Part shown: positions 1 to 64,000 of the stretch, piece after piece
Layout of the letters: every line of letters starts with the position of its first letter
Numbering within the stretch: the first letter of the stretch is position 1
Assembly (NCBI RefSeq): GCF_025972045.1
Contig: NZ_JAPDHX010000002.1
Coordinates: 434,001 to 498,000, forward strand
Direction: 5' to 3'
Source of the DNA: Micropruina sonneratiae
GTDB taxonomy: Bacteria; Actinomycetota; Actinomycetes; Propionibacteriales; Propionibacteriaceae
Length of the DNA: 64,000 nt
Notes under the pieces: generated by a model
What the model was told of the DNA's origin: nothing
The model's input: the letters and a program-made list of their open reading frames with translations, nothing else
The model's database searches: none
Made by a program: the position numbers and the translations under genes

Positions 1-1
1 G

Positions 2-115
2 GAAGGCCAGCGCGAGCTGTCCCCCGCGGGGGTGACTTTCATCGACGTGATTCCCACCAGCGCGGGTGACCCGTTTCACGGGGTTGAGCCGGATCGACGG
101 TCGCCTTTGCGGTGA
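2..115 (+). CDS. C-terminal fragment of an unidentified protein, cut by the window edge
   Basis: An open frame enters from the left edge and stops at TGA 113-115, giving 37 residues with the strong G/C third-position bias of real genes here. The run FIDVIPTSAGDPFHG faintly recalls the C-terminal part of SGNH/GDSL hydrolases, where a Tyr/Phe-x-Asp strand precedes a catalytic Asp-x-x-His turn. The Asp-x-x-His spacing is only loosely matched, so this family guess is weak. The start and most of the protein lie outside the window. Confidence 0.3.
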   Translation, partial: EGQRELSPAGVTFIDVIPTSAGDPFHGVEPDRRSPLR

Positions 116-165
116 GCGTCTCCACTCCGGGAGCCTGAGCCGACTGCGGTGATCGGTCGGCACGT

Positions 166-882
166 TCACTGCGGCATCGACGGCGCTGAAGGGTCTCGCT
201 GACCGGGCCGTACCCGGCGCGGCGCTGATGTCGCCGGGCGACCAGACTCGCTGTCGTCGGGTCGGCGTACGGACTGGCCGACGATCAGTGGCTGGAGGAT
301 TCGTGGCATGCCGCACCATTGTTCGGCTCGGAGGGTGGCGCTGGTGAACCCGGCTTGGGTGATGGCCTCGGCGGTGTCTCGGTTGCAGTGGCAGCCGTAG
401 CCGATCGCGTGCCAGGGCCGGGACAGCCGGTCCTGCCAGCGGCTTTGTCGAGCGTCGGTCGCACGCACGTGTTCGATGAACAGAATCTGGCCGTCGGGGG
501 CAAGCACCCTGTCGACCTCCCGAAGAGTCGCGGCCATCTCTGGGACCGTGCACATCACCAGCGTGCAGACGACCGTGTCGAAGGAGTCGTCGGCGAAGGG
601 AAGCCTGTCTGCGGGTGCTTGGACGATCCGGAGCCAACCCTCGCCGCCCCGCGCTCGCCGCTGCAGGGCCCGGATCATCGCCGCTTCGGGATCGGTGAGG
701 GTCAAACTCGTCACGGTGGACGGATAGAACGGCAGGTTGAGGCCGGTCCCGGCGCCGATCTCGAGCGTGCGGCCGTCTGCGTCCGCCAGCACCTCGTGGC
801 GGATCGCGCGCATCCCGGCGGCCTCGCCCCGCGAAAGGAACGGGTCGTAGCAGCGGGTGAACAGGCGACTGTAGAGCGACAT
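166..882 (-). CDS. class I SAM-dependent methyltransferase (UbiE/type 11 family)
   Basis: Encodes about 238 residues. The SAM-binding motif I is LEIGAGTGLNLPFY near residue 40. It is followed by an acidic end of strand 2 (TLTDPE), the motif APADRLPFADDSFDTVV and a post-motif strand VLAPDGQILFIEH, the order seen in small-molecule and quinone methyltransferases. I chose ATG at 882 because an AGAAGGA ribosome binding site lies 9 nt upstream; an in-frame start at 927 has none. The tail after about residue 200 is Arg/Pro/Ser-rich and looks disordered. The substrate cannot be told. The gene lies 94 bp downstream of the hydrolase-LuxR gene on the same strand and may be cotranscribed with it. Confidence 0.8.
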   Translation of the reverse strand: MSLYSRLFTRCYDPFLSRGEAAGMRAIRHEVLADADGRTLEIGAGTGLNLPFYPSTVTSLTLTDPEAAMIRALQRRARGGEGWLRIVQAPADRLPFADDSFDTVVCTLVMCTVPEMAATLREVDRVLAPDGQILFIEHVRATDARQSRWQDRLSRPWHAIGYGCHCNRDTAEAITQAGFTSATLRAEQWCGMPRILQPLIVGQSVRRPDDSESGRPATSAPRRVRPGQRDPSAPSMPQ

Positions 883-976
883 GTGGTCAGGTCCTTCTGC
901 GATCTCGGGGCACGGGGTGGTCCACACTGCTCATCCTGGGCGCAGCGGGCTGGGCGGGGCAGTCGTGGAAGTACCG

Positions 977-2020
977 CTATTCGGCGTGCGAGGTGACGTA
1001 CCAGGCAGCGATCTGGGCTCGGTTGCGGAACCCGAGCCGATAGCGGATGCGTTCGACATGCGTCTCCGCGGAGCGCTCGGTGATCACCAGACGTTCGGCG
1101 ATCTGGCGGTTGGACATGCCTTCGGCGACAAGGGCAGCAACCTCAAGCTGCCGACGAGTGAGTGTCGGACGGAAGCGTGCCGGCGATCGTGGCAATCCCA
1201 TCCCGGATCGCATGGAGTCGATCAAGGCGTGGCTGTCACCGGCGAACGGGATGTGCGAGCGCCCCGGTAGCTGGACGAAGGCGGCGGATTGGATGGCGGC
1301 GGCAACTTGTCGTCCCTCGGCGACCGGCACGGCCCGGTCGTCCTCGCGGTGGATGACCGTCGTGGGAGCGACCACCTTCGCGGCGTCGGCCGTGACGTCG
1401 AGGTCGTAGCCGAGAGCGAGCAGCCGGCGCGCCGTTGCGGCGTCGCAGGATCTGCGTTGATACAGGGCGAACGCGGCCCGGAACCCCGCGTCGGCATCGG
1501 GAGCGAAGATGTCGGTGAGCACGTCGGACCCCAAGCCCCAGTGCTGCTCCACGAGGCCGAGAATGTGCTCGCGCACGCCGCGCGGGCCGAGGTTGTCGCC
1601 GCGGAGCCAGCCTCCGTACAGGACCAGACGACGAACGGTCTCTGGCCGAGCACCGGCCCAGATCAGGGCGAACGGCACGGACAAAGAAGTGGCGATGAGG
1701 TCGAATGACTCGGCGCCCACGGCCGCAGCGACGGCACTGATCACCTCCATCTCGAGTGCGATCGGATCGGCGCTGGGACATGGATCGGACAGGCCGCACC
1801 CCGGTCGGTCGTAGCGGATCAACGTCCGCTCCACGGCGATCGCTTCGTAGAAGCGGCGTTCCTGGGTGAACGCCCAGCCGAGCTCGAGATGCGACACCCA
1901 GCCCGGCAGCCACATCAGCGGTGGTCCCGATCCGGCGACCGCGAAGCCGACTCGGGTACCGTCCGCGAGTCGCACCTGGTCGATCTGCTGCTCCACGCAG
2001 TGATTGTCGCTCTCGGGCAC
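977..2020 (-). CDS. alpha/beta hydrolase fold fused to a C-terminal LuxR-type DNA-binding domain
   Basis: 347 residues from a GTG start. Residues 1-270 are an alpha/beta hydrolase fold: [11 protein letters not shown] near residue 70, a nucleophile elbow near Ser112, an acid turn HREDDRAVP and a His turn [10 protein letters not shown]. Residues 280-347 form a LuxR/GerE helix-turn-helix ([25 protein letters not shown]). The usual G-x-S-x-G elbow reads A-T-S-L-S, so both glycines are lost. The fold may therefore sense a ligand rather than catalyse, with the LuxR domain acting on promoters. Similar fusions occur in Actinobacteria. No strong ribosome binding site precedes 2020, so the start is provisional. 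The ligand and targets are unknown. Confidence 0.75.
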
Positions 2021-2311
2021 GACCTGAGCAGACCCTATGAGGATCGGCTCAGGCGAGCACTAGGGGCAGCGGCGTGAAGGCGGTGTCGTTCCAGATCTCG
2101 CGTGACACCTGCTCCGGATACGGCTGGATCGCGGGCTCGCTGTCGAACACCGGTCAAGGACGAGCGTCCCCTGCGGTTCGTCACTGTGTCAGGAGCCGGC
2201 CAGGACCGGGCTTGCTCCCCGGCGGCGGACGGTAGGGCCGGGTGTGTCAGATTGCCGGCAGCCAAGAAGTGGATCCCTGGCCAGGGACGGTGCCCTGACC
2301 AGGGGTGCTGC
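2021..2311. other. non-coding stretch with a short orphan coding-like fragment
   Basis: This 291-bp gap between the hydrolase-LuxR gene and tRNA-Val holds no complete gene. On the minus strand, 2150 down to 2049 reads 33 codons from a GTG to TGA with natural-looking composition (for example QPYPEQVSREIWND), preceded immediately by an in-frame stop. It may be the decayed C-terminal end of a lost gene, or a chance frame. The segment near 2281-2300 (CCAGGGACGGTGCCCTG) can form a weak hairpin just downstream of the minus-strand tRNA cluster and might help end its transcript. Confidence 0.3.
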
Positions 2312-2387
2312 TGGTGGGCGGTACCAGACTTGAACTGATGACCTCTTCCGTGTCAGGGAAGCGCGCTACCAACTGCGCCAACCGCCC
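2312..2387 (-). tRNA. tRNA-Val (GAC)
   Basis: The minus strand folds as a full cloverleaf: acceptor GGGCGGT paired with ACCGCCC, anticodon stem CTTCC/GGAAG around loop CTGACAC (anticodon GAC), and a T arm reading CAGTTCAAGTCTG. A73 is followed by an encoded CCA at 2314-2312, unlike the other three tRNAs here. It is the last of three tRNAs transcribed together from about 2576 leftward. Confidence 0.95.
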
Positions 2388-2388
2388 G

Positions 2389-2459
2389 AGGTGGAGACGG
2401 GATTCGAACCCGTGTACACGGATTTGCAGTCCGTTGCCTCGCCTCTCGGCCACTCCACC
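2389..2459 (-). tRNA. tRNA-Cys (GCA)
   Basis: 71 nt. Acceptor GGTGGAG pairs with CTCCACC, and discriminator U73 is as expected for bacterial tRNA-Cys. The anticodon loop CTGCAAA gives GCA, and the T arm ACGGGTTCGAATCCCGT is complete. CCA is not encoded. One nucleotide separates it from tRNA-Val. Confidence 0.95.
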
Positions 2460-2503
2460 GGTGGGAACCGGCCTCGTCGCGGCAAGGTACGAGACCCTCT
2501 CCG

Positions 2504-2576
2504 AGCGGACGACGGGATTCGAACCCGCGACCCTCACCTTGGCAAGGTGATGCTCTACCAACTGAGCCACGTCCGC
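2504..2576 (-). tRNA. tRNA-Gly (GCC)
   Basis: 73 nt. Acceptor GCGGACG pairs with CGTCCGC, with discriminator U73. Anticodon loop TTGCCAA gives GCC and the T arm is GCGGGTTCGAATCCCGT. CCA is not encoded. It is first in the Gly-Cys-Val transcript; the promoter should lie in the 145 bp between it and the divergent tRNA-Val(CAC). Confidence 0.95.
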
Positions 2577-2721
2577 GTGCTTCCTCGAACCCTGCCGGGC
2601 TCTCGGTGCGCATGCAACCATAACAACCCCCACTCCGGGCAGGCAAACCGAGCATTCGGCTGGACGCCCACGCCCGCCGATGTGCGAAGCACCCTGCAGA
2701 TCGGGTATCGTGATCAGCCGC

Positions 2722-2793
2722 GGGCGATTGGCGCAGTGGTAGCGCGCTTCGTTCACACCGAAGAGGTCACTGGTTCGAACCCAGTATCGCCCA
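2722..2793 (+). tRNA. tRNA-Val (CAC)
   Basis: 72 nt on the plus strand. Acceptor GGGCGAT pairs with ATCGCCC, A73 is at 2793, the anticodon stem CTTCG/CGAAG encloses loop TTCACAC (anticodon CAC), and the T arm is CTGGTTCGAACCCAG. CCA is not encoded. It is transcribed divergently from the Gly-Cys-Val cluster, so two valine isoacceptors sit within 0.5 kb on opposite strands. Confidence 0.95.
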
Positions 2794-2961
2794 CCCGCAA
2801 ATCCCGCTCTGACTAGGTGCGAAACCATCGATCAGGGCGGGATTCGGCATATGCCGGCCTTGATGGACCTGCACCCGGCCCGACGTCGAGCTACACCCCC
2901 TCCTCTATCCGCCTGACTCCCTTGTTGCCGACCGCCATCTCCACTGACCGCCTTGTGGCTG

Positions 2962-2973
2962 TACCTAGAGGTA
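2962..2973. promoter_or_regulatory. palindrome at the tetR start, candidate auto-operator
   Basis: TACCTAGAGGTA is an inverted repeat (TACCT-AG-AGGTA) whose last base is the first base of the chosen tetR ATG. A TetR dimer bound here would block its own transcription or translation start, and with it the coupled GAPDH gene. It is inferred from position and symmetry only. Confidence 0.35.
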
Positions 2974-3605
2974 TGCACATTCGAGGCGTGGACTCAAGAG
3001 AGCGCCTGGTGCAGGCGATGGGCGAACTCATGTGGCAGCGCGGCTATGCGGCGACGAGTCCGCGCGCGGTCCGTGAACAGTCCGGGGTCGGCCAGGGCAG
3101 CACGTACCACCACTTCCCCAGTAAGCGCGATCTGGCGTTGGCAGCACTGGAGCGCAACTGCGTCGACCTGCTGCCGGCCACCGAGCAACTGTTGAGCGCT
3201 CCCGGCGACCCGCTGCACAGACTGGAGGCCTACCTGACCCGCCCCCTGCCCGTGTTGAAGGGCTGCAAAGTGGGGCGGATGACGCAGGATCCCTTGGTGG
3301 CCGGCGATCCGGGGCTGCTGAAGCCGATCGCCGACGCCTTCGCCGCCGTCCACGATGCGCTCGTCATGGTGATCCGTGAGGCTGTCGCCCTGGGCGAACT
3401 CAGCGACACCCTTGATCCCGACCGCCTGGCACACCTGCTGGCCGCGACCATCCAGGGCGGCTACGTGCTGTCCATCGCGGCGCAGGATCCTCGCCCTTCC
3501 GAGGACGCCCGAGCCGGCGCCCTCGAACTGCTGCGCGCGTCCGCGCCGGCGTCCCCACCCGCCGCGACCTCAGCCGCGACACCGCACGAGAGGAATCCAC
3601 AATGA
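2973..3605 (+). CDS. TetR/AcrR family transcriptional regulator
   Basis: About 210 residues from ATG 2973. The N-terminal domain has the TetR helix-turn-helix: SRERLVQAMGELMWQRGYA, then the recognition segment GQGSTYHHFPSKRDLALAAL. The C-terminal ligand/dimer domain (about residues 75-190) includes LKGCKVGRMTQDP, typical of the LmrA/YxaF-like group. The frame is open further upstream, but that segment is Pro/Ser-rich and unlike TetR proteins, and no clear ribosome binding site marks any start. The stop TGA 3603-3605 overlaps the GAPDH ATG, so the two genes are translationally coupled and this protein probably controls the GAPDH gene. The ligand is unknown. Confidence 0.85.
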   Translation: MHIRGVDSRERLVQAMGELMWQRGYAATSPRAVREQSGVGQGSTYHHFPSKRDLALAALERNCVDLLPATEQLLSAPGDPLHRLEAYLTRPLPVLKGCKVGRMTQDPLVAGDPGLLKPIADAFAAVHDALVMVIREAVALGELSDTLDPDRLAHLLAATIQGGYVLSIAAQDPRPSEDARAGALELLRASAPASPPAATSAATPHERNPQ

Positions 3606-4603
3606 CTGTTCGGATCGGCATCAACGGCTTCGGTCGGATCGGCCGCAGCTACCTGCGCGCCGCGCTGGCCAACGACGACGTCCAGGTCGTGGCGGTGAAC
3701 GATCTCACCGACGCCGCCACTCTCGCCACCCTGTTGGAGTGGGACTCCGTCTCGGGACACCTGGACGGGGTGTCGCGCGACGGGGACACGATCAGCGTCG
3801 GGGCCGACACCTTCACCGTGCTCTCGCAGCGCGACCCGGCCCAAATTCCGTGGGGTGACTTCGGCGCCGACGTGGTGATCGAGTCGACCGGCTTCTTCAC
3901 CGACCAGACGAAGGCTCGCGCCCATCTGGACGGCGGCGCACGCAAGGTGATCGTCTCCGCTCCCGCCAAGGGCGACGTCCCCACCTTCGTGCTCGGCGTC
4001 AACGACGACCACCTCGACCCGGCGGCGGCCGACGTGTTCTCCAACGGCTCGTGCACGACCAACTCGCTGGCGCCGCTGGCCAAGGTCTTGAACGACGCGT
4101 TCGGCATCGAGAGCGGCCTGATGACCACCATCCACGCCTACACCGGCGACCAGAGGCTGCACGACGCACCGCATTCCGACCTGCGCCGGGCCAGGGCCGC
4201 CGCGGTGTCGACCATTCCCACCTCGTCCGGTGCGGCCAAGGCCATCGGCAAGGTCATCCCGGAGCTGGACGGGCGGCTCACCGGGTTCGCGCTGCGCGTA
4301 CCGGTACCGGTCGGCTCGATCACCGACCTCACCGCCGTGCTGCGACAGCCGGCGAGCGTGGCCGCGATCAATGAGTCCTTCGCCCGGGCCGCCGCAGAAG
4401 GTCCCCTGCGGGGTTACCTGCAGTACTCCGAAGCCCCGCTGGTATCGGCAGACATCGTCGGCAACCCCCATTCGTCGATCTTCGATGCACCGCTGACCGA
4501 GGTGGTCGGCAACCAGGTCAAGGTGCTCGGCTGGTACGACAACGAATGGGGCTTCTCCAACCGGCTCGTGGAGTTCTCCGAGCGCATCGGCGCCGCCCTG
4601 TAG
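3602..4603 (+). CDS. gap: type I glyceraldehyde-3-phosphate dehydrogenase
   Basis: 333 residues. The NAD-binding motif is GINGFGRIGRSYLRA, with NDLTD after strand 2, where Asp favours NAD over NADP. The catalytic cysteine is C151 in SNGSCTTNSLAPL and the partner histidine follows in TTIHAYTGDQ; the C-terminal end has WYDNEWGFSNR. It catalyses phosphorylating oxidation of glyceraldehyde 3-phosphate in the cytoplasm. The main actinobacterial gap gene usually sits with pgk and tpiA; here it is instead the second gene of a TetR-led operon, which suggests a conditionally expressed second copy. Whether it is the only copy in the genome cannot be seen. Confidence 0.95.
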   Translation: MTVRIGINGFGRIGRSYLRAALANDDVQVVAVNDLTDAATLATLLEWDSVSGHLDGVSRDGDTISVGADTFTVLSQRDPAQIPWGDFGADVVIESTGFFTDQTKARAHLDGGARKVIVSAPAKGDVPTFVLGVNDDHLDPAAADVFSNGSCTTNSLAPLAKVLNDAFGIESGLMTTIHAYTGDQRLHDAPHSDLRRARAAAVSTIPTSSGAAKAIGKVIPELDGRLTGFALRVPVPVGSITDLTAVLRQPASVAAINESFARAAAEGPLRGYLQYSEAPLVSADIVGNPHSSIFDAPLTEVVGNQVKVLGWYDNEWGFSNRLVEFSERIGAAL

Positions 4604-4731
4604 AACGTGCTGGGAACGGCTCCGGCGGTCGCCCCGGGTGATCGGCGGGAGTCATCCCCGGGCACGGCGTGGTGAGCGTAGCCTGCTGCTGAGGGCCGTT
4701 CGGCCTTGATCGGCCCAGAGAGGAGCACGGC

Positions 4732-5412
4732 ATGATCAAGTCGATCGTGATCAACCGCGAGTTCGGCAGCGGTGGCCGCGAGATCGGCCGGCTGATCAGC
4801 GAACGCACCGGTCTCGACTTCTTGGACACCGGCATCATGGCGGCCGCCGCGCAGCGACGCGGGCTGCCCGCCAACCAGCTCGAGGCGTTCGACGAACACG
4901 TGTCGGCGGGTCAGTACCTGAACCTCTCGATCATCGGCGTGACCGACCCCGACGCCGCCGCGCTGCCCTACAAGATGTTCGGCGCGATCGCCCAGGTGAT
5001 CACCGAGTCGGCACAGACCCGACCTGCCGTGTTCATCGGACGCTGCGCGGACAGCATCCTGCGGGAGGCGAAGGTGCCCTTCCTCAGCGCCTTCGTCTAC
5101 AGCACCGATCTCGCCGCCAAGATCGAGCGCGCCGTGGGCGTTGACGGGGTTCCCCGGGACGAGGCCGAGAAGTACATCGCCCGGATGGACAAGGCCCGCA
5201 GTCGCTACCAGCAGTTCTTCACCGGCACCCATTTCGGTGACCGGCGCCAGTACGACCTGTGCCTCAACAGCGGACGGCTCGGCTACCCGTTGTGCGCCGA
5301 TCTGATCGTGGCCGCGGCGACCTCCGGCACCGACGCGGGCGCCGCCGACGCCGACCCCGATCCCGCCGATCGGGCGGCCACTCCGCCGGACGCCGAGCCG
5401 TCCGTCGGTTGA
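4732..5412 (+). CDS. cytidylate kinase-like family protein
   Basis: 226 residues, with AGAGAGGAG upstream of ATG 4732. The start IVINREFGSGGREIGRLISERTG is the glycine-rich loop of the Cytidylate_kin2 group, followed by DFLDTGIM, FIGRCADSIL and a lid-like Arg-rich segment (DKARSRYQQFFTGTHFGDRRQYDL). Members resemble CMP kinases, but their substrate is often not established, and true Cmk is encoded elsewhere in Actinobacteria. The last 35 residues are Asp/Ala/Pro-rich and probably disordered. It stands alone, 128 bp after gap. Confidence 0.8.
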   Translation: MIKSIVINREFGSGGREIGRLISERTGLDFLDTGIMAAAAQRRGLPANQLEAFDEHVSAGQYLNLSIIGVTDPDAAALPYKMFGAIAQVITESAQTRPAVFIGRCADSILREAKVPFLSAFVYSTDLAAKIERAVGVDGVPRDEAEKYIARMDKARSRYQQFFTGTHFGDRRQYDLCLNSGRLGYPLCADLIVAAATSGTDAGAADADPDPADRAATPPDAEPSVG

Positions 5413-5426
5413 ACGCTCTGCAATAC

Positions 5427-5444
5427 TTCCGTTGCGCAACTGAA
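5427..5444. promoter_or_regulatory. palindrome in the arsR promoter, candidate operator
   Basis: The core GTTGCGCAAC (5431-5440) is a perfect 10-bp palindrome, extended by TTC and GAA on the two sides with one mismatch. It lies 24 bp before the ArsR-type start codon, the usual place for autoregulation by this family. Confidence 0.45.
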
Positions 5445-5467
5445 TCATTGCACTTAGGGTGGACGTC

Positions 5468-5809
5468 ATGCCCACCGAGCTGGACGCCCTGTTCGCGGCC
5501 CTCGCCGACCCGACCCGCCGAGCCATGGTGGCGCGGCTCGCACACGGGGACGCCACCGTCAATCAGCTGGCCGCGCCGTTCGATCTCACCCATCAGGCCG
5601 TCTCCCGGCATGTAGGAGTGCTACGGCGTTGCGGCCTCATCAGCCAACGGGTCGAGGGGCAGCGCCGACCCTGCCGGCTCAACGTCGACCGGCTGGCGCA
5701 GGCCGAGAGCTGGATCGCCGAGCAGCGCCGCGACTGGGGCGACCGGCTCGACGGCCTGGACGCCCACCTGGCCAAGCCGACCAACGCCCAGCAGGGCGAC
5801 GCGGTATGA
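5468..5809 (+). CDS. ArsR-family winged-helix regulator
   Basis: 113 residues from ATG 5468, preceded by AGGGTGGA. The winged helix reads LFAALADPTRRAMVARLAHG, then VNQLAAPFDLTHQAVSRHVG as recognition helix and a wing QRVEGQRRPCRLN. There is no cysteine metal-binding motif in the recognition helix, so it belongs with the SdpR-like group usually paired with SRPBCC proteins rather than with arsenic sensors. The stop overlaps the next ATG (ATGA at 5806), matching the standard ArsR-SRPBCC operon. A GTG 9 nt upstream is also in frame but has no ribosome binding site of its own. Confidence 0.85.
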   Translation: MPTELDALFAALADPTRRAMVARLAHGDATVNQLAAPFDLTHQAVSRHVGVLRRCGLISQRVEGQRRPCRLNVDRLAQAESWIAEQRRDWGDRLDGLDAHLAKPTNAQQGDAV

Positions 5810-6248
5810 CCGACAGCACCCTGACCGGCGACGTCCTGATCGCCACCCGGCGGGTCGCCGCCCCGATCGAGCGGGTCTGGACGGCCTTCACCACGCCGGC
5901 CGACCTTGCCGCCTTCTGGGGCGGCAGCCACGCCCACGTGCCGGCCGATTGCGTCCGGATCGAGCTGCGCGTCGGCGGCGGCTTCGAACTGGTCTCCCTG
6001 CCTCGCAGCGACGCCTCACCCGGCACCGTCCTGCGCTTCGCTACGACATCGTCGAGCCACCGGGCCGGCTGGTGTTCACCGAGGCGTCCACGGGTCTGGT
6101 GACCACGATCAGCCTGACCGCGGACGGCGACACAACCACCGTCACCGTCCGCCAGCACCGGGTGCCCGTGGCGCTGCGGACAGAGCAGGCGAGGCGGGGC
6201 CTGGCCGCCATCCTCGACGCCCTCCATCGCGACCCGGCAGGCGCATCC
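5806..6248 (+). pseudogene. SRPBCC (AHSA1-like) protein, frameshifted
   Basis: Translation from ATG 5806 gives a clear SRPBCC N-terminal half (RRVAAPIERVWTAFTTPADL, then LRVGGGFELVSLP), but the family pattern breaks at about 6036. It resumes in another frame as LRYDIVEPPGRLVFTEAS through QARRGLAAILDALHRDP. At the junction TGCGC TTCGC TACGAC contains a near-duplicated pentamer, consistent with a small insertion. Intact homologues bind hydrophobic ligands or act in stress responses downstream of ArsR regulators. As written, no full-length protein is made. Either the gene is decaying or the assembly has an error; two more breaks follow within 1.2 kb. Confidence 0.65.
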
Positions 6249-6594
6249 ATGGGCAGCCACACCGACCTGATCGACACCTATCTCGACGGTTTCCGGCGGT
6301 CACGCCGCGATCCTGAACTGCCTCACCGACGACGTCGTCTGGCACGTGCACGGCGTCCGCACCACCCACGGCCGGGCCGAGTTCGACACCGAGATCGAGA
6401 ACCCGGCCTTCGAGGGGGGTCCCGAACGCACCGTCGACCGCACCGTCGAGACCGACGAGGTGGCCGCGGTGACCGGTCAGGGCAACGGCCGGCATCGCCG
6501 GGCGGGCGAGTTCCGCTTCGCCTACAGCGACCTGTTCACCTTTCGCGGCGAACTGATCGCGCAGGTGGGCTCCTACATCGTGCCGCTGCGCTGA
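6249..6594 (+). pseudogene. SnoaL/NTF2-like protein, frameshifted
   Basis: After an ATG at 6249 in the shifted SRPBCC frame comes HTDLIDTYLDGFRRS, the first helix of a SnoaL-like fold. The rest (AAILNCLTDDVVWHVHG, then AEFDTEIENPAFEGG and FRFAYSDLFTFRGELI) lies in a different frame, so a break falls near 6298. The shift is opposite in sign to the SRPBCC one, and the outer frames agree. No stop separates this part from the SRPBCC part, so the parent could have been one fused gene or two overlapping ones. NTF2-like folds of this size bind or isomerise small molecules. Confidence 0.6.
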
Positions 6595-6617
6595 CGGCCT
6601 GGGCCGCTGGGGCGGGA

Positions 6618-6761
6618 TCAGGTGAAGATGCTGACTCCACCGGGGCCGACCAGCAGGCCGACCACGATCAGCACGATCCCCCAGACCAACTGCTTGCGGA
6701 TGATCGCCAGCACACCGGAGATCACCAGAATCGCCGCCAGAATCCACAACACCGTCGCCAT
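6618..6761 (-). CDS. 47-residue two-helix membrane protein ending in GPGGVSIF
   Basis: A very small gene: ATG at 6761 is preceded by a near-perfect AGGAGG seven bases upstream and the frame ends at TGA 6620-6618. It encodes two hydrophobic helices (WILAAILVISGVLAII, then WGIVLIVVGLLV) joined by the basic turn RKQL and closed by GPGGVSIFT. From memory, the GPGGVSIF tail recurs in very short hypothetical membrane proteins of Actinobacteria. The function is unknown. It converges on the SnoaL fragment and is headed by a perfect 20-bp palindrome at 6793-6812, suggesting specific regulation, perhaps by stress. Confidence 0.75.
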   Translation of the reverse strand: MATVLWILAAILVISGVLAIIRKQLVWGIVLIVVGLLVGPGGVSIFT

Positions 6762-6792
6762 GCCGAACCTCCTGAGTAGGACTTTCGCAGCA

Positions 6793-6812
6793 CCGTCACA
6801 GCGCTGTGACGG
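6793..6812. promoter_or_regulatory. perfect 20-bp palindrome upstream of the small membrane protein
   Basis: CCGTCACAGCGCTGTGACGG reads the same on both strands and lies 31 bp before the start of the 47-residue gene. Its half-site GTCACA is the reverse orientation of a CRP-like TGTGA site, so it is not a standard CRP box. It is a probable dimer-binding operator for an unidentified regulator. Confidence 0.5.
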
Positions 6813-6920
6813 CCATCATTGGGGCGCGGGTTTGCGTCCCTCCAGCCATGCCTACGCCTTGGGGCGGCGCCGACACCACCCTGCAAAGGGTGAAGCCGCG
6901 GCCGGCCGGGCCGTGCCTTG

Positions 6921-7330
6921 ATGAGCGCGCGACGCCGACGTCGGGTGCCGGCCACGGTGGCCAACAACGTGTTCCCGATCCTGCGAACCACCGACGTCGC
7001 GCGCCTCGCCGCGTACTACCGCGACGCCGTGGGCGCCACCGTCCACTACCGGTTCGAGGACGCCTACGTCGGCCTCACCGTGGGCTCCGGCTCGTTGGGC
7101 GTGACCCGGGTCGACGCGGCCACTCCGGGCGACAACGTCTTGCTGTGGTGCTACGTCGACGACGTGGACGCCGCCCATGCGGCCGCACTGGCAGCGGGCG
7201 GCACGCAGGTCTCGGCCCCCGCGGACATGCCGTGGGGGAACGGGTGGCCGAGATCCGCGATCCGGACGGCAACCTGGTCGCGCTCGGCGCCCCGACGAGT
7301 GGACCGGCCGCCGGCGCCGGTGCAACCTGA
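6921..7330 (+). pseudogene. VOC/glyoxalase-like protein with a one-base frameshift
   Basis: Reading from ATG 6921 gives a VOC fold: NNVFPILRTTDVARLAAYY, then YVDDVDAAHAAALAAGGTQ and ADMPWG. The expected C-terminal strand ERVAEIRDPDGNLVALGAP is present, but one frame over. The break falls in the G-run at 7234-7238, where one base seems to be missing. The restored protein would be about 136 residues and resemble metal-dependent small-molecule binding or resistance proteins. The G-run position makes a sequencing error as likely as true inactivation. The start is uncertain (GTG 6945 is an alternative). Confidence 0.65.
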
Positions 7331-7585
7331 CCCTGTTCTTCGCGGCTGTCACAAGGTCTTCCGATCGGCGGGATTCCTGAACCGCCCGGTCGTCAGATTC
7401 TTGGTGCATCCTCAGGAAAGCCGGGGTCACCAGTCGCTCTGCGAGCCGATTTGTCTCGGGATATGGATTTCCGTACCATCATATGGGCGGTGAACTTGCG
7501 TCTGGTACAAGCAACGCGAGAAGTTGGTAGCACGAAAGCGCTGGCAATGGAGCCGCCGGATATGTGACGCATGAGAGGGCACATC
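7331..7585. other. AT-richer intergenic region before the CbiX-like gene
   Basis: 255 bp, visibly less G/C-rich than the flanks (for example GGGATATGGATTTCCG near 7460). I see no cobalamin riboswitch box, no complete gene and no strong hairpin. It presumably holds the promoter of the CbiX-like gene. Confidence 0.4.
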
Positions 7586-8377
7586 ATGACCGCTCCAGCC
7601 TTGGTGATGGTGGGAATGGGCAGCACCGACTCCCAGGTCTCGCAGGTGGCGCACTCCTTGAGGCAGGGCCTGCAGGGCATGCGCGCCGGCCTCTCGGTTC
7701 ACTGCGCATTTCTGGAGCACTGCTCCCCCAGCCCGAGTCAGGTTGTCTCCCAGCTGATCAAGCAGGGCATCACCGAGATCGTGCTGGTGCCGCTGCAGCT
7801 CACCCACGCCATCGACGCCGACGAGCGAGTGCTCGCCCAGGCCACCAAACTGCGCGGCCTGCACGGCGACCTGCGCGTCAGCGTGTCGCGTCCGATCGGC
7901 CCGGAGGTGAGCCTGCTGACCGTGCTCGACCAGCGGCTCCGTGCCTCCCTGTCAGCCCACCGCGTGCTCGAGTTGGACGGTCTGGTGCTGTCCGCGGCCC
8001 GCACCGGCGACGTCCGCGGCAACGCGCTGCTGGCCCGCCGGGCCCGGCAATGGTCGACCCACCACCGCCTGCCCTGCCTGACCGCGGTGGCCGACGGTTC
8101 CGGCCCGTCGGTGTCGCAAGCCGTCCAGGGGCTGCGGGCGCAGGGTCGCCGGCACATCGCCGTCGGGTCGTTCTTCCTCACCGCAACTGAGCTGTTCCAC
8201 GCCCAGGCCGACCTGGCCGAACGCTGCGGCGTGGTGTCGGTCAGCGAGCCCCTCGGCTCGGCCCACGAGGTGATGGACCTGATCCTGGCCCGCTACGCCT
8301 TCGCGGCGATGGACCTGCTCGACTTCGGTTTCGAGGAGATCGAGGAGGAGCCGGCCCGGCACCTCACCATCGCCTGA
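7586..8377 (+). CDS. CbiX/sirohydrochlorin chelatase-like protein lacking the N-terminal His
   Basis: 263 residues from ATG 7586, with GAGAGGG upstream. Two tandem CbiX-like half-domains are visible: residues 5-125 (LVMVGMGSTDSQVSQVA, then EIVLVPLQLTHAIDADERV) and 135-245 (LVLSAARTGDVRGNALL, then HIAVGSFFLTATELFHAQ). Chelatases of this family insert iron or cobalt into sirohydrochlorin and normally start with a catalytic HGS; here the position is Met11 (MGS). H71 in the LTHA segment may match the second metal ligand. Loss of the first histidine makes chelatase activity doubtful. No sirohaem or cobalamin genes are nearby. The acidic tail FEEIEEEPARH is unusual. Confidence 0.7.
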   Translation: MTAPALVMVGMGSTDSQVSQVAHSLRQGLQGMRAGLSVHCAFLEHCSPSPSQVVSQLIKQGITEIVLVPLQLTHAIDADERVLAQATKLRGLHGDLRVSVSRPIGPEVSLLTVLDQRLRASLSAHRVLELDGLVLSAARTGDVRGNALLARRARQWSTHHRLPCLTAVADGSGPSVSQAVQGLRAQGRRHIAVGSFFLTATELFHAQADLAERCGVVSVSEPLGSAHEVMDLILARYAFAAMDLLDFGFEEIEEEPARHLTIA

Positions 8378-8456
8378 ACCCGCCGCCGTTCGCCGGCGTC
8401 AGACAGCGCCACTCCCCCGCCGGAGCTCCGGTCGGGGGAGTCGCACGTCAACGACC

Positions 8457-9362
8457 TCAGGCCTTGGCCACCCGGGTCTTCTCGGCGGCCACGTCGAACG
8501 TCGCCTCGGGCCACGAGAGGTCGAGTCCGATCAGGTGCTCGCGCAGCAACTGCGCCACCGCCCAGTTGCGGTACCACTTGCGGTCGGACGGAATGATGAA
8601 CCAGGGCGCGTACCCGGTGTTGCAGCGCTCGAGGGCGTCGGCGTACGCCTGCTGGTAGGCGGGCCACTTCGCGCGGGCGTCCAGATCGCCCGGGTTGTAC
8701 TTCCAGTACTTCTCCGGGCTGTCCAGCCGTGCCGCGAGCCTCGCCTTCTGCTCCTCGAAGGACACGTGCAGGAAGCACTTGATGATGGTGGTTCCCGACT
8801 CCACGGCCTTCTTCTCGAACGCGTTGATCTCGTCGTAGCGGCCGTTCCACTCGCTGACCGGGACCAGCTGGTCGACCCGCACCACGAGGACGTCCTCGTA
8901 TTGCGAGCGGTCGAAGATGCCGATCATGCCGGGATCGGGCAGGGCCCGGCGGATGCGCCACAGGTAGTGGTGCCGCAACTCCTCCTTGCTCGGCTGCTTG
9001 AACGAGGTCAACTGGATGCCCTGGGGATCGACCATGCCCATCGCATGCCGGATCACCCCGCCCTTGCCCGAGGTGTCCATGCCCTGCAACAGAACCAACA
9101 CGCTCGGCGCCTGTTCGGGATCGGAGCGCCCGTTGGCGTAGAGCCGCTCCTGCAGGTCGGACAGTTCCGGCTCGAGTGCCGCCGTGAGTGCCGGAGCGTC
9201 CTCCTTGCCCGTGCCCGGGTAGCCGGCGGTGGAACGGGTGTCGATGCTCGACAGGTCGACGGGTCCTTCAGGAAGGCGCAGCAGCCGGCTGAGCGGCTCG
9301 ACCTGCCGGGCCTTCGACCCCGACGACTTCGACTTCTTCGTGCTCTTCTTCTTGGCTGCCAT
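8457..9362 (-). CDS. ppk2: polyphosphate kinase 2 family protein (PPK2)
   Basis: 301 residues from ATG 9362 (a GTG at 9380 is also in frame). After a Lys/Ser-rich N-terminus comes the PPK2 domain. Walker A is LLQGMDTSGKGGVIRHAM and Walker B is IGIFDRSQYEDVLVVRV; the lid region has KQPSKEELRHHYLWRIRRAL and the end has KWYRNWAVAQLL. PPK2 enzymes transfer phosphate between polyphosphate and nucleotides; this single-domain form probably phosphorylates nucleoside mono- or diphosphates from polyphosphate, but the class cannot be settled by eye. The ribosome binding site is weak. It converges on the CbiX-like gene and stands alone. Confidence 0.9.
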   Translation of the reverse strand: MAAKKKSTKKSKSSGSKARQVEPLSRLLRLPEGPVDLSSIDTRSTAGYPGTGKEDAPALTAALEPELSDLQERLYANGRSDPEQAPSVLVLLQGMDTSGKGGVIRHAMGMVDPQGIQLTSFKQPSKEELRHHYLWRIRRALPDPGMIGIFDRSQYEDVLVVRVDQLVPVSEWNGRYDEINAFEKKAVESGTTIIKCFLHVSFEEQKARLAARLDSPEKYWKYNPGDLDARAKWPAYQQAYADALERCNTGYAPWFIIPSDRKWYRNWAVAQLLREHLIGLDLSWPEATFDVAAEKTRVAKA

Positions 9363-9464
9363 TCCCGTAGTGTGTCGCACCCCGTCGCCGGGCGGGAGTG
9401 GCCGCGCGGGGAAACCACCCCACCGGGTCAGTGGGACGCCGCTTCGCCGGGGCCGGACGAGCGG

Positions 9465-10532
9465 TCACGCGGGCGGAGCGAGAATGTCGGCCAGGTCGTA
9501 GCCGACCGGCTCCTCCAACTGCTGGTACGTGCACGAGCGGGGATCCCGGTCGGGACGCCACCGGTTGAACTGAGCGGTGTGCCGGAACCGGACGCCCTCC
9601 ATGTGCTCGTAGCGCACCTCGACGACCAGGTCGGGGCGCAGCGGGACGAAGGAGAGGTCCTTGCCGACGTTCCACCGGCTGTACTCGGAGTTGCGCGGCG
9701 TCCGAGCGCCGTCCTGCTGCTTCGCCCACGCCCAGGGGTGATCGTCGAAGCTGGTGACCAGAGGCTGCAGCTCGGCGAACAGCGACTTACGGGTGGCGAG
9801 CGGGAACGCGCCGATCACACCCACCGAGGCGAGCTCCCCGGCGTCGTTGTAGAGACCCAGCAGCAGCGACCCGATCGCGTCGTCGCTGCCCTTGTGCAGC
9901 CGATACCCCGCCACCACGCAGTCGGCGGTGCGCTGGTGCTTGATCTTGAACATCACCCGCTTGTCCGGCTGGTAGGCGCCGGCCAGCGGCTTGGCGACCA
10001 CGCCGTCCAGCCCGGCACCCTCGAACTGGTCGAACCACTGCCCGGCGAGGGCGTGATCGCGAGTGCAGGGCGTCAGATGGACCGGCTCGCCCGCCCCGGC
10101 CAGCGCCTTCTCGAGCAGCGCGCGGCGCTGCTCGAACGGCCGGCCGGTGAGGTCGTCGTCACCCAGCGCGAGCAGGTCGAAGGCGATGAACCTGGCCGGC
10201 GTCTGCTCCGAGAGCAACGCCACCCGGCTGGCCGCGGGATGGATCCGCTGCTGAAGCACCTCGAACTCGAGCCGATCACCCACCACCACCACGATCTCGC
10301 CGTCGACCACGCACCGCTGCGGCAGGTTTGCCCGCACCGCCTCGACGACCTCGGGGAAGTAGCGCGTCATCGGGCGCTCGTTGCGCGAACCGATCTCGAC
10401 CTCGTCGCCGTCGCGGAAGATGATCGAGCGAAAGCCGTCCCACTTCGGTTCGTAGGAGAACTCGCCGATCGGGATGGACGGTACGGACTTGGCCAGCATC
10501 GGCTTGACCGGCGGCATCACGGGCAGCTGCAT
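9465..10532 (-). CDS. ligC: ATP-dependent DNA ligase, LigC type
   Basis: 355 residues. The start MQLPVMPPVKPMLAKSV closely matches mycobacterial LigC, so I chose ATG 10532 over the longer frame. Motif I is EPKWDGFR with the adenylated lysine; later motifs include SRNERPMTRYFPE, VVDGEIVVV, FDLLALGDDDL, GVVAKPLAG and MFKIKHQRTADCVVAGYR. The OB-fold end contains VVEVRYEHMEG. LigC seals nicks in short-gap repair. The LigD-type polymerase at 11707-12759 is the usual partner in mycobacteria; here a cysteine hydrolase gene on the opposite strand lies between them. Confidence 0.92.
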   Translation of the reverse strand: MQLPVMPPVKPMLAKSVPSIPIGEFSYEPKWDGFRSIIFRDGDEVEIGSRNERPMTRYFPEVVEAVRANLPQRCVVDGEIVVVVGDRLEFEVLQQRIHPAASRVALLSEQTPARFIAFDLLALGDDDLTGRPFEQRRALLEKALAGAGEPVHLTPCTRDHALAGQWFDQFEGAGLDGVVAKPLAGAYQPDKRVMFKIKHQRTADCVVAGYRLHKGSDDAIGSLLLGLYNDAGELASVGVIGAFPLATRKSLFAELQPLVTSFDDHPWAWAKQQDGARTPRNSEYSRWNVGKDLSFVPLRPDLVVEVRYEHMEGVRFRHTAQFNRWRPDRDPRSCTYQQLEEPVGYDLADILAPPA

Positions 10533-10723
10533 GGGACCCCATTGAACACCCGGCCCGCACCCGTGCGGGCCGGCCCCGTCCGGGCGACGTCGCACAGGGT
10601 GGGCGATGTGGGCCGGGCGCCCGGCGTCCGATCTCTGCCGGCCCGGTGCAACCCCCTCCGGCGGCAGCGGGGGCGTGGTTCGATTGGACTGCTATCGGAG
10701 CACTCAACGAGGAGGAGAACCAG

Positions 10724-11341
10724 ATGTCCGACGATGCCCTGACCCTCGACCCGACGCGCACCGCCCTGGTGTTGATCGAGTTCCAGAACGAGTTCACCAC
10801 CGAGGGTGGCGTCCTGCACGGCGCGGTGGCCGGCGTGATGGAGACGACCGGCATGCTCGACAACACCAAAGTGTTCGTCGACAAGGCCCGTGCGGCCGGG
10901 GTGACGATCATGCACGCCCCGATCACCTTCGCACCCGGCTACCTCGAGCTGACCAGGCATCCCTACGGCATCCTCGCCGGCGTCGTCGGCGGCAACGCCT
11001 TCGTCAAGGACACCTGGGGCGCAGCCATCGTGGACGACCTGGCTCCGGCAGAGGGCGACATCCTGATCGAGGGCAAGCGCGGGCTGGACACCTTCGCCAG
11101 CACCAATCTCGACTTCATCCTGCGCAGCAAGGGCATCGACACCGTCATCCTCGGCGGGTTCCTGACCAACTGCTGCGTCGAGTCGACGATGCGCAGCGCC
11201 TACGAGAACGGCTACCGGGTCATCACGCTGACCGACTGCGTCGCAGCCACCTCCCAGGAGGAACACGCCAACGCGATCCGGTTCGACTACCCGATGTTCA
11301 GCCACCCGCTCACCTCGGACGAGGTGGCTGCCGCGCTCTGA
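10724..11341 (+). CDS. isochorismatase-like cysteine hydrolase
   Basis: 205 residues from ATG 10724, with AACGAGGAGG upstream. The fold is clear: LVLIEFQNEFTTEGG at the first strand, the lysine strand IEGKRGLDTFASTNLD, and the nucleophile helix GGFLTNCCVESTMRSA with a Cys-Cys pair. The position usually held by the catalytic Asp (D-x-Q-N) is Glu. I believe Glu is conserved in one subfamily of these hydrolases but cannot confirm it here. The substrate could be an N-carbamoyl compound, nicotinamide or a vinyl ether. It is a single gene between two repair genes on the other strand. Confidence 0.85.
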   Translation: MSDDALTLDPTRTALVLIEFQNEFTTEGGVLHGAVAGVMETTGMLDNTKVFVDKARAAGVTIMHAPITFAPGYLELTRHPYGILAGVVGGNAFVKDTWGAAIVDDLAPAEGDILIEGKRGLDTFASTNLDFILRSKGIDTVILGGFLTNCCVESTMRSAYENGYRVITLTDCVAATSQEEHANAIRFDYPMFSHPLTSDEVAAAL

Positions 11342-11361
11342 GGCCGCCTGACGGGCGGGCG

Positions 11362-11387
11362 GGATCCCGGCGTCCGCCGGGATGACG
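11362..11387. repeat. dispersed palindromic repeat, copy A (half element)
   Basis: Contains ATCCCGGC-GTCC-GCCGGGAT, an 8-bp stem with a 4-nt loop, followed by GACG. This is the right half of the 47-bp element seen whole at 37262-37308. Confidence 0.7.
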
Positions 11388-11564
11388 GGAATGGCAGGCC
11401 GATCTCGACATCGGCGTCCGCGGGGATGGCGGGACTGGCCAGCCGATCTCGACATCGGCGTCCGATCAAGGGAAACCTGGCCGCTGGTGGGCTGTAACCC
11501 TCCAGCCGGGCAGCGATCCGCCCACCCGTCAGCCGTCTCGACATCGGTGGCCTGGACGACGGTG

Positions 11565-11657
11565 GGCTTCGGCACGGGCCTACCGGCCCACTTCCGGCTT
11601 CGGCACGGGCCTACCGGCCCACTTCCGACTTCGGCACGGGCCTACCGGCCCACTTCC
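11565..11657. repeat. 31-bp direct repeat, three tandem copies
   Basis: Three contiguous 31-bp units at 11565-11595, 11596-11626 and 11627-11657. The third differs at its second base (GACTTCGG instead of GGCTTCGG). Each unit carries GGGCCTACCGGCCC. There are no spacers, so this is not CRISPR. Confidence 0.9.
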
Positions 11658-11706
11658 GGCTCCGCCTGAATGAAGGGAACCCGTCCGTCCCGACCAGCGA
11701 GCCGGT

Positions 11707-12759
11707 TCACTCCCAGTTCGCCGGGTTCTTCTTGGACGGCTGCACCCGGGGCGGCTCGCCCGGCATCTTCGGGTACTCCGGCGGGTAGGGCATCTCCGCA
11801 CCCCCGTCGGCGTCGTCCGCGGCGTACCACTCCAGCGCCGTGCCGATCGGCGCCGGGTCCGTCGCATAGAAGGGCGCCCAGACGTCCCCGAGTTCGGCGA
11901 ACCGGGCCGGCATCGTGAGCAGCGTGAAGTCGTCCGGCGACACCTGATCGAGCTCATCCCAGGTCACCGGCGCCGACACCCGCCCCGCGGGCGTGGGCCG
12001 GATCGAGTACGCCGACGTCATCAGCCGGTCACGGGCCATCTGGTTGAAGTCGACGAAGATGCGCTCGCCGCGCTCCTCCTTCCACCAGTTGACTGTCACC
12101 CGCTCGGGCAGCCGGCGGGCCAGCGCCCGTCCGATCGCGATCGTCGCGTGCCGGGCATCGATGAAGTCGGCGGGTTCGATGGGCGCGAACACGTGCACCC
12201 CGCGACCACCCGACGTCTTGGCGAAGCCGGTCAGCCCCGCCTCGGCGAGCACCGTGCGCAGTTCCAGCGCGGCGACCACGGCGTCGGCGAAGTCGGTTCC
12301 GGGCTGCGGGTCCAGGTCGATCCGCAACTGGTCGACCAGGTCCGGTTCGGGGACCCGCACCGGCCAGGGGTGGAACCGCACCGTGCCCAGGTTCACCATC
12401 CACACGATGGTCGCCAGGTCGGCCGGCGCAACAGCCTGGGCCGTCCGGCCCGACGGGAAGGTGATCGTCGCCTGCTGCACCCAGTCGGGGACGCCCTTGG
12501 GCGTCCGCTTGGCGTAGAACGCGTCGCCGTCGGGATTCTTCGGGCCGACCAGCGAGGACGCCTCGGTGACGCCGTTGGGCCAGCGCTCCATGGTCGTGGG
12601 TCGGTCCTTCAGGGCGGCCAGGATGCCCGGACCGACCGCCAGGAAATATTCGGCGACCTGCAACTTGTTGAGTCCCATGTCGGGGAAGTACGGCTTGGAG
12701 GGGCTGGAGATCCGGACGGCCCGGCCGTCCAGCTCGAGTTCCACGGGCGGCTCGGCCAT
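11707..12759 (-). CDS. LigD-type polymerase-domain protein (Prim-PolC-like)
   Basis: 350 residues, a stand-alone archaeo-eukaryotic primase-type polymerase. Visible: KPYFPDMGLNKLQVAEYF, the metal-binding pair in LRIDLDPQPGTDF, the nucleotide-binding SGGRGVHVFAP, and FVDFNQMARDR with the third acidic residue. The closest relatives are mycobacterial Prim-PolC proteins, which fill short gaps with ribonucleotides before LigC ligation. Its ATG at 12759 is preceded by a TACGCT -10 element seven bases upstream and no ribosome binding site, so it is probably leaderless. The last 50 residues are Pro/Glu-rich. Confidence 0.9.
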   Translation of the reverse strand: MAEPPVELELDGRAVRISSPSKPYFPDMGLNKLQVAEYFLAVGPGILAALKDRPTTMERWPNGVTEASSLVGPKNPDGDAFYAKRTPKGVPDWVQQATITFPSGRTAQAVAPADLATIVWMVNLGTVRFHPWPVRVPEPDLVDQLRIDLDPQPGTDFADAVVAALELRTVLAEAGLTGFAKTSGGRGVHVFAPIEPADFIDARHATIAIGRALARRLPERVTVNWWKEERGERIFVDFNQMARDRLMTSAYSIRPTPAGRVSAPVTWDELDQVSPDDFTLLTMPARFAELGDVWAPFYATDPAPIGTALEWYAADDADGGAEMPYPPEYPKMPGEPPRVQPSKKNPANWE

Positions 12760-12766
12760 GCCGGTC

Positions 12767-12772
12767 AGCGTA
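12767..12772 (-). promoter_or_regulatory. -10 element TACGCT, leaderless start of the polymerase gene
   Basis: TACGCT followed by GACCGGC and the ATG at 12759 (spacer 7 nt). Confidence 0.5.
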
Positions 12773-12808
12773 CGTGACTACCCTTGACCTTCAACGAAGG
12801 AGACCCTG

Positions 12809-13222
12809 ATGAAGCTCGATCCGACCCAGTTCCGGACGCCCGAGCAGTGGCGCGCCATGCTCACCCCGGCGGAGTTCCACGTGCTGCGCGAGGCCGGCAC
12901 CGAGCGTCCCTTCACCGGTGAGTACACCGACACCACCACCCCGGGCACCTACCACTGCCGCGGCTGCGGCGCCAAGCTGTTCACCTCCGACACCAAGTTC
13001 GAGTCGCACTGCGGTTGGCCCTCGTTCTTCGCCCCCGAACTCGAGAGCGTCCGCTACATCGAGGATCGGTCAATGTGGCAGGTCCGCACCGAGGTGCGCT
13101 GCGCCACCTGTGACTCGCACCTGGGTCACGTCTTCACCGGCGAGGGTTACGACACCCCCACCGACAAGCGCTACTGCATCAATTCCATCAGCCTCGTGCT
13201 GGAGCCCGATTCGACCCAGTGA
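12809..13222 (+). CDS. msrB: peptide-methionine (R)-S-oxide reductase
   Basis: 137 residues from ATG 12809, with GAAGGAG upstream. Structural zinc is held by two CxxC pairs (YHCRGCG and VRCATCD). The conserved SHCGWPSFF and the active-site RYCINS are present; the Cys of RYC is the catalytic residue that reduces methionine-R-sulfoxide in oxidised proteins. The length is normal for a cytoplasmic single-domain MsrB. It is divergent from the polymerase gene, with 49 bp between the starts. Confidence 0.97.
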
Positions 13223-13270
13223 GCCGGACGCCGCCCGGCGAGTCACCCATGTGGGGGACGAACCCGCGGC

Positions 13271-13276
13271 TACTGT
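13271..13276 (+). promoter_or_regulatory. -10 element TACTGT, leaderless start of the DUF3000 gene
   Basis: TACTGT followed by CTCCACC and GTG 13284 (spacer 7 nt). Confidence 0.5.
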
Positions 13277-13283
13277 CTCCACC

Positions 13284-13874
13284 GTGGGAGGTGCGCGCAG
13301 AACCATGGCCGGCGGTATCGGGTTGTTCGATGACGCGGTGGCCGCGCTGCAGGCCATGCACTGGCGTCCGGAGTTGGTGATCGAAGAGATCCCGGCACCG
13401 CAACGGATCGCTCCGCACGCCGTGGCTGTCGCGGCCGAGGTGGTGGTCGGCGGTGACGACCTGGGCAACGGACGCCTCGTGCTGCTGCACGACCCCGACG
13501 GCAACCCGTCCTGGGACGGCGACTTCCGCTGCGTCACCTACGCCCGGGCCGAAGTGGACGCGGAAATGGTCGCCGACCCGCTGCTCACCGAGGTCGGCTG
13601 GTCGTGGCTGACCGACGCGTTGGAGCGCTACGACGCCGACTACACCGCCCCCAGCGGCACCGTGACCGCCGTGTCGTCGCGGGCGTTCGGGGCGATGTCG
13701 GCGGACCCGCCCCGCGCCGAGATCGAGATCCGGGCGTCCTGGACGGCGCTGGTCGGCTCGGCCGACGACGTCACCCGGCACCTGATGAGCTGGTCGGAAC
13801 TGTTGTGCACGACGGCCGGGCTGCCCCCGCTGCCGGAGGGCGTCGTCGTGATGTCCCCCCGCCGACGCCGGTGA
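13284..13874 (+). CDS. DUF3000 family protein
   Basis: 196 residues if translation begins at GTG 13284. ATG 13305 is the alternative, with GGGAGG 12 nt upstream. DUF3000 is an uncharacterised actinobacterial family; features seen are FDDAVAALQAMHWRPELVIEE, ADPLLTEVGWSWLTDAL and a conserved-looking FGAMSADPPRAEIEIRASWT. No membrane segments. The TGA overlaps the GTG of the RNase D gene (GTGA), the pairing commonly found in Actinobacteria, which hints at a link to RNA processing; this is inference only. Confidence 0.85.
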   Translation: MGGARRTMAGGIGLFDDAVAALQAMHWRPELVIEEIPAPQRIAPHAVAVAAEVVVGGDDLGNGRLVLLHDPDGNPSWDGDFRCVTYARAEVDAEMVADPLLTEVGWSWLTDALERYDADYTAPSGTVTAVSSRAFGAMSADPPRAEIEIRASWTALVGSADDVTRHLMSWSELLCTTAGLPPLPEGVVVMSPRRRR

Positions 13875-15127
13875 GCGATCCGGCCGAGGCGGAGCCACTC
13901 GTCCTCGAAGCCCCGGCCGACGGTGTTCCGGACGTCATCGACACGCCCGACACCCTCGCCGCCGCCCGGTCCGCACTCGCGGGCGGCACCGGCCCGATGG
14001 GCATCGACACCGAACGCGCGCAGGGGTTCCGCTACACCGCGAAGGCGTACCTGATCCAGCTGCGCCGCGAGGGTGCGGGCACCTTCCTGATCGATCCGAC
14101 CGCCTTCGCCGACAAGGGCGACCTCGCCGATTTCAGCGACCTCGCCGCCGCGGTGGCTGACGCCGAATGGGTGCTGCACGCAGCCAGCCAGGACCTGCCC
14201 TGCCTGGCCGAGGTGAAGCTGCTGCCGGCCAGGTTGTTCGACACCGAGCTGGCGGCCAGGCTGCTGGGCATGCCGCGGGTCGCCCTGGGCACCCTGGTCG
14301 AGGAGGCGTTCGGCCTGGTGCTGCGCAAGGAGCATTCCGCGGCGGACTGGTCACGGCGTCCGCTGCCGCCGGAGTGGCTCAACTACGCCGCACTCGACGT
14401 GGAGAAGCTGGCCGACCTGCGCGAATGGCTGGCCGAACGCCTGGAGGCCGCCGGCAAGACCGAATGGGCCCAGCAGGAGTTCGCCTTCCTCGTCGAACGG
14501 GCGTCGGTGCCCGTTGCGCCGCGGGTCGACCCGTGGCGGCGCACCTCGGGACTGCACGCCGTCCGGACGCCGCGGGCGCTGGCCGTGGTCCGCGAGCTGT
14601 GGCAGACGCGCGACGAGGTGGCGGCCGGCCTGGACCGGGCGCCTGGCAAGGTGCTGCCCGACCGTGCGATCAGTGCCCTGGCGGCGCGGCAGAACTCGCC
14701 GGACGTGAAGCGACTGGGCGGCACCGACCTGGCCGCCGTACCCGAGTTCGCCTGGCGGTTCCCCGCCCGCTACCGGGCCCGCTGGCTGGCGGCCCTCGAC
14801 CGGGTCGCGGCGCTGACCCGGGACCAGTTGCCGCCCCGCACCCTGGCCCCCGAGGGCCCACCGCCGCCGCGCACCTGGGAGCTGCGCAACCCCGAGGCCG
14901 CGCACCGCTGGGACGCCGTCCGGCCCGCCGTGGTCGAGTTGGCCGAGAAGCTCGAGCTGCCGGTGGAGAACCTGGTGAGCCCGGACGCCCTGCGCCGGGT
15001 GCTGTGGAAGCCGCCGACCGCGGCCACCTCAGAGGCCCTGGACGCCGCGCTGGCCGCCGAGCTGGTCCGGCCCTGGCAACGGGAGTTGCTGGTGCCGGTG
15101 ATCACGAAGCGGCTGGCGCACCAGTAG
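13871..15127 (+). CDS. rnd: ribonuclease D with HRDC domain
   Basis: 418 residues from GTG 13871, which overlaps the upstream stop. The DEDDy 3'-5' exonuclease domain spans about residues 20-210: motif I MGIDTERAQGFRY, motif II WVLHAASQDLPCL, motif III SRRPLPPEWLNYAALDV with the catalytic Tyr and Asp. The HRDC helical domain follows (about 235-310: ALAVVRELWQTRDEVAAGLD, then LPDRAISALA). RNase D trims the 3' ends of tRNA and other structured RNAs. The C-terminal 100 residues may be a second HRDC-like bundle, common in actinobacterial members. Confidence 0.93.
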   Translation: MSDPAEAEPLVLEAPADGVPDVIDTPDTLAAARSALAGGTGPMGIDTERAQGFRYTAKAYLIQLRREGAGTFLIDPTAFADKGDLADFSDLAAAVADAEWVLHAASQDLPCLAEVKLLPARLFDTELAARLLGMPRVALGTLVEEAFGLVLRKEHSAADWSRRPLPPEWLNYAALDVEKLADLREWLAERLEAAGKTEWAQQEFAFLVERASVPVAPRVDPWRRTSGLHAVRTPRALAVVRELWQTRDEVAAGLDRAPGKVLPDRAISALAARQNSPDVKRLGGTDLAAVPEFAWRFPARYRARWLAALDRVAALTRDQLPPRTLAPEGPPPPRTWELRNPEAAHRWDAVRPAVVELAEKLELPVENLVSPDALRRVLWKPPTAATSEALDAALAAELVRPWQRELLVPVITKRLAHQ

Positions 15128-15146
15128 CGATCGCCCCGGCCTTGCC

Positions 15147-15152
15147 TATAGT
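15147..15152 (+). promoter_or_regulatory. -10 element TATAGT, leaderless start
   Basis: TATAGT followed by GAGCGC and GTG 15159 (spacer 6 nt). Confidence 0.55.
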
Positions 15153-15158
15153 GAGCGC

Positions 15159-17117
15159 GTGTCTGATCCGGGTCACCTGCCGCACGGCAGCTTCGGCAGC
15201 CCGGAACCGACGCCCGCACCGAGCCCGCCGCTGCCCCAGCCGCCCCCGCCGCAGGCTCCCGGCCCCTGGGCGGCCCCGAGTTCCTTCGGCCTCCCTGACA
15301 CCTCCTATCCGCACCCGCACCCGGCCGGCGCTGCTCCCGGCCCGTGGAGCCACCACCCTCAACCGTCCTGGCCTGCGCCGGCCCCGGCGCCGCGCCGTTC
15401 CCGCGGGGTGCTGGCCACCGTCCTCGTGATAGCCGTGATCGCCGCCCTGATGACGGCGGCCGCCGTCACCGGCCGGCCGACCGAGGCGCGCGAGGCGTCC
15501 GCGGCGACGCGGTACCTGCCGGCCTCCGGCGCCCGGGTGGTCCTGGAGCACTCCGCGGGCGGCGACCAGGTCGACGAATACCTCGTCGGGCCCGGTCTGG
15601 GGGCGTTGCAGAGTGGGCCGTCGACGCTGGGGTACGCCGCCACCGAGAACGACGAGTTCCAGCGCACCACCTGGGTGCGGATCAGCAGCCTCACCGCCGA
15701 CGCCGACGTCCAGGTCAAGGAGCGGGGCACCCAGCTCTTCGCCGCCCTCACGACCGGGCTCGAGCTGAGGGTGGCGACCTGGCCGGACCGGTTTCTGGCC
15801 TTCCGGCCCGGATTGCTGATGCTGCCCTCCGGCGTCCGCGACGGCCAGGAGTGGTCGGTCGCCGGCACCGCCTACGGCGGCACCCCCACCACCCTGGACG
15901 ACCAGTCGCCCTACTCGGCCGAGTTCCGAGCCTCCGCGGCCGGGGACGGCTGCGTCGCCGTCACCGGCACGATCCGGCTGGGCGGCGGCACGGACCCGGC
16001 GAGTTCGTCCTCGACGACCACCTGGTGCGCGGGTCGCGGGATCACCGCCACCACCCTCGGCGACGACACCGCCTCGGCGGTGAACCGATGGCCGGTGTGG
16101 TCGGGCCGGACGCCGATCGCCGACCCGGTACCGCTCACCATCACTGCTCGGGGCGGGCTGGAGCGTCGCGACCTCACCGGCCTGCCCCCGATGGCGCTCA
16201 GCCCGCGGGTCGCACCGGTCGTGCTGCCGGGCGAGCTGGTGGTCTTCGCCAACAACATCGGCGGAGACCTGGTGGCCCGCGGCTGGGACGACGGGCAGGT
16301 GGACGCCCGCTGGGCCGCCCATCCCGGTGGGGCGATCACCGGGATGCTCGCGGTGGACCGGGTGGTGCTCGCCGCCACTGCCGAACGCCGCCTGGTCGCC
16401 TACGGCAGCGAGGGCGAGTTCCTGTGGCAGGCCGACCTGCCGGACGCCACCGGCGCCCCGCCCGTCCGGCTCTCGAACCTCGCGGTGGTGACCACGCTCG
16501 ACGGCGGCGTCTCGGCCTACGACGCCGCCACGGGGGCGCTGGTGTGGCGGCACCAGGTGCCCAACGAGATCCGCCAACCGCCGAGCGTGAGCGGCGATGT
16601 CGTGACGGTGATGGATCAGGCCGGGAACCTGCGCAGCTACCGCGCCGACGGCGCCGAGGTGCACTCGCTCGAACTCGACCAGCCCGAGTCGTTCACCGTC
16701 GCCGCAGGGCTGGCGGTGGTCGCGTCGCGGACCGACGGCTTCGTCCGGGGCTACCGCCTCGACGACGGCTCGCTGGCCTGGCGCACCTCCGTCCCGGGTG
16801 CCCGCAACTCGATCCACGCGCTGGCCCACGTGGTGGTAGTCCGGCAGGGCGATGGCTTGCTGGCGCTGCACAGCGGCGACGGGACCCGAGCCTGGGAGGC
16901 GGGCCTGCGCCCCACCTCCATCGCCGCCGTGGGCGACCAGCTGCTGGTCAGCGACCGCACCAACCTGCTGCTGTTCGATGCGACGGGGGCGCAGCGGGCG
17001 TCCTGGCCCACCCAGGAGAGCGACCTGGACTCGGGGACGCAGACCTTCCTCACCACCAACGCCGGCCTGGCGATGCTCTCGTACGGCTCGGTGGGCTATC
17101 GGTGGCGGGCGTCGTGA
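15159..17117 (+). CDS. membrane-anchored PQQ-like beta-propeller protein
   Basis: 652 residues. A Pro-rich cytoplasmic N-terminus (about 1-78) leads to one membrane helix (VLATVLVIAVIAALMTAAAV, about 84-104) and then a large outside domain. From about residue 340 there are repeated propeller blades with Gly/Asp-Trp turns (RGWDDGQVDARWAAHPGG, AYDAATGALVWRHQVP, YRLDDGSLAWRTSVPG, SGDGTRAWEAG). The propeller probably binds protein or polysaccharide rather than PQQ; no dehydrogenase residues are visible. The start is GTG 15159 with no ribosome binding site but a good -10 element. Its stop overlaps the next gene (GTGA), so the two products may act together at the membrane. Confidence 0.75.
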   Translation: MSDPGHLPHGSFGSPEPTPAPSPPLPQPPPPQAPGPWAAPSSFGLPDTSYPHPHPAGAAPGPWSHHPQPSWPAPAPAPRRSRGVLATVLVIAVIAALMTAAAVTGRPTEAREASAATRYLPASGARVVLEHSAGGDQVDEYLVGPGLGALQSGPSTLGYAATENDEFQRTTWVRISSLTADADVQVKERGTQLFAALTTGLELRVATWPDRFLAFRPGLLMLPSGVRDGQEWSVAGTAYGGTPTTLDDQSPYSAEFRASAAGDGCVAVTGTIRLGGGTDPASSSSTTTWCAGRGITATTLGDDTASAVNRWPVWSGRTPIADPVPLTITARGGLERRDLTGLPPMALSPRVAPVVLPGELVVFANNIGGDLVARGWDDGQVDARWAAHPGGAITGMLAVDRVVLAATAERRLVAYGSEGEFLWQADLPDATGAPPVRLSNLAVVTTLDGGVSAYDAATGALVWRHQVPNEIRQPPSVSGDVVTVMDQAGNLRSYRADGAEVHSLELDQPESFTVAAGLAVVASRTDGFVRGYRLDDGSLAWRTSVPGARNSIHALAHVVVVRQGDGLLALHSGDGTRAWEAGLRPTSIAAVGDQLLVSDRTNLLLFDATGAQRASWPTQESDLDSGTQTFLTTNAGLAMLSYGSVGYRWRAS

Positions 17118-18847
17118 GGGCCCTGCGCGCCGGCTGGGCCGTGCTGGTGGATCTGGTCCGGCTCACCGTCGTCCGGCCGGTGGTGGAGGGACGCCCCCGC
17201 ACGGCCGGGTGGCCGACCGGGCTGCGGGCCATCGTGTTCGCCTCGTTGACCGTCTACGCGGCACTCACCCTCACCGTGGTTGTCGCCGGGCCGCTGCGCC
17301 GATGGGACGACCTGGTGGTGACCGGCACCGGGGCGACCGTGCCCGAGGTCGGTGTGGTGTTGTGCAGCGGTGCGAGCGTGCTGGCCCTGGCGCTGTTCCA
17401 GGCCGCGGCCATGCATCTGCCCTGGTGGGTGCGCATCCTGTCGGTGCTGCTGACCGGCTCGGTGGTGGTCATCTTCGTGCTGCAGGCCAGCCTGAACCCG
17501 CTGAACCTCGTCCCCGCGGCTCTGGGACTGCTGGTGATCGTCGTGCTGGTGGCGGTGCGCTGGCGCTCCGACTTCGCCTGGGGCGAGTTCGTCGTGGTCG
17601 CCGCCGCGCTGGGCACGGCACTGTTCGTTCCGACCCAGCTGGCGGCGAACGCGTCCATGGTTCCCGTCGACTGGCGCGGCACCTCGTTGGAGGGTGCCCT
17701 CCAGACGCTGTCGCAGCTGGCCCTGCCGGCACTGCTGGTCGCCGGCGCCGCGCTGGCCCAGATCGCGGTCACGGCGTCGTTCTCGGCGGTGGCGGCCGGC
17801 ACCAGGGAGTTGGGCGGCGGGACCCTGCGCGTACTGGCCGTGGTGCTGGTCGGCGTCGCCGCCTGGAGCCTGGTCAGGGCGTTGGTCGACCACGAGAACA
17901 GCGTGCAGGGCTGGGTCGCCTCGTTGAGCCAGCTGCTGGTGCTGGCGCTGCTGCTGGTCCCGATCCTGTGGGTCGCGGGACGTCCGCCCGCCTGGTCCGA
18001 CCTGGACGAGGATTCCACCCGGCTCAACTACCTGGTCGCGGTGTGCACCACCGGCTACCTGCTCGTCTCACCGGTCCTCACCCTGTTGCGCGAGGTCGTC
18101 CGGCTGACCGGGCCGGCGTGGCTGTTCGCACTGCTCGACGGCTACACGGTGGTGACCCGGCAGGACTGGATGCCTTCGGCGATGCGGGCGGGTGTCGGGA
18201 TCATCGGTGTGCTGCTGGCGCTGCCGGCGGCGCGGCGGGGGCGGCCCTGGACGGCCATGTTCCTGACGGCGCTGGCGGTGCTGGCGAGCTTCGACCTGCT
18301 GCGGCAGACCCCACTGCGGGACTGGATCGCCGACACGGTCCCACAGTTCGCCGGGATGCTCACCGTCGCCCTGCTGCTGGCCGGCGGCTGGCTGGCACTG
18401 ACCGGACGTCTGAGCACCCAGCGAGCCGCGGCGCTGGGCTGCGGGCTGCTGCTGTGCCTGGTGTTCCCGCACCGGGCAATCCTCGACGACCCGATCAGCG
18501 CGGCGCTCGGTTTCAGCGGCATCGGTGCGGTGCTGTTCGGGCTGGTCTGGCGGCTGCTCACCGAGGGCGACATCACCCGGGAGGGCTCGCCGTCGTGGCC
18601 GGTCCCGGCCCGGGTGCTGCTGTATTGCGCGAACGCCCTGCTCGCGGTGGCCTCGACCGCCTACGTGGCCCTCACCCGGCAGTCCGGCACCGTGCTCGAC
18701 ATCACGCTGTACACCGAGGCGGGCGACTGGTTGCTTGGCACGCCGCTGTTCCTGACCGCCACCCTGGGCTGCCTGGCGATCGCGGTGGTCCCGCGTCGTC
18801 CGGCACCCGTGCCGATGGACCAACCCGCCGGATTCGTCACCCGCTGA
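17114..18847 (+). CDS. polytopic membrane protein of unknown function
   Basis: 577 residues with roughly 14 hydrophobic segments, for example IVFASLTVYAALTLTVVVAG, ILSVLLTGSVVVIFVLQA, LLVIVVLVAV, LVLALLLVPILWVAG, TVALLLAGGWLAL and TATLGCLAIAVV. No transporter or enzyme signature stood out. The GTG at 17114 overlaps the stop of the beta-propeller gene, so the two are translationally coupled; GTG 17102 is an alternative start. A membrane partner for the anchored propeller is the simplest reading. The transcript ends at the long hairpin 18846-18927. Confidence 0.7.
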   Translation: MRALRAGWAVLVDLVRLTVVRPVVEGRPRTAGWPTGLRAIVFASLTVYAALTLTVVVAGPLRRWDDLVVTGTGATVPEVGVVLCSGASVLALALFQAAAMHLPWWVRILSVLLTGSVVVIFVLQASLNPLNLVPAALGLLVIVVLVAVRWRSDFAWGEFVVVAAALGTALFVPTQLAANASMVPVDWRGTSLEGALQTLSQLALPALLVAGAALAQIAVTASFSAVAAGTRELGGGTLRVLAVVLVGVAAWSLVRALVDHENSVQGWVASLSQLLVLALLLVPILWVAGRPPAWSDLDEDSTRLNYLVAVCTTGYLLVSPVLTLLREVVRLTGPAWLFALLDGYTVVTRQDWMPSAMRAGVGIIGVLLALPAARRGRPWTAMFLTALAVLASFDLLRQTPLRDWIADTVPQFAGMLTVALLLAGGWLALTGRLSTQRAAALGCGLLLCLVFPHRAILDDPISAALGFSGIGAVLFGLVWRLLTEGDITREGSPSWPVPARVLLYCANALLAVASTAYVALTRQSGTVLDITLYTEAGDWLLGTPLFLTATLGCLAIAVVPRRPAPVPMDQPAGFVTR

Positions 18848-18927
18848 TATACCGATTTTCGACCTCGATCGCCAGAATGAGCCACTGAAACGTTTCGATC
18901 GGCATCGACGTCGAAAATCGGTATATC
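18846..18927. repeat. 82-bp inverted repeat between convergent genes
   Basis: Arms at 18846-18873 and 18901-18927 match almost perfectly (both contain GATATACCGATTTTCGAC when read 5'-3' from their outer ends) around a 27-nt centre. It is much AT-richer than its surroundings. It starts inside the stop codon of the membrane protein gene and ends 17 bp before the dxs stop. It could serve as a two-way terminator, although no T-run follows, or be a small miniature-transposon relic. Confidence 0.75.
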
Positions 18928-18943
18928 CCTGCGCGGTGATTTC

Positions 18944-20872
18944 CTAGGGGCGTGCGGCCGCGGCGGTGGTCGCCGGGTCGGCGGCGAGCACCACCTCGGT
19001 TGCGTACCGGGCCACCTGCTGCGCGGTCAACCCCAGGGCGGCGAGGATGCCGCTGCGCGAACCCTGGTCGATGAAGGCCTGGGGGACGCCGAACTCGCGG
19101 ACGGCGGCGGCGACTCCCGCCAGCCGGCACTCCTGCGCCAGCCGGGAGCCGAGTCCGCCGGCCAGCCCGCCGTCCTCGATCGTGATCGTCAGGTCGTGCT
19201 CGCCGGCCAACCGGATCAGGTCGGCGCTGACCGGCAGCGCCCACACCGGATCGACGACCCGGACGCCGATGCCCTGCCGGGCGAGCCGCCTGCCCACCTC
19301 GACGGCAAGCGTGGCGAACTGCCCCCAGCCCACGACGAGCACCGAGGGTCCGCCGTCCTCGAACAGCACGTCGACGTCGCCGTCGGTGCGCACCGCCGGT
19401 AGCGGGTCCGGCAGCGGGTCCTTGGAGTAGCGGATCATGCTCGGCGCGTCCGAGATGCCGACCGCCACGTCGAGCGCACGGGTCAGCCGCTGCTCATCGC
19501 GGGGCGCGGCCAGGTGCAGCCCCGGCACCAGGCCGGCCAGGGCCAGGTCCCACATGCCGTGGTGGCTGGGCCCGTCGGGACCGGTGATGCCGGCCCGGTC
19601 GAGCACGAAGGTGACGCCCTCGCCGTGCAGCGCGACGTCCATCAGCAACTGGTCGAAGGCGCGGTTGAGGAAGGTGGCGTACAACGCCACGACCGGGTGC
19701 AGTCCGGCGCGAGCCAGCCCCGCCGCCGACGCGACCGCGTGCTGCTCGGCGATGCCGACGTCGAAGGTGCGGTGCGGGAAGTGCCGGGCGAAACGGGCCA
19801 GGCCCGTCGGGTGCAGCATCGCCGCGGTGATCGCCACTACCCGGTCGTCGGTGGCGCCGATCCTGGCCAGATGCTCGCCGAAGGCGTCCGTCCAGGTGCG
19901 CCGGGTGGAGGCCGCAAGCGGCTCGCCGGTGATCTCGTCGATGGGTCCCACCGCGTGGAAGCGGTCCTCCTCGTTGTTCTCAGCTGCCGCGAAGCCGCGT
20001 CCCTTCTGGGTGACGCAGTGCACGATGACCGGCCCTCCGGTGAACTGCCGGGCCTGTTCGAGCGCGAACTCGAGCGCGGTCAGGTCGTGACCGTCGATCG
20101 GCCCCAGGTACTTGATGCCCAGGTCGGAGTACATGCCCTGCGGCGCGAAGACGTCCTTGACGCCCGCCTTCACCCCGTGCAGGACGTCGTAGGCCGATTC
20201 TCCGACCACCGGGGCCCGGCTGACCCAGCGCTTGATCGCAGCCAGCGAGCGTTCGTAGCGCCGGTCGGTGCGAATCGAGGAGAGTTGCTGGCCCAGGCCC
20301 TTCAGCCGGCTGGCGATGCCGCCGATGGTGGGCGTGTACGAGCGGCCGTTGTCGTTGACGACGATGACCAGCCGCAGGTCTGGCTCGACGGCGATGTTGT
20401 TCAGTGCCTCCCAGGTCATGCCGCCGGTGAGGGAGCCGTCGCCGACCACGGCCACGACGGTGCGCTCCTCGTCGCGCAGCGCGAATCCCCTGGCCAGGCC
20501 CTCTGCCCAGGACAGCGACGACGACGCGTGTGAACTCTCCACCCAGTCGTGCTCGGATTCGGCCCGGCTCGGGTAACCGGACAGCCCGCCCGGCTGGCGC
20601 AGCGTGTCGAAGCGGTCGCGGCGTCCGGTCAGGATCTTGTGCACGTAGCTCTGGTGGCCGGTGTCGAAGATGATCGGATCCCGCGGCGAGTCGAACACCC
20701 GGTGCAGCGCGATGGTCAGTTCGACCGCGCCCAGATTCGGGCCGAGGTGCCCGCCGGTGCGGGACACGTGGGCGACCAGGAAACCGCGGATCTCGGCGGC
20801 GAGGCCGACGAGCTCGTCGTCGGTCAGGTCGTGCAGGTCGCGGGGGTGGTTGATGCGGTCCAGCAACGGCAT
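18944..20872 (-). CDS. dxs: 1-deoxy-D-xylulose-5-phosphate synthase
   Basis: 642 residues, a full-length DXS. It condenses pyruvate and glyceraldehyde 3-phosphate in the first step of the MEP isoprenoid pathway. Seen: thiamine diphosphate binding VVAVVGDGSLTGGMTWEALN, SSHASSSLSWAEGLARG, PFIVHC-like segment PVIVHCVTQKGRGFAAAE, the transketolase Pyr domain with VGIAEQHAVASAAGLA and HGMWDLALAG, and the C-terminal domain GWGQFATLAVEVGRRLA. The start ATG 20872 is preceded by TAGACT-GCACGCC rather than a ribosome binding site, so it is probably leaderless. It stands alone, divergent from the VOC gene. Confidence 0.97.
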   Translation of the reverse strand: MPLLDRINHPRDLHDLTDDELVGLAAEIRGFLVAHVSRTGGHLGPNLGAVELTIALHRVFDSPRDPIIFDTGHQSYVHKILTGRRDRFDTLRQPGGLSGYPSRAESEHDWVESSHASSSLSWAEGLARGFALRDEERTVVAVVGDGSLTGGMTWEALNNIAVEPDLRLVIVVNDNGRSYTPTIGGIASRLKGLGQQLSSIRTDRRYERSLAAIKRWVSRAPVVGESAYDVLHGVKAGVKDVFAPQGMYSDLGIKYLGPIDGHDLTALEFALEQARQFTGGPVIVHCVTQKGRGFAAAENNEEDRFHAVGPIDEITGEPLAASTRRTWTDAFGEHLARIGATDDRVVAITAAMLHPTGLARFARHFPHRTFDVGIAEQHAVASAAGLARAGLHPVVALYATFLNRAFDQLLMDVALHGEGVTFVLDRAGITGPDGPSHHGMWDLALAGLVPGLHLAAPRDEQRLTRALDVAVGISDAPSMIRYSKDPLPDPLPAVRTDGDVDVLFEDGGPSVLVVGWGQFATLAVEVGRRLARQGIGVRVVDPVWALPVSADLIRLAGEHDLTITIEDGGLAGGLGSRLAQECRLAGVAAAVREFGVPQAFIDQGSRSGILAALGLTAQQVARYATEVVLAADPATTAAAARP

Positions 20873-20879
20873 GGCGTGC

Positions 20880-20885
20880 AGTCTA
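20880..20885 (-). promoter_or_regulatory. -10 element TAGACT, leaderless start of dxs
   Basis: TAGACT, then GCACGCC, then the dxs ATG (spacer 7 nt). Confidence 0.5.
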
Positions 20886-20938
20886 CGTGCGGATTCGCGA
20901 CTGGACGCCCGCTGCGCCGCACGGGCAGGGTGGCACCC

Positions 20939-21301
20939 ATGGACAGCGAACCGGAGGTCGGGATCGTCATCGTGCTCGATTCGATCGATCCCGCACGGCT
21001 GGCGGGGTTCTGGGCCGAAGCGCTGCGCTACCGCCGCCTCGACGACGTCGAGCAGTACGCGGTGCTGCTGCCGCGGCAGGGGGCGTCCGGCCCGATGCTG
21101 CTGATCCAGGGCGTCGGCGAACCCAAGCAGGGCAAGAACCGGATGCACCTCGACCTGCACGTGCCGGACGTCGCCGCCGAGGTCGACCGGCTCGTCGCCC
21201 TGGGCGCCTCGCGGGTCGGCGAAGGTGTGATCGGCGATACGATCAGCTGGGTCCGGATGCTCGACCCCGAGGGCAACGAGTTCGACCTCGCCCCGATCTG
21301 A
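20939..21301 (+). CDS. VOC/glyoxalase-like domain protein
   Basis: 120 residues from ATG 20939, with AGGGTGG upstream. A single VOC module pair is seen: VIVLDSIDPARLAGFWAEAL at the first strand and helix, KNRMHLDLHVPDVAAEVDRL at the second half, and WVRMLDPEGNEFDLAP at the end, where Glu/Asp would hold a metal. This is the actinobacterial Glyoxalase_6-like group, whose substrate is not known. It runs convergently toward the SOS-boxed gene, whose stop lies 18 bp beyond its own. Confidence 0.85.
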   Translation: MDSEPEVGIVIVLDSIDPARLAGFWAEALRYRRLDDVEQYAVLLPRQGASGPMLLIQGVGEPKQGKNRMHLDLHVPDVAAEVDRLVALGASRVGEGVIGDTISWVRMLDPEGNEFDLAPI

Positions 21302-21319
21302 CGACCGGGGCCGGTCCGC

Positions 21320-21733
21320 TCAGAGCCGGCGCACCCAGTTCTTCCCGCGCAACGCCTCTTCGACCAACCCCACCTCGCGGTGCAGCCTGGCCAGCGCCGC
21401 CTGTTGCTGCGACCACACCTCGACCGCGTCGCTGACCACCTCGGGCGGCACCTGTTCGGTCAGGCTGACCCGGACGCCGGCCAGCCCCTCGCGGCTGGCC
21501 TGCACCTGCGCATCGACGAACACCGCCGCGAACCGCGCCAGCACCACCGGGTGCCGGCGCAGCAACGGGTAGCGGCGATAGTCGGCCGGGCAGCAGTCGA
21601 GCAGGAACTCGGTCGCGGTCAGTTCCCAGTCGGGCGCCCCCGGTGGCCGCACCCGCTCGGGCCACCCGGGCGGCACGTAGATGCTGGACTGTCGCTCCTG
21701 CATCGCCCTGCGACGATCCGCCAGTGACGCCAT
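21320..21733 (-). CDS. conserved actinobacterial protein of unknown function under a LexA-type SOS box
   Basis: 137 residues, soluble, with no recognised domain. Visible features: ADRRRAMQERQSSIYVPPGW, a segment DWELTATEFLLDCCPADYRR with a Cys-Cys pair, LRRHPVVLARFAAVFVDAQ and a helical C-terminus (HREVGLVEEALRGKNWVRRL). Similar sequences are, as I recall, widespread hypotheticals in Actinobacteria. ATG 21733 follows AAGGGGGTAGGG. Directly upstream a TAGAAT -10 element overlaps a perfect TCGAAC-N4-GTTCGA site, so expression is almost certainly induced by DNA damage. A role in the SOS response is inferred from that site alone. Confidence 0.75.
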   Translation of the reverse strand: MASLADRRRAMQERQSSIYVPPGWPERVRPPGAPDWELTATEFLLDCCPADYRRYPLLRRHPVVLARFAAVFVDAQVQASREGLAGVRVSLTEQVPPEVVSDAVEVWSQQQAALARLHREVGLVEEALRGKNWVRRL

Positions 21734-21748
21734 CCCTACCCCCTTGGA

Positions 21749-21764
21749 TCGAACGTTTGTTCGA
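21749..21764. promoter_or_regulatory. LexA-binding SOS box
   Basis: TCGAACGTTTGTTCGA is an exact match to the actinobacterial/Bacillus-type SOS box TCGAAC-N4-GTTCGA. It touches the -10 element TAGAAT (minus strand, 21769-21764) of the 137-residue gene, so bound LexA would block RNA polymerase. Confidence 0.85.
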
Positions 21765-21917
21765 TTCTAGGCCATAGCCGGACGCCGGTCCAGACCGGTC
21801 CGAATCTCCGCCCCACCCACCCGGCGCCCCGACACGGTCAGCCGCAGGTCGAGGTTTGCGGGACCGGCCGGGGTGGGTCGTGATAGACACTGTGCACCCC
21901 ACACGAAGGAGTGTTCG

Positions 21918-23297
21918 ATGGACGACTGGGTACAGACTCTCGGCGCCGGCCCCCTGCTCGGTATCGCAGCCGGCGCGATCGCCGTCCTGCTCGTGCTGGT
22001 CATCACCCTGAAGATGCACGCTTTTCTGGCATTGATCCTGGTCAGCCTGCTGACCGCGCTGGCCACCGGCATACCGACCAACCAGATCGTGCCGACCATG
22101 GTCAGTTCCTTCGGCAGCACACTCGGCTCGGTCGCCCTGCTGGTCGGTCTGGGCGCGATGCTCGGCAAGCTGGTCGAATACTCGGGCGGCGCCCAGGTGA
22201 TGGCTGAACGACTCGTCTCCATCTTCGGTGAGAAGCGGGCCCCGTTCGCGCTCGGCATCGCCTCGCTGATCATGGGCTTCCCGATGTTCTTCGACGCCGG
22301 CCTGGTCGTCATGCTGCCGATCATCTTCGCGATCGCGAAGCGGCTGAACGGGCCGGTGCTGCTCTACGGCATCCCGGCCGCCGCCGCGTTCTCGGTGATG
22401 CACGTCTTCCTGCCGCCCCACCCCGGACCGGTCACCGCCACCGAGCTGTACGGCGCCAACCTCGGGCTGGTGCTGCTGATCGGCCTGCTGGTCGCGCTGC
22501 CCACCTGGTACGTGTCCGGCTACCTGTGGGGCATCCAGGTCGCCAAGCGGCACAGCTTCACCCTGACCGAGGGCCTGTTCGGCGACGCCGATCCCGACGA
22601 GGTCAAGGAACCGCCGTCGGTCGGCACCGTGATCGGCATCCTGCTGATCCCGCTGCTGCTGATCTTCCTCAACACGGGACTGGACTTCGTCCGGGCCAGC
22701 GGCTGGGCCGACAAGTCCGCGACCTGGTTCCAGGTGCTCAGCATGCTGGGCACCGCGCCCGTCGCCCTGCTGGTGGCGGTGCTGGTCGCCTCCTTCGTGC
22801 TCGGCCTGCGCCGCGGCGAGAAGGGCACCGCGCTGGAGAAGATCGTCGACAGCGCCCTGGGCCCGATCTGCTCGGTGGTGCTGATCACCGGCGCCGGCGG
22901 CATGTTCGGCGGCGTGCTGCGCACCTCCGGCATCGGTGACGCGCTGAAGGATTCGATGTCCGACCTGGGACTGCCCGTGATCGTGGCCGCCTACCTCGTG
23001 TCGGTGGTGCTGCGACTCGCCCAGGGCTCGGCGACCGTCGCGCTGGTCACCACCGCCGGCCTGATGGCTCCGGCCGTGGCCGCCGGCGGCTACTCCGCGG
23101 TCGACATCGTCTGCATCACCCTGGCCACCGCTGCCGGTTCGGTGTTCGCCAGCCACGTCAACGACTCGGGATTCTGGCTTGTCGGACGCCTGATGGGCAT
23201 GGACGTCGCCACCACCTTGAAGACCTGGACGATCCAGCAGGCCATCGAGTCGGTGATGGCCTTCCTGATCGTGCTGGCGGTCTTCGTCGTCCTCTAG
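21918..23297 (+). CDS. gntP: GntP-family gluconate/H+ symporter
   Basis: 459 residues with about 12-14 membrane segments. Family hallmarks: SFGSTLGSVALLVGLGAMLGK, FALGIASLIMGFPMFFDAGLV, FLPPHPGPVTATELYGANLG and the C-terminal FASHVNDSGFWLVGRLMGMD. It imports gluconate or a related sugar acid with protons. ATG 21918 has AAGGAG seven bases upstream. No gluconate kinase is adjacent; an FGGY kinase at 51956-53479 is the nearest candidate and is distant. Transcription probably starts near the TAGACACT stretch around 21885. Confidence 0.93.
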   Translation: MDDWVQTLGAGPLLGIAAGAIAVLLVLVITLKMHAFLALILVSLLTALATGIPTNQIVPTMVSSFGSTLGSVALLVGLGAMLGKLVEYSGGAQVMAERLVSIFGEKRAPFALGIASLIMGFPMFFDAGLVVMLPIIFAIAKRLNGPVLLYGIPAAAAFSVMHVFLPPHPGPVTATELYGANLGLVLLIGLLVALPTWYVSGYLWGIQVAKRHSFTLTEGLFGDADPDEVKEPPSVGTVIGILLIPLLLIFLNTGLDFVRASGWADKSATWFQVLSMLGTAPVALLVAVLVASFVLGLRRGEKGTALEKIVDSALGPICSVVLITGAGGMFGGVLRTSGIGDALKDSMSDLGLPVIVAAYLVSVVLRLAQGSATVALVTTAGLMAPAVAAGGYSAVDIVCITLATAAGSVFASHVNDSGFWLVGRLMGMDVATTLKTWTIQQAIESVMAFLIVLAVFVVL

Positions 23298-23316
23298 CGG
23301 ACGCCGGTCGCCGGTC

Positions 23317-24651
23317 TCAGCCGAGCCCGGTGACCAGCCAGGCGTCCCCGCGTTCGCGCCACCACAACATCGCCGAACGGATCAGCATGAACGCCGTGAA
23401 GCCCAGCCACAGCGCGACCGTGGCAGCAACCGCGCCCTGGCCGGCCAGGGCGTCCGCGTTGAGCCGCAGCACGGCCACCACGGGCAGGTAGCCGACCAGC
23501 ACCGCGATCATCCCGCCGGCCAGCCAGCGGCCGTCGCCGGCCCCGATCAGCACGCCGTCCACCACGAACACGTAGCCTGCGACCGGCTGTCCGATGCCGA
23601 CCACGATCAGCGAGGCGACCAACGCGGAGCGCACCGCCGGGTCGGTGGTGAACAGCGGCGCGATGAACGGCCCCGCCACCGCGACCACCGCCCCCACCAC
23701 GGCCCCACCGATCACGCCCCAGCGGACCATCACCGCCGTCGCCTGCCGCACCCCGGCCACGTCCGCGGCGCCCAACCCCTTGCCGGTGAGCGCCTGACCG
23801 GCGATCGCCAGGGCGTCCAGGGCGAAGGCGAGCAGCGTCCACACGGTGAAGGCGACCTGATGCGCCGCCAACGGCACCTCACCGAGCGCGGCGGCCACCC
23901 AGGTGGTGAGCAGCAGGACGGCGCGCAGGGCCAGGGTCCGGACCAGCAGCGGGACGCCGCTGGTCGCGGCAGCCAGCACCCCGGCCGGATGCAGCCGCAG
24001 GGTCGCCCCCGAGCGTCGGACGCGGCTCACCCACACCGCGACGAGGGCCAGCGCCATCGCCAGCTGAGCGATCACCGTCCCCCACGCCGAGCCTGCGATC
24101 CCCCAGCCCAGCCCGTACACGAACCACCAGTTGAGCAGGGCGTTGGCACTGAAGCCGGCCACCGAGACGATCAACGGGGTGCGGGTGTCCTGGACGCCGC
24201 GCAGCGCCCCGGTGATCGCGAGCACCACCAGCATCGCCGGCAGTCCGATCGCCGAGACCCGCAGGTAGGCGACGGCCTGAACGAGCACCTCCCCGCTGGC
24301 CCCCAGCCCGGCACACAGCCAGGGCGCGGCGGCGGTCGCCACCGAGCCGCTGACCACGCCGAGCAGCAGGGCCAGCACGGTGCCATCCACGCCGGCCGAT
24401 ACCACCCGGTCGGACGCCCCGGCGCCCAGTGCCCGGGCGACCGCCGCAGTGGTGCCGTAGGCGAGGAAGACGAAGACCCCGACGGCCGTGGACAGCACGG
24501 AACCGGCGATGCCGAGGCCGGCCAGCTGCGGCGTCCCCAAGTGCCCGATGATGGCCGAGTCGACCAGCAGGAACAGGGGTTCGGCGACCAGTGCGACGAA
24601 CGCCGGGACGGCCAGGTTCAGGATCTGCCTGGTCAGGCTCGGCGCACGCAC
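23317..24651 (-). CDS. MATE-family efflux transporter (DinF-like)
   Basis: 444 residues, 12 membrane helices in two homologous halves. The first helix has ILNLAVPAFVALVAEPLFLLVDSAIIGHLG, the DinF-like signature, and the second half has VPLLVRTLALRAVLLLTTWVAAALG and AHQVAFTVWTLLAFALDALAIAGQAL. These proteins export cationic drugs or metabolites in exchange for H+ or Na+. GTG 24651 is preceded by TAGGTT-GACCGG, so the message is probably leaderless. It converges with gntP, and no regulator is adjacent. Confidence 0.92.
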   Translation of the reverse strand: MRAPSLTRQILNLAVPAFVALVAEPLFLLVDSAIIGHLGTPQLAGLGIAGSVLSTAVGVFVFLAYGTTAAVARALGAGASDRVVSAGVDGTVLALLLGVVSGSVATAAAPWLCAGLGASGEVLVQAVAYLRVSAIGLPAMLVVLAITGALRGVQDTRTPLIVSVAGFSANALLNWWFVYGLGWGIAGSAWGTVIAQLAMALALVAVWVSRVRRSGATLRLHPAGVLAAATSGVPLLVRTLALRAVLLLTTWVAAALGEVPLAAHQVAFTVWTLLAFALDALAIAGQALTGKGLGAADVAGVRQATAVMVRWGVIGGAVVGAVVAVAGPFIAPLFTTDPAVRSALVASLIVVGIGQPVAGYVFVVDGVLIGAGDGRWLAGGMIAVLVGYLPVVAVLRLNADALAGQGAVAATVALWLGFTAFMLIRSAMLWWRERGDAWLVTGLG

Positions 24652-24657
24652 CCGGTC

Positions 24658-24663
24658 AACCTA
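24658..24663 (-). promoter_or_regulatory. -10 element TAGGTT, leaderless start of the MATE gene
   Basis: TAGGTT, GACCGG, then GTG 24651 (spacer 6 nt). Confidence 0.45.
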
Positions 24664-24722
24664 CCCAGTCGAGCCGACGGCGCTCGCCCCGGTGACCTGC
24701 CGAGACCGAACGCTGGCCGGGT

Positions 24723-25706
24723 TCAGCGCAGCTGGGCCGCCCGTTGGCGGTACCCCTCGAGCAGTGCGGCGCCGGTTCCGGCGTCGTCCACCACCACGAG
24801 CTCGACACCACCCGATCGTCGGATGACGACGATCGCACGGCCCGACCGCAGCACGAAACCCTTCGCCCCCTGCAGCGGTCCGCGCACGGCGACCCGGTAG
24901 CCCCAGCCGCCGAACTCGGCCATCGCGCGTACCTCGGCGGCGGCGACCGCGGCGACGTCGTCGATGCCGACGACAGCCCGCGGCCAGCCGAGCGGACCGG
25001 CCACCCGCAGCCCCTGCGGCCCGACCGTCACCCGGACGCTGAGCGCAGCCACCATCAACAGCCCCAGCGCGAGCGGGACGACCAGCATCCACGCCGAGCC
25101 GAGGACCAGGGCGAACAGCAGGGTGAGCGCGGTGGCCGAAGCCGCGATCACGATGCCGGGGGTCGCGGTCAGCGCGACCCGGCTCCACACGGCGACCTCG
25201 GTCGGCCCCAGCTCGGCGGGCCGGACGCCGTCCACGCCCTGCGGCAAGGGCGAGGCCCAGCGCGGGATCAGCAGGGAGGTGGCGTAGCCGCAAGCCACTC
25301 CGATGACCAGACCCACCACGAAGGCGGGCAGCGGCAGCATCACCGTGCTGACGTCCCCGACGCCGAGTTGCGGGGCCAGGGTGCCGAGCAGCGACGTCAG
25401 CAGGAAGCCCCCGGTGCCGGACGCCAGGGCCGCGAGCGACCGGGCGGCCGTCGAGGTGGAGGCCGTCCCGGCCCAGGCGGCCGCGATGAGGGCCACCACG
25501 CCCAGCCCCATCAGCAGGGATGCGACAGCGGCGGGCGAACTGAAGCCGTCCGGCCGGCCGGCGGCGTCCCAGTGCGAGGCGACCGGATCGGGCAACTGCC
25601 CCCACCACAGCGCGAGCACCGCCCCACTGAGCAGCAGCATCAGCAACGGGAGGGCGACCGCCCCCATCACGACCCGGCCACTCGAGGGACGTTCCTGTTC
25701 GATCAT
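24723..25706 (-). CDS. DUF1648-domain membrane protein
   Basis: 327 residues. After a first helix (VVMGAVALPLLMLLLSGAVL) comes the DUF1648 signature LPDPVASHWDAAGRPDGFSS, then about six further helices and a C-terminal soluble segment (VGIDDVAAVAAAEVRAMAEF) that resembles a PH-like or DUF1648-associated domain. ATG 25706 overlaps the GntR stop (ATGA), so the two are coupled. In Firmicutes and Actinobacteria, YtrA-like GntR proteins and DUF1648 proteins are common partners, often in cell-envelope stress. The molecular function is unknown. Confidence 0.85.
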   Translation of the reverse strand: MIEQERPSSGRVVMGAVALPLLMLLLSGAVLALWWGQLPDPVASHWDAAGRPDGFSSPAAVASLLMGLGVVALIAAAWAGTASTSTAARSLAALASGTGGFLLTSLLGTLAPQLGVGDVSTVMLPLPAFVVGLVIGVACGYATSLLIPRWASPLPQGVDGVRPAELGPTEVAVWSRVALTATPGIVIAASATALTLLFALVLGSAWMLVVPLALGLLMVAALSVRVTVGPQGLRVAGPLGWPRAVVGIDDVAAVAAAEVRAMAEFGGWGYRVAVRGPLQGAKGFVLRSGRAIVVIRRSGGVELVVVDDAGTGAALLEGYRQRAAQLR

Positions 25707-26071
25707 CTGCCATATCCCTTCGTCACCAGTGTGGCCAGTTCGTCGGCGCTCAATCCCAGCCTTTGAGCGGCCCGGCGCACCTCCTCCAGCGCCGCCGCCA
25801 GCGTCGCCCGGTCGGCGGTGCTGACGGCGTCCGCCGACCCGGCGACCACCGCGCCGCGACCGCGACGCAGTTCGAGCAGCCCCTCGTCGCGCAGCAGGTT
25901 GTAGCCGCGCAGCACCGTGTGCAGGTTGATGCCGAGGGACTGCGCCAGGTCGCGAGCCCCCGGCAGCCGCTCCCCGGCCGCGATCGATCCCGCGGCCAAC
26001 TGGGCGCGCACCGAGGCGGCAAGCTGCTCGTAGAGCGGTACGTCGCTGGCCGGGTCGATCCGGATCAGCAC
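25703..26071 (-). CDS. GntR-family regulator, YtrA subfamily
   Basis: 122 residues from GTG 26071, with an AGGAGG four bases away. It has the short form of the family: winged helix LYEQLAASVRAQLAAGSIAAG, then RLPGARDLAQSLGINLHTVL and GLLELRRGRGAVV, and only a brief helical tail, as in YtrA repressors. It heads the operon with the DUF1648 gene and probably represses it through the inverted repeat at 26086-26105. Confidence 0.9.
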   Translation of the reverse strand: MLIRIDPASDVPLYEQLAASVRAQLAAGSIAAGERLPGARDLAQSLGINLHTVLRGYNLLRDEGLLELRRGRGAVVAGSADAVSTADRATLAAALEEVRRAAQRLGLSADELATLVTKGYGR

Positions 26072-26085
26072 GACACCTCCTGCTG

Positions 26086-26105
26086 TAGTTGTTCGGTATC
26101 AACTA
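26086..26105. promoter_or_regulatory. inverted repeat in the gntR promoter, candidate operator
   Basis: Plus strand TAGTTG-N8-CAACTA, perfect six-base half-sites, 14 bp before the GntR start and overlapping a TATAGT hexamer on the minus strand. Symmetry and position fit autoregulation. Confidence 0.6.
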
Positions 26106-26156
26106 TAACAAGCCCGGCAAGGATCGTGCCAGCCGTCCTCTCGCGCTCGCCTAACG

Positions 26157-26190
26157 ACCGAGCGCTCGCCAAGGTTGGCGAGCGCTCGGT
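26157..26190 (-). terminator. strong hairpin downstream of the 26220-26927 gene
   Basis: ACCGAGCGCTCGCC (26157-26170) pairs with GGCGAGCGCTCGGT (26177-26190) around AAGGTT, a perfect 14-bp stem. It lies 30 bp past the stop of the membrane protein gene that follows acnA, and no T-run is present, as is common at high GC. Confidence 0.65.
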
Positions 26191-26219
26191 AGTGAGGCGA
26201 GCGGTGGGGAGGGAGTCAC

Positions 26220-26926
26220 TTACTGGGCGGCGAAGACGAACCACCACACCGCGGTCGCCACCGCGAGGACGGCCAGCACGATCAGCACGATGCGTTGGGC
26301 GCGGGGCTGCGTGGGGCGTCCGAACGGCGAACTCGCGATGCCGGCGAGCGCCGGCAACACGGCCAGCGCCGTCCACCACCACCACTCACCGATCATGGCC
26401 GTGATCGCCAGCGGGGCGAACCCGATCAGGTAGGCGACCCAGAACCAGATGCCCAGGCCGCCGATGGCGCAGGCCCCGAGCAGTGCCAGGACGTAGCTCA
26501 CTCCCCCGACCAGCACCATCCAGCCCACGGTGCAGGTGCCGTCGTCCTCGGGGCACAACGCCGGCACGATCGCACCGGCCAGAGCAAGCACCAGCCCGGT
26601 GCCGATGAGTGCGGCCAGTCCGGCCAGCATCGACCAGGCGACCCGTTCGGCCAGCTCGGAGCCGATGCCGACCCGGTCGGCGCGCACCCGCTTCTCCCGG
26701 CGCGGCCTGGTCGCGACCGCCGCCTTGCCCGCCGGGGTCGTGGACGCCTTTGCACCGGCGGACTTGGCCGCCGCAGTGGAGTCGGCCGCCTTCACCGACG
26801 CGGTGGCGCCCGCCTGGTCACCGGCCGGTGCGGACGCCTTGGCCGGCGACTTCTTCGCCGTGGCCGAGCGGGCCGCGATCTCGCGCTCCCTGCGGGTCCG
26901 CCCCGACCGATCCGTCCGCTTGGCCA

Positions 26927-26927
<1 letters not shown>
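26220..26927 (-). CDS. membrane protein with Ala/Lys-rich N-terminal tail
   Basis: 235 residues. Residues 1-85 are basic and low-complexity (runs of Ala, Lys, Ser, such as ATAKKSPAKASAPAG), then five hydrophobic segments follow (VAWSMLAGLAALIGTGLVLA, VGWMVLVGGVSYVLALLG, IGGLGIWFWVAYLIGFAPLA, WTALAVLPALAG, IVLIVLAVLAVATAVWWFVF). The tail resembles nucleoid- or RNA-binding low-complexity arms and would face the cytoplasm. GTG 26927 shares one base with the acnA TAG, so translation is coupled to aconitase. No family assignment. A long hairpin ends the unit. Confidence 0.7.
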
Positions 26928-29584
<2,657 letters not shown>

Positions 29585-29612
29585 CGGGTCCTCCTGTTGA
29601 TCACCGGCAAGA

Positions 29613-29630
29613 TATCTCGATATCGAGATA
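29613..29630. promoter_or_regulatory. perfect 18-bp palindrome in the acnA promoter
   Basis: TATCTCGATATCGAGATA is fully symmetric and AT-rich in an otherwise GC-rich region, centred about 37 bp before the acnA ATG. It is unlike the published AcnR (CAGNAC-N3-GTACTG type) or IdeR boxes as I recall them, so the regulator is unknown. Confidence 0.6.
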
Positions 29631-29809
29631 ATACCTCAAGGCCGGGCGTCGCCGCGAACGGCTCCGACCTGGCACCCAACTCTAGAGGCACCAGCGGCGG
29701 GCGTACGAGGGAACCGGACACCTCACCCCCGCCCCCCGGCGACGGCAAACCGAGGGAACGGTTTCAAGGGTCCGCCGCTGGACCGCAGGAACCGTCCCCG
29801 TGGGCCGCG

Positions 29810-30955
29810 TCAGCGCCGCAGGATCGCGACCGCCTCCAGGTGGTGGGTCATCCCGAACAGGTCGTACCCGACGATCCGGGAGGCCTGCCAGCCCAGCTCG
29901 GCGGCGTAGCCAAGGTCGCGGGCAAGGGCGGCCGGATCGCAGGCGACGTAGGCGATCGCCCGCGGACGCCGCTGGGACACCGCCCCCATAACGGCCCTGC
30001 CGGCCCCGGCGCGGGGCGGGTCGAGCACGACCAGGTCGGCGCGCCCGGGCAGCCTGCGCAAGGTGCGCTCGACGTCCCCGGCCTGGAAGGACGCCTCGGG
30101 CACGTTGCCGCGCGCCAGTTCGACCGCGCGACGGTTGCCCTCGACGCCCCAGACCCGGCAGCCCGCGTCCACCAATGCCCCGGCGAACACCCCTACCCCA
30201 CAGAACAGGTCGAAGGCCCGTTCGCCCGGCTGCGGTTCCAGTCCGGCCATCACCGCGCGGGTCAGCACCTCGGGAGCGGCGATGTGCGCCTGCCAGAACC
30301 CGTTCGCAGCCACCCGGAACGGCCGCTCGCCGACCCGCTGGGTGACCACCGCGTCCGAACCGGGTGCGAACAACGCGCCACCCTCGCGGCTGACCACGCC
30401 GACCACCTCGTCGCCACCCTCCCCCGCAGAGCCGGACGCCTCGGCCGGCCCGGCCAGGTGAGGCGGCATCGCCGCGGACGCGATCGGGCAGCCGCCCTCG
30501 GGCAGCGGGATCACCGCGTGCGACCGGTGCGCACGCAACCCGAGCCGACCGTCGCCGACGCTCACGAAGCGCATCCGGCACCGCGAACCGAGCACGGGCG
30601 GCACCTGCTCGACCTCGCCGTCCCAGTCGATCCCGGCCAGCCGCTGCAGCTGCTCGGCCAGTACCCGGCGCTTCAGCTCCGTCTGAAAGGCCGGCGCCAC
30701 GTGCTGGAAGTCGCAGCCGCCGCACACCCCCGCGTTGGGGCACGGCGGCCGCACCCGATGCTCGGACGCCTCACGCACGGCCACCGCGTCCGCCCGGGCG
30801 AAGCGCCTGGTCACCTCGGTGACGCGCAGATCGACCAACTCGTCCGGCAGGGCGTGCCGGACGAACACCACCTGGCCCTCCCAGCGAGCCACGCAGTGCC
30901 CGCCGTGCACGATCGGACCCACCCGGACGGGCCCGATCAGGTCACCGGGCTGCAC
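29810..30955 (-). CDS. RNA 5-methyluridine methyltransferase (TrmA/RlmD family)
   Basis: 381 residues. An N-terminal TRAM-like domain (about 1-60) precedes the iron-sulfur cysteines in PPCPNAGVCGGCDFQH. The Rossmann domain has FDLFCGVGVFAGALV (SAM binding), VVLDPPRAGAGR, and the catalytic cysteine in AYVACDPAALARDL; the end HHLEAVAIL is typical. These enzymes methylate C5 of uridine in 23S rRNA or tRNA; the exact target cannot be read. GTG 30955 lies one base after the stop of the KimA-like gene, so both are in one transcript, as is common in Actinobacteria. Confidence 0.9.
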   Translation of the reverse strand: MQPGDLIGPVRVGPIVHGGHCVARWEGQVVFVRHALPDELVDLRVTEVTRRFARADAVAVREASEHRVRPPCPNAGVCGGCDFQHVAPAFQTELKRRVLAEQLQRLAGIDWDGEVEQVPPVLGSRCRMRFVSVGDGRLGLRAHRSHAVIPLPEGGCPIASAAMPPHLAGPAEASGSAGEGGDEVVGVVSREGGALFAPGSDAVVTQRVGERPFRVAANGFWQAHIAAPEVLTRAVMAGLEPQPGERAFDLFCGVGVFAGALVDAGCRVWGVEGNRRAVELARGNVPEASFQAGDVERTLRRLPGRADLVVLDPPRAGAGRAVMGAVSQRRPRAIAYVACDPAALARDLGYAAELGWQASRIVGYDLFGMTHHLEAVAILRR

Positions 30956-30956
30956 G

Positions 30957-32987
30957 TCACTCCCGGTCCAGGTGCTGCCCGGCCCGGACCGCCCCGGTGC
31001 CGGTCTGCCGCCACGCGGCGGGGTTGCGTTTCGCCCGGTCGATGGCGTGCCGCGACGAGGCCAGCAGGTAGGGCACCGAGGTCACCATCACGCCCGGCAT
31101 GAAGTTCAGCCGCGCCTTCAGGATCAGCGAGGTCTGGTTGTGAAGGATCTGCTCCCACCAGTGCCCCACCACGTACTCGGGAATGTAGATGCACAGCACG
31201 TCGCGCGGGTTGTCCGACCGCAGGCCCTTCACGTACCCGATGATCGGGGAGACCACCTCACGGTAGGGCGAGTCGATGACCCGCAGGGGGACGCCCAGGT
31301 CCTCGGCGTACCACTCGTCGAGCAGCGCCTTGGTCTCGTCGGCGTCCACCGACACCGTCACGGCCTCGAGTGACGACGGACGGGTCGCCTTGGCGAAGTT
31401 GACCGCCCGGACGGTGGGTTTGTTGATGCCGATCACCACGATCACCGACCGGACGCGGCTCGGCAGCAGGTTGCGCTCGCCCGGCTCGACGGCGATCTCG
31501 GTCTCGACCTTCTTGTAGTGGGTGTTGATGGCGCGCATCAGGACGAACAGCAGGGCCATCGCCAGGATCGCGATCCAGGCCCCGAGTAGGAACTTGACCG
31601 CCAGCACGATGCACAACACGATGCCGGTGCAGCTGAGCCCGATGCCGTTGATGATCCGGGAGCGCTGCATGTGCCGGCGGGTCGCGGGGTCGGTCTCGGT
31701 GCGCAGGTGCCGTGACCAGTGCCGCATCATGCCGGCCTGGCTGACCGTGAACGAGACGAACACCCCCACCACGTAGAGGTTGATCAGCGCGGTCACCGAC
31801 GCGTTGAACGCCAGCACCAGGCCGATCGCCGCCGCGGCCAGCAGCAGGATGCCGTTGCTGTAGGCCAGCCGGTCGCCGCGGGTGTACAGCGCCTTGGGCA
31901 GGAAGCCGTCGCGGGCCAGGATCGAACCGAGCACCGGGAAGCCGTTGAAGGCCGTGTTCGCGGCCAGGAACAGGATGACGAAGGTGGCGATGATGACGAA
32001 GTACAGCCCCGGGGCGAAGTTGTCGAACACCGTCGAGGCCAGCTGCCCCATCGCGGTGCCCACGTCGCGCTCGACCACCTCGCCGTTGACCCGGAAGTGG
32101 CTGTGACCGTCGGGATCGACGAGCTTCAACCCGGTCAGGTTGGACAGCAGGATGATGCCGCCGAGCATCGACACCGCGACGCTGGCCAGCAGCATCAGCG
32201 TGGTGGCGGCGTTGCGGCTCTTGGGCGCTTTGAAGGCCGGGACGCCGTTGCTGATCGCCTCGATGCCGGTCAGGGCGGCACAGCCGGAGGAGAACGCGCG
32301 GGCCAGCAACGCGATCATGGCGAAGCCAACGAACGGGTCGTAGACGGCCGAGCCGACCACGTCGAAGTTCTTGGTCGGCGCCTCCAGCGTCTCGCCGAGC
32401 ACGAAGATGCGGAACAGTCCCCACGCGGTCATGCCCAGCACGGCGATCATGAAGCCGTAGGTGGGCACCGCGAAGACCGTCCCCGATTCGCGCACCCCGC
32501 GCAGGTTGATCGTCATCAGCACCAGGATCAGCCCGGCCGCCACCAGCCCCTCGTGTCCCTCGATCCAGGGCAGCACGGCCTTGGCGTTCTGGACGCCCGA
32601 CGACGTCGACACCGCCACGGTCAGCACATAGTCGACCAGCAGGGCGGACGCCACGGTGAGCCCGGCCGTCGGCCCGAAGTTGACCGTCGCCACCTCGTAG
32701 TCGCCGCCGCCGGAGGGGTAGGCGTGCACGTTCTGCCGGTAGGACAGCACGACGATCAGCATCACGAACGCGACGGCCACCGCGATCGGCCACGAGTAGG
32801 CGAAGCCGACGACGCCCGCCATCGACAGGGTGAGCAGGATCTCATCGGGGGCGTAGGCGACGGAGCTCAGGGCGTCCGAGGCGAACACGGGTAGCGCGAT
32901 CCGCTTCGGCAGCAGCGTCTCGCCCAGTTGGGCGCTGGCCAGCTTGCGCCCGACCAGCAGCCGCTTGACCGCATCGGTGATGCTCAC
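30957..32987 (-). CDS. APC-superfamily potassium transporter, KimA-like
   Basis: 676 residues. The first 480 carry 12 membrane helices of the APC fold, opening with LPVFASDALSSVAYAPDEIL and YPSGGGDYEVATVNFGPTAG. A cytoplasmic C-terminal domain (VRSVIVVIGINKPTVRAVNFA to PGVMVTSVPYLL) resembles a UspA fold. This layout and the YA-P-DE helix fit the KimA/YdaO family of high-affinity K+/H+ symporters, inhibited in Firmicutes by c-di-AMP. Two TrkA-type regulators are divergently encoded next door, which supports potassium over amino acids as substrate. The start is GTG 32987 with a TATAGT eight bases upstream, so leaderless. The permease label alone would be the safe call. Confidence 0.85.
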   Translation of the reverse strand: MSITDAVKRLLVGRKLASAQLGETLLPKRIALPVFASDALSSVAYAPDEILLTLSMAGVVGFAYSWPIAVAVAFVMLIVVLSYRQNVHAYPSGGGDYEVATVNFGPTAGLTVASALLVDYVLTVAVSTSSGVQNAKAVLPWIEGHEGLVAAGLILVLMTINLRGVRESGTVFAVPTYGFMIAVLGMTAWGLFRIFVLGETLEAPTKNFDVVGSAVYDPFVGFAMIALLARAFSSGCAALTGIEAISNGVPAFKAPKSRNAATTLMLLASVAVSMLGGIILLSNLTGLKLVDPDGHSHFRVNGEVVERDVGTAMGQLASTVFDNFAPGLYFVIIATFVILFLAANTAFNGFPVLGSILARDGFLPKALYTRGDRLAYSNGILLLAAAAIGLVLAFNASVTALINLYVVGVFVSFTVSQAGMMRHWSRHLRTETDPATRRHMQRSRIINGIGLSCTGIVLCIVLAVKFLLGAWIAILAMALLFVLMRAINTHYKKVETEIAVEPGERNLLPSRVRSVIVVIGINKPTVRAVNFAKATRPSSLEAVTVSVDADETKALLDEWYAEDLGVPLRVIDSPYREVVSPIIGYVKGLRSDNPRDVLCIYIPEYVVGHWWEQILHNQTSLILKARLNFMPGVMVTSVPYLLASSRHAIDRAKRNPAAWRQTGTGAVRAGQHLDRE

Positions 32988-32995
32988 GCGGCCTG

Positions 32996-33001
32996 ACTAT
33001 A
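32996..33001 (-). promoter_or_regulatory. -10 element TATAGT, leaderless start of the KimA-like gene
   Basis: TATAGT, CAGGCCGC, then GTG 32987 (spacer 8 nt). No room remains for a c-di-AMP riboswitch. Confidence 0.55.
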
Positions 33002-33061
33002 AGCCGCCGGGCCGGAGCGTGCACGGGATGGCCAATGATCGGCCGTGTGACGCACGCTCCC

Positions 33062-33067
33062 TATACT
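33062..33067 (+). promoter_or_regulatory. -10 element TATACT upstream of the trkA pair
   Basis: TATACT lies 44 bp before GTG 33112; unlike its divergent neighbour this transcript keeps a leader with an AGGAGG. Confidence 0.5.
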
Positions 33068-33111
33068 GTGCCGCGGACGCAATGGGTGATCCACTAGGCA
33101 GGAGGCCCGCG

Positions 33112-33774
33112 GTGCACATTGTGATCATGGGTTGTGGCCGGGTCGGGTCGTCCCTGGCCCGCAGCCTCGAGAAGCGGGGCCATTCGGTCGCCGTCATCGA
33201 CTCGCTGGCCGACGCCTTCCGACGTCTCGGCCCCACCTTCCAGGGCAAGACGGTCAAGGGCGTCGGCTTCGATCGCGGCGTGCTGATCAAGGCGGGCATC
33301 GAACGGGCGGACGGGTTCGCCGCGGTCTCCAGCGGTGACAACTCCAACATTCTGGCCGCCAGGGTCGTGCGGGAGACGTTCGGGGTGCACAACGTGGTTG
33401 CCAGGATCTACGACGAGGGCCGCGCCGAGGTGTACGAGCGACTCGGCATCCCCTCGGTCGCGACGGTGCGGTGGGCCTCCGACCAGGTGCTGCGGCGGCT
33501 GCTGCCCGAGGGCGCCGAGCCGCAGTGGCGCGATCCGTCCGGCACGGTGCGGCTGTCCGAGCTGGACGTCGACGCGGGCTGGGTGGGAACCACCATCGGG
33601 GCGATGGCAGAGGCGGCGCACTGCCCGATCCCGTTCATCACCCGCTTCGGGGTGGGCCTGGTGCCCGAGCCCGACACGATCTTCCAGGACGGCGATCTGC
33701 TCTACGTCGCCGTGCACAACGACCACGAGGCGGACGTCGAGCAGCTGTTCGGCGCACCGCCGGCCAGGCACTGA
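33112..33774 (+). CDS. TrkA-type K+ regulatory protein (first of two)
   Basis: 220 residues from GTG 33112, preceded by AGGAGG. The RCK-N Rossmann domain begins HIVIMGCGRVGSSLARSLEK with the nucleotide-binding acid in VAVIDS; the RCK-C domain covers about residues 140-215 (TVRLSELDVDAGWVGTTIG, then DTIFQDGDLLYVAVHN). Such proteins bind NAD(H) or nucleotides on the cytoplasmic side and gate K+ uptake systems. A second TrkA follows 46 bp later, and no TrkH/TrkG pore is nearby, so the likely partner is the divergent KimA-like transporter; that partnership is inference. Confidence 0.9.
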   Translation: MHIVIMGCGRVGSSLARSLEKRGHSVAVIDSLADAFRRLGPTFQGKTVKGVGFDRGVLIKAGIERADGFAAVSSGDNSNILAARVVRETFGVHNVVARIYDEGRAEVYERLGIPSVATVRWASDQVLRRLLPEGAEPQWRDPSGTVRLSELDVDAGWVGTTIGAMAEAAHCPIPFITRFGVGLVPEPDTIFQDGDLLYVAVHNDHEADVEQLFGAPPARH

Positions 33775-33820
33775 TGGTGACCGCACCGCTGCGGCGGGCG
33801 GCAGTCGAGAGGGGCGCGAC

Positions 33821-34516
33821 ATGCGTGTGGTGATCGCCGGGGCCGGCAACGTCGGCCGATCCATCGCCCGGGAGCTGATCGCCAACGGGCATCAGGTGTT
33901 GCTGGTCGACCGGGCGCCCGAGGCGATCAAGACCGCCAGCGTGCCCGAGGCCGAGTGGCTGCTGGCGGACGCCTGCGAGCTCGCCTCCCTCGAGGAGGCC
34001 GAGCTGGAGACCTGCGACGTGGCGATCGCCGCGACCGGCGACGACAAGGCCAACCTGGTGCACTCGCTGCTGGCCAAGACCGAGTTCGGAGTCCCCCGGA
34101 CCGTGGCCCGGGTCAACCACCCCAGCAACGAATGGATGTTCGACGACCTGTGGGGGGTGGACGTCGCGGTGTCGACGCCGCGGCTGATGTGCGCCCTGGT
34201 CGAGGAGGCGGTCACGGTCGGCGACCTGGTGCGGCTGTTCAGCTTCCGTGGTGGCCACTCCAACCTGGTCGAAATGACGCTGCCCGAGTCGAGCCCCCGC
34301 GTCGGCGTCCGGGCGGCCGAGCTGGCGCTGCCCGGCGACGCGGTGCTGGTCGCGATCATCCGCGACGGCGTGGCGCGTGCCCCGGAACGCGACGGTGCCG
34401 TCGAGGCGGCCGACGAGCTGCTGTTCGTCGTCGACCCCGACTTCGAGGCCGACCTGGCGCACTACCTGAGCCCGCGGGACCGTGACGCGGCCAAGACGGC
34501 CGTCGGCGAGGCCTGA
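33821..34516 (+). CDS. TrkA-type K+ regulatory protein (second of two)
   Basis: 231 residues from ATG 33821, with GAGAGGGG upstream. RCK-N starts MRVVIAGAGNVGRSIARELI and continues VLLVDRAPEAIKTA; CDVAIAATGDDKANLVHSLL is a typical RCK segment. The RCK-C half (ESSPRVGVRAAELALPGD to DELLFVVDPDFEADL) is complete. Sequence divergence from the first copy suggests a heteromeric ring rather than a recent duplication. It ends before a convergent OB-fold gene, with no obvious hairpin between them. Confidence 0.9.
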   Translation: MRVVIAGAGNVGRSIARELIANGHQVLLVDRAPEAIKTASVPEAEWLLADACELASLEEAELETCDVAIAATGDDKANLVHSLLAKTEFGVPRTVARVNHPSNEWMFDDLWGVDVAVSTPRLMCALVEEAVTVGDLVRLFSFRGGHSNLVEMTLPESSPRVGVRAAELALPGDAVLVAIIRDGVARAPERDGAVEAADELLFVVDPDFEADLAHYLSPRDRDAAKTAVGEA

Positions 34517-34570
34517 GGCCGGGGTCTGTCCAGAGCGGGTCTCCCGCACACGTGCGTGCGCAGCGGGGGC

Positions 34571-34930
34571 TCAGAGCAGTTCGTAGTGGGGGTTGTACAT
34601 CCGGCGTCGGCCGTCCACCCATGAGACTCTGCCGGTCACCTTCAGTTCACGACCGGCGATGACACCAGGAATCTCGCGGCGGCCCATCCAGATCAGCGTG
34701 ATGCTGCCCGAGCCGTCGTTGAACTCGGCCTCCAGCCAGGGGGTGCCGCTACGCGGACGAAGCGTGAGCACCGCGATCCGACCACGCAAGGTGGCGCGCT
34801 GGCGGTCGGTGCACTCCGACACCGTCTGGGCGCCGGACGCCTGCGCGACCCGCACAGCGCGCTCGGAATCGAGCTCCTCGGTGGACCGGCCCAGCCACCG
34901 CATGGCCCGGGAGAAGGGGTTGCCGGCCAC
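34571..34930 (-). CDS. OB-fold nucleic-acid-binding protein
   Basis: 119 residues. The OB core reads QRATLRGRIAVLTLRPRSG, then LEAEFNDGSGSITLIWMGRR and GRELKVTGRVSWVDGRRRMY, the pattern of tRNA-anticodon-binding and RecG/RPA-like OB folds. The start is GTG 34930, four bases after the DUF3710 stop. This small protein regularly follows DUF3710 and dut in Actinobacteria. No catalytic domain is present; an accessory role in DNA or RNA metabolism is plausible. Confidence 0.85.
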   Translation of the reverse strand: MAGNPFSRAMRWLGRSTEELDSERAVRVAQASGAQTVSECTDRQRATLRGRIAVLTLRPRSGTPWLEAEFNDGSGSITLIWMGRREIPGVIAGRELKVTGRVSWVDGRRRMYNPHYELL

Positions 34931-34933
34931 CGC

Positions 34934-35806
34934 TCAGGCCTGAGGCACCGTGGGCATGGTCATCGCGATGATCTCGCCGGGCACCATCGGCCCGTCACCG
35001 CGGCGCACCACGACGTTGCGGAAGAACTCCACGAAGGCCGCGGCGGCGCCCTCGTCGTCCTCGGTCAGGCCCGCCTCGCCGAGCAGCGTGCCACGCAGCA
35101 GCCAGCGCGGGCCCTCGGCGAACCACGTCCGGCTGACCTGGAACAGCTGCTCACCGGAAGGCCCCTCGGCCGGCAGCACCCGGCGCAGTTCGGGACCGAA
35201 CGGGCCCACGGCGGTGGTGGCGCTGCCACCCGCCTGCTCGGCCTCCTCGGTCAGGTCCTCGCGCAGCTCGTCGCCCAGCCCACCGCTGGTCGGTGCGGCC
35301 AGCAGGGCCAGCTCGAGCCCGGACTGCTCCCAGAACGCCAGGGCGGCGACAACCTGCTGGTTGCCCTCGTTCACCTGCAGCTGCAGGCCCATGCCCTCCC
35401 ACGGGGTGAGGATCAGCGCACCCAGATCGAGCCGTTGCACCTCGTCCGCACTCAGGTCGACCTCCTCGAAGTCGAAGGGCCCGTCGGCGCGCCAGTCGAC
35501 TGCCTCCTCGTCGACTTCGTCGGCTCCGTCGTCGTCCGCCTCGTCCTCATCGGACTCGTCGTCGTCGCCCTCGTCCTCGTCGTCCTCGGCGTCGGCCAGC
35601 TCCGCCGGCAGCTCCGCGCCCGCATCGTCGTCGGCCTCGGCCGCCGCGTCGTCGTCGCCCACCTCGTCCGCCGCCGCCTCGGCGTCGTCGGCCAGCACAG
35701 CGGCGGCGTCGCCGTCCGCCTCGTCCGGACCGGACGCCTCGACCTCGGTCACGTCCTGCTCGGGCTCATCGACCGGCTGTGCCTTGGCCTTGCGTCGAAA
35801 GATCAC
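34934..35806 (-). CDS. DUF3710 family protein with long acidic N-terminal region
   Basis: 290 residues from GTG 35806, which has AAGGAG upstream and overlaps the dut stop (GTGA). Residues 12-105 are almost all Asp, Glu and Ala, a disordered acidic tract. The folded DUF3710 part begins near [16 protein letters not shown] and contains [20 protein letters not shown] and [15 protein letters not shown]. The function is unknown; its fixed place between dut and an OB-fold gene suggests nucleic-acid metabolism, but nothing more direct is visible. Confidence 0.9.
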
Positions 35807-36297
35807 GCCTGCTCCTTCATCGGTTCGGTGGCGCTCAGCCACCCCTTGATTCCCCCGGTGGACCCGTGCCCGCCCGCCCCACGATCACTGGGCGGGAGCT
35901 CGTCCACCTCCACGAATGTCGCTGTCGCGACGCGCTGCACCACGAGTTGGGCGATCAGGTCGCCGCGCCTCAACCGGACGCCGTCGCGAGCGTCGGTGTT
36001 CAACAGGCACACCTTGATCTCGCCACGGTAACCGGCGTCGACGGTACCGGGCGCATTGACGATGGTCAGTCCGTGCCGGGCAGCGAGGCCCGAACGCGGA
36101 TGCACCAGGCCGACCCAGCCGGCCGGCAGCGCCAGCGCCACTCCGGTGCCGACCAGCACCCGCTCGCCGGGCGCGATCACCACGTCCTCGGCGGTCGCCA
36201 GATCGGCACCGGCGTCGCCGACGTGGGCGTATCGCGGCACCGGAATCGAGTCGTCCAACCGCTTCAGCAGCACCTGGACGTTCTCTGGCGAACTCAC
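35803..36297 (-). CDS. dut: deoxyuridine 5'-triphosphate nucleotidohydrolase
   Basis: 164 residues, a trimeric-type dUTPase converting dUTP to dUMP. All five motifs are visible: GDAGADL (I), [12 protein letters not shown] (II), [15 protein letters not shown] (III, with the catalytic Asp), [12 protein letters not shown] (IV) and [11 protein letters not shown] (V). GTG 36297 overlaps the DUF3093 stop (GTGA). A TAGACT-CCGGCGG sequence just before it could also drive a leaderless dut transcript from inside the DUF3093 gene. Confidence 0.97.
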
Positions 36298-36794
36298 CCG
36301 CCGGAGTCTAGTCGGGACTCGCTCACCCTCCCGACGCCGCCCGAGGGCCGGTTGTCCGCGATCGCCCGGAGCAGACCGTCGGGATCCCGGGTCGACACCA
36401 GCCAGCACAGGTGCGGGTCGGCGTCGTCGGCGACCCCGATCAGGACGGTACCGGGCAGGTAGGGCCGAAGCCCCAGGAAGGCGTCTCCCCGGGCCAGCAC
36501 GCGACCCCGCAGCGCCCGGTCAGCGATCGCCACCTGGCCCACGTAGGGCCACTCCAGCACGCTGCGGCCCACCCGGATGCCACCGGCGTCCACCGAGATC
36601 CTCAGCGATCCCCAGGCCAGCAGCGTCCAGGCGACCAGGACGACCACCCCGACCGTGCTGGCCAGCAGGATCCAGTTGCCGAGCATGAACGCGACCGCGG
36701 TCACGAAGGTGAGGCCGAAGAACAGCCCGATCCCCCAGTACGACAGCGGCACGGTGAGTCGTTCGGTGTAGGCGGGCGCCGAGTTGCTCGTCAC
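36294..36794 (-). CDS. DUF3093 family membrane protein
   Basis: 166 residues. Two adjacent helices ([20 protein letters not shown] and [20 protein letters not shown]) lead into a soluble domain ([24 protein letters not shown], then [30 protein letters not shown]). DUF3093 is an actinobacterial family often next to dut, and its function is unknown. The start is GTG 36794; the bases before it, TAGGTT-GGAAAC, fit a -10 element of a leaderless transcript. Confidence 0.9.
36305..36310 (-). promoter_or_regulatory. -10 element TAGACT inside DUF3093, possible internal dut promoter
   Basis: TAGACT, CCGGCGG, then GTG 36297 (spacer 7 nt). It would allow dut to be transcribed separately. Confidence 0.4.
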
Positions 36795-36800
36795 GTTTCC

Positions 36801-36806
36801 AACCTA
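36801..36806 (-). promoter_or_regulatory. -10 element TAGGTT, leaderless start of the DUF3093-dut-DUF3710-OB operon
   Basis: TAGGTT, GGAAAC, then GTG 36794 (spacer 6 nt). It is the only clear promoter ahead of the four overlapping genes. Confidence 0.5.
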
Positions 36807-36897
36807 GACCCACTGCAGGGGTGTGGACGCCCGGGACGGGCCTGCGCCTAGACTCGACGAATCCGGACGCCCCCGCCCAGGAAAGCATGGAGGAACG

Positions 36898-37191
36898 ATG
36901 AACCTGTCCCAGCGCGTGCTGTGGAACATCTACGCCGGCGCGGTCGGCGCGTTGAGCGCGGTGGTCGCGCAGAAGGCGGTCCGCGGAGCCTGGAAGGTGG
37001 CCACCGGTGACGAGCCGCCCGACCCCAACGATCCGGCCACGCCGATCACCGAGGCGCTGATCTGGGCGCTGGCCGGCGGCGTGGGCATCGGCATCTCACA
37101 GATGCTGGTCAACCGCTTCGCGGCCGACCGCTGGGAGAAGGCCATGGGCACGCCGGCGCCGACCAGTCCGACGGTTCACTTCAAGCTCTGA
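36898..37191 (+). CDS. DUF4235 family small membrane protein
   Basis: 97 residues from ATG 36898, with GGAGGAACG upstream. It has a first hydrophobic stretch (VLWNIYAGAVGALSAVVAQK), the conserved-looking RGAWKVATGDEPPDPNDP, then a second helix (ALIWALAGGVGIGISQMLV). DUF4235 is common in Actinobacteria and uncharacterised. A TAGACT at 36849 may be its -10. It is divergent from the DUF3093-dut operon. Confidence 0.88.
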   Translation: MNLSQRVLWNIYAGAVGALSAVVAQKAVRGAWKVATGDEPPDPNDPATPITEALIWALAGGVGIGISQMLVNRFAADRWEKAMGTPAPTSPTVHFKL

Positions 37192-37361
37192 GCGGAGTTC
37201 CCGGCGCCCGGCCGGGTGACGCTCGTCGTCCCCCGCCCACCGTCATCCCGTAAAGGATGTTCGTCATCCCGGGCTTGCCCCGGGATCCCGGCGTCCGCCG
37301 GGATGACGGCCTACGAGATGTTCATCATCCCGGGATCCCGGCGGCCGGCTACAGCCGGCGC
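37192..37361. other. intergenic region between convergent genes, filled by palindromic repeat
   Basis: 170 bp between DUF4235 and DUF4193. It holds a complete copy of the dispersed palindromic element and truncated pieces on both sides (CGTCATCCCG at 37241, ATCATCCCGGGATCCCGGC at 37323). No gene is visible. Confidence 0.7.
37262..37308. repeat. dispersed palindromic repeat, copy B (complete element)
   Basis: A 47-bp unit bounded by CGTCATCCCGG and CCGGGATGACG (11-bp outer inverted repeat), with two inner hairpins (ATCCCGGG-CTTG-CCCCGGGAT and ATCCCGGC-GTCC-GCCGGGAT). It is the best preserved of five copies in the window. Confidence 0.8.
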
Positions 37362-37658
37362 TCAGTCGGCGCAGTCCACGCAGTAGGAGTGCCCGTTGCG
37401 GGTGTAGGCGACCTGGCTGCGGTGCTTCACCAGGAAGCAGGAGTAGCAGGTGAACTCGTCGGCCTGCCGGGGCAGTACCCGAACGGTCAGTTCCTCGTGG
37501 GAGAGGTCGGCGCCCGGCAACTCGAACGACTCGGCCGCCTCGACCTCGTCCTCGTCGACCTTGCCGGAGTTCTTGTCGTTCCGGCGAGTCTTGAGTTCCT
37601 CGATGCTGTCTTCGCTCTCCTCGTCGGTCTTGCGAGGGGCGTCGTAGTCCGTTGCCAT
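37362..37658 (-). CDS. DUF4193 family protein
   Basis: 98 residues from ATG 37658. The N-terminus MATDYDAPRKTDEESEDSIE is characteristic, followed by an acidic stretch. The C-terminus has two CxxC pairs (FTCYSCFLVKHRSQVA and SYCVDCAD) that should bind one zinc ion. DUF4193 is confined to Actinobacteria and of unknown role; a zinc-ribbon binding protein partner is likely. The longer upstream frame lacks conserved sequence. Confidence 0.92.
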   Translation of the reverse strand: MATDYDAPRKTDEESEDSIEELKTRRNDKNSGKVDEDEVEAAESFELPGADLSHEELTVRVLPRQADEFTCYSCFLVKHRSQVAYTRNGHSYCVDCAD

Positions 37659-37887
37659 CTTCTTCGTATCTCCATCCGGAGCGCCTCTGTCGGGGGCGGC
37701 GCTCACTGATCTACAGCTCAATCCCAAATGTGTCGCACGCATACATACCACAAGCGCCCAAAAGCGACCGGTCCCGGCTCGCGCATCTCACCCATGGGGA
37801 CGCCCCGCCACGCAGGCCGCCGAGGCGCCGTGCCGCGTCCGACCCGGTAGGTTACCCCTAGCACGAACACAGGAGAGCGATCGAGCG

Positions 37888-39486
37888 ATGCGCACCGCCC
37901 GCCCACTCGGGTTGAGCCCCGACGGGAGGAGCCTGATCGTCGTCGTCGAGGGCGGCGAACAGGTGGCGATCCCGGCCGACGAGCGGCTGCGGGCCGCCTT
38001 GCGCAACGACCGAGCACGCATGGGACAGCTGGAGATCGACATGGACAGTGCACTGCGGCCGCGCGACATCCAGGCCCGGATCCGGGCCGGAGAGTCGCTC
38101 GAGGCGGTGGCACAGGCCGCCGGCGTCCCGCCGGAGAAGATCGAGCCGTTCGCCGGGCCGGTGCTCGCCGAGCGCGACCACATCGCCGGGCTCGCGCAGA
38201 CCAACCCGGTCCGGCGGGCCGGTGACGCCGTCGCGCACCGCAGCCTGCGCACCGTGGTGACCGAGCGCCTACTGTCGCGTGGGGTGGACGCCGACACCGT
38301 CGAATGGGACGCCTGGCGCACCGAGGACCGGCGCTGGACCGTCCGGCTGAGTTACGAGTCCGGGTCGGCACAGCGCCAGGCGGACTTCACCTACGACCAG
38401 ACCGGTCGGTTCTCGACCGCAGCCAACGACGACGCCCGGTGGCTGACCGGCGAACAGACCACCTCGCACGGCCCGCAGCCCGGGCGCAGGCGACGGGTCG
38501 ACGAGAACGGCGATGATCTCGGACTCGACGACGAGCTGGCGATCGTGCGCGCGATCCAGCCGCAGTTCGCCGTCACCCCCGACGTGGACGAGTTCGACGA
38601 CGAAGCCGACGACAACGACGGCGCCGACAACGAGGACGCGTACGCCGAGGGCGACCTGGCCGAGGTGGACGGGGTCTACGACATCGTCCCAGGCGACCGG
38701 TCGAACATGGACGTGCTCTACGACATGCTCTCGAGCTTCGACGAGGATTCGGTGCAGATCTACGCGGGTCTGGTGCGACCGCGGCCCGAGCAGGCCGCCG
38801 CCCCGGTGCTCGACGAGGGCCCGGCCGGCGACGACTACGACGAGCCGACCGAGCCGACACAGCGGATCGAGGAAGTCGAGATCACCGACGTCGAGGCGGA
38901 CGCCGACGCCGGGCCGGAGCCTGCCGCGGCCGAGTCCGTGCCCGACGAACCGGAACCCGCCGAGGACGAGACCGGGGCGGATCTGACCGATGTGCCGGAC
39001 GCCGGCCCGATCGCAACCGACGACGAGGAGGAGGAGGAGACCGGGGCGGAGGCGTCCGTGGCTGACCCGACCCCGGCCTCCGACGGCGACGAGCTGCCCG
39101 AGGACCACCCGGCGGCGATCGAGGAGAACCTCGCCCGGGACGAGCCCGTCGCGGTCGAGACGGTCATCGAAGAACCTGCCGCTGACGAGACCACTGCCCT
39201 CGGCGACGAGGCGGTGGCCGTGGAGCTCATCGAGGTCGAGGTCGACCTCGCCGACGAGCCCGACGCCCCCGCTGCCGACGAGACTGTGGAGGAACCGGCG
39301 CCCGAACCCGTCCAACCGAAGCGACCGACGGGCCGGAAGAAGACCGACGCCGCCCCGGCCGAGCCCGAGCAACCCAGCCTGGTCGACGAGGCCGGCGACG
39401 AGCCGTCCCGCCCGGTCAAGCGCAAGCGGGCCAGCGTGCCGAGCTGGGACGAGATCATGTTCGGGGCGCCGAAACCCAAGGAGTGA
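37888..39486 (+). CDS. sepH: septation protein SepH
   Basis: 532 residues. The N-terminal DUF3071 domain (1-165) starts MRTARPLGLSPDGRSLIVVV and includes RPRDIQARIRAGESLEAVAQ, a helix-turn-helix-like segment, and NPVRRAGDAVAHRSLRTVV. SepH promotes FtsZ assembly in Streptomyces and mycobacteria. The middle 300 residues are acidic and low in complexity. The C-terminus KRKRASVPSWDEIMFGAP is the conserved basic motif and tail. ATG 37888 has AGGAGAG 11 nt upstream, a slightly long spacing. A perfect hairpin follows 35 bp after the stop. Confidence 0.93.
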   Translation: MRTARPLGLSPDGRSLIVVVEGGEQVAIPADERLRAALRNDRARMGQLEIDMDSALRPRDIQARIRAGESLEAVAQAAGVPPEKIEPFAGPVLAERDHIAGLAQTNPVRRAGDAVAHRSLRTVVTERLLSRGVDADTVEWDAWRTEDRRWTVRLSYESGSAQRQADFTYDQTGRFSTAANDDARWLTGEQTTSHGPQPGRRRRVDENGDDLGLDDELAIVRAIQPQFAVTPDVDEFDDEADDNDGADNEDAYAEGDLAEVDGVYDIVPGDRSNMDVLYDMLSSFDEDSVQIYAGLVRPRPEQAAAPVLDEGPAGDDYDEPTEPTQRIEEVEITDVEADADAGPEPAAAESVPDEPEPAEDETGADLTDVPDAGPIATDDEEEEETGAEASVADPTPASDGDELPEDHPAAIEENLARDEPVAVETVIEEPAADETTALGDEAVAVELIEVEVDLADEPDAPAADETVEEPAPEPVQPKRPTGRKKTDAAPAEPEQPSLVDEAGDEPSRPVKRKRASVPSWDEIMFGAPKPKE

Positions 39487-39520
39487 CCCGGCGCGGGGTC
39501 CGTCCCCGCGTGACGGCAAA

Positions 39521-39554
39521 CGACAGGGCCCACGAAAACTCGTGGGCCCTGTCG
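39521..39554. terminator. perfect 15-bp hairpin between sepH and the HAD gene
   Basis: CGACAGGGCCCACGA (39521-39535), loop AAAC, then the exact complement (39540-39554). It sits between convergent stops and can end transcription from both sides. Confidence 0.85.
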
Positions 39555-39585
39555 TCGTGCGAGCGGAGGGCAAGGGGCTGACGCC

Positions 39586-40941
39586 CTAGGGGGTCGCGAA
39601 GACCGTGTCCGCCTGATCGGGAATGATCGACCCGTTGTTGCGGCGCACCGGCCCGGGGTTGCCCTGGGCGTCGGTGTAGGCCGTCGTCGAGCAGGGGTAC
39701 AGACCCTCCTTGCGCGGCAGCGGCTTGATGAACATCGGGTTGACCGCCCACTTGCCGTCGGCGTTGTCGTAGGCGTGGCACATCAGCTCGTCCTTGTTCC
39801 GGTTGAGCACCACGTGCACCCCGACCGCGTCGCGCAGCATCGAGACGTCGGTGGTGGCGTCGCCACCGGCCAGCACGGGCCGGAACGCCCGCGGCATCGG
39901 CTTCATGGCCCGGGGTCCCTTCACACCCAGGATGGTCTGGTTGATGAAGCAGCGCTTGCCGTCGATGTAGGTCATGATCGAGTCGGTGCCGTCGGCGTGG
40001 CCGCCGCAGCCGCGCAGGTGGCCGTTGAGCTTGCCCCTGGTCGTGAGCTGCTCGATGCCGATGGTGTGCGCCCGGTCGATCCCCACCCCGGCGCCCCAGA
40101 CGTCGGCGAACTCCTTGGGCGAGGCGGACACGATCCACGGCTCGATGCCGGCCTTCTTGAGCGTCTTGATCAGGTCCCGGATCTCGGCGTAGTAGCGGAT
40201 CCACGCCGTCTCGGTGCTCGAACCGACCTGCTGGGTGGCTCCGATCGGGGCCCGCAGGGCGGCGTCCCTGGCCTTGGCCGCGATCGCCCGCAGCTTCGCG
40301 GGCCTGTAGCCCTGCTGGATCTGCGACACCCAGGCGTAGCTCGCCTCCATGTAGCGCTCGTTCGCCCCCGCGAAGACCTCCTCGCCGGACGTCGTCTGCT
40401 GCGTCTTGCGCACCGACAGGATCTCGTCGGCGCAGGTGACGTTCGTGCTGGTGGGCAGCGGCTTGCCCGGTCGCGCCAGCGAGCCGCAGGCCTTGCGCAG
40501 AGCCGCGGCCCCGGCGTCGGTCATGTAGCGGCTGGTGTTGTGCCAGTCCCGGCCGGGCGGCTGCAGGATCTTGTCGTGCCGCAGCATCCAGAAGATCGTC
40601 TGGTCCGAGATGTCGTTCTTGATCACGGTGTTGTCCCAGTCGAACACCGCGTACGGGCGCACCTGGGGGGTGCGACCCTTGGGCCAGCTGCACCGGCCGT
40701 AGGAGTCGATGGCGGTCTGGATCAGCTCGGCGTTGTCGCCGTACCAGTTGTCCGCGAGCTTCAGCTGCGGGCAGCGGTTCGAACGATCCTTGCCGCCGCG
40801 GTCGTTGACGCCCTGCTGGACGCCGACGGCAACGGTCGGCGCCGGCTGGGCCGACGCGGTGGGCAGGCTGACGGGCAGGGTTGCGGCGACCATCGTAAGG
40901 CTGCACAGGCCGATCGCGCGGACTCTTCGCTGAGTGCGCAT
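39586..40941 (-). CDS. secreted HAD-superfamily phosphatase
   Basis: 451 residues from ATG 40941 with AAGGGAG upstream. A Sec signal peptide (RRVRAIGLCSLTMVAATLPV..., cut after the A-S-A near residue 31) directs export. HAD motif I is AVFDWDNTVIKND, motif II Ser in WIVSASPKEFADVWG, motif III/IV LAGGDATTDVSMLRDA. The large cap between motifs I and II (about 170 residues) and the export signal resemble secreted phosphorylcholine-type phosphatases, but the substrate is uncertain. Cysteines are paired in number, fitting an extracellular fold. It stands alone, upstream of tdk on the same strand, ending at the sepH hairpin. Confidence 0.82.
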   Translation of the reverse strand: MRTQRRVRAIGLCSLTMVAATLPVSLPTASAQPAPTVAVGVQQGVNDRGGKDRSNRCPQLKLADNWYGDNAELIQTAIDSYGRCSWPKGRTPQVRPYAVFDWDNTVIKNDISDQTIFWMLRHDKILQPPGRDWHNTSRYMTDAGAAALRKACGSLARPGKPLPTSTNVTCADEILSVRKTQQTTSGEEVFAGANERYMEASYAWVSQIQQGYRPAKLRAIAAKARDAALRAPIGATQQVGSSTETAWIRYYAEIRDLIKTLKKAGIEPWIVSASPKEFADVWGAGVGIDRAHTIGIEQLTTRGKLNGHLRGCGGHADGTDSIMTYIDGKRCFINQTILGVKGPRAMKPMPRAFRPVLAGGDATTDVSMLRDAVGVHVVLNRNKDELMCHAYDNADGKWAVNPMFIKPLPRKEGLYPCSTTAYTDAQGNPGPVRRNNGSIIPDQADTVFATP

Positions 40942-41037
40942 GGGGGTGACTCCCTTCAGGAGACTCTCAGGATTCCTCTTCGTGCACCCTCGCACTCCTG
41001 TCCGCAAAGCACCAGCCCCCCAAGGGCACCCGCCGCC

Positions 41038-41682
41038 TCAGTCGACGAACGGCAGCGGCTCGGCCGCGCTCACCCCGGCCACCGCGGCCGTGGTGTGTCG
41101 CCGGTGGTGTCGCCGGCACAGCACCTCGTAGGCCACCACCTGCGGAGCCGCACCCGCGATGTCGCCGACCACCACCTGGCTGCCCTCGGTGACCATCCGG
41201 CCGTCGACGGTGCGCGCGTTGTGGGTGGCCGGATCGCCGCACCAGCAGCGGGGCCGCACCTGCAGCAACTCCATCCGGTCGCACAACTCGACCAGTCGGC
41301 GGGTGGCCGGGAACAACTGGGTGCGGAAGTCGGTGAGGATCCCGAAGCAGTACACGTCGAGCTGCAACTCGTCGACGATCCGGGCCAGCTGGTCGATGTG
41401 GTCGGGGGTGTAGAACTGGGCCTCGTCGCAGATCAGGTAGTCGACGCGGCGTCCGTGGGTGAGTTCACGGATCACGAAACCCCAGAAGTCGAAGTCGTCG
41501 GTGACCTCCGACGCCTGCCGCTCCAGCCCGAGCCGGGACGAGACGGTGGCCGACCCGGCCCGGTCGTCGCGGGTGAACAGCCTCCCCCGCCGTCCGGCCT
41601 GCTGCTCGGAGAAGTCGGTCTGCAGGGCCAGCGTCGACTTGCCGCAGTTCATCGGCCCGGTGAAGAAGATCAGTTGCGGCAT
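41038..41682 (-). CDS. tdk: thymidine kinase
   Basis: 214 residues, type II (TK1-like). The P-loop is FFTGPMNCGKSTLALQ, the DEAQ box VDYLICDEAQFYTPD, and the lasso zinc site uses CWCG with a Cys near VLCRRHH. It phosphorylates thymidine in the salvage pathway. ATG 41682 lies five bases after the phosphatase stop, so it is third in an operon with DUF5998 and the phosphatase. The C-terminal tail is Ala-rich. Confidence 0.96.
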   Translation of the reverse strand: MPQLIFFTGPMNCGKSTLALQTDFSEQQAGRRGRLFTRDDRAGSATVSSRLGLERQASEVTDDFDFWGFVIRELTHGRRVDYLICDEAQFYTPDHIDQLARIVDELQLDVYCFGILTDFRTQLFPATRRLVELCDRMELLQVRPRCWCGDPATHNARTVDGRMVTEGSQVVVGDIAGAAPQVVAYEVLCRRHHRRHTTAAVAGVSAAEPLPFVD

Positions 41683-41686
41683 CGGA

Positions 41687-42802
41687 TCACCCGACCAGCA
41701 GCGGCACGGTCAGTTCGGCCGGCGTCAGCGAGCCGTGCATGCCGACCAGGCCGAACTCGTTGGGCTGGGTGGTGGTCATCACGGCCAGGTCGGACGCCAT
41801 CGCGACCAGCACGTCACCGAAGCGGTCCGCCAGCCGGGACTGGACCTGGCCGAACCAGCCCTCCTCGATCGCCTCGGCACGGGTGCGCACCCAGGCGTCC
41901 GGACCGAGCCGGTCGGCCCACCGTCCCGCCACCGCCGAGGGGTCGTCGGTGTAGAGCTGGCGGAAGCGGCCCTCACCTCCGACCAGCCGGACGCCGGCGC
42001 GCAGGTCCGGCTCGTCCTCGATGACGATCCGCCGGTCGGGGTCGATGTCGACCATGCCGTGATCGCCGGTGACCACCAGCACGACGTCGTCGGGCAGGGC
42101 CGCCCGCAGGTCGGCCACCACCGCGTCGATGCGGCGCAAATCGGCCGTCCACTGCGGCGACGCGGCGCCGTACTTGTGGCCGGCGTGGTCGAGATCGCGG
42201 TCGTAGAGGTAGACCAGGCTCTTCTCGGCAGCGGTCGCCGCCCGCGCCGCGTACTCGACCCGCCAGGACGCCGGGGAATCCTCGGCGAACCCGAAGAAGT
42301 GGGCGCCGCGCAGCGCCGAGGTGGTCAGGCCGCTGCCCTTGAACCGGGCGGGGGTGACCGTGGCGCAGTAGACGCCGGCCTTGCCCAGCCGTTCGAACAT
42401 GGTGAGCTGCGGCTGCACGTCCAGGCCGCTCAGCCCGTCCTCCCACAACAGCGCGTTCAGCATCCGGCCACCCAGCCGGAACGTGTAGCCGGCCATGCCG
42501 TGCTGGCCCGGAGTGAGCCCGGTGCCCAGCGAGGTCACCGACGTGGCGGTGGTGCTCGGCGCGCCCGCGGTGATCATCCTGGTCGCCGGTGCGTCCAGCA
42601 GGGCCGCCAGCGTCGGGGCCGCATCGGCCCGCCCGCGCAGCAGGTCGCGGCCCAGGCCGTCCACCAGGAAGACGACGAAGCGCTGCGCGGCCGGCAGCCC
42701 GAGCACGTCGTCGCGGCCGGGGACGCCGAGCACCGCGGCGATGCTGGGCAGCACGTCCGACAGCGTCGAAGCCCCGTAGCCGGGCAGGACGGGTCGGCTC
42801 AC
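41687..42802 (-). CDS. alkaline phosphatase superfamily protein (nucleotide pyrophosphatase-like)
   Basis: 371 residues from GTG 42802, overlapping the DUF5998 stop (GTGA). Metal-site motifs: VVFLVDGLGRDLL with the first Asp, the nucleophile region TAGAPSTTATSVTSLGTGL, LVYLYDRDLDHAGHKYG (Asp and His ligands), and VVTGDHGMVDI. These match type I phosphodiesterase/nucleotide pyrophosphatases. No signal peptide, so it appears cytoplasmic. The substrate is unknown; the fixed neighbourhood with DUF5998 and tdk recurs in Actinobacteria and may point to nucleotide turnover. Confidence 0.9.
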   Translation of the reverse strand: MSRPVLPGYGASTLSDVLPSIAAVLGVPGRDDVLGLPAAQRFVVFLVDGLGRDLLRGRADAAPTLAALLDAPATRMITAGAPSTTATSVTSLGTGLTPGQHGMAGYTFRLGGRMLNALLWEDGLSGLDVQPQLTMFERLGKAGVYCATVTPARFKGSGLTTSALRGAHFFGFAEDSPASWRVEYAARAATAAEKSLVYLYDRDLDHAGHKYGAASPQWTADLRRIDAVVADLRAALPDDVVLVVTGDHGMVDIDPDRRIVIEDEPDLRAGVRLVGGEGRFRQLYTDDPSAVAGRWADRLGPDAWVRTRAEAIEEGWFGQVQSRLADRFGDVLVAMASDLAVMTTTQPNEFGLVGMHGSLTPAELTVPLLVG

Positions 42803-43377
42803 CGGCCACCGCCGGAGGCGACCTGCAGAGCGGTCGCGAAGGACACCAGAGCGGCCACGTTGTCGGCCCCGTCGGCGGCGACGCTCATCCGTACCGTCAG
42901 GTCGTCGGCGGCGAGCGTGCCCGAGTAACCGTGATCGGCGTCGCAGTCGGGGTCGCCGCAGTGCGCCGGCTCGAGTTCGACCCGCCGCGCCGTACCCCAG
43001 CCGACGCTGAGCCACGTTTCGATGTCGGACGAGCGGTGGGCCCCGTGGCGCTCCGGATGCGCCACCACCCGGGTGAGCGCGACCGAGGTGATCTTGTCCA
43101 GCGCCACCGACTCGGTGGTCGACATCGCCTGCCCGGCCTCGCCCGGGGCGTCCGACTCGTCGGTGTGGCCCACGATCAACCGGGTCGCGGTGAGCACCAG
43201 CACCGACAGGTGCCGTTGGATCTCGTCCCGGGCGAAGGTCGCCTCGTGATGGACGACGTGGTGCAGAACGCGTTCGCCGGCGGTCGCCATCGCCACCGTC
43301 TCGGCGATCAGATCGGGAAAGTAGCCGCAGGCGTCGATGTCCCGCCGAAGGTCTGCCGGCAGTGCGAGCGAGGTCAC
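42799..43377 (-). CDS. DUF5998 family protein
   Basis: 192 residues from GTG 43377. Soluble and uncharacterised: ALPADLRRDIDACGYFPDLIA, HHEATFARDEIQRHLSVLVL, a Cys-containing acidic turn EPAHCGDPDCDADHGYSGTL that could hold metal, and a C-terminal MSVAADGADNVAALVSFATALQ beginning. The middle (ATRLIVGHTDESD to LDKITSVALTRVV) resembles a PH-like fold. First gene of the operon with the phosphatase and tdk. A CAAGAT hexamer six bases before the GTG is a weak leaderless -10 candidate. Confidence 0.85.
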   Translation of the reverse strand: MTSLALPADLRRDIDACGYFPDLIAETVAMATAGERVLHHVVHHEATFARDEIQRHLSVLVLTATRLIVGHTDESDAPGEAGQAMSTTESVALDKITSVALTRVVAHPERHGAHRSSDIETWLSVGWGTARRVELEPAHCGDPDCDADHGYSGTLAADDLTVRMSVAADGADNVAALVSFATALQVASGGGR

Positions 43378-43454
43378 CGGCTCATCTTGTCACGCGGCCG
43401 GAAACGCCCCCAAGTCTGTCGGGGGTGGCGAGCGCCAATGCGCTGACGCACCGA

Positions 43455-43460
43455 TAGCGT
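43455..43460 (+). promoter_or_regulatory. -10 element TAGCGT, leaderless start of the App1-like gene
   Basis: TAGCGT, GGGGCCG, then GTG 43468 (spacer 7 nt). Confidence 0.5.
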
Positions 43461-43467
43461 GGGGCCG

Positions 43468-44508
43468 GTGAGCACCAAACCGTTCATCGCCGCCCGCGCC
43501 GAGGAGTTCATGGACCGGCGCCTCGAGGCGCTGTTCCGTGGCCTGCAGTGGCGCGAGCAGGTGATCGGCTACACCGGCTACGGCTCACCCGACTTCGCCC
43601 GCTTGCTGGCCCGGGTGGTGCTGGTTCCGCACTGGTCGCGCAGCCAGCTCGGCCGAGCGACCAAGGAGTTCGTCAAACGGCGCGGTTGGCGCAGCTTCCT
43701 GACCGCCCCGTGCGTGCGGGTGAAGGTGCAGGTCAGCATCGGCGAACGGACGATGTCGGTCACCACCGACCGGGGCGGATACCTCGACCAGCGGATCGTC
43801 GGGCACGGCCTCGAGCCGGGTTGGCACACCGCGACCGTGCGCACCGCGGGCTCCGATCCGGTGGAGTGCGAGGTGCTGATCGTGGCGGCCGACACCCGCT
43901 TCGGGCTGGTCTCCGACATCGACGACACGGTGCTGACCACCTGGCTCCCCCGGCCGATGATCGCGGCCTGGAACAGCTTCGTCCGCGACGAGTCGAACCG
44001 GCAATCGATCCCCGGCATGGCCCGGTTCTATCGCCGGTATCTGGACGCCCACCCGGGCGCCCCCATGCTGTACCTCTCCACCGGCGCCTGGAACACCTAC
44101 GAGTTCCTGCAGCGCTTCCTCGCCCAGCACGGCTACCCGCGCGGACCGATGCTGCTGACCGACTGGGGGCCGACCAACACCGGGTGGTTCCGCTCCGGCA
44201 TGGAACACAAGCGCACCAGCCTGCTGCGGCTGGCCGCCGACTTCCCGCAGATCGCCTGGCTGCTGGTGGGCGACGACGGGCAGCACGATCCGGAGATCTA
44301 CGCCGAGTTCGCCCGCTCGCACCCCACCCACGTGGCCGCGGTGGCGATCCGGGAACTCTCCCCCACCGAGCAGGTGCTGGCCCACGGCACCAACATGCCG
44401 CTGGAGGAGCCCGATGAACTGGTGGACACCGATTCCACCTGGGTGGAGGCGCCGGACGGACGTGGCCTGGCGGGCAGGCTCGCCGGCCAGCTCGACCTGG
44501 CCGACTGA
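43468..44508 (+). CDS. App1-like phosphatidate phosphatase domain protein
   Basis: 346 residues. The catalytic HAD-type core begins FGLVSDIDDTVLTTWLPRP (D-x-D-D-T), continues PMLYLSTGAWNTYEFLQRFL and WLLVGDDGQHDPEIYAEFA, the pattern of the App1_cat (DUF2183) domain of yeast phosphatidate phosphatase and bacterial homologues. The N-terminal 140 residues (HWSRSQLGRATKEFVKRRGW, then VQVSIGERTMSVTTDRGGYL) form a beta-rich module usually seen with it. It probably dephosphorylates a lipid or inositol-type phosphate. No membrane helix. Start at GTG 43468 by promoter position. Confidence 0.87.
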   Translation: MSTKPFIAARAEEFMDRRLEALFRGLQWREQVIGYTGYGSPDFARLLARVVLVPHWSRSQLGRATKEFVKRRGWRSFLTAPCVRVKVQVSIGERTMSVTTDRGGYLDQRIVGHGLEPGWHTATVRTAGSDPVECEVLIVAADTRFGLVSDIDDTVLTTWLPRPMIAAWNSFVRDESNRQSIPGMARFYRRYLDAHPGAPMLYLSTGAWNTYEFLQRFLAQHGYPRGPMLLTDWGPTNTGWFRSGMEHKRTSLLRLAADFPQIAWLLVGDDGQHDPEIYAEFARSHPTHVAAVAIRELSPTEQVLAHGTNMPLEEPDELVDTDSTWVEAPDGRGLAGRLAGQLDLAD

Positions 44509-44649
44509 TCCCACGCCGCCGACCGCGGCGACGCCCGCCGGCGCCGGCGGCCCCGCCCAGAGCGGTCCGGCCGCGTGTCAGTGGCGACCGCGGCGTCCGG
44601 GAAGGGCCACAATCGGCCCTGAGCAGTGCCCAGTGAAGGAGCGATAGCG

Positions 44650-47100
<2,451 letters not shown>

Positions 47101-47132
47101 GTCCGCCACAGTCCGACAGTCCGACCCACCTT

Positions 47133-47199
47133 CGTCATCCCGGGCCTGCCCCGGGATCCCACCTCCGCCCACGACAAGATCCCGGCGTCCTTCGGGATG
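47133..47199. repeat. dispersed palindromic repeat, copy C
   Basis: CGTCATCCCGGGCCTGCCC at 47133 starts the left half; the right half (ATCCCGGCGTCCTTCGGGAT) is separated from it by 17 bp and has a mismatch in its stem. It lies between parC and the carbonic anhydrase gene. Confidence 0.7.
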
Positions 47200-47224
47200 T
47201 CGACCGGCGCGGCGTCCGGCCAAC

Positions 47225-47230
47225 TAGTGT
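47225..47230 (+). promoter_or_regulatory. -10 element TAGTGT, leaderless start of the carbonic anhydrase gene
   Basis: TAGTGT, GAGCGC, then GTG 47237 (spacer 6 nt). Confidence 0.5.
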
Positions 47231-47236
47231 GAGCGC

Positions 47237-47731
47237 GTGGATGACACCTTCGACGACCTGCTGCAGGCCAACCGGCGCTACGCCACCTCGGCGCCCCGCA
47301 ACTTCGACGGCTACGCCCACGCCGGCGTCGCCGTCGTCACCTGCATGGACTCCCGGCTGCAGCCGCTGGAGATGATCGGACTGTTCCTGGGTGAGGCGAA
47401 GATCATTCGCACCCCAGGTGGCCACGTCACCGAGGACGCCCTGAACGGCTGCATCCTGGGGGTGTCGCTGCTGCGGGTGACCCGCATCATGGTCATCGCC
47501 CACACCCGGTGCGCGATGGCGTCGTGCGACGACGTCGAGATGCGCCAGCGGGTCGGCGAGGCCACCGGCCGGGACGCCTCGAACCTGGCGGTGGGCGCCG
47601 ACCCCGATCAGGAACGGCACGTGCGCGCCGATGTCGAGCGGCTCGCGTCGCACCCGCTGATCGACGGGCTGGCCAGCGTCGGCGGCTTCCTCTACGACGT
47701 CGACACCGGCCTGCTCACCCAGCTCGCCTGA
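47237..47731 (+). CDS. beta-carbonic anhydrase
   Basis: 164 residues. The zinc site is VVTCMDSRLQPLEM (Cys and Asp-Arg dyad) and IAHTRCAMASCDD (His and Cys), with IRTPGGHVTEDAL between them. It interconverts CO2 and bicarbonate. The protein is short, with an NLAVGADPDQERHVRADVER insertion before the C-terminal strand, as in the mycobacterial Rv1284-like group. No partner gene is adjacent. Confidence 0.9.
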   Translation: MDDTFDDLLQANRRYATSAPRNFDGYAHAGVAVVTCMDSRLQPLEMIGLFLGEAKIIRTPGGHVTEDALNGCILGVSLLRVTRIMVIAHTRCAMASCDDVEMRQRVGEATGRDASNLAVGADPDQERHVRADVERLASHPLIDGLASVGGFLYDVDTGLLTQLA

Positions 47732-47815
47732 CCCCGGAGCCGTTCCTGCCGGAGTTGTCCACAGCCGGACGCCGCACTCGCGCGCTCTGTCGGTGCAGCG
47801 TGAGACGGTGAACCC

Positions 47816-49978
47816 ATGACCGACCAGTCCAGCGGGGCCACCACGATCGACCTGCGCGCCGAGGCCGTCGCCGTCCTGCGCCGTCTCACCGCCCGACCGG
47901 ACGCCGAGTTCCACCCCGGCCAGTTCGAGGCGATCGAGGCCCTGGTCGCCCATCGCCACCGCGCCCTGGTCGTCCAGCGCACCGGCTGGGGCAAGTCCGC
48001 GGTGTACTTCATCGCCGCCCTGCTGCGCCGCCGCCAGGGCGCCGGCCCGGCGCTGATCGTGTCGCCGCTACTGGCGCTGATGCGTGACCAGGTCGCCGCC
48101 GCCGAACGGGCCGGCGTTCGGGCCGCCGCGATCAACTCCGCCAACGTGACCGAGTGGCGCGACATCGAACAACTGCTCGACGCCGACGCCGTCGACGTGC
48201 TGTTCGTGTCTCCCGAACGCCTGGTCAACCCGCGGTTCCGCGCCGAGCAACTGCCTCGGCTGGTCTCCCGGCTCGGCCTGCTGGTGATCGACGAGGCCCA
48301 CTGCATCAGCGACTGGGGGCACGACTTCCGGCCCGACTACCGCCGCATCCGCGACCTGATCGCCGAGCTGGGTGACGACGTCCCCGTCCTGGCCACCACG
48401 GCCACCGCCAACCAGCGGGTGGTCGACGACGTCACCGAACAGCTGGGCGCCGGTGGTCGTGACGTGTTCACCCTGCGCGGCGCCCTGGCCCGCGACTCGC
48501 TGCGGCTGGGCGTGCTCGAGCTGGGCACCGCGCACCGGCGACTGGCCTGGCTGGCCGAACACCTCGACAGCCTGCCCGGCAGCGGCATCGTCTACTGCCT
48601 GACCGTCTCGGCCGCCGAGGACGCCGCCACCTTCCTGGCCGGGGCCGGCCACCGCGTCCTGCCCTACACGGGCCGCACGGACGCCGCCGAACGCCTCGCC
48701 GCGGAAGAGGCGCTAAAGGCCAACTCAGTCAAGGCGCTGATCGCCACCTCGGCGCTGGGCATGGGCTTCGACAAGCCCGACCTCGGTTTCGTCGTGCACA
48801 TCGGCGCGCCCAGTTCCCCGGTCGCCTACTACCAGCAGGTCGGACGCGCCGGGCGCGCCACCGAGCGGGCCGACGTGCTGCTGCTGCCCGGCATCGAAGA
48901 TCGCGACATCTGGCACTGGTTCGCCACCAATGCCATGCCCACCCAGACCCGGGCCGACGCCACCCTCGCGGCGCTAGCCGAGGCCGACCGGCCGCTGTCG
49001 GTGGCGGCCCTCGAGGCCCGCGTCGACCTGCGTCGCGGTCCGCTCGAACTGCTGCTCAAGGTGCTGGCGGTGGACGGCGCCGTCGAGTACGTACCGGGCG
49101 GCTGGGTCGGCACCGGCCGGCCCTGGCACTACGACGCCGAACGCTACGAACGCATCGCCGCCGCCCGCGTCGCCGAGCAGCGGGCGATGCTCGCCTACGA
49201 AGAACTGACCAGCTGCCGGATGGCCTTCCTGACCGAGGAACTGGACGACCCGCACTCGGCAGCGTGCGGCCGTTGCGACGTCTGTGCCGGTGCCTGGTAC
49301 GCGACGGACGTCACCGTCGAGACCGCCCGCTCCGCCGCCGACGACCTCGACCGGGTCGGCGTGCCCGTGGCCCCCCGCTCCCTGTGGCCGAGCGGGCTCG
49401 ACCGGTTGGGCGTGCACGGCGACGGCAAGCCGGTCACCGGCAAGCTGGCCCCTGGCGAGCAGGCCGAGCAGGGCCGGGTGGTCGCCCGGCTCACCGACCT
49501 GGGCTGGGGCGGCCCGCTGCGTGACCTGTTCGCCACCGACGCCGACGGGCGTCCGGTCGACGCCGAGGTGCCGGCCGAGCTGGGCCGGGCCGCCCTGCGT
49601 GTGCTGGCGGGCTGGGACTGGGCCGAGCGTCCGGCCGCGGTGGCCTGGGTGCCCAGCCTGGGGCGGCCCCGGCTGGTCGAGTCGCTGGCAACCGGTGTCG
49701 CCCGGGTCGGACGCCTCGAGCCGCTGGGTCCGCTGGCCCTCAACCCCGGCGCCGAGCCTGGACGGGGTGGCACCAACAGCGCGTACCGCGTGCGGGAACT
49801 GTGGGATCGGTTCGGCGTCCCGGAGTCGATGGCGAGCCGGCTGGGTGAGCTGACCGGACCGGTGCTGCTGGTGGACGATCTCATCGACAGCCGTTGGACG
49901 ATGACGGTGGCCGCCCGGCTGCTGCGCCGGGCGGGAGCGGGCGCCGTGCTGCCGTTCGCCCTGGCCCTGGCCGGCTGA
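47816..49978 (+). CDS. RecQ-type DNA helicase fused to a phosphoribosyltransferase-like domain
   Basis: 720 residues. Helicase core: Walker A VVQRTGWGKSAVYFIAAL, DEAH box LLVIDEAHCISDWGHDFRPD, motif III LATTATAN, then ALGMGFDKPDLGFVVHIGAP and the QVGRAGRATERADV arginine finger. A RecQ zinc-like site is CRMAFLTEELDDPHSAACGR with CDVC. The last 60 residues, GPVLLVDDLIDSRWTMTVAA onward, are the PRPP-binding loop of type I phosphoribosyltransferases. The fusion occurs in other Actinobacteria, as I recall, and its purpose is not established. ATG 47816 has no strong ribosome binding site. Confidence 0.88.
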   Translation: MTDQSSGATTIDLRAEAVAVLRRLTARPDAEFHPGQFEAIEALVAHRHRALVVQRTGWGKSAVYFIAALLRRRQGAGPALIVSPLLALMRDQVAAAERAGVRAAAINSANVTEWRDIEQLLDADAVDVLFVSPERLVNPRFRAEQLPRLVSRLGLLVIDEAHCISDWGHDFRPDYRRIRDLIAELGDDVPVLATTATANQRVVDDVTEQLGAGGRDVFTLRGALARDSLRLGVLELGTAHRRLAWLAEHLDSLPGSGIVYCLTVSAAEDAATFLAGAGHRVLPYTGRTDAAERLAAEEALKANSVKALIATSALGMGFDKPDLGFVVHIGAPSSPVAYYQQVGRAGRATERADVLLLPGIEDRDIWHWFATNAMPTQTRADATLAALAEADRPLSVAALEARVDLRRGPLELLLKVLAVDGAVEYVPGGWVGTGRPWHYDAERYERIAAARVAEQRAMLAYEELTSCRMAFLTEELDDPHSAACGRCDVCAGAWYATDVTVETARSAADDLDRVGVPVAPRSLWPSGLDRLGVHGDGKPVTGKLAPGEQAEQGRVVARLTDLGWGGPLRDLFATDADGRPVDAEVPAELGRAALRVLAGWDWAERPAAVAWVPSLGRPRLVESLATGVARVGRLEPLGPLALNPGAEPGRGGTNSAYRVRELWDRFGVPESMASRLGELTGPVLLVDDLIDSRWTMTVAARLLRRAGAGAVLPFALALAG

Positions 49979-50011
49979 TTCCGCCCGCTCGCGAAACTCC
50001 GTGCGCCGGGG

Positions 50012-50041
50012 TTGTATTTTTCCGGCCGCCGGGTTTATCTT
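50012..50041 (+). promoter_or_regulatory. sigma-A type promoter
   Basis: TTGTAT (50012-50017) and TATCTT (50036-50041) with an 18-bp spacer, one of the better -35/-10 pairs in the window. Transcription would start near 50048 and give a short leader to the 22-codon frame. Confidence 0.5.
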
Positions 50042-50084
50042 TGTGTTCGACAAACGGCACGATCCACGAAAGGAGGCCGGGAGC

Positions 50085-50153
50085 ATGATGACATCGAAGG
50101 TTCCGACACCGGGCGACGGCAATGCCGTGCTGGCCGGCCTCGGGCAGTGCTGA
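50085..50153 (+). CDS. 22-residue peptide with a strong ribosome binding site
   Basis: A double ATG (50085, 50088) follows GAAAGGAGG at nine bases or so, a stronger ribosome binding site than most genes here have. The frame runs through KVPTPGDGNAVLAGLGQC to TGA 50151-50153. It could be a small functional peptide, a leader peptide controlling the downstream 84-residue gene, or a chance frame. No Cys, Trp or other codon run typical of attenuators is seen, only a single final Cys. The A/T-richer setting with its own promoter is what makes it credible. Confidence 0.4.
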   Translation: MMTSKVPTPGDGNAVLAGLGQC

Positions 50154-50397
50154 CTTCGACCTGTCGGTCACGTCACACCCTGGGCCACGTCTGCTGAACG
50201 GCATCCATAACCCCTGATCAATAGGGTTCTATTGGCTTGCCGCGCCGGAGTGTCGGCCGCTCGACGCACCACTGCGCCAACGGCGACCCCGTACTGCGGG
50301 GACGCGACCCAAGCATTCACACTCATTCAATTCCGTCCTGCCAGCATTCGGCGGCGACGTTATTTCACCCTGCCTTTTCGACAAGGAAAATCCGATC

Positions 50398-50652
50398 ATG
50401 AACACCATTGTGGAATCCAGAACCGACCATTCGCACCCTCCGCAACTGCGGAGCCTCAACCTGCTCGACCGGCTCGCGCTGTACGGCGGACTCGCCTTGA
50501 TCCGCTGGGCACGGCGCAGCGATCAGGACGGCCGGACCATCGATACCGACCGCGTCACGCTACCGGCGCGGCAGGCCCGCGAGGTTCTCGAGTCGCGCAT
50601 CGCGCACCGTGAACTGACCGAGGCCCGGTACCGGTACGGCCTGATCGTCTGA
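50398..50652 (+). CDS. 84-residue protein of unknown function
   Basis: ATG 50398 has AAGGAAAA upstream. One amphipathic or short hydrophobic helix is visible (LNLLDRLALYGGLALIRWAR), then a basic and polar C-terminus (ARQAREVLESRIAHRELTEA, ending YRYGLIV). The helix with RWARR recalls small actinobacterial hypotheticals with a DRLALRxGLxLIxWxRR pattern, though I cannot name a family. The first half of the gene is less GC-rich than usual. Likely expressed from the promoter upstream or one of its own. Confidence 0.6.
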   Translation: MNTIVESRTDHSHPPQLRSLNLLDRLALYGGLALIRWARRSDQDGRTIDTDRVTLPARQAREVLESRIAHRELTEARYRYGLIV

Positions 50653-50760
50653 ACCCGGTGCGAGCATCCCCGCCGGGCCGGCGGAGCGCTCCCCGCTCCG
50701 CCGGCCCGATCGGCGTCCGCTGGATCGCGGCCTGCGCCGTGCGCGGCGCGGCCGACACGG

Positions 50761-51819
50761 TCAGTGTCGCCCGGCCACGGCCTGGGCGAACACCTCCGCG
50801 GCGCGCTGCCAGACCTGCTCGCCGGTGAACAGACCGGGCAGCAGCGGCACCAGTCCCTTGGAGAAGTCCTCACTGGCCTGCAGCGGCAGCAGCGACGGCA
50901 GATTGTCGATCACGATGGCGTCCAGCGGCACCGGATCGTCCCAGATCCGGCGGACCGGCTCGGGCCAGGTGGTGTGCCGGTCGCTGACCGGCAGCAGGTT
51001 CAGGTCCGAGGTGACGTCGGCGGTCACGTCGGCCAGCACCCGCAGCCTGCGGCCGGGACGGTCACGGTCGGCCTCGACCAGGAACGGCGGCTGCGGAGTG
51101 TCGGCGTGCACGCAGTGCACCAGCAGGTCATGGCCGACCAGCGCGTCCGAATCCAGGTTGGCGGTGTCGTCGCGGTCCCAACGGTCCACCTCCACGCCGG
51201 CAAGGTGCAGGGCGTCGGTGGCACCGCGTCCGGCCCGCCCCCAGGCGCCGGTGACCACGGCGGACGCCTCCGAGAGGCTTGCTGCGGCGTCCTCCAGTTG
51301 CCCGGCCAGGTCGTCGAGCAGCAGCGGCTGCAGCGGAACGGTCAACCGCCCCGCCAGCGACAGGGCGGCGAGCGAGGCGCCGACGAAGCCTGCCCAGTAG
51401 CCGAACGCGACCACTCGGCGTCCGTCGTCGTTGACCAGATACTCCAGGTCGAGCAGCTGGCCGCCGCCGGCGACGAAGCGCTGCAGCAGCTCCTCTGCGT
51501 CGTGCTGTCCCTTGTAGGCGTGGCCGAAGAAGACGTGCCGGTGCCGCAGTTCGGCCGGTTCCGGCGGCAACTCCTTGATGCCCACCACCACGGTGTCGGT
51601 GGGTGAGGTCACCCAGCTTCCGGCGGGAACGATGGGCAGCCCGGCAGCTGCGTACTCCTGGTCGGTGAACACCCGCACCGGCGACGACTCCACCAGCACG
51701 CGCATGCCTGCGGCCTGCAGCTCGGCCGCACCCTGCGGAGTGATCGGGGTGCGGCGTTCACTGGCCCGCTCCTCCGACCGCAGCAGAATCGTCGGGACCT
51801 GCGACTCGGGGATGATCAT
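50761..51819 (-). CDS. saccharopine dehydrogenase (NAD, lysine-forming)-like protein
   Basis: 352 residues. The N-terminal AlaDH/PNT-like domain has ILLRSEERASERRTPITPQG and the LYS1 hallmark HVFFGHAYKGQHDAEELLQR. A Rossmann segment follows (ASAVVTGAWGRAGRGATDAL), then PLQASEDFSKGLVPLLPGL. Fungal LYS1 enzymes make lysine from saccharopine; bacteria use the DAP pathway, so here the reaction is probably a related opine-type or carboxyethyl amino-acid oxidoreduction. ATG 51819 is preceded by TAGCCT-GCCGCC, a leaderless arrangement. It stands alone, convergent with the 84-residue gene. Confidence 0.85.
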   Translation of the reverse strand: MIIPESQVPTILLRSEERASERRTPITPQGAAELQAAGMRVLVESSPVRVFTDQEYAAAGLPIVPAGSWVTSPTDTVVVGIKELPPEPAELRHRHVFFGHAYKGQHDAEELLQRFVAGGGQLLDLEYLVNDDGRRVVAFGYWAGFVGASLAALSLAGRLTVPLQPLLLDDLAGQLEDAAASLSEASAVVTGAWGRAGRGATDALHLAGVEVDRWDRDDTANLDSDALVGHDLLVHCVHADTPQPPFLVEADRDRPGRRLRVLADVTADVTSDLNLLPVSDRHTTWPEPVRRIWDDPVPLDAIVIDNLPSLLPLQASEDFSKGLVPLLPGLFTGEQVWQRAAEVFAQAVAGRH

Positions 51820-51825
51820 GGCGGC

Positions 51826-51831
51826 AGGCTA
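51826..51831 (-). promoter_or_regulatory. -10 element TAGCCT, leaderless start
   Basis: TAGCCT, GCCGCC, then ATG 51819 (spacer 6 nt). Confidence 0.5.
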
Positions 51832-51955
51832 TCGCCAGGATGCGGGCGGTGGGGTTCGGCCCAGGCCGGCCGCGACACCGGGGAGGCCCGCTAGTCTCGA
51901 CAGGACCGAAACCGGTAGGAGACCCCAGCGACGTCACGCACAGAGAGGTGCACCC

Positions 51956-53479
51956 GTGTCCAGTCCACTCGTCATAGGTATCGACAGCTCAACCACCAGC
52001 ACCAAGGCCCTGGTGGTCGACGATCAGGGCACCGTCCTGGCCGAGGGCAAGGCGGAGTTCGCCATGCAGACGCCGCGGGTCGACTTCTACGAGCAGGACG
52101 CGCACGACTGGTGGCGCAGCACCGACACCGCCGTCGGCGAAGCGGTCGGCAAGCTGGAGCCCGGGGACCGCGCCCGGATCAGCCATCTCTGCGCCACCAT
52201 TCAACGGCAGACCTTCACCCTCGTCGATGAGCAGGGTGAGCCGCTGCGGCCGGGCATCCTGTGGCTGGACGGCCGCGCCGCCGAGCAGGTCCGCCGGATC
52301 GGCAGCGAACACATCCACCAGCTCACCGGCTTCCAGCCCGACGTGACGCCGTCGGTCTACAAGATCGCCTGGCTGGCCGACCACGAACCCGAGCTGGTCA
52401 CGAGCGCGCACAAGCTGGTCGGCGTTCACGCCTACCTGGTGCACGCGATGACCGGGCGCTTCGTCGACTCGGCGGCCACGGCCGACAGCCTGGGCCTGTT
52501 CGACATGGCGCACCTGGACTGGTCGGACGAGATGATCACCCACGCCGGCCTGCGCCGCGAGCAGCTCTGCGAGCTGGTGCCGGCCGCGTCGGTGATCGGC
52601 CCCATCGACTCGGCGATCACCTCGGCCTGGGGCATCGACCAGGAAGTCCAGCTGGTGGCCTCCTGCGGCGACGGTCAGGCAGCCGCCCTCGGTGTCGGCG
52701 CGATCGGGCTCGACGAGGCGTACCTGAACATGGGCACCGCCCTGGTCGCCGGCGTCCACTCCCCCGACTACGAGCACGCCCCGGTGTTCCGCACCGACGC
52801 CGCGGGCATCCCGGGCCAGTACGTGCTGGAGATCGTGCAGAACTCGGGCGCCTACCTGGCCGGCTGGTTCCGCGACAAGCTCGGCGACCCCAACCTGGGC
52901 GGCCGTCCCGACCCGGCACTCGACGAGGCCGCCGCCTCGGTGGCCGCCGGCTGCGGGGGGCTGGTCACGCTGCCCTACTGGAACGCGGTGCAGAGCCCGT
53001 TCTGGAACCCGGTCGCGCACGGAGCGATCGTGGGCCTGGCCGGCGCGTACGGACGCCCCGAGCTGTACCGCTCGACGCTGGAGGGGCTGAGCATCGAGAT
53101 GGCGCGCAACCTGGCCGGGCTGGCCACCACCACCGGCGTGCCGCTGCGCACCGTGACAGCGGTGGGCGGCGGGCAGCGGTCACCGCTGTGGCGTCGCATC
53201 ATGACCGACGCCATCGGCCTGCCGCTCACCGAGAGCCCCACGGAGGAGGTGTCGGCGATGGGTGCGGCGGTGATGGCGATGGCAGCCGCCGGCCGCTACG
53301 ACAGCGTGCAGGACGCCGCCACCGCGATGGCGAAGCACGGAGCCACCACCGAACCCGACCCGGACAACCACGAGCTGTACCGGGAGTTGGGCGAGATCCA
53401 GGCGGCCACCTACCACCGGCTGGCCGACATCTTCGACGCCCAATACGCCTTCGCGGCCACGCACCCCCTGCACCCCTGA
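51956..53479 (+). CDS. FGGY-family carbohydrate kinase (xylulokinase-like)
   Basis: 507 residues from GTG 51956, with AGAGAGGTG upstream. ATP-binding core: VIGIDSSTTSTKALVVDDQG (phosphate 1), RPGILWLDGRAAEQVRRIG, the FGGY-type LNMGTALVAGVHSP, and the C-terminal signature RTVTAVGGGQRSPLWRRIMTD. The substrate Asp is expected near CGDGQAAALG. The sugar may be xylulose, ribulose, gluconate or a related polyol; sequence alone does not decide. Gluconate import by GntP is encoded 30 kb away. No sugar-pathway genes adjoin it. Confidence 0.88.
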   Translation: MSSPLVIGIDSSTTSTKALVVDDQGTVLAEGKAEFAMQTPRVDFYEQDAHDWWRSTDTAVGEAVGKLEPGDRARISHLCATIQRQTFTLVDEQGEPLRPGILWLDGRAAEQVRRIGSEHIHQLTGFQPDVTPSVYKIAWLADHEPELVTSAHKLVGVHAYLVHAMTGRFVDSAATADSLGLFDMAHLDWSDEMITHAGLRREQLCELVPAASVIGPIDSAITSAWGIDQEVQLVASCGDGQAAALGVGAIGLDEAYLNMGTALVAGVHSPDYEHAPVFRTDAAGIPGQYVLEIVQNSGAYLAGWFRDKLGDPNLGGRPDPALDEAAASVAAGCGGLVTLPYWNAVQSPFWNPVAHGAIVGLAGAYGRPELYRSTLEGLSIEMARNLAGLATTTGVPLRTVTAVGGGQRSPLWRRIMTDAIGLPLTESPTEEVSAMGAAVMAMAAAGRYDSVQDAATAMAKHGATTEPDPDNHELYRELGEIQAATYHRLADIFDAQYAFAATHPLHP

Positions 53480-53685
53480 CGCCTGACGGGGACGCTTCGT
53501 CATCCCGTCCTGGTGTCCGTCAGCCCGCCCTGGAGCCCGTCTCCCCGGGCTTGCCCCGGGATCCCAGGACACTCCCGCGCGCGAGATCCCAGCGTTCGCC
53601 GGGATGACGATCGCCGCCGGGAGAGAAGGAATCTGCGGCGGGGTGGCAGCACCGGCGTGCCGCTGGTGGACTCGTCGAGACCTTC
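53480..53685. other. intergenic region with palindromic repeat, between convergent genes
   Basis: 206 bp between the kinase stop and the parE stop; it holds only the dispersed repeat copy D and unstructured GC-rich sequence. Confidence 0.6.
53498..53609. repeat. dispersed palindromic repeat, copy D (degenerate)
   Basis: Pieces of the family are spread over 112 bp: CGTCATCCCG at 53498, CTCCCCGGGCTTGCCCCGGGA near 53541 apart from its neighbours, and GCGTTCGCCGGGATGACG ending at 53609. The outer inverted repeat is retained. Confidence 0.6.
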
Positions 53686-55773
<2,088 letters not shown>

Positions 55774-55779
55774 GTGGTG

Positions 55780-55785
55780 AGGCTA
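55780..55785 (-). promoter_or_regulatory. -10 element TAGCCT, leaderless start of parE
   Basis: TAGCCT, CACCAC, then GTG 55773 (spacer 6 nt). Confidence 0.5.
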
Positions 55786-55955
55786 GCGCCCAGCGCCGAC
55801 ACTCTGGTGGACCCCCACCGCCGGACGCGCCACGCGCGGCGTCCGAACGCTGCGCGGGACGCGCTGGTGCGCGGGGGTAGTCTCGCGGCACGGAACAAAC
55901 CGGCCTCGCCAAGAGTTGACACTGGTAGACTCAAGTACGAACAGGGAGGAACGCG

Positions 55956-56144
55956 ATGAGCATGACTGCAGTGGAGGAGCTGACCACAGCGGATCGCTGT
56001 GATCGTTGTGGGGCGCAGGCCTATCTTCGGGTGACTTTGCCCGCGGGCGAGCTCCTGTTCTGCGCCCACCACGGCAAGGCGCACGCCGACCGGCTGAAGC
56101 AGGTCGCGCTGAACATTCAGGACGAAACCGACAAACTCAACTGA
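55956..56144 (+). CDS. DUF7455-type small zinc-ribbon-like protein
   Basis: 62 residues from ATG 55956, preceded by GGGAGGAACG. The sequence TTADRCDRCGAQAYLRVTLP (CxxC) and ELLFCAHHGKAHADRL (Cys plus His pair) forms a zinc-binding knuckle; the C-terminus DETDKLN is polar. This small protein is typically found between parE and sigA in Actinobacteria. Its function is unknown. A TTGACA at 55916 may belong to its promoter. A strong hairpin follows 11 bp after the stop. Confidence 0.88.
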   Translation: MSMTAVEELTTADRCDRCGAQAYLRVTLPAGELLFCAHHGKAHADRLKQVALNIQDETDKLN

Positions 56145-56155
56145 GCCACTTCCAC

Positions 56156-56186
56156 GAACGCCCCGGACGCAATGTCCGGGGCGTTC
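56156..56186 (+). terminator. 13-bp hairpin terminator after the DUF7455 gene
   Basis: GAACGCCCCGGAC (56156-56168), loop GCAAT, GTCCGGGGCGTTC (56174-56186): a perfect stem. It also lies just past the stop of the convergent DUF2891 gene. Confidence 0.85.
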
Positions 56187-56227
56187 GTCGTGGTCGCGGG
56201 CCTTCGGAGTCGCGGACGCCGCCCGGC

Positions 56228-57208
56228 TCAGTCGAGCGCCAGCACGGCGTAGGCGGCCAGCCAGTGTTCGGCCATCCAGTGGCTGCCACGCACCTCGGCC
56301 AAACCGGCGCTGAGGTGGTGCCGGGCGGCCCGCTGGACCACCACGGACGTACCGAGCCGACGCTGCAGCACCCGGAAGCCGGCCGCCCGGTGCAGGTTCA
56401 GCCCGTGGTGGTGGGCGGCCTGGCCGTCGCTGGAGTCGATCGCCGTCAGCGGGGTGAACAGCGTCGCCGGGTGGCCCTCGACGAGCCCCGGCAGGGCGAT
56501 GTCGAGCCAGAGCGCGAAGGTGCGCGAGGGCAGCACCAGGGACATCAGCTCCGCCTCGGCCAGTGCCGGGGACAGGAAATCGCCGGCGCCGGGCTCCCAC
56601 TGGGCGGGGTAGTCGCGGTCGTTGCCGTACCAGCGCCGTGCGGTCAGGGTGATCTGCTCGGCGAGCGCACCGTCGCCACGCTCGGACAGCAGCCGCGCCC
56701 ACGGCCACGACCTGGCCAGGGCGAAAGCCGTGTTGGCGTGGGCCCCCTGCCGGTTGGGCAGTGCGGTGCGCGGGAGCCAATCCAGCCAGGCCGCGGTCAC
56801 CCGCCCGGCGAGCACGGCCAGGGCATCGGCCCAGCGCGTCCCTTCGGACGCCTCGGCCAAGGCCAGCGCCCATCCCCAGCCGTAGGGTCGCTCGAAGCCG
56901 GGATGGGCGGCCAGGTACGCCGCTTCGGTCGCCACGTTGTCGACACTCAGGTGCTCATCCATCACCCGTTCGGCCTCCTCGCGATCGGCCCCGTTCAGCA
57001 GCGGCAGCAGCCTAAGCAGCGCCCAGTGCATCTCTACCGCCGAATGCCAGTCGAAGCAGCCGTAGAAGGCCGGGTGCAGTTGGCTCGGGTTGGCCATGTC
57101 GTCCGGTCCGGTCATCACGTGCCGGGGGGCGTTGGGGTACTCCCGCCGGACGGCGCCGATGATCGTCGCCGCGAAGCCCGGTGCGAGGTCGGCCAGCGAG
57201 GGCGTCAT
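56228..57208 (-). CDS. DUF2891 family protein
   Basis: 326 residues. An all-helical protein with conserved-looking HPAFYGCFDWHSAVEMHWAL, YGWGWALALAEA and LPNRQGAHANTAFALA, then AQWEPGAGDFLSPALAEAEL. The repeated aromatic helices recall (alpha/alpha)6 barrels of glycan-active enzymes, and DUF2891 has been placed in that fold class; catalytic residues are not identified. ATG 57208 overlaps the stop of the upstream DUF6882-like gene (ATGA), so the two are co-expressed. No signal peptide. Confidence 0.87.
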   Translation of the reverse strand: MTPSLADLAPGFAATIIGAVRREYPNAPRHVMTGPDDMANPSQLHPAFYGCFDWHSAVEMHWALLRLLPLLNGADREEAERVMDEHLSVDNVATEAAYLAAHPGFERPYGWGWALALAEASEGTRWADALAVLAGRVTAAWLDWLPRTALPNRQGAHANTAFALARSWPWARLLSERGDGALAEQITLTARRWYGNDRDYPAQWEPGAGDFLSPALAEAELMSLVLPSRTFALWLDIALPGLVEGHPATLFTPLTAIDSSDGQAAHHHGLNLHRAAGFRVLQRRLGTSVVVQRAARHHLSAGLAEVRGSHWMAEHWLAAYAVLALD

Positions 57209-57909
57209 TGCAGTGCGTTGGGGCCGAGGCTGCCGCTGATGTTGGTGATCCGGCCCTGGTCATCGAACTGGACGCCCATCACGTCGCCGCCGATGTGCAC
57301 CTTCAGCTGGCGCTCGTCGCCCGTCACCCGCAGGTCGTGCACAGAGGCGTAGGTGAGCACCTGGGAGCGGGGATTCTCGGGGCGCAGGCCCACGGCGTCC
57401 AGGATCCGGCGCGGGAAGGTCACCGCCTGAGGCCGCACCCGCGGCACCGCCGGGTCGAGGATGCCGAAGTAGGCGGTTCCGGCACCGTAGTCGGCGGAGT
57501 AGAACGCGGTCGCCCCGATGATCGGCGCCGCCACCAGGGCGATGCTGGCACCCGCGCCCAGGCCCGTGTCCAGGACGCCCGCCAGGCCGAACCGGGGCTC
57601 GGCCAGTTCCCACAATCCCCACGAGTCGGCCACGTCCGTCACCCGTTTCGCCGGGGCGATGGCGGGAATGTCCGAGGCGAACCCCTGATTCGCCCACGAC
57701 CACAGCCAGGTATTGGTCTGCTTCGAGACGGTGCCCAGCAGCACCACGTGCAGCGGGCGCCCGCCGATGGTGAGCGTGGCCTGGTCGATGGCCGCCTGGT
57801 AAGGGGCGTTCAGGTCGACGACCGCCGCCAGCGACTCCTGCGCCTCCATGGCGACCGGCAGGTGTGCCACCACTGCCGAGTTGAAGCGGTCATGGTTGTG
57901 TTCGGGCAT
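57205..57909 (-). CDS. DUF6882-like protein
   Basis: 234 residues from ATG 57909. The segment LLGTVSKQTNTWLWSWANQG matches the tryptophan-rich pattern I associate with DUF6882. A central hydrophobic run (AGASIALVAAPIIGATAFYS) could be a buried helix, and a beta-rich end (LRVTGDERQLKVHIGGDVMG) closes the protein. TAGTCT-GGCCCGC before the ATG suggests a leaderless transcript carrying this gene and DUF2891. Function unknown. Confidence 0.7.
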   Translation of the reverse strand: MPEHNHDRFNSAVVAHLPVAMEAQESLAAVVDLNAPYQAAIDQATLTIGGRPLHVVLLGTVSKQTNTWLWSWANQGFASDIPAIAPAKRVTDVADSWGLWELAEPRFGLAGVLDTGLGAGASIALVAAPIIGATAFYSADYGAGTAYFGILDPAVPRVRPQAVTFPRRILDAVGLRPENPRSQVLTYASVHDLRVTGDERQLKVHIGGDVMGVQFDDQGRITNISGSLGPNALQ

Positions 57910-57916
57910 GCGGGCC

Positions 57917-57922
57917 AGACTA
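57917..57922 (-). promoter_or_regulatory. -10 element TAGTCT, leaderless start of the DUF6882-like operon
   Basis: TAGTCT, GGCCCGC, then ATG 57909 (spacer 7 nt). Confidence 0.5.
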
Positions 57923-58034
57923 TCGCCCCGCAACTCCCGCTCCGGAGGTTCGGGCAGCACTCCCCCGGCACCGGTCCGGACCCCTCGGCCGGCGAGGTCT
58001 CGACCCTCGCTGGGGCAGGTGCGAGGCTGGTGGG

Positions 58035-58547
58035 GTGACCACGATCGAAGCAGTCCAGGGCGACATCACCACCGAGACCACCGACGCCATCGTGAACGCC
58101 GCCAACTCGTCGCTGGGCGGCGGGGGTGGCGTCGACGGCGCGATCCACGCCGCCGCCGGGCCCAAGCTGCTCGAGGCGTGCCGGCGGGTGCGCCGCACCA
58201 CCTGGCCCGACGGCCTGCCGGTCGGCGAGGCGGTGGCCACCGACGCGTTCGACCTGCCCTGCCGCTGGGTGATCCACACCGTCGGCCCCAACGCGCATCG
58301 CGGCCAGACCGACCCGGCCCAGCTGGCGTCCTGCTTCACCCGCAGCCTGGACGTCGCGGTCGACCTGGGTGCTGGCAGCATCGCCTTCCCCGCGATCAGT
58401 GCGGGCGTCTACGGCTGGGACGCCGGCGACGTCGCCCGGATCGCGGTGGACGCCGTCCGCGGACACCCGGCCGACGGCGTCCGGCTGATCAGGTTCGTGC
58501 TGTTCGGCGAACGGCTGCACCGGGCGTTCGCCACGGCCCTCGGCTGA
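58035..58547 (+). CDS. macrodomain protein, probable O-acetyl-ADP-ribose deacetylase
   Basis: 170 residues from GTG 58035. The macrodomain fold is complete: VQGDITTETTDAIVNAANSS, GGGGGVDGAIHAAAG (the catalytic loop), VIHTVGPNAHRG and FPAISAGVYGWDAGDVARIA. The length and NAANSSLGGGGGVDGAIH motif match MacroD/YmdB-type enzymes that remove acetyl from O-acetyl-ADP-ribose or ADP-ribose from acidic residues. It stands alone; no ADP-ribosyltransferase is seen nearby. Confidence 0.93.
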   Translation: MTTIEAVQGDITTETTDAIVNAANSSLGGGGGVDGAIHAAAGPKLLEACRRVRRTTWPDGLPVGEAVATDAFDLPCRWVIHTVGPNAHRGQTDPAQLASCFTRSLDVAVDLGAGSIAFPAISAGVYGWDAGDVARIAVDAVRGHPADGVRLIRFVLFGERLHRAFATALG

Positions 58548-58580
58548 GCGCCGCGTCCGTCGTCAGCCGGCGCCGCCGGG

Positions 58581-58937
58581 TCAGTACGTCGGGGTGGGCA
58601 GTGCCGACATCAGCAGCGCGGCGTTCAGCACCACCATTGTCGCCACCGTCAGCAGCACCCACACCCACCGTGCCGGGGCCAGCCCACGGCGAAGCAGCAG
58701 GAACAGGGCCACACCGGCCCCCGCCGCGCTGAACCAGGCCAGCCAGCTCAACGCCACCCGCTCGGGGTAGGTGTGGGTGGCCGGCGTCGTGCCGCCCCCC
58801 GGTGCGGGCAGCGTGTAATGATCGACGGACAACCCGAACAGGATGTAGCCCGCCAGGGCACAGGCGACGACCATCAGGCCGAGCACCAGCTTCGGCACCA
58901 GTGTCGGTGACACGGCGCTCTCGCCGGGTTGTGACAC
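58581..58937 (-). CDS. small membrane protein of unknown function
   Basis: 118 residues from GTG 58937, with three hydrophobic helices (LVLGLMVVACALAGYILFGL, VALSWLAWFSAAGAGVALFL, WVLLTVATMVVLNAALLMSA). The loop after helix 1 (SVDHYTLPAPGGGTTPATHT) would lie outside. It begins three bases after the sigA stop, so it probably shares the sigA transcript. No family recognised. Confidence 0.7.
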   Translation of the reverse strand: MSQPGESAVSPTLVPKLVLGLMVVACALAGYILFGLSVDHYTLPAPGGGTTPATHTYPERVALSWLAWFSAAGAGVALFLLLRRGLAPARWVWVLLTVATMVVLNAALLMSALPTPTY

Positions 58938-58940
58938 GGC

Positions 58941-60302
<1,362 letters not shown>

Positions 60303-60416
60303 AAGTAGCCTCTCGGATTCCAGTATTTGGGCGCACGCCATCCGGGCTTTGTCAATGGCCGGCGCCTCGCCCATTCTGGCACGCGAACGATGGCATTCCA
60401 AACAGGCCGGGCTGAC

Positions 60417-60422
60417 TAGGGT
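60417..60422 (+). promoter_or_regulatory. -10 element TAGGGT, leaderless start of ptrB
   Basis: TAGGGT, TGCGGGC, then ATG 60430 (spacer 7 nt). Confidence 0.5.
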
Positions 60423-60429
60423 TGCGGGC

Positions 60430-62562
60430 ATGTCGCAACCGCCCCGGCCAGCCGAACGTCCCAGCCCGCGCCGCCACCACGGGGACGAGTTCATCGACGA
60501 CTTCGCCTGGATGGCCGACAAGACCTCGGAGGAGTTCCTGGCCCATCTTGCGGCCGAGAACGCCTGGACGGTCGCCTCGACCGCGCACCTGGACGGCCTG
60601 CGCGACGAACTGTACGGCGACATCCTGGCCCGCACCAGGCAGACCGACCTGTCGGTGCCCGACCTGGTCAGGCACACCGACGGCTCCACGTGGTGGTACT
60701 ACAGCCGCACCGTCGAGGGCCTCGACTACCCCGTGCACTGCCGGCTGCCGGCCGCCGATCCCGACCTGATTCCCGACGTGACGCAGCCGCCCGAGGGCGA
60801 GCAGGTGGTGCTCGACGAGAACCGGCTGGCGCAGGGCCGGGCGTTCTTCGCCCTCGGGCTGTGCGACGTGTCCCCGAACGGGCGCCGGCTCGCCTTCAGC
60901 GAGGACGTCAGCGGTGACGAACGGTTCCGGCTGCGGGTGATCGAACTGGCCGACGGCCGGGACGTGCCGGTGCCGCCTGTCGAGATCGCCGGCGGCGGCT
61001 GCTGGTGCGGCGACGACGCCCTCGTCTACCTGACCCTGGACGACAGCTGGCGCACCGACCGGATCTGGCTGCACACCCTGGGCTCGGATGCCGCCGACCG
61101 GTTGCTGCTGCATGAACCGGACGAGCGGTTCTGGCTCAACGCCGACGAAGCGCGGGACCGCCGGCACGTGCTGCTGGGGGCGGAGAGCAAGCAGAGTTGC
61201 GAGTACCGCCTGCTCGAGGTCGACCGACCGGACGCCGACGCCCGGCTGGTGGCCGCACGCCGGCCCGGCGTCGAGTACAACGTCGAGGTCGGCACCGACG
61301 GGCTGTACATCGTGCACAACGACGGCGCCACAGAGTTCGAGCTGGCCCGGGCGCCGTTCACGGCGTCCGGCGAGGGCGACTGGCAGTCGCTGGTGCCGCA
61401 GCGCCCCGGGGTGCGGCTGCTGGGCGTGCACGCCTACGCCGACTTCCTGGTGCTGCAGTCCCGCCGCGACGGGCTGCCGCTGATCGAGGTGCTGGCCCGG
61501 GACGCCGCGGGCGGCTGGCGTCCGCCCACCCCGATCCCGTTCGACGAGCAACTGTTCAGTGCCGGCGCGGTGTCCGCCGACGATCCACACACCGACCGCA
61601 TCCGGCTCGTGCACGAGTCGCTGGTCACCCCGCGGCGGCTCGAGGAGTACCGGCTGGACACCGGGGCGCGCCGCACCCTGAAGCAGACCGAGGTGCTCGA
61701 CCACCCCGTCCACGGGCGCTACGACCCCACCCGCTACGTGCAACGCAGGGAATGGGCGCTGGCCCCGGACGGTACCCGCGTCCCGCTGTCGATCGTGCAC
61801 CGGGCCGACCTGGTGGCCGACGGCGGCAACCCGGCGCTGCTGTACGGCTACGGTGCCTACGAGACGACCATGTCGCCGTGGTTCTCCATCCCCCGGCTGA
61901 GCCTGCTCGACCGCGGCTTCGTGTGGGCGATCGCGCACGTGCGCGGCGGCGGCGAACTGGGCCGGACCTGGTACGAGCAGGGCCGGCTGCTGGCCAAGCC
62001 GAACACCTTCAGCGACTTCGTCGCCTGCGCCCGGCACCTGGCGGCGTCCGGCTGGACCTCGCCCGACCGTCTGGTGGCCCAGGGCGCCTCCGCCGGCGGG
62101 CTGACCGTGGGCGCCGCGGTGAACCTCGCCCCGGACGCCTTCCGCGCCGTCCATGCCGACGTGCCCTTCGTGGACGCGTTGACGACGATCCTCAACCCCG
62201 ACCTGCCGCTGACGGTCACCGAATGGGAGGAGTGGGGCGACCCGCTGCACGACCCCGCGGTGTACGGGTGCATGAAGTCCTACACCCCCTACGAGAACGT
62301 GGCCGCCCGCGAGTATCCCGCGGTGCTGGCGACCAGCAGCCTCAACGACAGCCGGGTCGAGGTCACCGAGCCCGCCAAATGGGTGGCGCAGCTGCGCCGC
62401 ACCGTCACCAACGGCACCGACCGGCCGATCCTGCTGCGCACGGAAATGGTGGCCGGGCACGGTGGCGTCTCGGGCCGCTACCAGGCCTGGAAGGACCTCG
62501 CGTTCGAGCTGGCCTGGATCATCGACCAGGCGGGCGCAACGGTTGCCCACCCCCGCCGGTAG
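60430..62562 (+). CDS. ptrB: oligopeptidase B (S9A family peptidase)
   Basis: 710 residues. The beta-propeller N-terminal domain (about 60-420) is followed by an alpha/beta hydrolase domain with the catalytic Ser in [17 protein letters not shown], Asp in [17 protein letters not shown] and His in [15 protein letters not shown]. Signature [19 protein letters not shown] and [20 protein letters not shown] match oligopeptidase B, a cytoplasmic enzyme cutting short peptides after Arg or Lys. No signal peptide. The ATG at 60430 has a leaderless -10 instead of a ribosome binding site. Confidence 0.94.
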
Positions 62563-62687
62563 CGGCCCGGGTACGACTGTGGTCTTGGATTGACCCGCAG
62601 GGGTGCCTTCAGGGTTCATTGAGGGCGAACACGAGAAGATCCGCGCTCCGCGCTGCGTTGTACTGATGACGAAGCGAAAGGACACGC

Positions 62688-63629
62688 ATGATCTCGACTG
62701 CGCACCGCATCCGGAGCACCGACGGAATCGATGGCAAGGACGCCGTGGGCCTGTACCTCGACGGCATCGCCAAGACGCCCCTGCTGACCGCCGAACAGGA
62801 GGTGTTCCTCGCCAAACGGATCGAGGCCGGCCTGTTCGCCCGGGCGCTGCTCGCCGAGACCGTGGAGGCCACGCGTCCCCACGGTGCCAGCACCGACGAA
62901 CTCGAACGCATCGCCGCCGAAGGTGACGCCGCCCTGCAACAGTTCATCACCGCCAACCTGCGGCTGGTGGTCTCGGTCGCCCGCAAGTACGGCCGGGCCC
63001 AGATGCCGCTGCTCGATCTGGTGCAGGAGGGCAACACTGGCCTGATCCGCGCGGTGGAGAAGTTCGACTACAGCAAGGGCTTCAAGTTCTCGACCTACGC
63101 CACCTGGTGGGTCCGCCAGTCGATCTCGCGCGGCATCGCGCAACAGGGCCGGATCGTTCGCCTGCCGGTGCACGTGGCCGAGCAGGTCAACCAGGTGTCG
63201 GCCGTCCGCCGCACGCTGGAGCGCCGCTTCGGTCGCGAGCCCGAACTGGTCGAGATCGCCGACGAGTTGGGCCTGACCGAGGAGCAGGTCGTCGACCTGC
63301 TGCGGCTGGCCCGCGACCACGTCAGCCTGGACGCCCCGGTCGAGGAGGACGGCGACACCGCGCTGGGCGACCTGCTCGCCCGCGAGATGTCACCCGGACC
63401 GGACGAGATGGTGCTGGACGCCGAGGACCGCGCCCGCCTGGACGGCATGCTGTCGTCGCTGGACGAGCGCTCCGCCGATGTGGTGCGGCGCCGCTACGGC
63501 CTGGTCGACGGCAGGCAGGCCAAGCTGGCCGACATCGCCGCTGTCTGGGGCATCACCGCCGAGCGCGTCCGCCAGATCGAACGGCACGCCATCGCCAAGC
63601 TGCGCACGGCGCACGAACTGGCCGCCTGA
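62688..63629 (+). CDS. sigB: group 2 sigma factor, SigB/HrdD-like
   Basis: 313 residues, with GAAAGGACACGC before ATG 62688. It lacks the long N-terminal region of SigA but keeps 1.2 (VGLYLDGIAKTPLLTAEQEV), 2 ([40 protein letters not shown]), 3 (LVEIADELGLTEEQVVDLLR) and 4 (LADIAAVWGITAERVRQIER). The sigA-sigB proximity is the corynebacterial and propionibacterial arrangement, where SigB serves stress and stationary phase. A TTGTACT just upstream may be a -10-like element. A hairpin terminator follows. Confidence 0.95.
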   Translation: MISTAHRIRSTDGIDGKDAVGLYLDGIAKTPLLTAEQEVFLAKRIEAGLFARALLAETVEATRPHGASTDELERIAAEGDAALQQFITANLRLVVSVARKYGRAQMPLLDLVQEGNTGLIRAVEKFDYSKGFKFSTYATWWVRQSISRGIAQQGRIVRLPVHVAEQVNQVSAVRRTLERRFGREPELVEIADELGLTEEQVVDLLRLARDHVSLDAPVEEDGDTALGDLLAREMSPGPDEMVLDAEDRARLDGMLSSLDERSADVVRRRYGLVDGRQAKLADIAAVWGITAERVRQIERHAIAKLRTAHELAA

Positions 63630-63641
63630 GCAGGACCCCCC

Positions 63642-63672
63642 AACGGCCCGCCCCACACCGGGGCGGGCCGTT
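63642..63672 (+). terminator. 13-bp hairpin terminator of sigB
   Basis: AACGGCCCGCCCC (63642-63654), loop ACACC, GGGGCGGGCCGTT (63660-63672), then TGTTGG. It starts 12 bp after the stop. Confidence 0.88.
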
Positions 63673-63706
63673 TGTTGGTGGCGTCCGGTGCCTTCCCGGG
63701 GGCTGA

Positions 63707-63810
63707 CCGTTCTCATCAACGCCGACTGCTGTCACCAACCGTGACTGCTTTCGCGTTGCAACACGAGAGCAGCCGGCCAAGCCGAGAACAGTCGGCGTTG
63801 ATGAGAACGG
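63707..63810. repeat. 104-bp element with perfect 22-bp terminal inverted repeats
   Basis: Positions 63707-63728 (starting CCGTTCTCATCAACGC) are exactly complementary to 63789-63810. The 60-bp centre holds a second, imperfect palindrome (CTGCTTTCGC ... GAGAGCAG) around GTTGCAAC. Nested palindromes without coding capacity suggest a miniature transposon (MITE) or a large structured RNA or DNA site; no flanking target duplication is obvious. Confidence 0.75.
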
Positions 63811-63837
63811 ACGCCCCCCGGGGCCAGCGACAGCACC

Positions 63838-63893
63838 CGTCATCCCGGGGTCTCTCCCCCGGGCCCTGGGGCATCCCGGCCGCCGGGATGAGG
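63838..63893. repeat. dispersed palindromic repeat, copy E (degenerate)
   Basis: CGTCATCCCGGGGTCTC opens it and ATCCCGGCCGCCGGGAT closes it; the middle is altered (TCCCCCGGGCCCTGGGGC). Confidence 0.65.
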
Positions 63894-63965
63894 GTGCTGA
63901 CCGATCACAGGGTCCGGTCGCCGTCTTCGGCGGATCGACCCGGTGAAGCCTCTGGACTGCCCGAC

Positions 63966-63971
63966 TAGGGT
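63966..63971 (+). promoter_or_regulatory. -10 element TAGGGT, leaderless start of the last gene
   Basis: TAGGGT, GTGCCC, then ATG 63978 (spacer 6 nt). Confidence 0.4.
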
Positions 63972-63977
63972 GTGCCC

Positions 63978-64000
63978 ATGGGTCTCCAGACGGGGGCGAC
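63978..64000 (+). CDS. first codons of a gene running off the right edge
   Basis: ATG 63978 opens a frame (MGLQTGA...) that leaves the window. The leaderless -10 element six bases upstream is the only support. The product cannot be identified from seven codons. Confidence 0.35.

Follow-up and report, generated by a model that had tools for sequence, protein, structure and literature searches.

Why should a small gene without a recognisable domain lie directly behind a perfect LexA-type operator, far from the familiar SOS genes? The question is raised by a locus in the window, that is, the whole stretch of 64,000 nucleotides of Micropruina sonneratiae analysed here (contig NZ_JAPDHX010000002.1, positions 434,001 to 498,000). 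On its minus strand, a gene for a protein of 137 residues is preceded by the exact palindrome TCGAAC-N4-GTTCGA (TCGAACGTTTGTTCGA, spacer AAAC), a predicted LexA box whose pattern we take to be the actinobacterial LexA consensus. The features of the locus, with what each rests on, are as follows:

18944-20872, minus strand: presumably dxs, the downstream neighbour conserved in relatives; here a convergent gene (about 20939-21301) lies between (sequence)
21320-21733, minus strand: gene of the 137-residue orphan protein, ATG at 21733-21731, TGA at 21322-21320 (open reading frame, profile searches, homologues; dN/dS 0.36 against the Micropruina glycogenica copy)
21737-21743, minus strand: putative ribosome-binding stretch, purine-rich, GGGGGTA (sequence)
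21749-21764, palindromic, no strand: exact LexA box TCGAAC-N4-GTTCGA (sequence, genome count, comparison of homologues)
21764-21769, minus strand: -10 element TAGAAT (sequence; TANNNT at the same offset in 21 of 40 boxed Propionibacteriaceae promoters)
21787-21792, minus strand: weak -35 element TGGACC, 17-nt spacer (sequence; position of TTGMC in relatives)
26927-29584, minus strand: presumably acnA (aconitase), the upstream neighbour conserved in relatives; here about 5 kb away (sequence)

The predicted operator and promoter of the window gene

Read along the minus strand, the region runs from TGGACC through 17 nt to TAGAAT (21769-21764), the palindrome, 15 nt that include the purine-rich stretch and GGGGGTAGGG, and the ATG. 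An earlier note, made from the DNA letters, had described a perfect SOS box overlapping a TAGAAT -10 element directly before a 137-residue gene with no known domain, had equated the box with the actinobacterial LexA consensus and had placed the gene away from lexA, recA or a polymerase gene. All of this held: the match is exact, box and -10 share one base so that a LexA-type operator overlaps the promoter, and the distances from the box to lexA and recA, which lie on the same contig beyond the window, are about 66 kb and 83 kb. The LexA boxes that the S. venezuelae study tabulates agree with the same pattern (PMC9380542).

The exact box occurs once in the whole window. A first-order Markov model predicts 0.003 occurrences per window, 0.000008 per 150 nt and 0.18 per genome. 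When up to two mismatches were allowed, 14 matches were found in the window against 2.77 expected from shuffles. One two-mismatch sequence of this kind (21903-21918) overlaps the start of a divergent gene, presumably for a GntP-type permease, and is probably a chance occurrence.

From this arrangement, which is conserved in relatives as described below, we infer LexA control of the window gene. LexA bound to the palindromic operator, over the -10 and the presumed transcription start, would block the sigma-A RNA polymerase; RecA on single-stranded DNA would then provoke self-cleavage of LexA, and the gene would be derepressed. Co-transcription with dxs in the window was rejected because of the convergent gene between them, and the SOS unit is therefore taken here as a single gene.

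Distribution of the box in the genome and among homologues

The genome contains seven exact boxes, compared with 0.18 expected; when one mismatch is allowed the count is 54, compared with 9 for the reversed pattern. Three of the seven occupy promoters, namely those of the dnaE2-dinP operon, the lexA intergenic region and the 137-residue gene; the remaining four fall in apparent coding sequence, including two that lie within copies of a single repeated element. Of the 47 one-mismatch sites 26 were inspected, and most of these are also inside apparent coding sequence; boxes of this class were found at recA and dnaB. The genome encodes both LexA and RecA, lexA carrying an exact box and recA a one-mismatch box. 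In the dnaE2-dinP operon (L205:4108-9862, G000:C1, outside the window) the exact box is 3 nt before the first ATG, and the genes encode, in order, DUF6504, HEPN_SAV_6107, a DNA polymerase III alpha-type protein and a Y-family polymerase; by its context in this DUF6504-headed operon, the alpha-type protein is DnaE2.

The operator type is that of the recA, lexA-2 and dnaE2 boxes of S. venezuelae, where dnaE2-dinP is under LexA, as its box suggests here (PMC9380542). In contrast, the accessible part of that regulon description includes no recognisable homologue of the 137-residue gene (PMC9380542). The nearest parallels in the present genome are the two small proteins of the dnaE2 operon, which are also little known and lie behind the same exact box, but DUF6504 and HEPN_SAV_6107 are both Pfam families, whereas the 137-residue protein matches neither and its gene stands alone.

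Two other sites outside the window deserve mention. One exact box is shared by lexA and a divergent gene for a protein of 122 residues (L206:1661-2057, G000:C10), which gave no Pfam match, shows one hydrophobic stretch by eye and is possibly division-inhibitor-like. The other, TCGAACTTTTGTACGA (L208:2001-2016, G000:C13), is a LexA-like box with one mismatch ahead of the gene for the replicative helicase DnaB, at a distance of 56-95 nt depending on the start codon chosen.

Homologues of the gene were detected in 57 of 97 Propionibacteriaceae genomes (family f1), or 47 of the 78 near-complete ones, leaving 40 (31 near-complete) in which none was detected. The named relatives are Micropruina glycogenica, with 81% identity, followed by Granulicoccus, Propionicicella, Nigerium, Brooklawnia and Auraticoccus, plus MAGs (13 loci). 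Across the class, 118 of 296 sampled genomes carry a homologue; in a sample of 198 genomes from the phylum there were nine matches, all within the window's class, and none was found outside it. A tree of 163 proteins requires 28 family-label changes for 28 family groups, the minimum being 27, and thus tracks the family labels almost perfectly, so that inheritance, as judged from these sequences, is mainly vertical.

We then compared 165 homologous loci, comprising the 57 from Propionibacteriaceae and 108 of 116 further genomes of the class (a few regions at contig edges being short), and took for each the best box in a region that began 260 nt upstream and reached 10 nt into the conserved start region. 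At a limit of one mismatch, a box precedes 40 of the 57 Propionibacteriaceae genes (31 exact), 13 of 14 in family f2 (all 13 exact), 20 of 23 in f18 (6 exact) and 3 of 5 in f34 (2 exact). Pooled, these are 76 of 99 promoters, whereas control windows taken from the same loci reached this limit in 6 of 4238 cases; no p value is attached to these counts because related promoters are not independent. In f18, which we guess to be the Pseudonocardiaceae, all 23 loci have a box when two mismatches are allowed. None of the 66 homologues in the other families reaches the one-mismatch limit, the best sites all having at least three mismatches. These include the 15 loci of f20, inferred to be Streptomycetaceae, in each of which the box is absent, a difference from the window gene.

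The 17 Propionibacteriaceae loci that missed the threshold divide into 10 with two mismatches and 7 with three or more, and include one in which the gene is in two pieces (L085), one with an N in the promoter (L042) and one with a variant box just beyond the 260 nt (L065). By eye, most two-mismatch sites sit at the expected box position. The expectation from the earlier note that homologues would carry the box was therefore borne out in the window's family and three others, where placement of the predicted operator and promoter is conserved, and failed elsewhere: with 17 of 57 Propionibacteriaceae homologues and all 66 from other families lacking a box at this threshold, the predicted LexA control is not universal. 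Its proposal of a DNA-damage response gene gains support from the conserved box and from the same consensus at lexA, dnaE2 and, with one mismatch, recA.

In genus g22 (L225, L226 and L228), the site before the gene reads ACGAAC-N4-GTACGA in all three genomes searched. Only two further copies of this sequence occur in the three genomes, both in one of them, and the site may represent operator drift, which would make it a candidate LexA site.

A possible second damage regulator

The mycobacterial PafBC/RecA-NDp promoter has the form tTGTCRgtg-8 nt-TannnT (PMC5656591), and PafBC is activated by single-stranded DNA (PMC11804915). No promoter of this type (TTGTCRGTG-N8-TANNNT), looked for as TGTCR with an N8-spaced -10, was found in the 300 nt upstream of the window gene (row L029), but this geometry does occur before some homologues, as in the mycobacterial regulon (PMC5656591, PMC11804915). 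In Propionibacteriaceae, 18 of 51 TGTCR sites are followed at the N8 spacing by a -10-like hexamer, compared with 0-4 at each of the other 24 spacings; in families other than f1, f2 and f18 the figure is 9 of 41 (0-3 at 24 others), and in f2 and f18 together 1 of 20. A stricter TGTCR-N8 pattern, chosen post hoc after the sequences had been seen, was found in 21 of 165 upstream regions and in 12 of 3258 control windows. Several of the N8-spaced -10s read CAYACT and not TANNNT, which departs from the published promoter (PMC5656591). All 97 Propionibacteriaceae genomes matched the PafC HTH domain, 94 of them above the cut-off; hits to this domain also came from 5 of 14 control genomes. The geometry is missing from the 15 rows of f20, in line with the S. 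venezuelae report, in which a first search for the PafBC motif did not show it to be conserved (PMC9380542).

By loose criteria, the 163 rows divide into 65 with the LexA box only, 14 with the PafBC geometry only, 10 with both and 74 with neither, and some relatives may be under PafBC-type damage control. Family f34 is split: the LexA box precedes the gene in three members, the PafBC geometry in the other two. It would seem, then, that the orthologues of a single gene answer to different DNA-damage regulators, some to LexA and others to PafBC.

The promoters with a LexA box also differ in layout. In 21 of the 40 boxed Propionibacteriaceae promoters a TANNNT -10 starts 5 nt before the box and a leader follows; TTGMC starts 28 nt before the box in 9 of the 40 rows, as in the window, and 29 nt before it in 3. 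In f2 and f18 the TANNNT candidates start 16-26 nt after the box start, near the start codon; most of these promoters thus have a leaderless appearance, and in them the box precedes the -10. The difference between the two layouts is a hint that LexA control arose more than once, a moved box being the alternative. Taken with the split in f34, the placement of the operator over the -10 in Propionibacteriaceae but ahead of it in f2 and f18 suggests that the gene was recruited on separate occasions. By parsimony, the LexA state changes 17 times and the PafBC state 14 times on the tree, which was built on few columns and cannot separate gain from loss.

What sets the family apart is that two independent damage regulators converge on one protein. 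It is accordingly a strong candidate for a repair or checkpoint factor still missing from the known set, and a compact case for gene movement between the LexA and PafBC regulons. In S. venezuelae most of the genes at LexA sites lack a known function (PMC9380542), hence a means of ranking them is useful. The comparisons support placing the 137-residue protein, as a predicted new orphan member, in the actinobacterial DNA-damage regulons, and the gene very probably has an overlooked place in the bacterial DNA-damage response. More tentatively, and with somewhat less than even confidence, we propose an undescribed actinobacterial DNA-damage family with a repair or tolerance role beyond the known factors and with orthologues that came, on repeated occasions, under LexA, PafBC or both.

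The protein and its possible roles

Searches of Pfam, NCBIfam and PADLOC with the 137-residue protein gave no match at E values up to 10, with HMMER filters that discard weak matches, and PHROGs returned only matches at E 0.12-0.14. No solved chain matched the family profile better than E 0.096, and the best Pfam match among 18 family members was RecX_HTH2 in one of them (E 0.014), which is at chance level. Across 163 family sequences W24, P25, P49 and L65 are essentially invariant, the first two forming a WP motif, and D46, R53, R60, R88 and L91 are kept in at least 87%. The structure prediction proposed earlier, run with AlphaFold2 on 13 sequences, gave a helical model (pLDDT 84, pTM 0.73) with a low-confidence helix at 4-13, an extended PPGWP segment, a helix at 36-47 and long helices at 62-91 and 97-136. 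Foldseek comparison of the model with PDB and viral structures yielded no match at E below 0.001; the best VIA-align hit, a designed helical protein, had a Z of 8.7, in the usual range for helical hairpins. Searches for a known domain or fold, by Pfam, NCBIfam, PHROGs, PADLOC, PDB sequences, Foldseek against PDB and viral structures, and VIA-align, produced nothing convincing. The protein is small, probably soluble and predicted to be all-helical, its model consisting of a PPGWP...PPG N-terminal segment, a short helix and a long helical hairpin; no long hydrophobic stretch is visible by eye, nor is an evident catalytic pattern. We found no description of the gene in the open-access literature, where it has no name to search by.

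We lean, by a modest measure of confidence, towards an SOS regulon member that combines LexA control with an accessory or adaptor role in DNA repair or damage tolerance. The role itself is the more conjectural part: the searches yielded neither a domain nor a fold match that would favour a repair function, and no shared operon with a repair gene was found. In many families without the box, the start codon by eye abuts or nearly abuts a preceding aconitase- or RNA-methyltransferase-like gene, and this abutment to housekeeping-like genes fits a useful, non-toxic protein.

The same abutment can be read differently. The protein could be a housekeeping factor tied to acnA and dxs, for example in Fe-S or isoprenoid metabolism; damage control would then have been added to it in some lineages. 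Among 107 loci long enough for a neighbourhood test, 27 are from Propionibacteriaceae, and of these 25 have dxs downstream, 23 acnA upstream and 21 both; dxs is mostly within 130 nt (mechanical starts), once at 2.5 kb, and the acnA and dxs pair also surrounds the gene in several other families. This would speak for a metabolic tie, yet dxs or acnA is nearby in none of 38 loci of f18 and f20, and in f18 (0 of 23) the gene nevertheless has a box with at most two mismatches throughout. For a protein assisting two core enzymes, it would also be surprising that no homologue was detected in so many Propionibacteriaceae genomes. We consider such a housekeeping factor unlikely.

Less probable still, in our judgement, is a damage-induced checkpoint factor of division or growth, which LexA would release so that division pauses. 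SulA, DivS and ChiZ are SOS division inhibitors, and small orphan proteins under LexA control often have this function. The 137-residue protein resembles these three in being small and, as its box predicts, LexA-controlled, but no shared domain was found and the genomic setting is another. Room for such a factor is left by Streptomyces, for which the S. venezuelae report describes no clear homologues of known division inhibitors (PMC9380542). On the other side, close abutment to a housekeeping-like gene in so many boxless families favours constitutive expression over a toxic inhibitor, and the mainly vertical inheritance, the residues invariant across the family and the lack of a LysM-like domain or long hydrophobic stretch also argue against it.

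Finally, that the box is a chance match or the site of another regulator is highly improbable: four of the seven exact genome matches do lie inside apparent coding sequence, but chance was rejected on the strength of the control windows and the Markov estimate, and the same consensus stands at lexA, dnaE2 and, with one mismatch, recA.

Ku and the gene occur together in 50 of the 97 Propionibacteriaceae genomes; 7 have the gene only, 8 Ku only and 32 neither, which gives an odds ratio of 28.6 and, within genera, a chi-square of 5.1. P450, a size-linked control, gave an odds ratio of 5.2. Class-wide the corresponding counts are 89, 29, 134 and 44, with an odds ratio of 1.0 and no association. 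A partnership with Ku in NHEJ was dropped because the tie seen in Propionibacteriaceae is absent class-wide and the P450 control is itself at 5.2. DUF6504, taken as the marker of the dnaE2 operon, co-occurred with the gene at an odds ratio of 6.0 and a within-genus chi-square of 0.45.
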